Source: a virus
Strand: one strand, 5' to 3'
DNA: 36,506 nt
IMG/VR virus record: IMGVR_UViG_3300035180_001067
Span: 1 to 36,506 of that record
In this document: piece by piece, positions 1-36,506 of the stretch
Position numbering within the stretch: the stretch's first letter is position 1
How the letters are laid out: each line of letters begins with the position of its first letter
Notes under the pieces: generated by a model
The model's input: only the letters and a program-made list of their open reading frames with translations
Told to the model about the DNA's origin: nothing
The model's database searches: none
Position numbers and translations under genes: made by a program

Positions 1-163
1 GGCCCGCGATTCAGCAGGCGGCGCCAGCGTGGTGATCGACGGCAGCATCGGCAGCATTGGTGCAGGCGTCAGCCTGGGCCAGATGAACGCGGCCATGAAA
101 GCCTGGCACTCCAAGGTGCTGTTCGACATGAAGCGGCTGCAAAGCCAAGGGCGGTTCGCATGA
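1..163 (+). CDS. C-terminal end of a tail protein (probable tape measure), partial
   Basis: An open frame runs from the window edge to a TGA at 161-163 and gives about 53 residues rich in Gly, Ala and Ser, ending in a basic stretch (KVLFDMKRLQSQGRFA). The start lies outside the window. No domain is recognisable in this piece. The call rests on position: in lambda-like tail modules the tape measure protein directly precedes the tail-tip assembly genes, which is what follows here. Its stop overlaps the next start as ATGA (160-163), so the two genes are translationally coupled. It could instead be another tail protein. Confidence 0.6.
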   Translation, partial: ARDSAGGASVVIDGSIGSIGAGVSLGQMNAAMKAWHSKVLFDMKRLQSQGRFA

Positions 164-756
164 CGGTCTACACCTTGCCATCGGGGCTGGTGCCCAAGCG
201 CCAGCGCCTGGCCATCTCTGCGGCCAATCGCATCTTCACGTCGCCCTACAGCCAGCAGCTGCAGGCGGTGGATCTGATGTCTGAGGTGTGGCGCACGCAG
301 CTTGATCTGCCCGACGACATCAGCAACACCATGGGCGGCCAGCTTGAGGCGCTGATTGACCGGCTCAAGGGCCGCGTCAACAAGCTGGCGGTGGGCAACT
401 TCAAGCGGAGGGTGCCCCTGGGCACCATGCGTGGCACGCCCACGGTGGCCACCCTTGCGGCGCAGCTGGCCAACACGCTGATCATCCAGACCACCGCAGG
501 GGCCTCCCTGCTGGCCGGTGACATGCTGGGTGTCTCGGGCTTGCTGCTGCGCGTGCTGGCCGATGCCGTGGCCGATGGCTCGGGCCTGATCACGGTCGAG
601 ATCGCGCCCCGCCTGCGGGTGGCGGTGGCCGCAGGGGCCACGGTGATCTGGTCGCAGCCCACCAGCAACTTTGTGCTGGCCGCCGATGGCGTGCCCATCG
701 ACTGGCACCCAGGCTTCTATGCCGGGCCCCAGCTCGATCTGATCGAGGCGCCGTAA
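160..756 (+). CDS. Putative tail-tip/distal tail protein (lambda gpM position)
   Basis: The product is 198 aa with no signal peptide or membrane segment. Residues about 1-75 look helical and charged; the rest is rich in Val, Ala, Gly and Thr, as in beta-sandwich tail proteins. I do not recognise a named domain. The start is the ATG in an ATGA overlap with the preceding stop. It is the first of three mid-sized genes between the tape measure and the J-like tail-tip gene, the place held by gpM or distal tail proteins in lambdoid phages, so a role at the tail tip is inferred from gene order. Three bases separate it from the next ATG. Confidence 0.7.
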   Translation: MTVYTLPSGLVPKRQRLAISAANRIFTSPYSQQLQAVDLMSEVWRTQLDLPDDISNTMGGQLEALIDRLKGRVNKLAVGNFKRRVPLGTMRGTPTVATLAAQLANTLIIQTTAGASLLAGDMLGVSGLLLRVLADAVADGSGLITVEIAPRLRVAVAAGATVIWSQPTSNFVLAADGVPIDWHPGFYAGPQLDLIEAP

Positions 757-759
757 CCC

Positions 760-1326
760 ATGCGCACCCTGTCAACAGCCGGCGCTGCAGTCATCGCGTC
801 GGGGGTGGTGGCGTTGGCCGTGCTGGTCGAGATGGACCTGACCAGCCCGCTCAACCTCAACACAACCAACCTGGATCTGGTGATCAGCGGCACCACGTAC
901 TACGGCACACGCGGCCTGGGCCAGATCGACGCGGTGACCGAAACCACCGCCGACGTGCGCAACATCAAGTTCAGCCTGTCGGGCGTGCCCAGCAGCTCAA
1001 TCGCGCTGGCGCTGTCTGAGCCGGTGCAGGGCAAAGCGGTGCGCATCAAGCTGGCCATCTACGACCCCAGCACCTTTGCCGTGCTCGACGTGGTGCCGTT
1101 CTGGGCGGGCCAGCTTGACGTGTTTGGCATCAACGATGGCGACCCGGTGGCCACCATCAACGTCACGGCTGAGCACGCCGGCATTGATCTCACGCGCCCC
1201 TCGGGCAGCGTGTACAGCAACGACGAACAGCAGCGCCTGCACCCGGGTGACTTGTTCTTCCAGTTCCTGGCCGACCAGGTCGAGCAAAAGATCGTCTGGC
1301 CCACGGCGGCCTTCTTCAGACAATGA
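760..1326 (+). CDS. Putative minor tail protein (lambda gpL position)
   Basis: The product is 188 aa. The N-terminus is hydrophobic (residues 8-25) but leads straight into a beta-rich body rather than a cleavage site, so it is probably not secreted. The C-terminal stretch with YSNDEQQRLHPGD followed by FFQF is a pattern I associate with siphophage tail proteins between the tape measure and gpK-like genes. There are no cysteines, so the Fe-S cluster of true lambda gpL is absent. The gene begins 3 nt after the upstream stop and overlaps the next start by ATGA (1323-1326). A structural role in the baseplate hub or tail tip is inferred from order. Confidence 0.7.
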   Translation: MRTLSTAGAAVIASGVVALAVLVEMDLTSPLNLNTTNLDLVISGTTYYGTRGLGQIDAVTETTADVRNIKFSLSGVPSSSIALALSEPVQGKAVRIKLAIYDPSTFAVLDVVPFWAGQLDVFGINDGDPVATINVTAEHAGIDLTRPSGSVYSNDEQQRLHPGDLFFQFLADQVEQKIVWPTAAFFRQ

Positions 1327-1745
1327 CAACCACACCCAACACGCCGCGCCTGCCCGACTGGCCCATGCGCCTGCACGCCTTGGTGGTGGCCGCCACCGCC
1401 AAGCCGTTTGCCTGGGGCGCGCACGACTGTTGCACCTGGGCGGCCGATGCGGTGCAGGCCATCACCGGCATTGACCACGCGGCCGACTTGCGCGGCACCT
1501 ACAGTACGCAGGCCCAGGCCGGTGCGGTGCTGGCCCAGCATGGCGGCCTGCGGGGCGTGGCGGGCCGCGCAGGCCCCGCCATTCGCCCGTTGTTTGCGCG
1601 GCCCGGTGATGTGGGCCTGCTGCGCGACGGCACCCCCAAGCTGGCCGTGTGCGCTGGCGACTGCTGGCTGGTGGTGGGCACCCACGGCCTGGTGCGCAAG
1701 CCGCTGCAAGACGCCGCACTGGCGTGGGGGGTTGGCCATGGCTGA
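1323..1745 (+). CDS. NlpC/P60-like tail assembly protein (DUF6950-like, lambda gpK position)
   Basis: The product is 140 aa. Residues about 23-40 contain PFAWGAHDCCTWAADAV, the W-G-x-x-D-C signature of NlpC/P60-type cysteine peptidases and the phage DUF6950 group. The second half (GDVGLL ... LVVGTHGLV) supplies the expected beta strands and a possible catalytic His. In lambda the equivalent gene K lies just upstream of J and its product acts in tail-tip assembly and possibly cell-wall degradation during entry; the same order holds here. The start overlaps the upstream stop (ATGA), and the stop lies inside the next gene's first codons (ATGGCTGA, 1738-1745). Whether it is an active peptidase cannot be told from sequence. 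Confidence 0.8.
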   Translation: MTTTPNTPRLPDWPMRLHALVVAATAKPFAWGAHDCCTWAADAVQAITGIDHAADLRGTYSTQAQAGAVLAQHGGLRGVAGRAGPAIRPLFARPGDVGLLRDGTPKLAVCAGDCWLVVGTHGLVRKPLQDAALAWGVGHG

Positions 1746-4700
1746 AGAAGTTGTTGCCGCCATCGTTGATGCAGCGCTTGAGGCCGGCATCAGCGAGGCC
1801 ACCGTGGCGGTGGTGGGTGAGTTTGTGCAGGCCTACGGCAGCACCATGCTGTTCGTCTCCAGCGCCATGTACATGCGCGACCAGCAGCGCCGCGCCCAAA
1901 ACCGCGCCCGCGATGCCTACAACGCAGGCTTGCGTGATCGCTACACCACCGTGCGCGGATCGGCTGAGCCCCGCCAGCTGGTGTTTGGCCGGGTGCGGGT
2001 GTCGGGTGCGGTGGGCTTCATCCGCAGCTACGACACCTACAACGCCAAGCTGGTGTACACCATCGCCATTGCCGCCGACGAGATCGATGCCCTTGAGGCC
2101 ATCTTGTTCGACGACGAGCCAGTGGTCATTGATGGCTCGGGCAACGTGCTGGGCATCCAGCGCACTGAGCAGTTCAGCATCGCGGCCACATCGGCCACCG
2201 TCACCCTGCAGGGCACGCCCAAGGCCGGCACTGTGGCCGCCACCGCCACCTATGGCAGCACGGTGGTCACGCTGGGGGTCAGCGTGTCGGGCACCAGTGT
2301 CACCGTCACCGGTGCCACCGCCGGTACCACCGGCGTGCTGGCCATCACCTACCAGCCTGACCCCAACCCCTACGCGCCCACCGCGCTCAACAACGCGGCG
2401 CAACAATTCACGGTGGCCACGGGCACCGACACCTTCACGTTGGCTCATGCCCCCACGGCAGGCACCCTGGTGGCCACCGTCACGGTGGGCGCCGGCCCGG
2501 CTGATGCCATCGACAACAACATCACCACCACCATCAGCGGGGCCGATGTCACGCTGGTGGGTGCATCGGCCTGGGTGGGCTACACCGTCAACATCGCCTA
2601 TCAGTGGTCGGCAGCGGCCAGCAAGGCCCGGGTGCGGTGGCACCTGGGGGCTGCTGGGCAAACCGCCGATGCCACCATGGTCAGCAACCTGCCCGGCGTG
2701 TGGACATCTGCCCACACCGGCACGGGCCTGGCCTACCTGGTTGTTGAGCTGGACTATGACCAAACCGCCTTCAGCGGTGCGGCGCCCAACGTGTCGGCTG
2801 TTGTGCGTGGCCACAAGTGCTTTGACCCACGCACCAGCACCACCGTCTGGACCGACAACCCCGCGCTGATCGCCCGGGCCTACGCCATCCACCCCATGGG
2901 CGGCCGGCTCAACGCCAGCCAGATCGACGACACCGCCGTGATCGCCGCGGCCAACGCCTGCGATGCCAGCGCCACCTACACCGTGGGCGGCAATGCGGTG
3001 GTGCGCCCGCTGTACCGCGCCAGCTATGCCGTCAAGACCACCCAGCGCCCGCAAGATGCGCTCAACGACATCTGCCAGGCCATGGGCGGGCGCTGGGTGT
3101 TTGCCAGCGGCAAGCTGCGCATCAAGGCCGGCGGCTGCGGCACACCAGTGGGCCGGGTGCTCGATGAATCATGGCTGCACAACGCCAGCCCGGTGAGCGT
3201 GCAGCCGGCCCAGGCCCGGGCCGATCTGTTCAACAGCATCACCGTCAAGATCGCCGACGAAACCGCCCGCTGGCAAGAAACCCCGCTGCCCAAGGTGGGC
3301 CCCGGCAGCTACCTGGCGGTGGATGGTGCCGAACTGCCACACCCGGCCGTGTACCCCGCAGTCACCTACGGGCCGCAGGCGCAGTACATCGCCAATTGCG
3401 ACATCCGTTATGCCCGCATGGGGCTTACTGTCAAGCTCACGTGCAACATGCGCGCGTTTGAGCTTGAAGACTTTGATGTCATCCCGGTGTCGCTGGCGCG
3501 GTTTGGTTGGAGCAACAAGCTGTTCGAGGTGATCGAAACATCGTTCACCCTTGACGGCGGCATTGAGCTGAGCCTCAAGGCGATCGACACCAGCATCTGG
3601 CCCGCGCCCGATGCCGTGGCCGCACCTGCGCCGCCGCCCAACACCCGCTTGCCCACCCCGTGGGGCCTGCCCGATGTGGCCAGCCTGGCGCTCACCAGCA
3701 ACAGCACCACGCTGCTGCGCCAGCCAGACGGCACCATCGTGGCCCGCATCAAGGCCGCATGGACCGCACAGACCGATCCGCGCATCACCAACCAGGGCGA
3801 CATCGAGGTGCGCTGGGGCTTGGCCAGCGATGCTGAACCACTCTGGCAATCGGTCACCGTGGCCGGCAGTGCCACGCAGGCCTTGCTCACCGGCGTGAAA
3901 GTGGGCCGCATCTATGCCGTGAAGGCACGCACCGTGGGCGCCGTGGCAGCTGGTCAGTGGTGCCCGCAGGCCACGGTGGCCGTGGGTGGCAAGACCACTG
4001 GGCCCACCAACCCCGCCAGCGTATCGGGCAGCGTGGCCAAAGGCCGCATCGTGTGGACGTGGCCGGCCTGCACCGATGTTGACTACGCCGTGACCGAGCT
4101 GCGCCTGGGCGGCAGCGACTTCAACAGCGCGGCCACACCGCCGGCTTTCAGCGGCACGGCCAACACCTTTGCCCAGGTGGTGACCACCACCGGAACCTAC
4201 ACGGCGCGCATCAAGCACATCGACACCTCGGGCAACTACAGCGCGGGCTATGTCAGCGCCAGCGTCACCGTGGCCGCGGGCGACCTGGTGCAAGACGGCG
4301 CACCTGGCGCCAATGGCACCAACGGCACGAATGGAACGAACGGCACCAACGGTGCCAATGGCTTGAGCAATGCCATCGTCTACATCTACCAGCGGGCCAC
4401 CAGTGCCCCGGCGTTGCCCAGCGCCACCACCACCTACACCTTTGCCACGGCCGCACTGACGGGCCTGAACAACGGATGGGTGAGCACCCCACCTGCAGGC
4501 ACTGACCCGCTGTATGTCAGTGTGGCCACCGCCAGCGCGGCCGGCACCAGCGACGCCATCGCCTCGGGCGAGTGGGCCACGCCGGTGATCCTGGTGGCCA
4601 ACGGTGCAAACGGCAGCAACGGGGCCAACGGCAGCAATGGCGCCAATGGGGCTGATGGCCTCAACGCCGCCACGGTGTACTTGTACCAATGCACCACCAC

Positions 4701-5337
4701 GGCCACACCGCCGGCTGGGCCCAGCGCCACCGTCACCTACACCTTCGCATCAGGTGTCGCGTCGGTCCTGACCGGCGGCTGGACACAAACCCTGCCTACC
4801 ACTGGCGGGGCCTACCGCTGGGTGACCACCGCGTCGGCGCTGGCCACCGGCACTACCGACACCATCGGCACCGCCGAGTGGGCCGCCGTGGCGCTGCTGG
4901 CGCAAGACGGCATCAATGGCACCAATGGCACCAACGGCACCAACGGCCAGCGCGGCAGCATTGAGGCGGCAGCCAGCATCACGGGCACCAGCTGGAGCGA
5001 CGCCGCCGCCGTGGCCGCCATCAGCGCGGCCGGCTACGGGGCGCCTGTGCTGCTTGATCGCGTCACGCTCTACAACAGCAGCGCCAATTACACCCAATCC
5101 AAATATTACGACGGCGCAGCGTGGCAAACCTGGGCGGCGCTGGTCGATGGAAATTTGCTGGTCAACGGATCGGTGGCAGCAAACAAGCTGTCAGTAAACC
5201 AGCTTGATGCGATCAGCGCCACAGTCGGCTTATTGCGATCCGCCACCAGCGGCGCCCGTCTTGAAATATCCACCGATGTAATTCGTGTCTACGATTCATC
5301 TGGTGCGCTGCGCGTCAAGCTTGGAAACCTGGCATGA
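1738..5337 (+). CDS. Tail tip / central fibre protein, J-like host-specificity protein
   Basis: The product is 1199 aa, close to lambda gpJ in size. The frame is open further upstream (from 1408), but the ATG at 1738 overlaps the gpK-like stop and is the natural start. The N-terminal half resembles gpJ-type hub domains (for example RDRYTTVRGSAEPRQLVFGR near residues 62-81). Residues about 145-300 hold two tandem beta modules, each ending in an AITYQ or NIAYQ strand. Fibronectin-III-like segments follow (residues about 650-850). The distal part has three collagen-like Gly-x-x linkers (about 854-877, 955-976 and 1057-1072, mainly GTN or GSN/GAN triplets) separating two paralogous modules of about 75 aa. 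It should form the tail tip contacting the host receptor; the C-terminal region is the likely specificity determinant. Confidence 0.88.
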   Translation: MAEEVVAAIVDAALEAGISEATVAVVGEFVQAYGSTMLFVSSAMYMRDQQRRAQNRARDAYNAGLRDRYTTVRGSAEPRQLVFGRVRVSGAVGFIRSYDTYNAKLVYTIAIAADEIDALEAILFDDEPVVIDGSGNVLGIQRTEQFSIAATSATVTLQGTPKAGTVAATATYGSTVVTLGVSVSGTSVTVTGATAGTTGVLAITYQPDPNPYAPTALNNAAQQFTVATGTDTFTLAHAPTAGTLVATVTVGAGPADAIDNNITTTISGADVTLVGASAWVGYTVNIAYQWSAAASKARVRWHLGAAGQTADATMVSNLPGVWTSAHTGTGLAYLVVELDYDQTAFSGAAPNVSAVVRGHKCFDPRTSTTVWTDNPALIARAYAIHPMGGRLNASQIDDTAVIAAANACDASATYTVGGNAVVRPLYRASYAVKTTQRPQDALNDICQAMGGRWVFASGKLRIKAGGCGTPVGRVLDESWLHNASPVSVQPAQARADLFNSITVKIADETARWQETPLPKVGPGSYLAVDGAELPHPAVYPAVTYGPQAQYIANCDIRYARMGLTVKLTCNMRAFELEDFDVIPVSLARFGWSNKLFEVIETSFTLDGGIELSLKAIDTSIWPAPDAVAAPAPPPNTRLPTPWGLPDVASLALTSNSTTLLRQPDGTIVARIKAAWTAQTDPRITNQGDIEVRWGLASDAEPLWQSVTVAGSATQALLTGVKVGRIYAVKARTVGAVAAGQWCPQATVAVGGKTTGPTNPASVSGSVAKGRIVWTWPACTDVDYAVTELRLGGSDFNSAATPPAFSGTANTFAQVVTTTGTYTARIKHIDTSGNYSAGYVSASVTVAAGDLVQDGAPGANGTNGTNGTNGTNGANGLSNAIVYIYQRATSAPALPSATTTYTFATAALTGLNNGWVSTPPAGTDPLYVSVATASAAGTSDAIASGEWATPVILVANGANGSNGANGSNGANGADGLNAATVYLYQCTTTATPPAGPSATVTYTFASGVASVLTGGWTQTLPTTGGAYRWVTTASALATGTTDTIGTAEWAAVALLAQDGINGTNGTNGTNGQRGSIEAAASITGTSWSDAAAVAAISAAGYGAPVLLDRVTLYNSSANYTQSKYYDGAAWQTWAALVDGNLLVNGSVAANKLSVNQLDAISATVGLLRSATSGARLEISTDVIRVYDSSGALRVKLGNLA

Positions 5338-5606
5338 CGTTCGGGCTGCAAATCACAACCGCCAGCGGCGAAGTTGTTTTCGATTCAACGGCCGCTGTTG
5401 GTGGTGTGCTGGCCGATGTGGTTTCGCGTGCTGCAAGCGGCTCACCAACCACCGTTAGTTACCCCGCATTTGCGGGCCACACTCCATATTCGGCTGATGC
5501 AGGCGGTAATTTTGGCGTTGGGGCATGGGACACCTCTTTGGGTTACCCAAGGTTAACTATTCCAGCCACATCAACCCCAATCGTCATCGCGGTGTTTTTT
5601 AAATGA
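5334..5606 (+). CDS. Small tail protein downstream of J-like gene, unknown function
   Basis: The product is 90 aa, beginning MTFGLQITTASGEVVFDS, with an ATGA overlap at each end (5334-5337 and 5603-5606). I do not recognise a named family. It shares the MTFG(L/A)(Q/K)I opening with the next gene, suggesting that the two are related or share a structural element. Its base composition is more AT-rich than the region upstream, and the shift begins within the last 200 bp of the tail-tip gene. Position after J suggests a tail-tip accessory or receptor-binding role, but that is inference. Confidence 0.65.
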   Translation: MTFGLQITTASGEVVFDSTAAVGGVLADVVSRAASGSPTTVSYPAFAGHTPYSADAGGNFGVGAWDTSLGYPRLTIPATSTPIVIAVFFK

Positions 5607-6352
5607 CATTCGGCGCCAAGATATTCAACCCCGGCAATGAATTGGTGGTGTCTGCTGATTCAGCCACCTATTACTACGCAGGGCTGGCAACGTTGTACAG
5701 CACCACGGCGGCAGCATCAAACCACTGCGGCTCATACACCTACAAAACAACATTGCCGGCTGGGTCAAAGCCGCCTATGTTTTTTGTTGAGCTAAAAAGT
5801 GGAGCGGTTATCAATATCACTGATGTATTTGGTGGTGCACTTTATGGCTACGGCAATGATTGGTATGTGAATATCGATTCAGTGGCAATCAGCGGGTCAA
5901 CGTCAGCGCCGCCATCACAAACCATGGTGGTGCCTACGGTCTATGTTTATGCGCCAGCCATTGCGCCAACTGACACATATGGCTGCATGCTTTATTTGCC
6001 AACCGGCGAGCCTGCAGTTGATTTTACGAGGCGGCCGTTATTCATGAGGGCGGCGCTTAATTTCAGTGCCGTATCAGATACAGGCCCTCCGTTTTTTGAT
6101 GATTCGGTTTCACTGCCGGTGTCAATATCAAAGCCTGCAATATTTGGCAATTGCAGTGGTGAGTATTTTTGGGCTGACACATATGCAGGGGTGACCTACA
6201 AATATGGGTGGGCACTGTACGGGGGTAGCCTGCACCGCTACCCCTATTTTTCAACGCTTGACGCCAGCATGGGCGCAGACGATGGCGAGGTATCAGGCGG
6301 GGTAATGTCTGCCGCCACAGCGCTTTTGGTTGAGGCAATAAATCTTGTTTAA
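5603..6352 (+). CDS. Putative tail/receptor-binding accessory protein, unknown family
   Basis: The product is 249 aa, rich in Tyr, Ser, Gly and Pro, with no charged coiled coil and no signal peptide, as in beta-rich extracellular phage tail proteins. It begins MTFGAKIFNPGNE, echoing the N-terminus of the preceding 90-aa protein. Codon use is AT-richer (for example TTTTTTGTTGAG, TATTTG) than neighbours, which commonly marks exchangeable host-range genes. It overlaps the upstream stop by ATGA and is followed by an AAGGAG ribosome binding site for the next gene. Function as a tail-tip decoration or receptor-binding protein is inferred from position and composition only. Confidence 0.65.
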   Translation: MTFGAKIFNPGNELVVSADSATYYYAGLATLYSTTAAASNHCGSYTYKTTLPAGSKPPMFFVELKSGAVINITDVFGGALYGYGNDWYVNIDSVAISGSTSAPPSQTMVVPTVYVYAPAIAPTDTYGCMLYLPTGEPAVDFTRRPLFMRAALNFSAVSDTGPPFFDDSVSLPVSISKPAIFGNCSGEYFWADTYAGVTYKYGWALYGGSLHRYPYFSTLDASMGADDGEVSGGVMSAATALLVEAINLV

Positions 6353-6362
6353 GGAGCACCAA

Positions 6363-6563
6363 TTGAAAACCTTGAAAATCATTCTCGCGGCTGCAGTGTT
6401 GGGCATGTCAACCGGTTGCGCTACAGGGCCGGCCAGCGGCCCGCCGGTGCACGAAAAACCCAACCCCAACAGCGTTTGCCGGTGGGAGCGCGGCAACTGT
6501 CAGTCCTACAACCCCCGAGACCGGCTCGACATGATCCGGTTGCAACAAGAGTTAGGTTTGTAG
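6363..6563 (+). CDS. Small phage lipoprotein, unknown function
   Basis: The product is 66 aa. A TTG start at 6363 is preferred because AAGGAG (6351-6356) lies six bases upstream; the in-frame TTG at 6345 would place that site inside the gene. The sequence opens MKTLKIILAAAVLGMSTGCATG, a lipoprotein signal with lipobox S-T-G-C, followed by a Pro-rich tether and a charged C-terminus with one Cys pair. It should be anchored to a membrane by lipid. It sits between the tail and lysis genes. It might be a lysis accessory or a superinfection-exclusion factor; neither can be chosen from sequence. Confidence 0.7.
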   Translation: MKTLKIILAAAVLGMSTGCATGPASGPPVHEKPNPNSVCRWERGNCQSYNPRDRLDMIRLQQELGL

Positions 6564-6580
6564 CAGCAGGCCATGCCGCT

Positions 6581-6625
6581 GCAGACGTCTGCACCGCCCG
6601 GCCGCAGCGCACGCGGGCTGCGGCC
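6581..6625 (+). other. Palindrome and stem-loop between tail and lysis genes
   Basis: This 99-bp gap holds a perfect 12-bp palindrome GCAGACGTCTGC (6581-6592) and an inverted repeat GGCCGCAG (6600-6607) / CTGCGGCC (6618-6625) with a 10-base loop. No T-run follows, so an intrinsic terminator is not supported. It could be an RNA-processing or attenuation structure, or chance in GC-rich DNA. Confidence 0.4.
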
Positions 6626-6662
6626 ATCCGATACCCACACCCACCACCTGGAGCCCTGCGCA

Positions 6663-7028
6663 ATGACCGAACCAACTCTACCCACCGCCGGCGTCGGCAT
6701 CGTCACCGTCGCGGTGGCGTTGCTGGGCCCCATGGCGGGGCCCTATGCCGTCATCGTGCTCAGTGCGCTGGCCGGCGCGTTGTGGGCGCTGTCGGCCCAG
6801 GCCACGCCCAACCGCATCGCCGGCGGGCTGCTGGTGGCCCGCCTGGTGCTCACCGCGGTGGTGCTGGCCGGCGGGGTGGCCTGGATCATCGACAGCCAGT
6901 ACCACTGGCCAGCACATCAAACCCTGGCACCGGTGGCGTTTGCCATTGGCATGGGCGGTGATCGCTGGCGGTCGCTGGTCGACGTGGTGGTGGGCCTGGT
7001 GAGCAAGCGGGTAGGAGGGGGCCAATGA
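6663..7028 (+). CDS. Putative holin (multi-pass membrane protein)
   Basis: The product is 121 aa from the ATG at 6663, with GGAG about 10 bases upstream. The frame is open 30 codons further up, but that extension is Pro/Arg/His-rich and non-membrane. Three hydrophobic segments are visible at about 12-30, 33-48 and 58-80, followed by a short hydrophobic patch and a basic tail ending SKRVGGGQ. This is the size and layout of class I holins, which form the inner-membrane lesion that releases endolysin. It begins the lysis cassette and overlaps the next gene by ATGA (7025-7028). The holin call is by topology and context, not by a named family. Confidence 0.7.
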   Translation: MTEPTLPTAGVGIVTVAVALLGPMAGPYAVIVLSALAGALWALSAQATPNRIAGGLLVARLVLTAVVLAGGVAWIIDSQYHWPAHQTLAPVAFAIGMGGDRWRSLVDVVVGLVSKRVGGGQ

Positions 7029-7327
7029 GCACCGATTTGTACCTGCTGGCGTGCGCTGTGCTGGTTTACAGCGGCTTTTGCCGCCTGGTGCACATGACCA
7101 CCGCAACGCGCCTGGTCATCCGCGCCGCGATCTGGGTGCTCACCGTGGTGGCCGCCGTGGGCGTTGCGGCCGTGCTGGTGTGGGGTTACCACCCGCACTG
7201 GGTGGCCGTGGCCCAGGTGGTGGCCATCGCCATCGTGCAAGTGGCCTGCTCGTCGCTATGGCGAGCGGGTGTGCCTGATGACTACCAACGCCCCAGCCAA
7301 CTGGAGATCCAACATGATCGACCCTGA
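7025..7327 (+). CDS. Small membrane protein of the lysis cassette (second holin or antiholin candidate)
   Basis: The product is 100 aa with hydrophobic segments at about 5-20, 28-53 and 60-80, and a hydrophilic C-terminus. It starts in an ATGA overlap with the preceding holin-like gene and its 3' end overlaps the endolysin start by 14 bp (7314-7327). Two adjacent small membrane proteins before an endolysin are common in phage lysis modules, where one is the holin and the other modulates it. I do not recognise the family, and which of the two forms the hole cannot be decided here. Confidence 0.65.
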   Translation: MSTDLYLLACAVLVYSGFCRLVHMTTATRLVIRAAIWVLTVVAAVGVAAVLVWGYHPHWVAVAQVVAIAIVQVACSSLWRAGVPDDYQRPSQLEIQHDRP

Positions 7328-7871
7328 ACAACTGGCCGCCGCGTGCGGCTGCAATGCCCAACGTGCGGCCACCTGGGCCGCCCCGCTGAGTGAGGCCATG
7401 GACGCCTGGGGTATCAACACCCCGGCGCGCCAGGCCGCGTTTCTGGCACAGATCGCGCACGAGTCGGGCCGCCTGGTCTACGTGCGCGAGCTGTGGGGCC
7501 CCACGCCCACGCAAACGCGGTACGAAGGTCGGCATGACTTGGGCAACCTGCAACCGGGCGACGGCTTCAAGTATCGCGGCCGGGGCCTGATCCAAGTGAC
7601 CGGCCGGGCCAACTACATCGACGCCCGCGACGGCATGCGGCAGCACATGCCCGACGTGCCCGACTTTGAAGCCGAGCCCGAGCTGCTGGAGCAACCCAAG
7701 TGGGCCGCGCACTCGGCCGCGCACTATTGGTGGACGAAGGGGCTCAACATCCTGGCCGATGCCGGCAGCTTTGAAGCCATCACCCGGCGCATCAATGGCG
7801 GGCTCAATGGCCAGGCTGACCGCCTGGCGCTGTGGGGCGACGCCCAGGCCGCGCTGGGAGTGGTGGCGTGA
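7314..7871 (+). CDS. Endolysin, glycoside hydrolase family 19 (chitinase-like muramidase)
   Basis: The product is 185 aa from the ATG at 7314, with GGAG (7303-7306) upstream; a longer open frame exists but lacks a matching ribosome site and N-terminal homology. The GH19 pattern is clear: AFLAQIAHESGR with probable catalytic Glu50, a second Glu at 59 (VRELWG), then YEGRHDLGN, and the substrate-groove motif FKYRGRGLIQVTGRANY. There is no signal peptide, so it needs the upstream holin to reach peptidoglycan. It is shorter than plant GH19 chitinases, as is usual for phage lysozyme versions. The stop overlaps the spanin start as GTGA (7868-7871). Confidence 0.92.
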   Translation: MIDPEQLAAACGCNAQRAATWAAPLSEAMDAWGINTPARQAAFLAQIAHESGRLVYVRELWGPTPTQTRYEGRHDLGNLQPGDGFKYRGRGLIQVTGRANYIDARDGMRQHMPDVPDFEAEPELLEQPKWAAHSAAHYWWTKGLNILADAGSFEAITRRINGGLNGQADRLALWGDAQAALGVVA

Positions 7872-8386
7872 TCGCCGGCCTGCTGCTGGGCAGGGTGCCG
7901 CCCGGCGTTGTCATCGCCCTGGTGGCCAGCGTCATCGAGATTGGCGCCGGCATCTGGGCCGGGCACCACTTCACGGCCCAGGCCTACGAGGCCCAGATTG
8001 CCCAGGCTGATGCAGCCCGCGCCAAGGCCGTGGCCGATGCCGCCAGCGCGGCACAAACAGAGACCGCCCGCCGCGTGCAGGCTCAACAGGAGATTGCCCA
8101 AGATGCCCAACACGCTGCCCAGGCCGCTCGCTTTGATGCTGGCCGTGCTGATGCCGCTGCTGCTACTTTGCGCGTGCAGCTCGGCGCCTACCTCGCCGGC
8201 AATCGTGGCGCCGCCGTTGATCCCGCCACTGTCGCCGCTGGCCAGACAGCCGGCGATGCCGCCCGAGTGCTCGCCGACCTGTTCAGCCGCGCTGATGACT
8301 TTGCGGGCCGAATGGCGGCAGCGGCTGATGCTGCCAGGGCAGCCGGCGCAGCCTGCGAGCGCAGCTACGACGCCTTGAGCAAATGA
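7868..8386 (+). CDS. i-spanin, Rz-like
   Basis: The product is 172 aa. The GTG at 7868 is chosen because it forms a GTGA overlap with the endolysin stop and puts the membrane segment at the N-terminus. Residues about 8-30 form one transmembrane helix (VVIALVASVIEIGAGIWAG), followed by a long Ala/Gln/Arg-rich periplasmic coiled coil (about 34-170). This is the layout of inner-membrane spanins, which pair with an outer-membrane lipoprotein to fuse the membranes in the last step of lysis. That partner is encoded inside this gene in the +1 frame (8103-8378). It overlaps the next ORF by ATGA. Confidence 0.85.
   Translation: MIAGLLLGRVPPGVVIALVASVIEIGAGIWAGHHFTAQAYEAQIAQADAARAKAVADAASAAQTETARRVQAQQEIAQDAQHAAQAARFDAGRADAAAATLRVQLGAYLAGNRGAAVDPATVAAGQTAGDAARVLADLFSRADDFAGRMAAAADAARAAGAACERSYDALSK
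8103..8378 (+). CDS. o-spanin, Rz1-like lipoprotein nested inside the Rz gene
   Basis: An out-of-frame ORF of 91 aa lies wholly inside the i-spanin gene. From the ATG at 8103 it reads a short basic stretch, a hydrophobic segment (residues about 9-26) and a lipobox ending L-C-A-C followed by SS. The mature part is Pro-rich (PAIVAPPLIPPLSPLARQPA), as in Rz1 proteins, which are lipid-anchored in the outer membrane and bind Rz across the periplasm. Full nesting of Rz1 in Rz is known from lambda. The frame is open upstream to 7908 but that part is not signal-like. A later ATG (codon 12) is an alternative start. Confidence 0.85.
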   Translation: MPNTLPRPLALMLAVLMPLLLLCACSSAPTSPAIVAPPLIPPLSPLARQPAMPPECSPTCSAALMTLRAEWRQRLMLPGQPAQPASAATTP

Positions 8387-8577
8387 TTCGCCTGCGCTGG
8401 TGGCGCCGGCCGCCACCAGAGCCGTCCAGCACCCTGGCCGATGTTGACTGGGACACCGGGCGCGACACTGCACCGATGGACCTGGGCCAGTCCGCTGATG
8501 TGCGCTACAGCGCCAGGCGCACCCGGCCTGCAGGCAATGACGAGGTGGTCAGCGGGCCGGTGCCGTTGGCCGATTGA
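8383..8577 (+). CDS. Small hypothetical protein at the end of the lysis operon
   Basis: The product is 64 aa, starting in an ATGA overlap with the Rz-like stop (8383-8386), which supports translation by coupling. The N-terminus is basic and aromatic (MIRLRWWRRPPPE), the rest polar and acidic. No domain is recognised. The last 29 bp overlap the end of a convergent gene on the other strand. It ends at a 14-bp palindrome (GCCGATTGATCGGC, 8568-8581) without a T-run. Confidence 0.45.
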   Translation: MIRLRWWRRPPPEPSSTLADVDWDTGRDTAPMDLGQSADVRYSARRTRPAGNDEVVSGPVPLAD

Positions 8578-8764
8578 TCGGCTCGTCGTCACACCCGGGC
8601 TCACGATCCCATGCACTGCACCCACGCTCAGGTTGTGACCTGACCCGTGCACACCCTGGGCAATTGCACTGCGCGGCCGTGCCGTTGGCAATCAAGCCCG
8701 CAAAGTGCACGCACACCCAGCAGGGCTGATCGTCCAGCGGTTGGCCAATGTGTGAGTGCGACAT
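8549..8764 (-). CDS. Small cysteine-rich phage protein
   Basis: The product is 71 aa, starting MSHSHIGQPLDDQPC. It has six cysteines in the order C-x2-C, C-x-C-x3-C, C and C, and ends with GCSAWDREPGCDDEP. The spaced cysteines and the R-x-R-S-x-P ... GCSAW pattern look like a small metal-binding protein of a type seen in Burkholderiales phages, but I cannot name the family. The frame continues upstream to 8836, but the residues before this Met lack the cysteine pattern. No good Shine-Dalgarno sequence is visible. It is isolated between the lysis cassette and attP and is convergent with the ORF ending at 8577. Confidence 0.55.
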   Translation of the reverse strand: MSHSHIGQPLDDQPCWVCVHFAGLIANGTAAQCNCPGCARVRSQPERGCSAWDREPGCDDEPINRPTAPAR

Positions 8765-8884
8765 GCGAAAAGGGTAGGGTGGCCAGGCCGCACAGTCGGC
8801 CCGATGCGGGAGCGCCTGCGGGAGTTGCGGGAGCAACTACAAACCAGCAAGGCGGAAAACAGTTATAAATCAACAGCTTACAAC

Positions 8885-8914
8885 TGGCGGAGAGAGCGGG
8901 ATTCGAACCCGCGG
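8885..8914 (-). other. 3' end of a tRNA gene (tRNA-Ser-like) forming the att core; not a complete tRNA
   Basis: Read on the - strand, this stretch gives a complete T-arm (CCGCGGGTTCGAATCCCGC), the acceptor 3' strand TCTCTCC, then GCCA, ending at 8885. The matching acceptor 5' strand GGAGAGA, a D-arm and an anticodon arm are absent in the 60-90 bases where they should lie (8915-8975), so this is only the tRNA tail. Phages that integrate into tRNA genes carry exactly this piece so that the target gene is restored. The Ser assignment rests on similarity of the T-arm and acceptor sequence and is tentative. Confidence 0.75.
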
Positions 8915-8994
8915 GGGGCTGTTAATCAGTGGGCGGTTTGAGCACTGGCGCGGCCTGCAGCACGATTACTCCCGCATGCAATATGCGTTTTGCA

Positions 8995-9021
8995 CAAAAA
9001 AGCCGCCTGGGAAGGCGGCTT
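8995..9021 (-). terminator. Rho-independent terminator of the leftward (integrase) operon
   Basis: Arms AAGCCGCCT (9000-9008) and AGGCGGCTT (9013-9021) pair perfectly around a four-base loop. On the - strand the hairpin is followed by a run of Ts (A-run at 8996-9001). It lies 17 bp beyond the integrase stop and should end the long leftward early transcript before it reaches the att core. Confidence 0.85.
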
Positions 9022-9037
9022 GTTGCGGGAGCGGTTT

Positions 9038-10093
9038 TTACCGCACCGGCTTGAGCTTTTCGCCATGTACATAGTGCTGGCGGGTAACGCTCAAACTGCT
9101 GTGCTGCAGCAGGGCTGATGCATCAGCCAGTGAGCCGGCCAGCTGGCCTGCGCGCTTGCGCATGTCGCGCAGCCAAAGGTGCGCCACTTCGGGGCACTCG
9201 GCCTTCGCTTTGGTGCGTGCCTCGTCAAACCGTGCCTTGAGCATGCGGTAGGTGATGGGCTTGCGGCCGGCGGCCAGGATGAAGATGTGCTCGGGGGCCT
9301 TCAGGGCCTTGCGGCGCTCAATGATGGGCTGCAGCACGGTGGATGCTGCCAGGTCAAACTCGGCCCGCTTGCCGGTCTTGCCGGCCTTGACCACCAGCAT
9401 GCCGGCGCGCACGTCAGTGAGGCGCAGGGCCAGCACGTCCATCACACGCAGGCCGGTGGCGGTGGCGATGTCGAGCGCGTCTTTGAGCACCTGGTCGCCG
9501 TGCTTGTGCAGGGCGGCAAAGGCCGCGTCGCCCACGTCGACCTGGCGCGAGGTGGTGGGGCCCTTCCAGCCGCTGCGTTGCATGTCGGCCGCTGGCCAGT
9601 GCAGCTCAGTGAGGCCCTGCAGGCGCGCCCAGCCCCAGATCACGCTGAGCAGCTGCATTTCTTGCTTTGCGCGGGCCTTGGCACTGCGCTGGTCGACGTA
9701 GCGCACCAGGGTGGGCATCTTGATGTCTTCCCACCTGGCGCCGCCGAACGGCCCGCGCAGGGCCGCCAGGCACTTGGTGTAGCCCTTGATCGTTTCGGGG
9801 CTGCGTTCGCGGCCGTCGGGGCGGATCTTGAGGCCGCGCTCTTCCCAGCCCCTGAAGGCCTCTTCCAGCGTGCCGGCGATGCGTGGGGCGTCGAGGTGGA
9901 TCTCGGCCCAGCGGCGCAAAGCGGCATCGCGGTCATTGCCCAGCTTGATGTCGGGCTTGCCGGTGCCGCGCATGTCGTACCACCAGCTCGTCCACACCTG
10001 GCCGGCTTTGCCGCGCTTGATGCTGACACGCAGCTTGGGGTATTTGGAGGGTTTAGGCATGGTGCAGACGTCTAGACGGTCGGGGGGAGCCAT
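9038..10093 (-). CDS. int: Tyrosine site-specific integrase
   Basis: The product is 351 aa from the ATG at 10093, coupled to the preceding stop as TGATG; an ATG at 10060 (MPKPSKYPKL, 340 aa) is an equally plausible start. The N-terminus is a basic arm-binding-type segment, followed by a SAM-like core-binding region (about 70-165 in the 340-aa numbering). The catalytic domain shows Arg205 (GLRVMDVLAL), Lys in KAGKTGK, box II as RDMRKRAG, His320 (LLQHSSLSVTRQHY) and nucleophile Tyr330. Box II is normally H-x-x-R; here Arg replaces the His, a variant I recall from other proteobacterial phage integrases. The gene adjoins attP and a terminator, and is the last gene of the early operon. Confidence 0.93.
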   Translation of the reverse strand: MAPPDRLDVCTMPKPSKYPKLRVSIKRGKAGQVWTSWWYDMRGTGKPDIKLGNDRDAALRRWAEIHLDAPRIAGTLEEAFRGWEERGLKIRPDGRERSPETIKGYTKCLAALRGPFGGARWEDIKMPTLVRYVDQRSAKARAKQEMQLLSVIWGWARLQGLTELHWPAADMQRSGWKGPTTSRQVDVGDAAFAALHKHGDQVLKDALDIATATGLRVMDVLALRLTDVRAGMLVVKAGKTGKRAEFDLAASTVLQPIIERRKALKAPEHIFILAAGRKPITYRMLKARFDEARTKAKAECPEVAHLWLRDMRKRAGQLAGSLADASALLQHSSLSVTRQHYVHGEKLKPVR

Positions 10094-10338
10094 CACAGAT
10101 AGGGGTCAGGCACTTCGCGCAGGGTGCCAAAGTCATCCATCACGGCACACCACGCTTGCGCATCGTGCCGCAGCAGGTGGCGCGCACATGGCGGCCCGGG
10201 CCAAAGGTCATTGCTCCACTCAGGCGTGCCATCGCCTCGGCTGAACATCACAGGCACCTCCCACAGCCATGGCGCAGCATAGATGCTGCCGTGGCGAACG
10301 AGCGTGACGTCAAGGCCCAACGCATACTGAATCGTCAT
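10093..10338 (-). CDS. Hypothetical phage protein preceding integrase
   Basis: The product is 81 aa and begins MTIQYALGLDVTLVRHGSIY. It is aromatic and proline-rich (SNDLWPGPPCARHLL) with no membrane segment or recognised domain. Its TGA shares a base with a possible integrase ATG (TGATG, 10091-10095). Nine bases separate it from the stop of the DUF4224 gene upstream. Position between a DUF4224 gene and int would suit a recombination directionality factor, but nothing in the sequence proves that. Confidence 0.65.
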   Translation of the reverse strand: MTIQYALGLDVTLVRHGSIYAAPWLWEVPVMFSRGDGTPEWSNDLWPGPPCARHLLRHDAQAWCAVMDDFGTLREVPDPYL

Positions 10339-10347
10339 GTGAGGCTT

Positions 10348-10560
10348 TCAGCGCACGAGCGAGAAGTCAACGCCCGAGGCCTTGCTGGCGACCTGGGGCA
10401 GCAGGGCGTGGGCCTGGGCCACCTGGCGCGACACACGCACGGCGCGGCCCAAGAAGGTAAAAGGGATGCCCTGCCTGGCCAGCACTGCTGCCTGGCTGGC
10501 GGGGCGGGTCTTGCCGGTGATCTCGACCAGTTCTTTGGCCGTGAGTTCGTCGGTTGTCAC
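10348..10560 (-). CDS. DUF4224 family protein, small DNA-binding/excisionase-like candidate
   Basis: The product is 70 aa from the GTG at 10560, which forms a GTGA overlap with the upstream gene's stop (10557-10560). The core, LTAKELVEITGKTRPASQ, followed by a short strand and FTFLGRAVRVSRQ, matches my memory of the DUF4224 domain, which is common beside phage integrases. The fold predicted is a winged-helix or MerR-like helix-turn-helix, as in excisionases, with the wing at about 40-55. An excisionase role is inferred from fold and proximity to int. Confidence 0.7.
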   Translation of the reverse strand: MTTDELTAKELVEITGKTRPASQAAVLARQGIPFTFLGRAVRVSRQVAQAHALLPQVASKASGVDFSLVR

Positions 10561-11021
10561 GCTGCAGCCTTTTCCTTTTCCACGGCGTCGGCCATGGCCT
10601 GGGTTTGGATCTCTGACCACACTGCGGCCTGTTCGGCGGTGACCAGGTCGACGATGTCGGCCAGGTCATCCATGTGGGCCACGCCTTGCTTGGCCAGTTG
10701 GTAGTCGGGCCCGTCGAATGCCACGCGGTTGGTGCGGCCAAAGCGCTCGATGAGGCGCGTGACCACGTCGAGCTGCACGGCCATCTCGGCCACGCCAGCG
10801 TCGAGCAGCTGGGCCACGCGCACCCAGGTGAGCACGCTGCCGATGTAATCCCACAGCATGGGCGGCTCAGCCTGGCCGGTGGCGATGGCGTCGAGGTTGC
10901 TGACGTGGTACAGGCCAAGCTCACGGCGTTGGGCGGCCGTGAGCTTGGGGCGCAGCGCGCGTGGCAGCTTGGCAAGAAGGGCGCCATTGGGCTTGCGTGG
11001 CGGTGGTGGGCGGCGGCTCAC
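10557..11021 (-). CDS. Hypothetical phage protein
   Basis: The product is 154 aa. The N-terminus is basic and Pro-rich (MSRRPPPPRKPNGALLAKLP), and the rest is predicted helical. Residues about 55-75 (LWDYIGSVLTWVRVAQLLDAG) and a C-terminal acidic/Ala tail are amphipathic; there is no obvious membrane segment. No family recognised. It starts as TGATG with the stop of the recombinase-like gene and ends in a GTGA overlap with the DUF4224 gene, so it is co-translated with both. Confidence 0.7.
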   Translation of the reverse strand: MSRRPPPPRKPNGALLAKLPRALRPKLTAAQRRELGLYHVSNLDAIATGQAEPPMLWDYIGSVLTWVRVAQLLDAGVAEMAVQLDVVTRLIERFGRTNRVAFDGPDYQLAKQGVAHMDDLADIVDLVTAEQAAVWSEIQTQAMADAVEKEKAAA

Positions 11022-11857
11022 TACATGCCTCCTTCTGTCTTCGCGCCCGAGACTGCAGCGCGATCCAGCCGCTCAATTTCGGCCAGGATCAGCGCGCCGG
11101 CGCGCACAAGATCACTGCGGCGGTCTTTCGGCTTCCACCAACTCGCTGCCCACGGCCAGTAGCCCGGGCACATGCCATCTGGCCGTTGCGGGGCTGCATA
11201 GCAGGCAGCCGCAGCGCCAATGCTTCCGTCGCTGTGCGCGTCATCGTGTTGCCAGGGCTGGCCAGCCGGATCAACCAGCATGCCGGTGAGCAGCAGGGGC
11301 GATGCGCGCAGGCGCCGGCCCTGCTGGCCGTCTTCAAGCTGTTTGAGGATGGCCTCGGCCTGGTCGTCGGTGATCAGGGCCGGGTGGGTGTTGCGCTGGA
11401 TCTGCCACTCATGGCGCGGCCGGCGTTTGTCGCCGTTGATGCTGGCGGTGCCCATGCGCTCGGCGTGCATGCCCCACACGGTGTGGCCGGCGTAGGTGAG
11501 GGCCTGCCAGTCCATGCTTTGGGTGCTGCTGGTGGGCCATGGCAGGGCCAGCTTGGCCACGGCAGTGCCACGCGGCACGCCGCGGGCGCGCATGGCCAGG
11601 TAGGCGGCCACCAACGGGCTGGCCTGGTCGTCGATCACCAGGCGGCTTTTGAGCACGGGCGCACCATCACGCACGGCACCGGTGGCGGTGTAGTCGAGCG
11701 TGTAGCCACGCGGGGCCCGGCCACCGGCGCGCCAGCCCTGGCGCACGTTCTCGGCCATGCCGGCCAGGCCTTTGGCGCGGCTGATGAGGCTGTGGTACTC
11801 GTCAAACGCCTGCAGCACGCTGCGCAGCACCATGTCGGTGGCGGGGGTGGGGCTCAC
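11021..11857 (-). CDS. Serine-recombinase-like protein lacking the N-terminal catalytic domain
   Basis: The product is 278 aa from the GTG at 11857 (GTGA overlap with the upstream stop). Residues about 15-55 (LQAFDEYHSLISRAKGLAGM, then RAGGRAPRGYTLD) match the end of the resolvase fold, the E-helix and the start of the Recombinase domain of large serine recombinases. The segment continues to about residue 215 with HEWQIQRNTHPALITDDQAE, typical of that domain. The approximately 130-residue catalytic part with the nucleophilic Ser is missing, and the 68-aa gene directly upstream is unrelated. It may bind DNA without cutting it. It could be a decayed recombinase, but the intact couplings suggest a maintained gene. 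Confidence 0.7.
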   Translation of the reverse strand: MSPTPATDMVLRSVLQAFDEYHSLISRAKGLAGMAENVRQGWRAGGRAPRGYTLDYTATGAVRDGAPVLKSRLVIDDQASPLVAAYLAMRARGVPRGTAVAKLALPWPTSSTQSMDWQALTYAGHTVWGMHAERMGTASINGDKRRPRHEWQIQRNTHPALITDDQAEAILKQLEDGQQGRRLRASPLLLTGMLVDPAGQPWQHDDAHSDGSIGAAAACYAAPQRPDGMCPGYWPWAASWWKPKDRRSDLVRAGALILAEIERLDRAAVSGAKTEGGM

Positions 11858-12060
11858 GGTTTGACAAAAAGCTCGCCGCGAATTTCAATGCAAGCGGTCA
11901 TTTTTCCTGCGGCGGCACTTAAAAAGCCGTCGGGGCCCCGTGCCAGCTCGGTGGCATCAAATGATGGTGTGTATTCCAACGTCTTGACAACAAAACGGCC
12001 GGCGTCGATTGAATCAGCCAAGTCGCGCAAGGACTTGGAAAAGTGTTCTTGTTTGACCAC
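11854..12060 (-). CDS. Small hypothetical phage protein
   Basis: The product is 68 aa from a GTG at 12060, chosen because GGAGGA lies just upstream (12066-12071 on the + strand numbering) with proper spacing; the frame continues to 12225 but without such a site. It begins with a helical segment (KQEHFSKSLRDLADSIDAG), followed by a beta-rich part (FVVKTLEYTPSFDATE, MTACIEIRGELFVKP). It resembles small phage proteins placed beside recombinase-like genes; family not recognised. Its stop overlaps the recombinase-like start (GTGA). Confidence 0.65.
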   Translation of the reverse strand: MVKQEHFSKSLRDLADSIDAGRFVVKTLEYTPSFDATELARGPDGFLSAAAGKMTACIEIRGELFVKP

Positions 12061-12230
12061 TTGATCCTCCAGGGGAGCGGATATTGCCACGGTAGGCCAG
12101 GGCGGTAGTGCCCGCTGGCCAGCTCTTCGTGTAGCTGGTAGAGGTTGCGCTCGGCATGAGCCTCGAATGCCAGCGCTGAGGCGCTGTTGCGCTTGGTGCG
12201 TCGGCAGTTCGGTATGCAAGTCCATGGTGG
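12060..12230 (-). pseudogene. Possible frameshifted small ORF
   Basis: No intact gene fits this approximately 200-bp gap. The ATG at 12225 (MDLHTELP) enters a frame that then looks non-coding, while the +1 frame from about 12195 downward reads ALAFEAHAERNLYQLHEELA, then SGHYRPGLPWQYPLPW, which has protein-like composition and helix periodicity but no start codon. A single-base indel near 12200 would join the two. The motif NLYQLHEELASGHYRPG recalls the N-terminal helix of reverse-transcriptase-like proteins, but this is a weak resemblance. Confidence 0.3.
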
Positions 12231-12258
12231 CGGTGCTCAGTTCAAAGGATTGAAGGAC

Positions 12259-12732
12259 TTAAGGGGTGACTCTGCGGATGGCCACAGCAGCGCCTTCGGC
12301 GCTCTTGCGGTCGTACTCCTGGCTGCCGTTGATGAAGGTGCAGTCCCAGGCGAACGAGGCGTCTTGCTCGTGCTGCTGGCAGGACCATTGCCAAACGGGC
12401 TTCAGGTGCGGCTTGCAGTTGGCGTACAGCAAGGCCTGCTCTTGCCGGTCGGGCAGCGATCCGCCGATTTCTTCAGCCCAGGCCATGGCGTCGTCCCAAT
12501 CAAGATCGCTGTCGGGGCGCGGGGCCATCAGCACCAGGTGGTGCTTGATCTTGCCGTCAGCATCAAGCACGGTGCCGGCGTAGTGCTCACCGACCTGCAG
12601 TGTGATGGTGGCCTCAGGCACGATGAGCAGCGTGGGCCGGCTCGTGGGCTTCGATTGCTCGGTAAGTGCGGCAATCAAAACGGCCAAGCGGTTGTGCTCG
12701 GCCTGGATGTCTTCAAGGGTGATCGTGGTCAC
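12259..12732 (-). CDS. DUF1566-like protein, paralog 1
   Basis: The product is 157 aa from a GTG at 12732 with GGAGAG six bases upstream; the longer frame to 12861 overlaps the neighbouring gene and is Arg-rich. Residues about 1-30 form a helix (TLEDIQAEHNRLAVLIAAL). The C-terminal 85 residues carry LDWDDAMAWAEEIGGSLPDR, a YANCKP helix, a W-x-W-S/T-C strand and KSAEGAAVAIRRV. That succession (W-x-x-A-x-x-W, G-x-LP, WSC, final VAxR) matches the DUF1566/Lcl C-terminal fold common in phage and surface proteins. It is closely related to the next gene upstream. The function is unknown. Confidence 0.7.
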   Translation of the reverse strand: MTTITLEDIQAEHNRLAVLIAALTEQSKPTSRPTLLIVPEATITLQVGEHYAGTVLDADGKIKHHLVLMAPRPDSDLDWDDAMAWAEEIGGSLPDRQEQALLYANCKPHLKPVWQWSCQQHEQDASFAWDCTFINGSQEYDRKSAEGAAVAIRRVTP

Positions 12733-12767
12733 GGGTGTCTCTCCTGTGGTTTGAAAGGATTGAAGGA

Positions 12768-13199
12768 TCAAGCGGTCAAGGGAATCAAGCGGACGGCCAC
12801 AGCAGCGCCTTCGGCGCTCTTGCGGGTGTCGTTCTGGCCGCCGTCGTCGAAGCGGCAGCACCAGGCGTACGAGGCATCGTCTTCGTCTCCGGTGTCTGCT
12901 TCGAGGGAGTCACAAGTCCAGTGCCATTCGGGCTGCAGCTTGGCCTTTGCATGGTCGTACAACAGGGCGGCCACGGGGTGGGTCGGCAGGTGGCCATCGA
13001 CGCTTTCGGCCCAGGCCTTGGCGTCTTGCCAGGACAAACGGCGACCAGGCTTGGCATCGACCAGCACCACCGCGTAGTGGATGCCGTCTTTGCCGGTGGT
13101 GATGCCCTGAAACGTTCCGCCTTCCAGTGGCTGGCCCAGTGGAGGCAGGCTGGAAAACAGGATGGCCGCAATAACGGCGTGCTTCAGGGTTTCGGTCAT
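12768..13199 (-). CDS. DUF1566-like protein, paralog 2
   Basis: The product is 143 aa with the ATG at 13199 and GGAG upstream. A hydrophobic N-terminal segment (HAVIAAILFSSLPPLG) may be a signal or anchor. The body repeats the paralog's plan: LSWQDAKAWAESVDGHLPTH, a YDHAK helix, WHWTCDS, AYAWCCRFDDGG, and KSAEGAAVAVR. The two genes share a 31-bp block of identical DNA near the 3' end and a short identical 3' flank, so they arose by tandem duplication. This copy alone has the N-terminal hydrophobic segment, suggesting different locations for the two products. Confidence 0.7.
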   Translation of the reverse strand: MTETLKHAVIAAILFSSLPPLGQPLEGGTFQGITTGKDGIHYAVVLVDAKPGRRLSWQDAKAWAESVDGHLPTHPVAALLYDHAKAKLQPEWHWTCDSLEADTGDEDDASYAWCCRFDDGGQNDTRKSAEGAAVAVRLIPLTA

Positions 13200-13239
13200 G
13201 GTGAAATGCTCCTTTCAGTGGCGGTGGTGGATTGGTATG

Positions 13240-13506
13240 TCAGTGATGAGGCTTGACCGGCTTCAAAGTCGCCGGGGCCTTGGGCATCGTCTTGAGCACG
13301 AACTGAGTGGTGCCCAGCAGGCGGTCAAATGCGGCATCTGCGCCCTCTGCGTTGGCCATCAGCACGCCGGTGACGCTAGCCAGCTTCATCAGGTAGTTGC
13401 CAATCGCAATCGGATCAACGCTGGCCATGCGGCAGGCTGTCAGGTAGTCGCCGACAGCTTTCTTGGCGAGCTCTTCGGCTTCGTCGGGGGTGGCTGCTTG
13501 TGTCAT
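13240..13506 (-). CDS. Small hypothetical phage protein
   Basis: The product is 88 aa, helical, beginning with an acidic stretch (ATPDEAEELAKKAVGDYL) and ending Lys/Pro/His-rich. One hydrophobic helix (IGNYLMKLASVTGVLMANA) is amphipathic rather than transmembrane. No family recognised. It lies in the early operon between the methyltransferase (23 bp upstream) and the DUF1566 paralogs (40 bp downstream). Confidence 0.6.
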   Translation of the reverse strand: MTQAATPDEAEELAKKAVGDYLTACRMASVDPIAIGNYLMKLASVTGVLMANAEGADAAFDRLLGTTQFVLKTMPKAPATLKPVKPHH

Positions 13507-13529
13507 GGAGGGGCTTTCAGTTGTTGGGC

Positions 13530-14432
13530 TCAGGCTGCCCGCTTGAGCCCGTTGATGACCTCGCAGGCCGCCAGAACGTGAACGGCATTGCCGATCATCT
13601 TCATGGCCGTCTTGTGGTCTTCGGGCAGTTGGTAATCAGCGGGCAGGCCCATGAAGCGCTTGGCCTCGGGGATGCTCACCATTCGGATTCGGTCGCCGTT
13701 GATCACGGCATAGCGGTCGACGGTCGTCAGCGTGCCGATGGGGCGCGCCAAGCTGCGGCCAGTGCGCGTGCTGCCGTAATAGGGCAGCAAGAAGCGCTCG
13801 CCCAACTCAGCGCGGCCAACCGCAACAAGGCGTTGCGTGCGCGGCACTTTGTCAGCAACGCGTGACCAGTTGCCGGCGTTGAAGTCGATCACCTCGGCAG
13901 CAGGTCGCGGGTCACGCTTGGGCAGGTTGAGTTGCACCGGATGCTTTGACCGGGTGCCGACGATGAACAAGCGCGGACGGCTTTGCGATGCACCCAGGTC
14001 TGCGCAGTCAACCAGCATCGGGGCAAGTGCATAACCCAGGGCATGCATGGCCGCGCACCAAGCTTGGTACAGCACCCACTTGGCGTAGTCGGGCACGTTC
14101 TCCACGATGAAGGCTTGCGGCCGGTGTACCTCTGCGCAGGTCACCACTGCCCAGGCGGTGGCGCGCAGGGCATCGTGGTGCGGCTTCTCTTCCCCGCGGG
14201 CTTTGCTGTGCCCTTGGCAGGCTGGAGACGCCAGCAGCAAATCGTGTGCAGGCACGTCACGAAAGTCGGCCTGCTGCAAATCCTGGCAAGCATGCTCTGT
14301 GCCTGGGTGATTCGCCGCATGCCACTCCACGGCCGTGGGCCAGTGGTTGGCGGCCCACACCACGGTGCAGCCTGCAGCAGCAGCCCCGGTGCTGAAGCCG
14401 CCGGCTCCTGCGAACATGTCGATGGCGTTCAC
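13530..14432 (-). CDS. DNA (cytosine-5) methyltransferase
   Basis: The product is 300 aa with the standard motif order: motif [13 protein letters not shown] (5-16), motif [11 protein letters not shown] with catalytic Cys72, motif VI ENV (111-113), motif VIII QSRPRLF (150-156), a short target-recognition region (about 190-260, including RPIGTLTT as motif IX), and motif X GNAV (281-284). It transfers a methyl group from SAM to C5 of cytosine. The residue before the catalytic Cys is Ala rather than the usual Pro. No cognate restriction gene is nearby, so it is an orphan enzyme, likely protecting phage DNA against host restriction. It overlaps the HD gene by ATGA (14429-14432). Confidence 0.92.
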
Positions 14433-14953
14433 GCTGCCCTCAGCTCAGCAAACCGCGCCAAAAACATCGCCCTGGCCGTCTCCGGTGACACCGGCTTGAT
14501 GACGACGGGCAGCAGCTCAAGGCCTGCAGTGCAATCCCATTGGTCTTGGTAGTCGGGCATCAGGTCGCGCTTCTCGGTGCCCAGCAGCACCAGGTCGGCG
14601 TGCTTGACCGAAGCAGGGAGCTTCGCCGGCAGCCCATACCGGCCGAACACGGCCGCCTCCACGCGGTCTTCGATCACCTTGTAGTCGGGCAACAACTGCT
14701 TGAGCGGTTTGGCCACGTCGCCAATGAATGCTTCGGCAGCGTCATGCATCAGGCCTGCAAAAGCGTCTTCGGCCGGCACGATGTGCGACACCAGCACAGA
14801 GTGCTGCGCGACGCTGTAGAACGTGTGCACGTGGCCCGTGAAACGACAGATGTGGCTCAGCGCGTGAGCGATGTCCACGATGGTGAATTCGCATTTCTCG
14901 GGATTGAGGAAGTCGAAGTAGGTGCCGCCTTGGGTGAGGATGTAGGTGCGCAT
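14429..14953 (-). CDS. HD-domain phosphohydrolase (YfbR-like 5'-nucleotidase type)
   Basis: The product is 174 aa from the ATG at 14953, coupled to the preceding stop as TGATG. HD residues are visible: His51 in AQHSVLVSH, His70-Asp71 in [18 protein letters not shown], and an Asp near residue 120 ([15 protein letters not shown]). The pattern HDAAEAxxGD is typical of YfbR/YfdR-type nucleotide phosphohydrolases, which remove phosphates from dNMPs or related nucleotides and are often phage-encoded. A role in adjusting the nucleotide pool during replication is likely. The substrate cannot be read from sequence. Confidence 0.85.
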
Positions 14954-16185
14954 CAAACCACCCCCACATCGTCAGCAGCCAACACGGCGCGATGGCCATC
15001 GGAGTTCATCGCGCCTACCAGCCCTTCGGCTTCCATGCGCTCGAACAAGCGCGCGGCGCGGTTGTAGCCAATGCGCAGATGCCGCTGCACCAGGCTGATG
15101 CTGGCCTTGTTGTGCGTTCGCACGATGGTGCAGGCCTGCTCATAGAGCGGATCGGGTGTGTCAACACCACCAGCCATCAGCGTTTTGCCGCTGGCATCCT
15201 TGATCTCAAATCTGGTGCCGCCTTCGCGCGCCAGATTGTCAAGCCGGGCCGCGGCTTCTTTGGCATCGCCGGCCGTGGCTGCTTCAATCGGTAGTTGAGC
15301 CTGCCCGCCCAGGTTCAACAGCAGTTCGTACAGCAACTTCGACAGCACGCCGGTGGTGATCGCCACGTCAGCATCAAAGGAATCTTCGCCCTGGTCTTGC
15401 GCACGGCGCTCCATCATCGCGGCATCGGCAATCTGCACGCGCTGGATCCTCAGGTCATCGACAAGCACGAATGACACGCGGGCATCGTGGGTCAGTGCCA
15501 GCTTGGTGGGCACCTTGCCGGTTTGCAGATGGCGGGCCACGTCGCGCCCATCAAGCGCGTGGTTCTGGTACCGCACGATCGCGTGATCGTTGGATGCGCT
15601 CTCAAGCACTGCGTCGCGGTCAATGGTCAGACCAAGCGGCGTGCCGTTCAGCATCCAGGCGGCCATGGTGCTGTCGACCGATCTGGCAACGCGCAGCAGA
15701 TGCAGGTTCAACTTGGGCCATGCCTGAATCAAACCGGTGGCCACCACATCGGCCTTGCTTTGGCTTGCGGAATCGATCACAAGCAGTTTGTCGGCCGGGC
15801 TGATCCACGCCAGGATCGACGTGCGGCGCGTGAAAGCCACCGGCAGCAGCTCAAGCCGCGCCTGGTCGGCCAGTTCACGGCGGGCCCGCTTGCCCGGCTT
15901 GCGGCCGGTGTCTCGCTCCACTTCGTCGGCCAACTCGTTGGTGCGGCGTTTGACCACATCCTCGGGCAACAACTTGGCCTCGGTCATCTGTTTGACGATC
16001 CACGCGCCGGCCACGTTCTCGACCAGTTGGCCATGCTCGAAGCCTCGCGGCGGAACCCAGCCGGTGCTGGTGGCTTGGGTCTTGCCGCAGGGCACAAAGC
16101 CACCGGGCGCCATGGCTTCGGACAGCTCGTGCGCACTGTCGGGCATATCGGCATTTATCGCATAGATGATCAGGTTTTTGAACAC
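14953..16185 (-). CDS. RdgC-like protein fused to an FtsK gamma DNA-binding domain
   Basis: The product is 410 aa from the GTG at 16185, which has GGAG six bases upstream and gives the RdgC-type N-terminus [10 protein letters not shown]; the frame to 16362 adds non-homologous sequence. Residues 1-about 300 fit RdgC, a ring-shaped DNA-binding protein that limits RecA, with the conserved [20 protein letters not shown]-like segment and [15 protein letters not shown]. Residues about 341-402 are an FtsK gamma winged helix ([20 protein letters not shown], then [11 protein letters not shown]), the module that reads KOPS in chromosomal FtsK. No FtsK motor domain is present. Cellular RdgC is about 300 aa and lacks this domain, so this is a fusion. 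It lies in an operon with RecT, exonuclease and an SMC-like ATPase, which suggests a role in phage recombination. Confidence 0.88.
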
Positions 16186-16309
16186 TCGGGACTCCGGTTG
16201 CGGTTGAAGAAAAACGGGCGGCCCACTGGGCTCGGCAAGGGGAAGGGAGGGAGACTTACAGGAGGGGTTACCCTTGCCGACTCGCCCGTGAAAACTGGTG
16301 TTAGGCGAA

Positions 16310-17512
16310 TCAGTGAACCGTTGGCTTGTAGGCATGCAGTCCGTGCAAGTTCTTCCAGGCAATCCACAGATCGCGCAGCAAGCGCTTTTCCATGTACCGC
16401 TGGGCGCGTGCGTGGATGTGGCCCTGTGACATGCACTTGTCGGCCTCGCCCTTCTTGATCTGGGCGGCGGGCTTGACTGTCAGGCCTGCGGCCTCGGCCT
16501 TCTGCACCTCGTAGGCCTTGCGTGCCAAGTAGATCTCGCGGTAGGGGCCTTGGCACTTCAACAGCGAATCGCCGATGACGAACATGGTGGAGCGGCGGCG
16601 CGGGCTGTACCCGTGGCGGATAGCAAGGGCCGCGTCACCCGCGATGCACTGCTGGCGCTTGCCGTCAACGATGCCCAGGCCCATGCGCTTCCAGACCTTG
16701 GCCGGGTTGCTGTAGTTGCTCAGGTCGCCGCACTTGCCAACGATCTGAGCCAGGCCGATTTCCCCGAAGCCACGGGTGCTCTGCACAAAGCTGTAGATGG
16801 ACAACTTCTTGGCAAGGGCTCTCAGTTTTCCTTCGCAGTGAAGCTTTCCGGCATGCGCTACGTCGCGCTTTTGAAGGCGGCACCGAATGGAGAATTCCTC
16901 GTCGCGGTCTTCACGGCCAACGGCACCGGCATCAATGGCCTTGTAAAGATCATCGGCGGCCTTCTTTGTCGCAGCTACAGCCTTGTCGTCATCGCCGGGG
17001 TGAATGGACCTGCCAATGCGCCTGCACGTTGCTTTGATGTTTCGCGTCTCGTTGCCTTCGTCGCGCATCATGTCGTCGCGCTGCTTCTCCCACTCGGAAA
17101 TCAGGGCGATGATGTCGGCAGGGGCAGGCAAACGATCAGTGGGTTTCGTGCCGTTCGTGGTCTGCCCCTGCTCGACAAAGGGTTCCACGTTGGCGGCAAT
17201 GCTGGCTGGGGCTTCACTGCAATACTGGCCGCTCAACGTGGAAGAGGGTTCGTTGAATGGGGTTGCACCCGACGGGTGGGTTTCACTATGGCTTTGGAAA
17301 CCCTCACTCAACGAATTGGGTTCTTCTGCTGGGGTGGCACCAGTGTTATGGGTTGCGGGGGTAACAAGGCATCCCACAACAGAAGAATTAGGTTGATGAG
17401 GAATCGGCACCCGGACACGGGGTTGCATCTGACCTCTGGCCGCAGCCTCATCAAAAAGGGAGGGGGTGTGGTGGACACCGGGACGCTGGGCAACAACTCT
17501 TGTGCGGTCCAT
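16310..17512 (-). CDS. Phage protein with IS110/IS116-type transposase C-terminal (HhH) domain
   Basis: The product is 400 aa from the ATG at 17512, coupled as TGATG. Residues 1-about 125 are low-complexity (Pro, Ser, Thr, Asn, with several A-T-P repeats) and probably disordered. Residues about 130-240 are charged helices. Residues 245-390 (STRGFGEIGLAQIVGKCGDL, then YSNPAKVWKRMGL, GDAALAIRHGY, a C-terminal helix) match the helix-hairpin-helix domain at the end of IS110-family transposases. The N-terminal DEDD RuvC domain of those enzymes is absent, and there are no insertion-sequence ends, so it is not a mobile element. A structure-selective DNA-binding role beside RdgC and RecT is plausible. 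Confidence 0.65.
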   Translation of the reverse strand: MDRTRVVAQRPGVHHTPSLFDEAAARGQMQPRVRVPIPHQPNSSVVGCLVTPATHNTGATPAEEPNSLSEGFQSHSETHPSGATPFNEPSSTLSGQYCSEAPASIAANVEPFVEQGQTTNGTKPTDRLPAPADIIALISEWEKQRDDMMRDEGNETRNIKATCRRIGRSIHPGDDDKAVAATKKAADDLYKAIDAGAVGREDRDEEFSIRCRLQKRDVAHAGKLHCEGKLRALAKKLSIYSFVQSTRGFGEIGLAQIVGKCGDLSNYSNPAKVWKRMGLGIVDGKRQQCIAGDAALAIRHGYSPRRRSTMFVIGDSLLKCQGPYREIYLARKAYEVQKAEAAGLTVKPAAQIKKGEADKCMSQGHIHARAQRYMEKRLLRDLWIAWKNLHGLHAYKPTVH

Positions 17513-18117
17513 CACACACCCCCTTGATCGGTGACCACGCCAAAGCGCTGGGCCAGTTGGGCCAACTGCGCTTCGGTCAAGGTCTTGGAAACTGTTGTGC
17601 TGTCATCGGGCAGCGCTTCGGCGATGGCATCCAGCCAATCGCAACGGGCCTGGCTGGACTTCGCCACTTTTCGGTAGCGGGCGGCCTCGTCCATAACTTG
17701 CGACTTTGTGGCATTGCCAAGCAATCCACGCTCAAGCGGCCACGTAAACCATGACTTGCACATGTTCACCAGCGCAGATGCAGTGCGGTCACGACTAGGC
17801 GCTTGGGTGCCATGTGAGACAACGCATGGCTGCTGGAATTTTTTGCCAGCCAGGTCATCCCGAACGTCTTTCCTGGAATCCCGAATGATGAGCATGACCC
17901 ACTGCGTGATGCAGTAGTTCTGAAGCTCTAGGTAGGCCGCCCCAAGCTCGTGGCGCAGTGCGGTGCATGCCATCTTTGCAAGTTCATCGGGCTCGGCTTC
18001 TGGGTTCGCCTGCCAGGTTCTGCGGATGATTTCCCTGGGCAAAACGCGCGTACTTTGGGTGTCATCAAAGCCGATGCCCGCAGGCACCCAGAACGGTGTG
18101 TTGCTGTCGAAAGTCAT
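17512..18117 (-). CDS. Hypothetical phage protein
   Basis: The product is 201 aa, soluble, with an Asp/Glu- and Arg-rich helical body. It opens MTFDSNTPFWVPAGIGFDD, and has a central LQNYCITQWVMLIIRDSRKD segment and an internal SWFTWPLERGLLG. I do not recognise a family. The stop shares a base with the downstream start (TGATG, 17510-17514). A 27-bp gap separates it from the SMC-like gene. No clear Shine-Dalgarno sequence precedes it. Its place between an SMC-like ATPase and the HhH protein suggests a part in the recombination block. Confidence 0.65.
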   Translation of the reverse strand: MTFDSNTPFWVPAGIGFDDTQSTRVLPREIIRRTWQANPEAEPDELAKMACTALRHELGAAYLELQNYCITQWVMLIIRDSRKDVRDDLAGKKFQQPCVVSHGTQAPSRDRTASALVNMCKSWFTWPLERGLLGNATKSQVMDEAARYRKVAKSSQARCDWLDAIAEALPDDSTTVSKTLTEAQLAQLAQRFGVVTDQGGV

Positions 18118-18144
18118 GGCATTCTTTGTTAGGTTGTGCGCTGC

Positions 18145-19935
18145 TCAAGCCGCAGCCTTCAACTGCCCCACCACACCGTTTTCAATCCAGTGCGCCTGGA
18201 TGGTGGTGGGCAGATCGGCCGGCAGGGCCTTGAGGGTTGCGAAGATCAGCGCGGTGTCGAGTTCGCCGGTTTCGGCCAGAACTTCAAGCCACGCCAGCAG
18301 TTCTGCGCGGCCCTGCAAATCCAGCACATCGACGCGATCCAGCACCAGCAATCGCACACCGCTCAAGAAGGCGATGGCCTCAGCCACCATGGCATCAGCG
18401 CGCCACTTTTCGGATTCACTGACCAGGTGGTAGTTGCGGTCTCCAAACATCACGCTCATGTCGGTGCCGATGACCACGACAGGCCACTGCGTGTCTGCTG
18501 CCGAAGACGCCAAGCGCTCGTTGATAGGCCCCAAGGCCTTGGCAAGCACTTCAGACGGGATGCCGTCAGGCGCCAGGGCATCGCCAATCGCGTCCCATGC
18601 GGCCACGTCGTGGGCGGCCACGCCGGCATCACCGGTCTTCTTCTCGGCAGCATCAGCCGCGGCCTTGGCCGTGTTGATCACGTCCAGCTTCTTGACGATT
18701 TCGGCGCGCTGGGCCTTCAGGGCGTCGGCTTGCTCTTTGGCGTTGGCCAGCTCGGACACATCGAACGTCTCGGCCAGTTCGGCTTCGATGCTGTCGGCGC
18801 TGGCCTTGGCTTGCCTGGCGGCCAGCAGATCGCGTTCATCGTTGGCCACCGCGCTGGTGGTCAGGCGGTGGGCTTCGACAAGGGCCGGCAGGCGCTCACG
18901 GTTCGCAGCATCGCCACCAGTGGCGCCCACCTTGCCGTGCTGGGCCTCGTAGGTAGCCAGGGCCTTGCTGGCGTCCATGCCCACCACGCTGTCGCGGTCC
19001 ACGGTGCCCAGCACCAGCAGAGCATGCACAGCGGCTGCCAAGTCGTGCACCAGACCCACGCGGGGCCCAGCACCTGCAGCAGCTTGTGCAGCGGCCAGAT
19101 CGGCCGCCAGGCGCGCCAGTTCGACTTGGTCGGTGGTCAGCTTGTCGGTAATGCGCTGCAACTTGGCGGCATGCTCTTTCAGGGCCGGCAGCTTGGCACG
19201 CAGTTCGGCGCGGCGCTGTTCTTCGGCCTGGGCCTTGCCAATGGTCATCTGCCACGATTCAGCGGCCACGTCGCAGTGCTGCAGATCGGTGGTCAAGGCC
19301 TTGAATGCCTGGGCGTCGTAGGTGGGCACGGCGGCGCGCCACAGCTTGGCCTTCTCGCTGCCGTAGGTTTCGCCCGTGATTGCGCGCCACGCGCCCTTGG
19401 CCTCGGTGGCCTTGGCCTTGGCGTCCTTGGATGCGGCTTCAAAGCCGGCGCGCAGCAGCGGTGCAATGCGTTCCACGCGGGCCTTGTCGCAGCCCAGTTC
19501 GATCAGCCGGGCACGCACGGCGGCCGGGTCAGTCTTCATGCCCATCAGGCCGTAGAGAAAGGCGCGGCGCTCTTTGTCGTCCAGGCGGGCAAAGCGCTGG
19601 GCGTCCAGCACATAGGGCAGAGTGGGGTCGGTCTCGCGGCCCTTGAAGCTGTCGGTGATCTTGCCGGCCGCGTTGATGGTCACGGTGTAGGTGTCGCCAT
19701 CGGCGTCGCGCAGCTCGCACACTGCGGTGTCGGCGCCGGTGTGGATCAGCTGGGCGGCCTCTTTCTTGAGCGAGACGCGGCCCAGGTCAGCTGTCAAAGC
19801 CAGGGCCACGGCATCGCGCAGGCTGCTCTTGCCGGCGCCGTTGCGGCCGGCAAAAAGCTGAACGGTGGCCTGGGTTTCGACATCGCAGCTTTGCAAGCCC
19901 AGGAACCCGGAAACAAAGAGGTTAGCGACTTTCAT
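18145..19935 (-). CDS. SMC/RecF/SbcC-like ATPase
   Basis: The product is 596 aa. It starts MKVANLFVSGFLGLQ, then Walker A GRNGAGKSS (residues 30-38). A long Ala/Glu/Lys-rich coiled coil covers about 165-440, interrupted near 280-300 by AGAGPRVG, where a hinge is expected; no CxxC zinc hook is present. The C-terminal half of the ATPase head holds SESEKWRADAMVAEAI (signature-motif equivalent) and a Walker B LLVLDRVDVLD (about 529-539), where Arg stands in the place of the usual catalytic Glu. Such proteins work with nucleases in end processing. It is followed by RecT and a PD-(D/E)XK nuclease upstream in the transcript, the order of phage recombination modules. Confidence 0.85.
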   Translation of the reverse strand: MKVANLFVSGFLGLQSCDVETQATVQLFAGRNGAGKSSLRDAVALALTADLGRVSLKKEAAQLIHTGADTAVCELRDADGDTYTVTINAAGKITDSFKGRETDPTLPYVLDAQRFARLDDKERRAFLYGLMGMKTDPAAVRARLIELGCDKARVERIAPLLRAGFEAASKDAKAKATEAKGAWRAITGETYGSEKAKLWRAAVPTYDAQAFKALTTDLQHCDVAAESWQMTIGKAQAEEQRRAELRAKLPALKEHAAKLQRITDKLTTDQVELARLAADLAAAQAAAGAGPRVGLVHDLAAAVHALLVLGTVDRDSVVGMDASKALATYEAQHGKVGATGGDAANRERLPALVEAHRLTTSAVANDERDLLAARQAKASADSIEAELAETFDVSELANAKEQADALKAQRAEIVKKLDVINTAKAAADAAEKKTGDAGVAAHDVAAWDAIGDALAPDGIPSEVLAKALGPINERLASSAADTQWPVVVIGTDMSVMFGDRNYHLVSESEKWRADAMVAEAIAFLSGVRLLVLDRVDVLDLQGRAELLAWLEVLAETGELDTALIFATLKALPADLPTTIQAHWIENGVVGQLKAAA

Positions 19936-19944
19936 GGTGCTGCA

Positions 19945-21072
19945 TCACTCCATCGAGGTGGTGGCGGCGCGCGTGCGGCGGCCGGTGGCGGGGTTGGCGT
20001 TGGCCTGCTGCTGGGCGGCCAGGCGCTCGTTCATCACCTGCTGGTTGGCCAGCACACCGTCGCGGGCCAGCAGGGCCGCCATCACGGCTTCGCGGCCTTC
20101 GCCTTCGGGCAGTTCCTCGGCTTCATCGCTCATCAGCTGCAGCGTCACCAAATCGCCGCATTCGTTGATTCGGTTGATGAAGGCTTGGGTGTCGAACTCG
20201 ACCGGCTCAGCCTCATGGTGGGTGGCGTAATCGCGCCCAACCACTTCAGCCATGGGCACCGGCGCATCCGGTCGCAGCTCGGTGGTGGTGTAGACGCGGC
20301 CCACCGTGCCATCAGATGCCACGTCGATGGTGGTCATGTCCTGCAACTCTTCAGTGGTGCGGCCCATGCCCATCACCACATCAGGCGCGTGGATGCGACC
20401 GAAGAACGAACCGGCCCGGTACTGCAGCATCTGGTGCTTCATTTCGGTCTGCCACTTGCTGCCAGACTTGCCGTACCAGCCTTCCTCCACGGCCATACGC
20501 ATCGACACAGGAGCCGATTCAACGCGCTCCGACGTGGTGCGACCGTTCTCTTTGATGTAGGCCCAAGCCACGCACACAAGGTCTTCGACTTCGACTTCTC
20601 GGTCGATGAAGTCATAGCCTCCCTTGGCCTTGTTCCATCCCTGCTTCTCGCGGTACTTGGCCTTGATCAGCCCACGCGACTTGATGTCAAACCGCAGCGG
20701 GGTGAACCGGCCACTGGCGTTGATCGCGGCGATCACGAACTGGGCAGACCACGACAGGCGGCCTTCGATGATGTTGGCATGCTGCATCACCGACGTGATC
20801 GACATGCCAACGGCGCGGGCCGTCTCGATGGCCACCAGGCAGTTGCCCAGCGCCGAAGGGTTGTCGATCCAGGTTTCGTTGCCGTTCACCTTTTTCAGAA
20901 CCTGGCTTCGGAACTGCGCGGGCACAGCGTCCGAGGTGGCAAAGGCTTTGGCGATGCGCTGGGCCAGCTCAAAGCCGCGCAGACTGAACATGTCGATGCG
21001 CTGGTCGCCTTGTTCGGCCAGGGCGGTTTGCTGGGGTGCGCGCAGCGCGGCGACGGTGGTGGGTGTGTTCAT
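19945..21072 (-). CDS. recT: RecT-family single-strand annealing protein
   Basis: The product is 375 aa from the ATG at 21072 (AGAGAG upstream); a GTG at 21093 is an alternative. Family features include LANPSALGNCLVAIETARAV-like text (here IDNPSALGNCLVAIETARAV), the loop LSWSAQFVIAAINASGRF, GWNKAKGGYDFIDREVE and an MLQYRAGSFFGRIHAPDV stretch, as in RecT/Bet annealases. The C-terminus is a Gln/Ala-rich tail. RecT coats 3' single strands made by a partner exonuclease and anneals them to homologous DNA. The exonuclease gene overlaps or abuts it upstream, and the SMC-like ATPase follows 10 bp downstream. Confidence 0.9.
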   Translation of the reverse strand: MNTPTTVAALRAPQQTALAEQGDQRIDMFSLRGFELAQRIAKAFATSDAVPAQFRSQVLKKVNGNETWIDNPSALGNCLVAIETARAVGMSITSVMQHANIIEGRLSWSAQFVIAAINASGRFTPLRFDIKSRGLIKAKYREKQGWNKAKGGYDFIDREVEVEDLVCVAWAYIKENGRTTSERVESAPVSMRMAVEEGWYGKSGSKWQTEMKHQMLQYRAGSFFGRIHAPDVVMGMGRTTEELQDMTTIDVASDGTVGRVYTTTELRPDAPVPMAEVVGRDYATHHEAEPVEFDTQAFINRINECGDLVTLQLMSDEAEELPEGEGREAVMAALLARDGVLANQQVMNERLAAQQQANANPATGRRTRAATTSME

Positions 21073-21089
21073 GGTGGTGGTTCTCTCTT

Positions 21090-21902
21090 TCACTCGTGAA
21101 AATGGCAGGTAGCCCAGCGCACGCAGAACTTCTCACTGCACAGCACGCTCTGTGGGTTGGGGGGGAAAAGGCCGCCGCGGAACATCTCCGCCGCATACTC
21201 GATCAAGCCGCGCTGGTCTTCGGTTCCGACCATCACGCGCTTGGCGTCAAACACTGGGGATGCGGCCACGGCTGGCCGGCTGCTGGTGGACAGGGCCAGC
21301 ACCTGGCCGCCCACGGTTTGCACGCCTTCGGTGGCCTCGTACATCAGCTGGTAGGTGCCCACCTGGGCACTGCGGCCCTTGATGACCGCCAGGCCGTCTG
21401 AGATCACGCGCGATCCGCTTTTCAGATCGGGGATCACCACACCGCCTTCCGCCTCGGCCACGCGGGCACGGTCCATGCTGCCGGTCAGGCGCACGATCTG
21501 GCCGCCGCCACAGTCGATGTCCATCGGGTTGAGCTTCTGCTCCACGCTCTTGAACGTGAACCTGGGCGACAGATCCAGGCAGTACATGGTGTGCAGCTTC
21601 AGACCGATCGTTTCGGCTTGGCGCACCGTCAGCGAGTCCTGCGTGTAGTCGACATCCCGGTCAGGGTGGTGCAGGGCGTCCACGAACTGGCCGGCCGCAT
21701 CGTCAACCGACACTTGCGCGCCGCCTGGCAGGCGCCCGGCGTCAAACAGCGCTGTGCTGGCATGGATGGCGGTGCCCAGCTGCGCACGCAGGCCCGACGG
21801 CTTGTGCATGCCCAGCAGGTGCGTGCCTTCCCAGCTGTGGGCGCAGTCGAACAGCTTGCCCCAGCTGCTGGCGCGCACGGTGATGATGCTGGGTGCGGTC
21901 AT
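21090..21902 (-). CDS. PD-(D/E)XK exonuclease with probable Fe-S cluster (Cas4/AddB-like)
   Basis: The product is 270 aa from the ATG at 21902, which overlaps the preceding stop (ATGA) and has AAAAGGA at proper spacing; the ATG at 21908 is too close to that site. Nuclease residues: His47 (LGTAIHAST), Asp144 (LTGSMDRAR), Asp159-x-Lys161 (VIPDLKSG), and Gln180/Tyr184 (QVGTYQL). Four cysteines, one at 20 and three at the C-terminus (255, 260 and 266), match the bipartite Cys pattern that binds a 4Fe-4S cluster in Cas4 and AddB nucleases. It likely resects DNA ends to supply single strands for RecT, whose gene starts 18 bp downstream. Confidence 0.85.
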   Translation of the reverse strand: MTAPSIITVRASSWGKLFDCAHSWEGTHLLGMHKPSGLRAQLGTAIHASTALFDAGRLPGGAQVSVDDAAGQFVDALHHPDRDVDYTQDSLTVRQAETIGLKLHTMYCLDLSPRFTFKSVEQKLNPMDIDCGGGQIVRLTGSMDRARVAEAEGGVVIPDLKSGSRVISDGLAVIKGRSAQVGTYQLMYEATEGVQTVGGQVLALSTSSRPAVAASPVFDAKRVMVGTEDQRGLIEYAAEMFRGGLFPPNPQSVLCSEKFCVRWATCHFHE

Positions 21903-22141
21903 GACCATTCCTTTTCACGAAGGGTCGAAAACCACAGGCCGAAGGTTTCATACGGCAGATCAATTGACCGAACGCCACCCATCGGCAGGCTGGACGGTGC
22001 GTCGAGCGGGCCGCCTTGATTCAGCCATTCGCCTACCGTCACCAAGTATTCCGGCCAGCATTTCAGGCTTGAATAAATGTCACCGATGTAGCCGGTGGTG
22101 CAGGCCACTGCGGGCTGCACGATGATGCTTTTGATGCTCAT
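21899..22141 (-). CDS. Small hypothetical phage protein
   Basis: The product is 80 aa, from the ATG at 22141 in an ATGA overlap with a 30-aa ORF upstream. The longer frame to 22480 is out of register with real genes. The sequence starts MSIKSIIVQPAVACTTGYIG and includes CWPEYLVTVGEWLNQGGP and LPYETFGLWFSTLREKEW. It has two Cys and several Trp, and no recognised family. The stop overlaps the exonuclease start (ATGA, 21899-21902). Confidence 0.6.
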   Translation of the reverse strand: MSIKSIIVQPAVACTTGYIGDIYSSLKCWPEYLVTVGEWLNQGGPLDAPSSLPMGGVRSIDLPYETFGLWFSTLREKEWS

Positions 22142-22230
22142 GCCCGCACCACTTTCCTGGCCAGCCGGTGCGATGTGCACAGGCCCAGGCCGCAGGCGCG
22201 GCACAGGCGATAGATCAGGTACTGCTTCAT
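22138..22230 (-). CDS. 30-residue basic mini-protein, translationally coupled on both sides
   Basis: A 30-codon ORF (MKQYLIYRLCRACGLGLCTS and a basic tail ending VVRA) begins at the ATG at 22230, overlapping the previous stop (ATGA, 22227-22230), and ends in an ATGA overlap with the next start (22138-22141). Overlaps at both ends make real translation likely. Three cysteines (C-x2-C-x4-C) might bind a metal. Function unknown. Confidence 0.55.
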   Translation of the reverse strand: MKQYLIYRLCRACGLGLCTSHRLARKVVRA

Positions 22231-22577
22231 GCTGCGAACCCCCAGGGGTAGAACGCTGAAGCGATGGCAGCCAACACCGTGACGGCAGCAACCAGACCGG
22301 GCAGCCAGTCGGCACGGGCCTCGGGAAAGTTGTCGTCGTCGCAGCCGCGAATTGCATCGCCCACCACGATGACGAACGCCACGATGGCCAGCAGCCAGCC
22401 GACGAACCAGCCCACCTCGCGCATGGCCTTGGCCTCGGCCTTGGCGTACTCAGTGGCGTGCACATGGCCTTCTTGGGCACAAGCCGTGTCGAAGGTCAGG
22501 TCGTGCATGGGGTCAAAGCAAGACCCGGCACCGTGCGCCATGTGGTCGCTGATGGCTTTGTCGAGGGCGGTGTTCAT
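22227..22577 (-). CDS. Small two-helix membrane protein
   Basis: The product is 116 aa. The first half is soluble and His/Asp/Ala-rich (including a GSCFDPMHDLTFDTACAQ stretch). Two transmembrane helices follow at about 57-74 (FVGWLLAIVAFVIVVGDA) and 92-112 (LPGLVAAVTVLAAIASAFYP). It starts in an ATGA overlap with the gene upstream (22574-22577) and ends in another. No family recognised. An inner-membrane accessory function such as exclusion of other phages is possible but unsupported. Confidence 0.65.
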   Translation of the reverse strand: MNTALDKAISDHMAHGAGSCFDPMHDLTFDTACAQEGHVHATEYAKAEAKAMREVGWFVGWLLAIVAFVIVVGDAIRGCDDDNFPEARADWLPGLVAAVTVLAAIASAFYPWGFAA

Positions 22578-22828
22578 GCCCGCACCTCAATCTTGTAGCC
22601 CTGGGGTGCATGCTGATTCCACAGTTCACCGGTCGGATCAACCAACGGTTGCTCGCGCTTGATGAACACGAAATTCCAGCGGCCTTCGGCATAGGCCGCT
22701 CGGTCGTCGCTGTACTGGTACATCCAGTCATGCGACTTCAAAGCCTTTTCGTAGGCCTGTCGGCGGTTCTGCGCCTCCGCTTCCGCCGCCATTTCGGTGT
22801 AGTGGGCAACTGCGTTGGGATGGGCCAT
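22574..22828 (-). CDS. Small hypothetical phage protein
   Basis: The product is 84 aa from the ATG at 22828 ([20 protein letters not shown]); the frame reaches 22852 but overlaps the pentapeptide gene. It is helical and charged with a mid-section rich in Tyr and Asp (MYQYSDDRAAYAEGRWNFVF). Its first 42 nucleotides are repeated almost exactly at 23582-23623, upstream of the pentapeptide gene, where they form the start of a 29-codon ORF. The stop overlaps the membrane-protein start (ATGA). Confidence 0.65.
   Translation of the reverse strand: MAHPNAVAHYTEMAAEAEAQNRRQAYEKALKSHDWMYQYSDDRAAYAEGRWNFVFIKREQPLVDPTGELWNQHAPQGYKIEVRA
22787..22828. repeat. 42-nt direct repeat, copy B
   Basis: This block matches 23582-23623 with a single mismatch (CAT versus CAC in codon 3 on the - strand). 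It covers the first 14 codons of the gene starting at 22828. The two copies bracket the pentapeptide-repeat gene. Confidence 0.9.
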
Positions 22829-22829
22829 T

Positions 22830-23537
22830 TCAGTACGCCTCAGCTTCTGCACGGGTGATGAAAAAGTGGATGCCTGGAGCGCATTCGGTTTGCCAGTCGT
22901 CGCTGAACGAATCCGGCGTTACGCGATTACCCGCGATGTACTGAGTTTTTCCGTCATACCTTGCAATGCCGACTTCAGCGCCGATCACTTGCAATACATC
23001 AGCAAATTCAGCGCGGCACTTTCGGCCAAATGCATGCGAGCGCTTTGCATCGGCGGGGATGCGCAATTGCACGATCACACCGCCTTGACACTTTTTCCAA
23101 CCGATCAGATCACCATCGGGAAGGATGCGAGTGCACGCTATCGCAAGCTCAACTCCAACGGCACCGCTCAGGTTGGCACCGCTCAGGTTGGCACCGCTCA
23201 GGTTGGCACCGCTCAGGTTGGCACCGCTCAGGTCGGCACCGCTCAGGTTGGCACCGCTCAGGTCGGCACCGCTCAGGTCGGCACCGCTCAGGTTGGCACT
23301 GATCAGGTCGGCACCGCTCAGGTAGGCACCGATCAGGTCGGCACCGCTCAGGTTGGTACCGATCAGGTTGGCACCGATCAGGTCGGCACCGCTCAGGTCG
23401 GCACCGCTCAGGTTGGTACGGCTTTGCGCAGCTTTTTCCAACGCATGCCGCGTATGCAAACCACTATCTATGTCATCCGGCACGTCGCACTCAAAGAGCA
23501 CGGCATCTGTGAATCGGTGCTTGATCTGAACTTTCAT
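22830..23537 (-). CDS. Pentapeptide-repeat protein with DUF5758-like C-terminal domain
   Basis: The product is 235 aa from the ATG at 23537, with GGAGAG close upstream. A short N-terminal domain (1-41) is followed by 17 tandem pentapeptides of the form (N/D)LSGA at about 42-126, which should fold into a right-handed square beta-helix. The remaining 109 residues ([15 protein letters not shown] ... [11 protein letters not shown] ... [18 protein letters not shown]) match a domain I know as DUF5758, often found after pentapeptide repeats. Pentapeptide proteins of the Qnr/MfpA type mimic DNA and act on gyrase, but most have unknown roles. The DNA is a near-perfect 15-bp repeat. The gene appears to be an inserted cassette. 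Confidence 0.9.
23161..23421. repeat. 15-bp tandem repeat array encoding the pentapeptides
   Basis: About 17 copies of a 15-bp unit GGTTGGCACCGCTCA and close variants (GGTCGGCACCGATCA and similar) run head to tail. Differences are mostly single substitutions, so the array has probably expanded by slippage or unequal recombination. It is coding on the - strand. The opposite strand also stays open, but that is a consequence of the repeat. Confidence 0.9.
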
Positions 23538-23623
23538 CTGTCTCTCCGGGACCAAGGCTTGACGATCACAGACGCCTGACGCGCCATTTCGGTGTAGTGG
23601 GCAACTGCGTTGGGGTGGGCCAT
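23534..23623 (-). CDS. 29-residue mini-ORF from a duplicated gene start
   Basis: The ORF begins at an ATG (23623) and reads [16 protein letters not shown] and a basic tail ending WSRRDR. Its first 14 codons equal those of the gene at 22828. It stops at 23534 in an ATGA overlap with the pentapeptide start. GAGG lies upstream. It probably survives as a translated leader that couples the lipoprotein gene to the pentapeptide gene, left behind when the cassette was inserted. Confidence 0.45.
23582..23623. repeat. 42-nt direct repeat, copy A
   Basis: This block matches 22787-22828 with one mismatch. The repeats are 795 bp apart from start to start and enclose exactly the pentapeptide-repeat gene with its ribosome binding site. 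Confidence 0.9.
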
Positions 23624-23630
23624 CAGCGCC

Positions 23631-23741
23631 TCACTTGCAAGCCAAGGCCGCGCAGTTGGGCGGGTTGATGGTCTCGTCAGGATCACCGCCGCCGCAGGCT
23701 GCCAGCGTTGCCGGCAGGGCCAGGATTGTCATCAGTCGCAT
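23631..23741 (-). CDS. Small lipoprotein, first gene of the leftward early operon
   Basis: The product is 36 aa from the ATG at 23741, with GGAG six bases upstream; the open frame to 23867 crosses the promoter. It reads MRLMTILALPATLAACGGGD, with lipobox L-A-A-C, and a short mature peptide with two further cysteines ending NCAALACK. It should be lipid-anchored. Being the promoter-proximal gene of the PL-like operon it will be among the first products made after infection. Very small phage lipoproteins sometimes block superinfection, but no family is recognised. Confidence 0.65.
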   Translation of the reverse strand: MRLMTILALPATLAACGGGDPDETINPPNCAALACK

Positions 23742-23782
23742 TGCGTTCTCCTTTGCACTGCTTGGTGCAGCGATTGGAGTAA

Positions 23783-23812
23783 AGTCTACCGGCAATAGAC
23801 GCTTGGCGTCAA
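23783..23812 (-). promoter_or_regulatory. PL-like early leftward promoter
   Basis: On the - strand a -35 box TTGACG (23812-23807) and a -10 box TAGACT (23788-23783) are separated by 18 bp. The -35 is 5/6 and the -10 is 4/6 to consensus. Transcription would start near 23776, leaving a leader of about 35 nt before the lipoprotein ATG. Both boxes are inside 17-bp operators, so the promoter should be silenced by the CI-like repressor. Confidence 0.75.
23784..23800. promoter_or_regulatory. Operator OL-a (17 bp)
   Basis: The site GTCTACCGGCAATAGAC is a dyad with half-site GTCTA/TAGAC. It belongs to a set of four sites with consensus GTCTATCNNNGATAGAC. It covers the -10 of the leftward promoter. 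Confidence 0.8.
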
Positions 23813-23824
23813 CGGGCGATAGAC
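23808..23824. promoter_or_regulatory. Operator OL-b (17 bp)
   Basis: The site GTCAACGGGCGATAGAC lies 24 bp from OL-a, start to start. The strong half is GATAGAC; the other half (GTCAA) doubles as the promoter -35. Confidence 0.75.
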
Positions 23825-23865
23825 GAATAACGAAAAAAAGTTTTGATAGGGAAACCCGCAGACGC

Positions 23866-23889
23866 AAAAAAGCCCGCTCAAGGCGGGCT
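23866..23889 (-). terminator. Rho-independent terminator of the repressor transcript
   Basis: Arms AGCCCGC (23871-23877) and GCGGGCT (23883-23889) flank a five-base loop. On the - strand a T-run follows (A-run 23866-23871). It points left, so it should end the transcript that carries the repressor, the exported protein and the HNH remnant before the PL-like promoter. Confidence 0.8.
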
Positions 23890-23971
23890 CGGGGCCGGAT
23901 GCACCGGCAATCAACGGCTCAGGCCGAAGGGGTTACAGGGCTCTACGGAATAACGTGTTGAAAGGACAGCT

Positions 23972-24301
23972 ATGAACAACAACCAGAAAACGGAAAAACG
24001 TGTGGAAAAGCGGCAGGCGAAGAGCCGCCACGGCCAGTTCATGCGCATCGACTGGGAAGACGATTCTGACGTTGAGTACGTCTACGGCCACGTCACGCTT
24101 GACCAGGCCAAGGCGGCGTTTGAGAGCTATGGCGGCTCTGGTTGTGGTGAGGCTGTGAACGGCATCAAGCATCGCTGGGCGCGCAAGCGTCCGACCGGGC
24201 AGTATTCGGAGTACGAGTGGATACTGCACACCTACGACGTGCCGTCTCGCGGCGCGTTCCCGGTGACTGAGCTTGATGTCTCCACTGCCAGGACCGCGTG
24301 A
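23972..24301 (+). CDS. Hypothetical phage protein
   Basis: The product is 109 aa with AAAGGA upstream of the ATG. It opens with a basic Asn/Lys/Glu/Arg-rich segment (residues 1-22), followed by an acidic, aromatic part (RIDWEDDSDVEYVYGHVTLD). No family recognised. It runs opposite to the repressor transcript and forms a TGATG overlap with the next gene (24299-24303). Its own promoter is not obvious between 23890 and 23970. Position between the immunity promoters suggests a regulator or accessory gene. Confidence 0.65.
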   Translation: MNNNQKTEKRVEKRQAKSRHGQFMRIDWEDDSDVEYVYGHVTLDQAKAAFESYGGSGCGEAVNGIKHRWARKRPTGQYSEYEWILHTYDVPSRGAFPVTELDVSTARTA

Positions 24302-24603
24302 TGCCCTGCTACATCGAGCACACCAAGCACGGCGACACGATGTTTCTGTGTGGCGACCTCGGGCCGCACTGCGCAGCCGACAAGTGCGCGGCTGTGAGCG
24401 GCTGGCTGTGCGACTACCCGGTGGGCGAGGGCAAGACCTGCGACCTGCCACTGTGCGGCAGCCACGCCTACGAGGTGGCACCGAACATTCACTACTGCCC
24501 CGGCCACCTGACGCTCTGGAGCGCGTTCCGCGACTCCGGCGGTGTGAAGCGCGAGCTTGAGAACGTGGTCCCGTTTCCACACGGCACCACTTCAAAGTCA
24601 TGA
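24301..24603 (+). CDS. Cys/His-rich putative zinc-binding protein
   Basis: The product is 100 aa from the ATG at 24301 (TGATG with the preceding stop). The first 70 residues carry Cys and His in a pattern suited to two zinc sites: C3, C17, C24, C29, C37, C46, C51, H54 and C66-x-x-H69 (for example GPHCAADKCAA, KTCDLPLCGSH, HYCPGH). This recalls small zinc-ribbon or cross-brace proteins of phages. The family is not recognised. The last codons lie in the first copy of a 14-bp direct repeat (24570-24583); the second copy (24605-24618) begins just after the stop. Confidence 0.65.
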   Translation: MPCYIEHTKHGDTMFLCGDLGPHCAADKCAAVSGWLCDYPVGEGKTCDLPLCGSHAYEVAPNIHYCPGHLTLWSAFRDSGGVKRELENVVPFPHGTTSKS

Positions 24604-24618
24604 CCCCGTTTCCACACG
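24570..24618. repeat. 14-bp direct repeat at a recombination junction
   Basis: The word CCCGTTTCCACACG occurs at 24570-24583 and 24605-24618. It sits at the boundary between the zinc-protein gene and the truncated HNH gene on the other strand, the place where the HNH similarity stops. Confidence 0.7.
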
Positions 24619-24796
24619 TTAATCCGTCGAGCCGTTTGATGTGGTCGATCACGTAGTTCGGGCAGGCCCCACGCGGCTTCCCGGTTGACGGGCAGGGGTG
24701 CGCGTGCTTGAAAGCGCTGATGGCCTTGTGGTCGCGGTGGTGCTTGGCTTCGGCGGTTTGGCACGCCAGGGCGACTATGGCTGCGAGCTACCACAT
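24619..24796 (-). pseudogene. HNH endonuclease remnant, nonsense-mutated and 3'-truncated
   Basis: On the - strand from the ATG at 24796 the frame reads M-W-stop(TAG)-LAAIVALACQTAEA, a signal-peptide-like start, then KHHRDHKAISAFKHAHPCPS and TGKPRGACPNYVIDHIKRL. The text F-x-x-x-x-PCPxTGxxxGxCPxYVxDHIxxL is the signature of small exported HNH endonucleases. The expected continuation (Gly-Gly, Asp, then NMQWQT) is lost: similarity breaks at the 14-bp repeat near 24618. The amber codon at position 3 and the missing C-terminal half of the HNH motif make it non-functional. It lies between the exported-protein gene and the terminator. Confidence 0.75.
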
Positions 24797-24832
24797 TTCA
24801 TTACTGCCCGATCAGGGCGGTGCGCTTGAAGC

Positions 24833-25348
24833 TCATGGCTGAATTGCATGTTCGAGATCGAGCTTGGCAATCGCAGAGGTGAGCGAGTCCAGTAGTTGGT
24901 GCTGTCGATTGATGAAAAGGGCGTCTGACTCCGTCCCTTGAAATGTGCCCTGCAATGCAGCAACAAATGCCCCTTGTGCTGCAACGATGGCGTCTTTGAC
25001 CTTTGGCGATTTGACCGAGGTGGCTGCTTTCTTTGCCAGCGTCAATGATTGGCCCTCAGCATCTGATGCGCATGCAGCGCTCTTTGCTCGGGCTCCTGCT
25101 TCTCGACCGTCTTTCGACATGTACTTTTGTCGTAGTTCAAGCGCTCTTGCAACGAATTTTTCTCGCCCGCTTTTGGATTCCATTGACGTTTCCCACGTTA
25201 TCTGATCCGTTGCTGCAAGGAATGCGCAATCGGCGAGAGATGCGCTGATGTGGGCTTTGTAGGCATCCATGTCAGACGTTTTTGGCGCTGCCTGAGCTGA
25301 TGCCGTCTGCGTGCAGATTACCAGCGCTGCAATGGCAAAAATTTTCAT
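24833..25348 (-). CDS. Exported (periplasmic) protein of unknown function in the rex position
   Basis: The product is 171 aa from the ATG at 25348 (another ATG at 25351 is directly adjacent; AGGGGGA upstream). Residues 1-20 form a signal peptide (MKIFAIAALVICTQTASAQA, cleavage likely after AQA). The mature part is helical and Ala/Lys-rich with two or three Cys (LADCAFLA, SAACASD). No family recognised. It follows the CI-like repressor in the same direction and precedes a terminator, as rexAB follow cI in lambda, so it is probably made in lysogens. That makes it a candidate lysogenic-conversion or exclusion gene. Confidence 0.65.
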   Translation of the reverse strand: MKIFAIAALVICTQTASAQAAPKTSDMDAYKAHISASLADCAFLAATDQITWETSMESKSGREKFVARALELRQKYMSKDGREAGARAKSAACASDAEGQSLTLAKKAATSVKSPKVKDAIVAAQGAFVAALQGTFQGTESDALFINRQHQLLDSLTSAIAKLDLEHAIQP

Positions 25349-25520
25349 CATTCCCCCTTGCGCCTTTGGCGCTGTTGTCGTCAAAACAGGCCCCATGCCT
25401 GTCGAAAGTGAACCACCGGGCAAGAACTCCCCACCTTGAACAGGTTAGGCCGTTCGGTTGGTTGTGAACTACCGCACAACCTGGGGTTGGTGGGTAGCCT
25501 GTAAATTTTGGCGGGGCGAC

Positions 25521-25895
25521 CTATGCGGCCTCCCGTTTGATTTCCAATCCAATCTGGGCGGCTGTGAGAATCATCGCCCCCTCGAGCAGCTTTCGATCTC
25601 CAGGCTCCATGGCGTGCACTGCATCAAAGTCCACCGTCTCGAACGGCCATCGGCGCACACCAAACAGGATTTCATCCGCGCTCACCTCAAGCGCCTTGCA
25701 TAGGGCAGCAAGCTCCGGCGATCTAACTGCGTTTTTGCCGGTTTCCCAGTGGCCTACGGTGCCTTTGCTCTTGCCAATTATTTTGGCCAATCCGAGCGTT
25801 GATAGGCCAGCCTTGTCGCGCGCAGCGGAAATCCGTTTGCCGCAATCCTTTTGGAACTGCAGTTCAGCCGCTGCTTTGATTTCTTTGTCGTTCAT
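25521..25895 (-). CDS. CI-like repressor, XRE-family HTH
   Basis: The product is 124 aa from the ATG at 25895; the frame upstream runs through the operators and is not used. Residues about 17-75 form the HTH (GKRISAARDKAGLSTLGLAK, then IIGKSKGTVGHWETGKNAVR), followed by SPELAALCKALEVSADEILFG, the usual dimerisation-side helices. There is no S24/LexA peptidase domain, so induction would not use RecA-driven self-cleavage. It faces the Cro-like gene across two operators, the standard repressor position. The operators at 25928-25968 and 23784-23824 are its likely targets. Confidence 0.85.
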   Translation of the reverse strand: MNDKEIKAAAELQFQKDCGKRISAARDKAGLSTLGLAKIIGKSKGTVGHWETGKNAVRSPELAALCKALEVSADEILFGVRRWPFETVDFDAVHAMEPGDRKLLEGAMILTAAQIGLEIKREAA

Positions 25896-25927
25896 GGTTT
25901 GACGGTAGCCAAACCGAAAAATCGAAC

Positions 25928-25944
25928 GTCTATCCGCGCTTGAC
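25928..25944. promoter_or_regulatory. Operator OR-b (17 bp)
   Basis: The site GTCTATCCGCGCTTGAC has half-sites GTCTATC and TTGAC. It overlaps the -35 box of the rightward promoter exactly as OL-b overlaps that of the leftward promoter. Confidence 0.78.
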
Positions 25945-25969
25945 GTTCGGCGTCTATCACGGATAGACT
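25940..25969 (+). promoter_or_regulatory. PR-like rightward promoter
   Basis: A -35 TTGACG (25940-25945) and a -10 TAGACT (25964-25969) are spaced by 18 bp, identical to the leftward promoter in both boxes and in spacing. The expected start point is about 25976, which is the A of the Cro-like gene's ATG, so the mRNA would have little or no leader. Confidence 0.78.
25952..25968. promoter_or_regulatory. Operator OR-a (17 bp, perfect dyad)
   Basis: GTCTATCACGGATAGAC is a perfect palindrome with a three-base centre and defines the consensus for the four sites. It lies 24 bp from OR-b, start to start, and covers the -10 box. Confidence 0.85.
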
Positions 25970-25975
25970 TAATGC

Positions 25976-26263
25976 ATGAGCGACCATATTGCATCTGAAC
26001 GAGACGCCCTGCGCCTGGCTGCCGAGATCGTCGGCGGTCAGGCGGCGATTGCCGCTGTTTGTGGCTTCAGTGACCGGCGTCATGTCTGGCCCTGGTTCAA
26101 CACGGGGCGTCGGGTGCCTATCGAGCATTGCCCGGCCATCGAAAAGGCCACCAATGGCGCTGTTTGCCGCTGGCACCTGCGCCAAGACGACTGGCACCGC
26201 ATCTGGCCCGAACTGATCGGGATTGAAGGCGCCCCACCAGTGCCCGACCAGAAGGCGGCTTGA
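25976..26263 (+). CDS. Cro/YdaS-like HTH regulator, probably leaderless
   Basis: The product is 95 aa. Residues about 12-65 (LRLAAEIVGGQAAIAAVCGF, then SDRRHVWPWFNTGRRVPIEH, CPAIEKATNGAV) match the YdaS/Cro-type helix-turn-helix of phages, where GGQAALA ... V-x-x-W ... VPxExCxxIExAT is typical. The ATG is six bases after the -10 box and no later in-frame start exists before the HTH, so translation from a leaderless message is expected. As Cro, it would bind the same operators as the repressor and favour lytic growth. A convergent gene ends 45 bp beyond its stop. Confidence 0.82.
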   Translation: MSDHIASERDALRLAAEIVGGQAAIAAVCGFSDRRHVWPWFNTGRRVPIEHCPAIEKATNGAVCRWHLRQDDWHRIWPELIGIEGAPPVPDQKAA

Positions 26264-26307
26264 CATGCGCCGCGTCCCATTGAACCGGCGCACCGTTGGC
26301 TTGCGGG

Positions 26308-26646
26308 TTAGTCCAGGCCCAACGCGGCGTGCAACTCTTCGTCCGATTGTTGGCGAGCAGCCTTGTCCTGCGCATGCAGGGCCGACAGATGCGCGAGCCC
26401 TGCCGGATGGCCTAGAAGCTGTTCTGCTAGCCGAAGCGCTTCGGCGGCAGCTGCTGTCAGATGTGTTTCGCCGTTTGCGCCAGATGGGGGTGATGCCATG
26501 ACTGGCCGCACGGTGATGTCTTGCCAGGCGCTGCACATCGGGTCGTTGGCCACATCTGCTGGCATGGCCCGCACGGTGACGCGTGGATTCTCGAAGTCTC
26601 CCAGCTGCGAGAACTCCATTTTGATGATTCGGTATGTGATGTTCAT
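26308..26646 (-). CDS. Hypothetical phage protein with hairpin-masked ribosome binding site
   Basis: The product is 112 aa from the ATG at 26646 (MNITYRIIKMEFSQLGDFEN). A strong AAGGAGG (on the + strand 26653-26659) lies six bases upstream. The frame to 26712 runs through the hairpin and is unlikely to be used. The N-terminal half is beta-like (RVTVRAMPADV, WQDITVRPV), the C-terminal half helical and Ala/Leu-rich. No family recognised. The ribosome site is within the 3' arm of a long stem-loop (26647-26706), so expression may be controlled at translation. Confidence 0.7.
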   Translation of the reverse strand: MNITYRIIKMEFSQLGDFENPRVTVRAMPADVANDPMCSAWQDITVRPVMASPPSGANGETHLTAAAAEALRLAEQLLGHPAGLAHLSALHAQDKAARQQSDEELHAALGLD

Positions 26647-26706
26647 GGGTGCCCTCCTTGGGCTTGCTGGTGTGGAAGCCGCAAGCGTAACCAAGGCAGG
26701 GCGCCC
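26647..26706 (-). promoter_or_regulatory. Long stem-loop sequestering the RBS of the gene at 26646
   Basis: On the - strand the leader has outer arms 26706-26691 and 26661-26647 with 14 pairs, one mismatch (26650/26703) and one bulge (26697), and an inner six-pair stem (26686-26681 with 26667-26662) around a 13-base loop. The Shine-Dalgarno AAGGAGG is paired in the 3' arm and the ATG follows immediately. No T-run follows, so it is not a terminator. A translational switch or RNA-binding-protein site is the natural reading. Confidence 0.65.
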
Positions 26707-26733
26707 ACCCATGCAGAAGGCGGCCTGAGTGCG

Positions 26734-26847
26734 TCACTTGATCTGCCCCGCCATGAGCAGCCACTCGGCCGCCGCTGTTCGCAGTGCGCGCCGGAGCATG
26801 GCAGCTACCGCGGCGCGGGCCCATTCGTCGAGGTTGTCGTTTTGCAT
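26734..26847 (-). CDS. Small hypothetical protein (37 aa)
   Basis: An ORF from the ATG at 26847 reads MQNDNLDEWARAAVAAMLRR and a helical tail ending WLLMAGQIK. Composition looks protein-like and the helix is amphipathic, but the ribosome site is weak (GAGA). It is divergent from the CII-like gene and would be the first gene of the short leftward transcript that continues through the hairpin into the gene at 26646. Confidence 0.45.
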   Translation of the reverse strand: MQNDNLDEWARAAVAAMLRRALRTAAAEWLLMAGQIK

Positions 26848-26920
26848 GACGACAGTCTCTTTTTTTGCCCCGAAGCCGTCATTGCGACGGCTTACGACAG
26901 TGTGGTGAGGCGTCGTAATG
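26845..26920. promoter_or_regulatory. Symmetric divergent control region with 21-bp palindrome
   Basis: The perfect inverted repeat AAGCCGTC (26873-26880) / GACGGCTT (26886-26893) stands between two divergent genes. The two start codons are also embedded in mirror text: CATGACGAC (26845-26853) and GTCGTAATG (26912-26920), and CGACAGT occurs on both sides of the palindrome. No T-run is placed as needed for a terminator. This may be an operator for a regulator that controls both directions. Confidence 0.5.
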
Positions 26921-27298
26921 GATGACACCCCGAACAAAGTGCTTGAGCGTGTTGTGGTCGCGCTCGGTGGCACAAAGCAGATCGCGCCCAGGCTGTGGCC
27001 CGACAAAACGATTGACGACGCGCGGCGCCTGCTGTGCGATTGCCTGAACGACGAGCGCCCGGCCAAGCTGGATCTGTCGCAGGTGCTGTTCATCCTGCGG
27101 CTGGCCAAGGATCACGGTGTGCATGAGGGCATGCACTTTGTTGCCGATTCGGTGGGCTACAGCAGGCCGACACCGGTCGAGCCCGAGGATGAGCGCGCCA
27201 CGCTGCAGCGCGAGTACATCGAGGCTGCCCGCCAGATGGCCAAGGTGGCACAGCGCATGGAAGCGCTGATGGCGCCCACTGTGAGGGCTGTGGCGTGA
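26918..27298 (+). CDS. CII-like phage regulatory protein
   Basis: The product is 126 aa. The N-terminal part (KVLERVVVALGGTKQIAPRL, then DDARRLLCDCLNDERPAKLD) and LSQVLFILRLAKDHGVHEGM read like the HTH-containing phage regulatory CII-type proteins of proteobacterial prophages (a helix, 'G-G-x-x-x-x-A-x-x-L', 'L-x-x-C-L-N-x-x-R-x-x-K-L'). The C-terminus is a charged helix (RATLQREYIEAARQMAKVAQ). It heads the rightward replication operon and its stop overlaps the next start (GTGA, 27295-27298). The family is a moderate-confidence call; a replication-associated DNA-binding protein is the alternative. Confidence 0.6.
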   Translation: MDDTPNKVLERVVVALGGTKQIAPRLWPDKTIDDARRLLCDCLNDERPAKLDLSQVLFILRLAKDHGVHEGMHFVADSVGYSRPTPVEPEDERATLQREYIEAARQMAKVAQRMEALMAPTVRAVA

Positions 27299-29790
27299 GC
27301 GACTACACCGAGTTCCTGCGGCAAAAGATCAAGATGGCCCAGTTCAAGGGGTTTCAGGTTGAGCCGCATGCACTGCACGAGTGCCTGTTCCCCCACCAAC
27401 GTGACATCGTGAAGTGGGCCGTGTTGGGCGGCAACCGCGCCATCTTTGCCAGCTTCGGGCTTGGCAAGAGCGTGATGCAGTGCGAGTGGCTGCGCCAGAC
27501 CATCGGCGTGGCTGGTGGCCTGGGCCTGATCGTCTGCCCGCTGGGCGTGCGTCAGGAACTGATTCGCGATGCGGCAATGCTGGGTATCCGGCTGGTGTTC
27601 ATCCGCAGCGCCAGCGAGATCATCGACGGCCAAGCGTTCTACTGCACCAACTACGAGACGGTGCGCGACGGCAAGCTGAACCCGCAGCAGTTCACAGCCG
27701 TCAGTTTGGATGAGGCGAGCGTGCTGCGAAGCTTTGGCAGCAAAACCTACCAGGAGTTCCTGCCGCTGTTCGAGGGCGTGAAGTTCAAGTTGGTGAACAC
27801 CGCCACGCCAAGCCCCAACCGCTTCAAGGAGCTGATTCACTACGCCGGTTTCTTGGGTGTTATGGACACCGGCCAAGCGCTGACCAGGTTCTTCCAACGC
27901 GACAGCGAGAAGGCCGGAAACCTGACGCTGTACCCGCACAAGGAAACTGAGTTCTGGATGTGGGTAAGCAGCTGGGCTGTGTTCGTTCAGCGCCCCAGCG
28001 ACCTGGGATACAGCGACGAGGGCTACGACCTGCCACCCATCGAGGTGCGCTACCACGAGGTACCCAGCGACTACACCAAGGCCGGGCACGAACGCGATGG
28101 CCAGGCGCTGATGTTTACCGACCCGGCGCTGGGCTTGAGTGCGGCTGCCAGCGAGAAGCGCGACAGCCTGCCGCTGCGCGTCGCCAAGGTGGCCGAGATT
28201 GTCAACGGCAGTGTGGATCATTTCGTGGTGTGGCATGACCTGGAAAGCGAGCGCCATGCTCTGCAGGCGGCTCTGCCCGACGCTGTGAGCGTGTGGGGCA
28301 GCCAGGACCTGGACGAGCGCGAGCAGCGCATCGTGAGCTTTGGCGACGGAGCCTATCGGGTTCTGTCGACCAAGCCGGTGATTGCCGGTAGCGGCTGCAA
28401 CTTCCAGCGCCACTGTCACCGAGAGGTCTTCGCCGGCATCGGCTTCAAGTTCAACGACTTCATTCAGGCCATCCACCGGGTGCAGCGTTTTCAACAGCCG
28501 CATCCGGTGGTGATCGACATCGTCTACAGCGAAGCTGAGCGCGAGGTGTTGCGCACCCTGCAGGCCAAGTGGACACAACACGAGGAGATGGTGAAAAACA
28601 TGACCGAGATCATCAAGAAGTTTGGCCTCAACCAGCTTGCCATGCAGGAGGTTCTGGCCCGCTCCATCGGCGTGAAGCGGCTGCAGGTCAAGGGCGACCT
28701 GTTTGATGTGGCAAATAACGATTGCGTGGAGGAGGCGAAGCTGCAGCCCGAGAACCACGTCGACCTGATCGTCACCAGCATCCCTTTCGCCAACCATTAC
28801 GAGTACAGCCCCAGCTACAACGACTTCGGACACACCGAGGATAACGACCACTTCTGGCGACAGATGGACCATCTGACGCCCGAGCTGCTGCGCATCCTGA
28901 AGCCGGGCCGTATCTACGCCTGCCACGTCAAGGATCGCATCCTTTTTGGCAACGTGACCGGTGCTGGCGCGCCCACCGTGAGCCCGTTCCACTGTGAGGC
29001 CATCATGCATGGCCGCAAGCACGGCTTCGACTACATGGGGCTGATCACCATCGTCACCGACGTGGTGCGCGAAAACAACCAGACCTATCGCCTGGGTTGG
29101 TCTGAGCAGTGCAAAGACGGCACAAAGATGGGCGTGGGCTCGCCTGAGTACGTGGTGCTGTTCCGCAAGCCTCAGACCGACCGGTCAAAGGGTTATGCCG
29201 ATGTGCCGGTGGCCAAGTCGAAGCAGGACTACACCCGCGCTCACTGGCAGGTAGATGCACACGCTTTCTGGCGCAGCAGCGGCAACCGGCAGATCACGGC
29301 CGACGAGCTGGCTGGCCTGGGCCCTGACAAGTTGGCCAGCCTGTTCACGAAGTACAGCTTGCAGCAGGTCTACAGCTACGACTTCCACATCAAGATCGGT
29401 GAGGAGTTGGAGGCCCGCGGCGCGCTGCCATCAACATTCATGAGCCTGGCGCCCGGCAGCCATCACCCGGATGTGTGGCACGACATCAACCGGATGCGCA
29501 CACTCAATGGCGACCAGACGAATCGCAACGTCGAGAAGCATGTCTGCCCGCTGCAGTTCGACATCGTTGACCGACTGATTGAGCGCTACAGCAACCCGGG
29601 CGAGCTGGTCTATGACCCGTTCTGCGGTTTGGGCACCGTACCGTACTGCGCAATCAAGAAGGGCCGGCGCGGCGGTGGCAGCGAGCTGAACGCGGCCTAC
29701 TTTTTGGACCAGGTGCACTACCTGCGCTCAGCCGAACGCGAGTTCACCATGCCTGGGCTGTTTGATGTGCTTGAAGAAGAGGCAGCATGA
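27295..29790 (+). CDS. SNF2/DEAD-like helicase fused to an amino DNA methyltransferase
   Basis: The product is 831 aa from a GTG overlapping the preceding stop. Residues 1-about 400 form a superfamily-2 helicase: Walker A FGLGKS (54-59), motif II SLDEAS (137-142), motif III TATP (169-172), a second RecA-like lobe with LSTKPVIAGSGCNFQ, and motif VI QAIHRVQRFQ (381-390). Residues about 440-831 form a beta-class N4-cytosine/N6-adenine methyltransferase: motif IV TSIPF (484-488; usual form xPP(Y/F)), LLRILKPGRIYACHVKDR, and motif I DPFCGLGTV (764-772), followed by ELNAAYF. It may methylate phage DNA while translocating on it. The stop overlaps the next start by ATGA. Confidence 0.85.
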   Translation: MSDYTEFLRQKIKMAQFKGFQVEPHALHECLFPHQRDIVKWAVLGGNRAIFASFGLGKSVMQCEWLRQTIGVAGGLGLIVCPLGVRQELIRDAAMLGIRLVFIRSASEIIDGQAFYCTNYETVRDGKLNPQQFTAVSLDEASVLRSFGSKTYQEFLPLFEGVKFKLVNTATPSPNRFKELIHYAGFLGVMDTGQALTRFFQRDSEKAGNLTLYPHKETEFWMWVSSWAVFVQRPSDLGYSDEGYDLPPIEVRYHEVPSDYTKAGHERDGQALMFTDPALGLSAAASEKRDSLPLRVAKVAEIVNGSVDHFVVWHDLESERHALQAALPDAVSVWGSQDLDEREQRIVSFGDGAYRVLSTKPVIAGSGCNFQRHCHREVFAGIGFKFNDFIQAIHRVQRFQQPHPVVIDIVYSEAEREVLRTLQAKWTQHEEMVKNMTEIIKKFGLNQLAMQEVLARSIGVKRLQVKGDLFDVANNDCVEEAKLQPENHVDLIVTSIPFANHYEYSPSYNDFGHTEDNDHFWRQMDHLTPELLRILKPGRIYACHVKDRILFGNVTGAGAPTVSPFHCEAIMHGRKHGFDYMGLITIVTDVVRENNQTYRLGWSEQCKDGTKMGVGSPEYVVLFRKPQTDRSKGYADVPVAKSKQDYTRAHWQVDAHAFWRSSGNRQITADELAGLGPDKLASLFTKYSLQQVYSYDFHIKIGEELEARGALPSTFMSLAPGSHHPDVWHDINRMRTLNGDQTNRNVEKHVCPLQFDIVDRLIERYSNPGELVYDPFCGLGTVPYCAIKKGRRGGGSELNAAYFLDQVHYLRSAEREFTMPGLFDVLEEEAA

Positions 29791-29921
29791 AACGCATCCT
29801 CAAGCGCGCCCTGGTCGAGACGCTGCGCGCCATCCTGGCCGCCGCGATCTTCTTCGGCTTCCAGCACCTGGCCAGCGACAAGCCCGCACCGGTGCCAGAA
29901 CTGATGGTGTGGCCAGCATGA
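29787..29921 (+). CDS. 44-residue single-pass membrane mini-protein
   Basis: The ORF starts in an ATGA overlap with the methyltransferase stop (29787-29790) and ends in an ATGA overlap with the next start (29918-29921). It reads MKRILKRALVETLRAILAAA, then IFFGFQHLASDKPAPVPELM and VWPA: a basic N-terminus, one hydrophobic helix (about 10-28) and a Pro-rich tail. The double coupling supports translation. Function unknown. Confidence 0.6.
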   Translation: MKRILKRALVETLRAILAAAIFFGFQHLASDKPAPVPELMVWPA

Positions 29922-30148
29922 ACGCACCCCAGCGCATGTGCGAGCTGTTCAAGCTGCTGCGCACCCAAGAGCTTTCCCGCTCCGACATTGCGGCAGAAAT
30001 GGACGCCGACGCGCACACCGTTTTGCTGTGGACGGACGAGCTGGTGGCCCACGGATTTTTGCTCGAGCGCAAGAGCGAGACGCGCAAGAACGTTGGGCGC
30101 TACCCGATGGTGTATCGGCTGGCGCCTGAGTGGGGTGGCCAAGCATGA
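29918..30148 (+). CDS. Small winged-helix DNA-binding protein
   Basis: The product is 76 aa from the ATG at 29918, in an ATGA overlap. RMCELFKLLRTQELSRSDIA, then AAEMDADAHTVLLWTDELVA and a wing-like HGFLLERKSETRKNVGRYPM form a classical winged helix (about residues 6-70) with a final YRLAPEW strand. It is similar in plan to the small wHTH proteins next to phage replication genes. It could regulate the operon or help load the initiator. It overlaps the next gene by ATGA. Confidence 0.7.
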   Translation: MNAPQRMCELFKLLRTQELSRSDIAAEMDADAHTVLLWTDELVAHGFLLERKSETRKNVGRYPMVYRLAPEWGGQA

Positions 30149-30963
30149 GCAAGAAGCACGACAGCAAGAAGAACGACACATGGATGCCGCTCTACATCGG
30201 CGACTACCTGGCTGACACGTCGCGCTTGTCCACAGAGCAGCACGGCGCCTATCTGCTGATCCTCATGGATTACTGGCGCAACGGCCCGCCGCTTGACGAT
30301 GACGAAGAGCTGGCCAACATCAGCAAGCTTCCCATGCCGCAATGGCGCAAGTACGCCGCCAAGATCCGCGCAATGTTCACCAGCGCCGATGGCCGGCTGT
30401 ACCAAAAGCGCGCTGACGCGGAACGGCAAAAGGCAGGCCTTGTCAGTAGTAAACGTAGCGAAGCCGGAAAGCAAGGCGCTGCCAAACGGTGGGGCAAAGG
30501 TGATGGCAAACCGATAGCAAATGGCATGGCAAATGGCATGGCAAATGCAAAGCAAAACGATGCACCGTCACAGTCACAGTCAGAAATAGATACATCGGTG
30601 GTAACCCCCCCGCTGAACGCGGGCGCACACGACCCACCCGAAATCGACGGATGCAGGCCGACACGCCAAGGCCTGCTTTGCAGGCGATTGCGACAGATGG
30701 GCATCGCCGATGTGAACCCAGGGCACCCGCTTCTGTTGGCATTGCTCGAAGCCGGTGCGACAGACGAGGAATTCCTCGGATTTGTCGAGGTGGCGAAGAC
30801 CAAAGACAGGCCGTTTTCCTACCTGCTTGGCGCCGTGGAAGGCGAGCGCAAACGCGCTGCCGATGTCGCCTCGCAAATCCACCGCGGTCCCATGCCAAAC
30901 CGGCAGGAGGCCATCGAAAACCGCAACCGCTCAGTGGCCCAAGCGTGGGCAGAAGGATCGTGA
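30145..30963 (+). CDS. DUF1376 replication-initiation-like protein
   Basis: The product is 272 aa from the ATG at 30145 (ATGA overlap); an upstream in-frame start at 30130 is less likely. Residues about 10-80 (WMPLYIGDYLADTSRLSTEQ, then HGAYLLILMDYWRNGPPLDD) are the DUF1376 signature, a winged-helix-like domain at the N-terminus of many phage replication proteins. A basic linker with KGDGKPIANGMANGMANAKQ-type low complexity and Ser/Gln repeats (about 100-145) leads to a C-terminal helical domain. It likely acts as the lambda O/DnaT-type initiator. The stop overlaps the next ATG (TGATG). Confidence 0.8.
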   Translation: MSKKHDSKKNDTWMPLYIGDYLADTSRLSTEQHGAYLLILMDYWRNGPPLDDDEELANISKLPMPQWRKYAAKIRAMFTSADGRLYQKRADAERQKAGLVSSKRSEAGKQGAAKRWGKGDGKPIANGMANGMANAKQNDAPSQSQSEIDTSVVTPPLNAGAHDPPEIDGCRPTRQGLLCRRLRQMGIADVNPGHPLLLALLEAGATDEEFLGFVEVAKTKDRPFSYLLGAVEGERKRAADVASQIHRGPMPNRQEAIENRNRSVAQAWAEGS

Positions 30964-31595
30964 TGACGCCGCAAGACAAACCCGCATTCGCCGAGCTTCT
31001 GACGGACGCGCTGGCGTTCTACCGGCAGGACACCAGCCGCTTTGCGCTCAGCGTGTGGTGGTCCGCCTGCCAGGCGTTCAGCCTGGAGCAAGTCGGCAAG
31101 GCTTTGACGGCGCATGCCATGGATCCCGAGCGAGGCCGCTTTGCGCCGATGCCTTCGGACATCGTGCGGGTATTGCAGGGCACCCATCAGGACCGGTCTT
31201 TGATGGCCTGGGGCAAGGTGCTCGAAGCCGTGCAGCGTGTGGGCGCCTACCAGTCGGTGGTGTTTGATGACGCAGCCATTCATGCCGCCATTGAGGACAT
31301 GGGCGGCTGGTGCAAGGTCTGCCGCAGCGAAATGAGCGAATTGCAGTTCGTTCAGCGGCGGTTCTGCGACGGCTACCGTGCCTATGCCGCCCGCCCGGGC
31401 CATGCCTACCCGCCGCGCCTGATCGGCGAGAGCGAGACCGCGAACCGCACTGCCGGCAAGAAGGCCCAGCCGGCGATGCTGATCGGCAACCCCGAGTTGG
31501 CCAAGGCTGTGGAGGCTGGCGGCAGCGATTCGCCGAAGGTGGGGATCGCGCTGGATCTGTCGTCGCTGCCTCAGCGAATCGGGATGGCTGCATGA
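30963..31595 (+). CDS. DUF6475-type phage protein, replication partner candidate
   Basis: The product is 210 aa from the ATG at 30963 (TGATG). Residues about 5-60 (FAELLTDALAFYRQDTSRFA, then LSVWWSACQAFSLEQVGKAL, TAHAMDPERGRFAPMPSDIV) and 100-150 (AAIEDMGGWCKVCRSEMSEL, QRRFCDGYRAYAARPG) match a phage family that I recall as DUF6475. It regularly follows the DUF1376 gene, so it is a candidate helicase loader or lambda P analogue. No Walker motif is present. A 12-codon ORF (31592-31630) overlaps its stop. Confidence 0.75.
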   Translation: MTPQDKPAFAELLTDALAFYRQDTSRFALSVWWSACQAFSLEQVGKALTAHAMDPERGRFAPMPSDIVRVLQGTHQDRSLMAWGKVLEAVQRVGAYQSVVFDDAAIHAAIEDMGGWCKVCRSEMSELQFVQRRFCDGYRAYAARPGHAYPPRLIGESETANRTAGKKAQPAMLIGNPELAKAVEAGGSDSPKVGIALDLSSLPQRIGMAA

Positions 31596-31630
31596 ACCCG
31601 ATCTACTCCAAACCATCGAGGGTTGCGTGA
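31592..31630 (+). CDS. 12-codon coupled leader ORF
   Basis: ATG at 31592 (ATGA with the preceding stop) encodes MNPIYSKPSRVA and stops at 31630, sharing a base with the next ATG (TGATG). It is too short for a stable protein but would carry ribosomes from the DUF6475 gene to the HNH gene across the 34-nt gap. Confidence 0.35.
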   Translation: MNPIYSKPSRVA

Positions 31631-32184
31631 TGGGCCACAAACCTGGCGCCCATGTGGGTGGAATCGCGTCGCTCGAAGACCTGCGCCTGCGCTGCGTGAT
31701 CACCGCCATCAGCGATTGCTGGCATTTGCGCACTGCCCGTGGCAAGGCCTATGACCCGGCCCGCCGCCAGGTCATCTGGGTACACGGCCGCGGCATGATC
31801 ACGGCGACTCGTGCGGCGTGGATGCTGAGCCATTCCGAGTCCGCGACCATTCCCAGTCGGTGGATCTGCTACCGGACGTGCGACTCCTACGACTGCGTGA
31901 ACCCGGACCACATCAAGACCGGGCCGCGCCAGAAACTGGCGGCGCTGCTGTCGGAGAAGGGCGTCTACACCACCCCCAAGCGATTGGCCCAGGTCGCCGA
32001 GATGGCCCGCAAGACGCGCCGCATCAGCAATGCCCAGGTGCTCGAAGCGATGCGCAGCGGCAAGCCCCAGCATGAGGCGGCCAAAGAGCTTGGCGTGTGT
32101 CAGTCGTCGCTGTCGGCGCGAATCATCCGGTTGCGTGGACGCATGGCGGCCAGCAGCGTGTTCGGATCGGCGGTGTTGCTGTGA
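31630..32184 (+). CDS. HNH-type nuclease with C-terminal helix-turn-helix
   Basis: The product is 184 aa from the ATG at 31630. The first half reads like the HNH homing-endonuclease group: ISDCWHLRTARG, HGRGMITATRAAWMLSH, WICYRTCDSYDCVNPDHIKT, where C-x-x-x-x-CVNPDHI is the zinc/His core (about residues 80-100). The second half (AQVLEAMRSGKPQHEAAKEL, GVCQSSLSARIIRLRGRM) is a resolvase-like HTH for site recognition. It lies in the replication operon, where free-standing phage HNH genes are common. Its stop overlaps the RusA start (GTGA). Confidence 0.75.
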   Translation: MGHKPGAHVGGIASLEDLRLRCVITAISDCWHLRTARGKAYDPARRQVIWVHGRGMITATRAAWMLSHSESATIPSRWICYRTCDSYDCVNPDHIKTGPRQKLAALLSEKGVYTTPKRLAQVAEMARKTRRISNAQVLEAMRSGKPQHEAAKELGVCQSSLSARIIRLRGRMAASSVFGSAVLL

Positions 32185-32618
32185 TCGAGTTCATCGTGTA
32201 CGGGATGCCGGCCCCGCAGGGTTCAAAGAAGTTTGTCGGCACCACGGCAGCCGGTCGCGGGCTCATGGTCGAGTCATCCAAGAAGGTCAAGCCCTGGCGC
32301 ATGGACGTTAAGGCCGCCGCTGAGTCAGCGCGCGAAAGCCTTGGAGCCACGCTGGAGGGACCGCTGATGGTGTCCATGGTGTTCACGCTTCCCAAGCCGG
32401 CCAGCGCGCCAAAGCGCCGCAAAACTTGGGCAGACAAGAAGCCCGACCTGTCCAAGCTTGCCCGGTCAACCGAGGACGCCATCAGCGACGCTGGCCTGTG
32501 GACTGATGACGCCCGTGTGGTGGAGTACAGCAGGCTTGCCAAGGTATTCCCCGGCGAAGACCGGGACGCGTTGGACAGGCCCGGCGTGAAGGTCTGGATC
32601 TGGGGAGCAGTCGAGTGA
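32181..32618 (+). CDS. rusA: RusA-family Holliday junction resolvase
   Basis: The product is 145 aa from a GTG overlapping the preceding stop. The RusA pattern is present: an N-terminal strand (IEFIVYGMPAPQGSKKF), VSMVFTLPKPASAPKRRKTW, KPDLSKLARSTEDAISDAGL with the catalytic Asp pair, WTDDARVVEYSRLAKVFPGE, and a final GVKVWIWG strand. RusA dimers cut Holliday junctions symmetrically, which in phages resolves recombination and replication intermediates. It complements the RecT/exonuclease module on the other strand. Overlaps the next gene by GTGA (32615-32618). Confidence 0.9.
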   Translation: MIEFIVYGMPAPQGSKKFVGTTAAGRGLMVESSKKVKPWRMDVKAAAESARESLGATLEGPLMVSMVFTLPKPASAPKRRKTWADKKPDLSKLARSTEDAISDAGLWTDDARVVEYSRLAKVFPGEDRDALDRPGVKVWIWGAVE

Positions 32619-32872
32619 CGTGCGAGCTTTGCCAACGCGCCCTAACTGGCATTTGGTGCGGCTATTCGGCTGACTGCAACGAATGCAAATGCCGTGGCGT
32701 GGCTCGTGGGCTGGCGGCTTTCAATGCGCTCCACCCCAATGGAACGGGAGAGCGGGAGCCGCTGCGCGAGCAGATCGAGCGAGCAATCCCAGATATGCCC
32801 TACAAGGAAGCCGGAACCGCTGTTTGGCGCTGGTGGAAGCATGACCACCCTGATGCGAAGGTTCAAGGATGA
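32615..32872 (+). CDS. Small zinc-ribbon-like protein
   Basis: The product is 85 aa from a GTG overlapping the RusA stop. Five cysteines in the first 27 residues (TCELCQRALTGIWCGYSADC, NECKCRG) form C-x2-C and C-x2-C-x-C groups fit for one zinc. The rest is a helix with acidic and Trp-rich residues (GTAVWRWWKHDHP). No family recognised. Overlaps the next gene by ATGA (32869-32872). Confidence 0.6.
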   Translation: MTCELCQRALTGIWCGYSADCNECKCRGVARGLAAFNALHPNGTGEREPLREQIERAIPDMPYKEAGTAVWRWWKHDHPDAKVQG

Positions 32873-33735
32873 GCGCGTTTGAACAGAACACCAAGCCGAA
32901 TATTTCCGAGCGGTATGGCGTGGCCATTGCAGAGGGTTCAACGGTGCGTGATGTAGTTCTTGCCGCCGGCATGGCCCGGAACCGATTCGGTGTCTTGCTG
33001 CTTCGCCTGCAGGCTGAGTTTGATTCGGTTCGTGGCAACCTGGCGGCACTCAAAGACGCTCAGCGACAACGCGAACTGGCCAGCTCAAACCTGCTTCGCA
33101 TTGCCAAGGGGCTCGATGTGCAGGCAGACGCGCATGCACAAAAGGCCCGCGACGCGAACGAAGCCAGTCTTGCCGATGCCCACTGGGCTCATTTTGAGCA
33201 CTGCACGAAACGCGCAGCCAAGGCCAGGGCGGATGCTGCTTTGGTGCTCAAGCGCACGCCCGGCGAAATCCTGATGGAGCGGCACTTGATTCTGTCCAGC
33301 ATGGAATCGTTGCGCCAGACCGCGCTGCATGTGAGCGCACGTGCCGTGATCTTGGCGACCAAGACGAAGTTCATGCGCCCCGATGGCGATGTGCACAAGC
33401 TGGCCGGCAAGGTGCTCGACGTTTGGCTTGACCCGCTGTGCCACCACTGCGATGGCACAGGCCGCCATGGCAGCGACTACATGGGGGAGAAGTCCACGCC
33501 TTGCAGGCCCTGCAAGTCGACTGGCCACAGACGCGATGCCATTGGATCAAACCCTGAAGAACACCGGTTTGCTGGCGACCTTCTGGCCGATCTGATGCGC
33601 TGCGCGGCACAAGCTGCTGCCGGAATGTCACACGTTATGCACCACGAAGGCGCCGAAAAGCACCAGGCCGCTGGGCGCCAAGAAATTTCATCCAACTTGT
33701 CCAACCTGCGCAGCGTCGAGGCTGCGGCTGATTGA
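32869..33735 (+). CDS. Phage protein with DnaJ-type zinc finger, late-regulator candidate
   Basis: The product is 288 aa. The N-terminal two-thirds are helical and Ala/Lys/Glu-rich (LAALKDAQRQRELASSNLLR), with MERHLILSSMESLRQTALHV near the middle. At about 188-225 it has DPLCHHCDGTGRHG, then CRPCKSTGHRRD, i.e. C-x2-C-x-G-x-G ... C-x2-C-x-x-x-G, the DnaJ-type zinc-binding motif. Phage antiterminators of the Q type have similar zinc fingers, and this lies downstream of the replication genes where Q is often found. That role is an inference by position. Overlaps the previous gene by ATGA. Confidence 0.6.
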   Translation: MSAFEQNTKPNISERYGVAIAEGSTVRDVVLAAGMARNRFGVLLLRLQAEFDSVRGNLAALKDAQRQRELASSNLLRIAKGLDVQADAHAQKARDANEASLADAHWAHFEHCTKRAAKARADAALVLKRTPGEILMERHLILSSMESLRQTALHVSARAVILATKTKFMRPDGDVHKLAGKVLDVWLDPLCHHCDGTGRHGSDYMGEKSTPCRPCKSTGHRRDAIGSNPEEHRFAGDLLADLMRCAAQAAAGMSHVMHHEGAEKHQAAGRQEISSNLSNLRSVEAAAD

Positions 33736-33744
33736 AAGACACCC

Positions 33745-34638
33745 ATGACCAAAGAAGAAATCAGCGCCTTGGCGCAAGAGATTGCCGAGTTTGTTGGCAA
33801 GCACGGCGCCGAGGACACGCCGACCTATTTGCTGGTGAGCGCGCACAAGGCCTTGACCGCTGTCGCGCAGCAAGCGCAGGAGCCGGTGCGGTGGATGGTT
33901 GGTTCATCCACCGATGCGCTGAGTGATCGCGCAACTTGGTCGAAACGACCGACCCCGGCAGAAATTGAAGCCATCGAGGAAACGGCCCGCTGCAACGTCG
34001 TTGTGACACCGCTCTACGCCGCCCCTGTGGTGCAGCCGGTGGCCGAGCGCGATCAACTCAGACAAGCGCAGTGCGATTTCGTTATGCCCTTGCTTGGGCC
34101 CCTGCTGGATGCGTGGGAGTGCTGCTCAAGTGCCGTGCGTAGCGAGCACCCCGAACTTGACAAGCAACTACGCCTCGTCAACCGCGCCATGGAAGATGCT
34201 GAGCCCGCAGCGCAGCCGGTGGACGATGCTCCCGAGGCGCAGGCCGATGATGATGAAGATTTGCTGGCAGTGCAGAACGCAGTTCGACTGCTTGAAATGA
34301 TTGCCGCCAAAGCTGCGTACTCGGTGAACTGTGATCTTGGCGACCCGCATAGGGCAGCCACCATCAACGACGCCGCAAAGTACGCCAAGGCCGCACTGCC
34401 TAGACTCACTGCAGCGCTGAACCGAATGGGCCGAGCCGACTTCAGGGCAAAGCACACTGCCGCGCAGCCGGCCCGCAAGGGGCTGACCGAGGCCGAAATC
34501 GATGCGCTGGTGGCAGCGCATGCACCGCCAATCCACCCTGACTTTCGGGCTGATGACGACCACCACGAGCTTGTCCGCGCCGTCGAATCCAACCGCCAAG
34601 CAGCCTGGGGCGTGAAGTTGGAAGGAGAAACCAAATGA
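33745..34638 (+). CDS. Hypothetical phage protein with Ea-like 'TPLYAAP' segment
   Basis: The product is 297 aa, starting MTKEEISALAQEIAEFVGKH. It contains PVRWMVGSS and, at about 90, VVVTPLYAAPVVQPVAERDQ, a segment common to variable phage accessory proteins of Burkholderiales, often joined to different neighbours. The centre is acidic (QADDDEDLLAVQNAVRLLEM). A helical C-terminus ends KLEGETK; the next gene's product ends in the similar KLEGGE. It is an accessory gene of unknown function. Overlap of ATGA with the next gene (34635-34638). Confidence 0.6.
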   Translation: MTKEEISALAQEIAEFVGKHGAEDTPTYLLVSAHKALTAVAQQAQEPVRWMVGSSTDALSDRATWSKRPTPAEIEAIEETARCNVVVTPLYAAPVVQPVAERDQLRQAQCDFVMPLLGPLLDAWECCSSAVRSEHPELDKQLRLVNRAMEDAEPAAQPVDDAPEAQADDDEDLLAVQNAVRLLEMIAAKAAYSVNCDLGDPHRAATINDAAKYAKAALPRLTAALNRMGRADFRAKHTAAQPARKGLTEAEIDALVAAHAPPIHPDFRADDDHHELVRAVESNRQAAWGVKLEGETK

Positions 34639-35174
34639 TCTACACAACCTTGAAGCGCATCCGCGCACATTCTCCGTGTGCCCCAGGTTGGGAAAAGTTG
34701 CTGCGAGGGCTTGGCAAAACAGCGGCAGATGATGCCCCCGTGGGGTTTGATGAAATCCTGCGCATCAACGGAGCCGACGATGCTTTTTGGTGCCTGCGCG
34801 CAGAGCCTCAGCATGATCGGCTATGGCGCGCACTCGCAGTGCGCTGCGCCCGTCAAGTTCAGCACCTGATGACTGACCAACGCAGTCTGGATGCGCTCGA
34901 CATTGCCGAGCGTCATTCGCTAGGCGAAGCTACTGATGCCGAATTGGACGCCGCCTGGGACGCCGCCAGGGCCGCCGCCCTGGCGGCTGCCAGTTACGCC
35001 AGGGATGCCGCCTGGGACGCCGCCAGGGCCGCCGCCAGGGCCGCCGCCTGCGACGCCGCCTGCGACGCCATGGATGCCGGTGGTACCTCGGCGTGTCTTT
35101 TGCTGTCTACCGTGTCGTCATACCACTCTGATCCGGGCGGGCGGTGTAGCGTGAAGCTGGAAGGGGGCGAGTGA
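34635..35174 (+). CDS. Ala/Asp/Trp-repeat phage protein
   Basis: The product is 179 aa. Residues 1-90 (APGWEKLLRGLGKTAADDAP, FDEILRINGADDAFWCLRAE, CARQVQHLMTDQRSLDALDI) are a conserved phage domain of unknown function that I know from many prophages. From about 100 to 150 the text is a low-complexity repeat of DAAWDAARAAA units, with a slip-prone DNA repeat (GCCGCC-rich) beneath. The end is Ser/Cys-rich. The repeat predicts an alpha-helical or coiled surface. Overlaps the next gene by GTGA or TGATG. Confidence 0.7.
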   Translation: MIYTTLKRIRAHSPCAPGWEKLLRGLGKTAADDAPVGFDEILRINGADDAFWCLRAEPQHDRLWRALAVRCARQVQHLMTDQRSLDALDIAERHSLGEATDAELDAAWDAARAAALAAASYARDAAWDAARAAARAAACDAACDAMDAGGTSACLLLSTVSSYHSDPGGRCSVKLEGGE

Positions 35175-35434
35175 TGGCCAGCGCAACACCCTTGTTTGAA
35201 GTCGGCGCGGAAGTGCTTGGTTATGTCGGCCTGGTTGCTACATGGAGGCGCTCGACAACCCCGACAGGGCAGCGCGGACATACCGGCCCAATGCTGACGA
35301 TCCAACAGTCGGCATCGACCGATGAAAGCGTGCACGAGCCTGCTCAGAGCATCACGATTTGCAGCACTGATGGGCTGTTGGCGCTGCGTGCCGCGATTGA
35401 TGCGGCGCTGAAAGAAGGGGGAGCCACACCATGA
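35174..35434 (+). CDS. Small hypothetical phage protein
   Basis: The product is 86 aa from the ATG at 35174 (a GTG one codon earlier also fits). It reads MASATPLFEVGAEVLGYVGL and ends in a helix (LLALRAAIDAALKEGGATP). It is Thr/Ser-rich in the middle. No family recognised. It overlaps the next gene by ATGA (35431-35434), and its start by TGATG with the preceding gene. Confidence 0.55.
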   Translation: MASATPLFEVGAEVLGYVGLVATWRRSTTPTGQRGHTGPMLTIQQSASTDESVHEPAQSITICSTDGLLALRAAIDAALKEGGATP

Positions 35435-35676
35435 TCCCCAAAACCCCAGCGGAAAGAGCGGCATGGGTGTACGGTCAACCCATGAATCCGTGCCAGACAG
35501 ACAACCTGGCGATTGCGGTGGGTTGGATCAAAGGAGGCCATCAATGGCTGATCACTACAGCACTCTCGGCATCGACAAAGCCGCTGACACCGACCAGGTC
35601 AAGCGAGCCTACCGCCAGCGCGCCAGTCGGGCCCACCCCGACAAAGGCGGGAGCACGGAAGAAATGGCCCAAGTGA
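35431..35676 (+). CDS. Small hypothetical protein overlapping the DnaJ-domain gene
   Basis: The frame gives 81 aa, of which the first 37 (MIPKTPAERAAWVYGQPMNP, then CQTDNLAIAVGWIKGGHQ) look like a genuine small phage protein, while the rest, overlapping the DnaJ gene by 133 bp, is Thr/Pro-rich and looks like out-of-frame sequence. Most likely the gene once ended near 35545 and lost its stop, or the overlap is tolerated. It starts in an ATGA overlap. Confidence 0.4.
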   Translation: MIPKTPAERAAWVYGQPMNPCQTDNLAIAVGWIKGGHQWLITTALSASTKPLTPTRSSEPTASAPVGPTPTKAGARKKWPK

Positions 35677-36161
35677 ACAAGGCATATGCCGTTTTGGCTG
35701 ACCCCGAAAAGCGCAAGGCCTACGACGAAACCGGCAAGGACGATGAACCCAAGAGCATCTCCAGCGAGGCCCGCGATGTGCTCATGGCCGTCTTTGCTCA
35801 GCACATGCGCGCAAGCGAAGGTCATTTCATCGGCTCGGTGCTCGATGAGCTCAGCAACGGCCTGTCCACCCTGAAGGCCCAGCAGTCCAAAGCGAATCAT
35901 GAGCGCGCAACTTTGGCCAAGCGCCGCGACAAGATCAAGCACCGGGGTGAGGGTCAAAACCTGGCGCACATGGTCATTGACCAGCAGTTGGGGGTCATCG
36001 ACGCCATGCTGGCCGAATGCAGCCGCAAGCTGGAGGTTGTTCGGCTGGCCATCAACATGGCCAACACCTACGAGTCAGGCGAAGAGTTGCCAGGCGCTTT
36101 GAATTGGGGAACCGGGCAGACCTTCAGGTTTGGTTTTGGCCAAAAACCGATTTCACTTTGA
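35544..36161 (+). CDS. J-domain (DnaJ-like) phage co-chaperone
   Basis: The product is 205 aa from the ATG at 35544 with AAGGAGG (35531-35537) upstream, which decides this start over the longer open frame. Residues 3-65 are a J domain: YSTLGIDKAADTDQVKRAYR, then HPDKGG with the His31-Pro-Asp33 motif, and YAVLADPEKRKAYDETG. The J domain stimulates Hsp70 (DnaK) ATPase. The remainder is helical (about 75-200) without the Gly/Phe or zinc-finger region of full DnaJ, so it is a class III type. Lambda replication needs host DnaJ to free DnaB from P; a phage-borne J protein could do this or recruit DnaK for another step. Confidence 0.85.
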   Translation: MADHYSTLGIDKAADTDQVKRAYRQRASRAHPDKGGSTEEMAQVNKAYAVLADPEKRKAYDETGKDDEPKSISSEARDVLMAVFAQHMRASEGHFIGSVLDELSNGLSTLKAQQSKANHERATLAKRRDKIKHRGEGQNLAHMVIDQQLGVIDAMLAECSRKLEVVRLAINMANTYESGEELPGALNWGTGQTFRFGFGQKPISL

Positions 36162-36269
36162 GTTGTGCCAGATCGTGAAAAAAATTCGGACCCTTGCTGG
36201 ACGGATGGCAAACCACCCCTCAACATGCGTCGGCCTCTCGCCTACCCACCCCGACGCGGTGGGCGCCGG

Positions 36270-36506
36270 TCAGCGACGCCGCGTCACCCGCAGGCCAGGG
36301 TGCTGGTCCGTCAGCAGCAGGTACAGCGCCCAGCGGGTGGGATCAATCTGCCGGACCCCTCGCTCGTACTCAGACCAGCGCATGCCGGTAGAAAGCCCCA
36401 CGGCCAGGGCTGCCTGCGTCTGACTGTGCCCGGCAACTTCGCGCGCGGCGCGCAGCGATTCGGGCCCAGGATTGGCCAGGTCTTTTTTCAGGTCATCGGG
36501 TAGCGA
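36270..36506 (-). CDS. HTH-domain protein, partial (C-terminal part)
   Basis: A reverse-strand frame enters from the window edge and ends at TGA (36270-36272), giving 78 residues. SLPDDLKKDLANPGPESLRA, then REVAGHSQTQAALAVGLSTG and MRWSEYERGVRQIDPTRWAL form an XRE-like helix-turn-helix (roughly residues 18-60), ending LTDQHPGLRVTRR. It is convergent with the DnaJ-domain gene; the 108-bp gap between them shows no clear terminator. Likely a phage transcription regulator. Confidence 0.65.
   Translation of the reverse strand, partial: SLPDDLKKDLANPGPESLRAAREVAGHSQTQAALAVGLSTGMRWSEYERGVRQIDPTRWALYLLLTDQHPGLRVTRRR

Follow-up and report, generated by a model that had tools for sequence, protein, structure and literature searches.

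A recurrent hairpin over the start of phage accessory genes, probably an antisense RNA

The sar RNA of phage P22 is a phage antisense RNA of about 70 nt that is directed against the ribosome-binding site (RBS) of ant. In lambda, to our knowledge, neither an ORF nor a hairpin of the kind described here lies between cro and cII. In IS10, the antisense RNA-OUT is 69 nt long, and its first 35 nt are the complement of the region where translation of the transposase mRNA begins; when the two pair, ribosomes are blocked. Changes in the pIN promoter region also make RNA-OUT less stable, and the promoter thus overlaps the antisense RNA (PMC5006887). This analysis concerns one 36,506-base IMG/VR virus record (the window, meaning the whole stretch of DNA analysed), in which lambda-like immunity-region genes flank a long hairpin on either side (Table 1). 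Comparison with relatives indicates that this hairpin is probably an antisense RNA able to block the start of a swappable accessory gene.

An earlier note on this DNA had described the hairpin in the leader of a small gene near cro, with a Shine-Dalgarno sequence (SD) in its 3′ arm, the ATG directly after it and no T-run. Folding and inspection bear out each of these points, the ATG lying at 26646-26644 of the − strand. The outer helices are interrupted by one 1×1 mismatch and one bulge, and there is also a 4-nt bulge. The minimum free energy on the gene strand is −40.2 kcal/mol (z −4.09), and none of 200 shuffles is equally stable. The + strand folds still more stably (−45.6 kcal/mol, z −3.90); the 5′ arm of its hairpin is the complement of the SD and start codon of the − strand ORF. 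This ORF matches no Pfam, PHROG or PADLOC family, and its single near-identical relative is found on contig L003. An alternative in-frame ATG at 26712 has no SD and is unused by relatives.

Table 1. Features of the immunity region in the window (CM, covariance model).
Feature	Position	Strand	Basis or remark
cI-like HTH repressor	25521..25895	−	Pfam/PHROG-type domain matches
cro-like gene, YdaS fold, phrog_35	25976..26263	+	domain matches
Small ORF, 112 aa, start codon inside hairpin	26308..26646	−	open frame; one near-identical relative
Gene-strand hairpin	26708-26644	−	outer helices 5+5+6 pairs, inner stem 6+2 pairs
SD AAGGAGGG	26659-26652	−	3′ arm of gene-strand hairpin; sequence, and SD-like purine run in relatives
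−10-like hexamer TACGCT (TAnnnT in relatives)	26684..26689	−	CM alignment
Antisense-strand hairpin, cro-to-cII transcript	26646..26708	+	fold, covariation, strand asymmetry
Copy of cro 3′ end (15 nt), outer edge of hairpin unit	26714..26728	+	also at 26249-26263
Intrinsic terminator, tR1-like position, after antisense hairpin	26830..26866	+	cro-to-cII strand
CII-like gene, phrog_24214	26918..27298	+	Phage_CP76 match weak, below Pfam cut-off
Fused helicase and DNA methylase gene, adjoins CII-like gene	27295-29790	+	domain matches

Phages and prophages contain at least 40 related hairpins, most of them from a single bacterial family. Pattern searches located the hairpin in L004, L034, L035 and L036, each time ahead of an unrelated ORF; a CM derived from the pattern-search loci yielded further sites in whole genomes, and a second model was built on 19 sites. 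The second model has matches in 33 of 400 genomes of the bacterial family (E up to 0.01) and, at E up to 0.001, in 3 of 369 genomes of its class and 3 of 398 of its phylum. Burkholderia phage Bcep176 contains a weak member in front of gp15 (26.4 bits, E 1.2e-4), which suggests that the family rich in the hairpin is the Burkholderiaceae. Five matches of the first model were judged to be chance, L057 and L059 having no start codon and L046-L048 being set aside by eye; exact 17-nt matches, found in 29 genome contigs, were also discarded as they occur in about the number expected by chance. Searches of phage and plasmid DNA with the hairpin gave partial, non-significant matches only. No Rfam 15 family matches at its gathering score in the whole window, and among 12 relative loci no sub-threshold Rfam match comes near its gathering score. 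The hairpin family may be undescribed so far; room for a known relative is left by weak C4 matches and by the Burkholderiales-1 motif, for which Rfam has no entry and the main text of its source (PMC2864571) no description.

All 44 sites have an ORF of 52 codons or more that begins at a constant position, preceded by an SD-like purine run; members were collected with CMs that include the start codon, and the expected fraction of sites with such an ORF at that codon is at most 0.45. Most of the ORFs are unrelated to one another as judged by Pfam and PHROGs, their matches comprising DUF2513 (three ORFs), KTSC, a Clp-like protease and one PHROG without assigned function that is common to six. The protease ORF (PF00574; L067:1568-2191) is led by a hairpin in a tail-gene neighbourhood, not in an immunity region. 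The near-identical phage L003 carries a tandem copy of the unit, consisting of a hairpin and a different ORF (L003:8671-9150), that the window is without. Its extra 314 bp contain this second hairpin and unrelated ORF, after which come the hairpin and ORF of the window. The 88 nt common to the two copies around the hairpin suggest gain or loss by recombination. In the window, the 15-nt copy of the cro 3′ end is possibly a junction repeat of unit exchange.

The pairing is conserved in relatives, a check that the earlier note had proposed: both-side changes are seen at all 22 pairs. In the alignment of 42 distinct relatives, 84.5% of cells are paired, and the covariation score is 0.453, against 0.132 when shuffled and at most 0.074 when slid. 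A coding explanation of the hairpin was rejected, since the downstream ORFs are mostly unrelated and the variation is compensatory. For imperfect pairs, expectations were taken from shuffles within alignment columns. On the gene strand, 13 G.U pairs are observed against 52 expected (ratio 0.25), and other mismatches are avoided to the same degree (0.25). C.A pairs, which are G.U in the RNA of the opposite strand, are observed 81 times against 109 expected (0.74). A G in the 3′ arm has C as its partner 220 times and T three times; an A has T 71 times and C 49 times. This asymmetry holds in the outer stems, in the SD columns, in 24 held-out members and in 32 members less than 75% identical, and is weaker in the inner stem (0.41 versus 0.73). 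The z-score, too, is lower for the opposite strand than for the gene strand in 38 of 42 members. Because G.U is avoided and C.A tolerated on the gene strand, the selected RNA appears to be the antisense one. The fold under selection is that of a transcript antisense to the ORF, and the strand given in the earlier note looks wrong. The antisense model leaves the purine run in the apical antisense loop unaccounted for. If the strand assignment is true, the substitution asymmetry between G.U and C.A could serve to tell, by means of genomes alone, on which strand a structured RNA lies.

The hairpin element is very probably regulatory. Of the claim that it exerts translational control, the conserved pairing and the location of the SD within the stem stand; the ORF's own leader as the selected structure is not supported, in view of the substitution asymmetry. 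It is unlikely that the hairpin works in cis, as a leader of the ORF's own mRNA in which the SD stays hidden until a signal, such as a protein or small RNA, opens the structure. Its gene-strand fold does hide the SD (mean unpaired fraction 0.22, versus 0.43 in control genes) and beats shuffles both in the window and over the members (mean z −2.23); the good fold in the window counts against the antisense model. The leader predicts the opposite of what is seen, however: G.U should be tolerated and is avoided like mismatches, while C.A is tolerated. Also, no conserved promoter-like element was found upstream of the hairpin. In read-through transcripts, the gene-strand hairpin may nevertheless act. 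Temperature is disfavoured as a signal; an RNA thermometer was rejected because predicted SD accessibility is flat over 20-60 °C (unpaired 0.21 at 20 °C and 0.25 at 60 °C). Upstream translation, likewise raised earlier, is not supported as a general mechanism, no generally conserved upstream ORF having been found. A filter for short ORFs that have an SD-like site and end near the hairpin found 2 of 42, and missed the window's own 26734-26847. This − strand ORF of 37 codons is located upstream of the hairpin, and its sequence overlaps that of the + strand terminator. L035 and L036 likewise have short ORFs there, but the filter did not detect such ORFs generally. A protein or small-RNA partner may act in trans; the simplest partner is the antisense transcript itself.

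Gene maps of the relatives, made with a simple home-made gene caller, repeatedly show one arrangement. Genes that are CII-like or otherwise early, on the opposite strand, are followed by the hairpin and its ORF; next come a cro-like gene, again on the opposite strand, and a cI-like gene on the strand of the ORF. In about half of the mapped loci, the unit has a cII-like gene on one side and a cro-like gene on the other, runs antisense to the early operon and points towards cI. In a PHROG scan, about 8 of 21 upstream neighbours match families with a CII-like name and 3 more share phrog_24214 with the window; phrog_35 is matched by 9 of 12 chosen cro candidates, and a repressor family by 12 of 16 chosen cI candidates. 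The cII-[ORF]-cro-cI position is the PRE slot of lambda. Some units occur at other places in operons, or as tandem copies; L003, L034 and L087 are among these. On the opposite strand, an intrinsic terminator lies no more than 250 nt from the hairpin in 11 of 42 members (expected 1.1); on the gene strand, one lies near the hairpin in 1 of 42.

The strand, the lambda nutR/tR1 slot and these terminators just downstream would all suit a nut- or put-like antitermination RNA in the cro-to-cII transcript, carrying RNA polymerase through the downstream terminator. Such a role is quite unlikely, as it leaves the fixed SD and AUG of an opposite-strand ORF in every member unaccounted for; moreover, most members have no nearby terminator and some are elsewhere in operons (L087). 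The apical loop of the gene strand (GCUCYYACACA) resembles lambda nutR boxA, without the conserved TTT. A NusB/S10 boxA site was rejected: the consensus GYTCTTTAANA (PMC5725501) is absent, the loop reading GYUCYYACAC with variable pyrimidines and A in place of the TTT tract. The apical loop of Bcep176 reads GCTCTTACACA.

Within the hairpin, an unpaired bulge runs into the TAnnnT hexamer. In the CM alignment, which is not anchored on the hexamer, A occupies position 2 in 41 of 42 members and T position 6 in 37 of 40. No −35 box was found beside it, and sigma-54 and extended −10 readings, searched by eye, were not found. The −10-like TAnnnT suggests that the ORF mRNA starts in the apical loop, inside the hairpin; a transcript beginning there is what the earlier note named as refuting its reading. 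Leaders starting in the loop have a predicted unpaired SD fraction of 0.50-0.55, compared with about 0.22 for the full leader. The hexamer inside the hairpin would also fit a read-through insulator only, with the ORF promoter in the hairpin, a gene-strand stem that silences entering transcripts, and no antisense RNA; in some members, divergent start codons lie 12-27 bp from the edge of the hairpin model, in agreement with this. An insulator is very unlikely, since it leaves the strand asymmetry unaccounted for. Membership in the C4 antisense RNA family of phages P1 and P7 (RF01695) is hardly credible: weak full-length matches exist on the antisense strand (window, 23.1 bits, E 0.011; L036, 20 bits, E 0.058), but they score far below the gathering score of 45 bits, L056 has no match, and in the alignment the outer stem makes up most of the match.

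Conserved pairing, strand asymmetry, the fixed SD and AUG, and gene order are computed properties of the hairpin family. The preferred reading, that of an antisense hairpin, envisages a compact gene-start module that would be reused in temperate phages. One strand would provide, for a small accessory ORF, a −10-like element, the SD and the AUG. RNA made from the other strand, which in the window is the early cro-to-cII transcript, would fold into a stable hairpin of about 65 nt; the 5′ arm of this hairpin is complementary to the SD and AUG, and its loop to the presumed 5′ end of the ORF mRNA. No dedicated antisense promoter was found in the ORF start, and therefore the antisense RNA would have to come from the surrounding operon. 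When early lytic transcription makes the antisense hairpin, the accessory ORF would be kept off; without this transcription, mRNA from the internal promoter would be translated. An ORF mRNA starting inside the hairpin would be without the 5′ arm and its SD would be freer, while a read-through transcript would fold and hide the SD. We infer the internal start site, antisense repression in vivo and its timing from sequence. That the antisense hairpin pairs with the ORF mRNA, blocks ribosome binding and keeps the ORF off during early lytic transcription seems rather likelier than the contrary.

It is an evenly balanced possibility that undescribed phage antisense hairpins mark a docking slot in the immunity region, at which unrelated accessory genes are exchanged as ready-made units, each equipped with a start signal and with an antisense off-switch that the lytic operon controls. 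If true, there would be a class of overlooked temperate-phage accessory genes that can be found by their start module rather than by protein homology. Such genes are predicted to be on in lysogens and off during early lytic transcription. The hairpins would then also constitute a natural library of antisense regulators built on one scaffold and aimed at many targets.

Like IS10 RNA-IN/RNA-OUT, the phage hairpin covers SD, AUG and a −10-like element. As with RNA-OUT, the antisense RNA is complementary to the SD and AUG of its target; this follows from its position, and the selected fold is on the opposite strand. Unlike IS10, the phage hairpin has no dedicated antisense promoter that could be seen, no sequence relation to IS10 was found, the ORFs are varied phage genes and not a transposase, and pairing and repression are predicted. 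P22 sar is likewise a phage antisense RNA against the RBS of a gene; it has a single target gene, another locus and its own promoter, whereas the present hairpin family fronts many different ORFs. C4 RNA, too, is a phage antisense hairpin at a ribosome-binding site, with a weak CM match on the same strand, but the present RNA overlaps the gene start and is complementary to it throughout, and its C4 score is below the curated level. With the lambda PRE and nutR-tR1 interval, the hairpin shares its position and orientation, between cro and cII and leftward toward cI.
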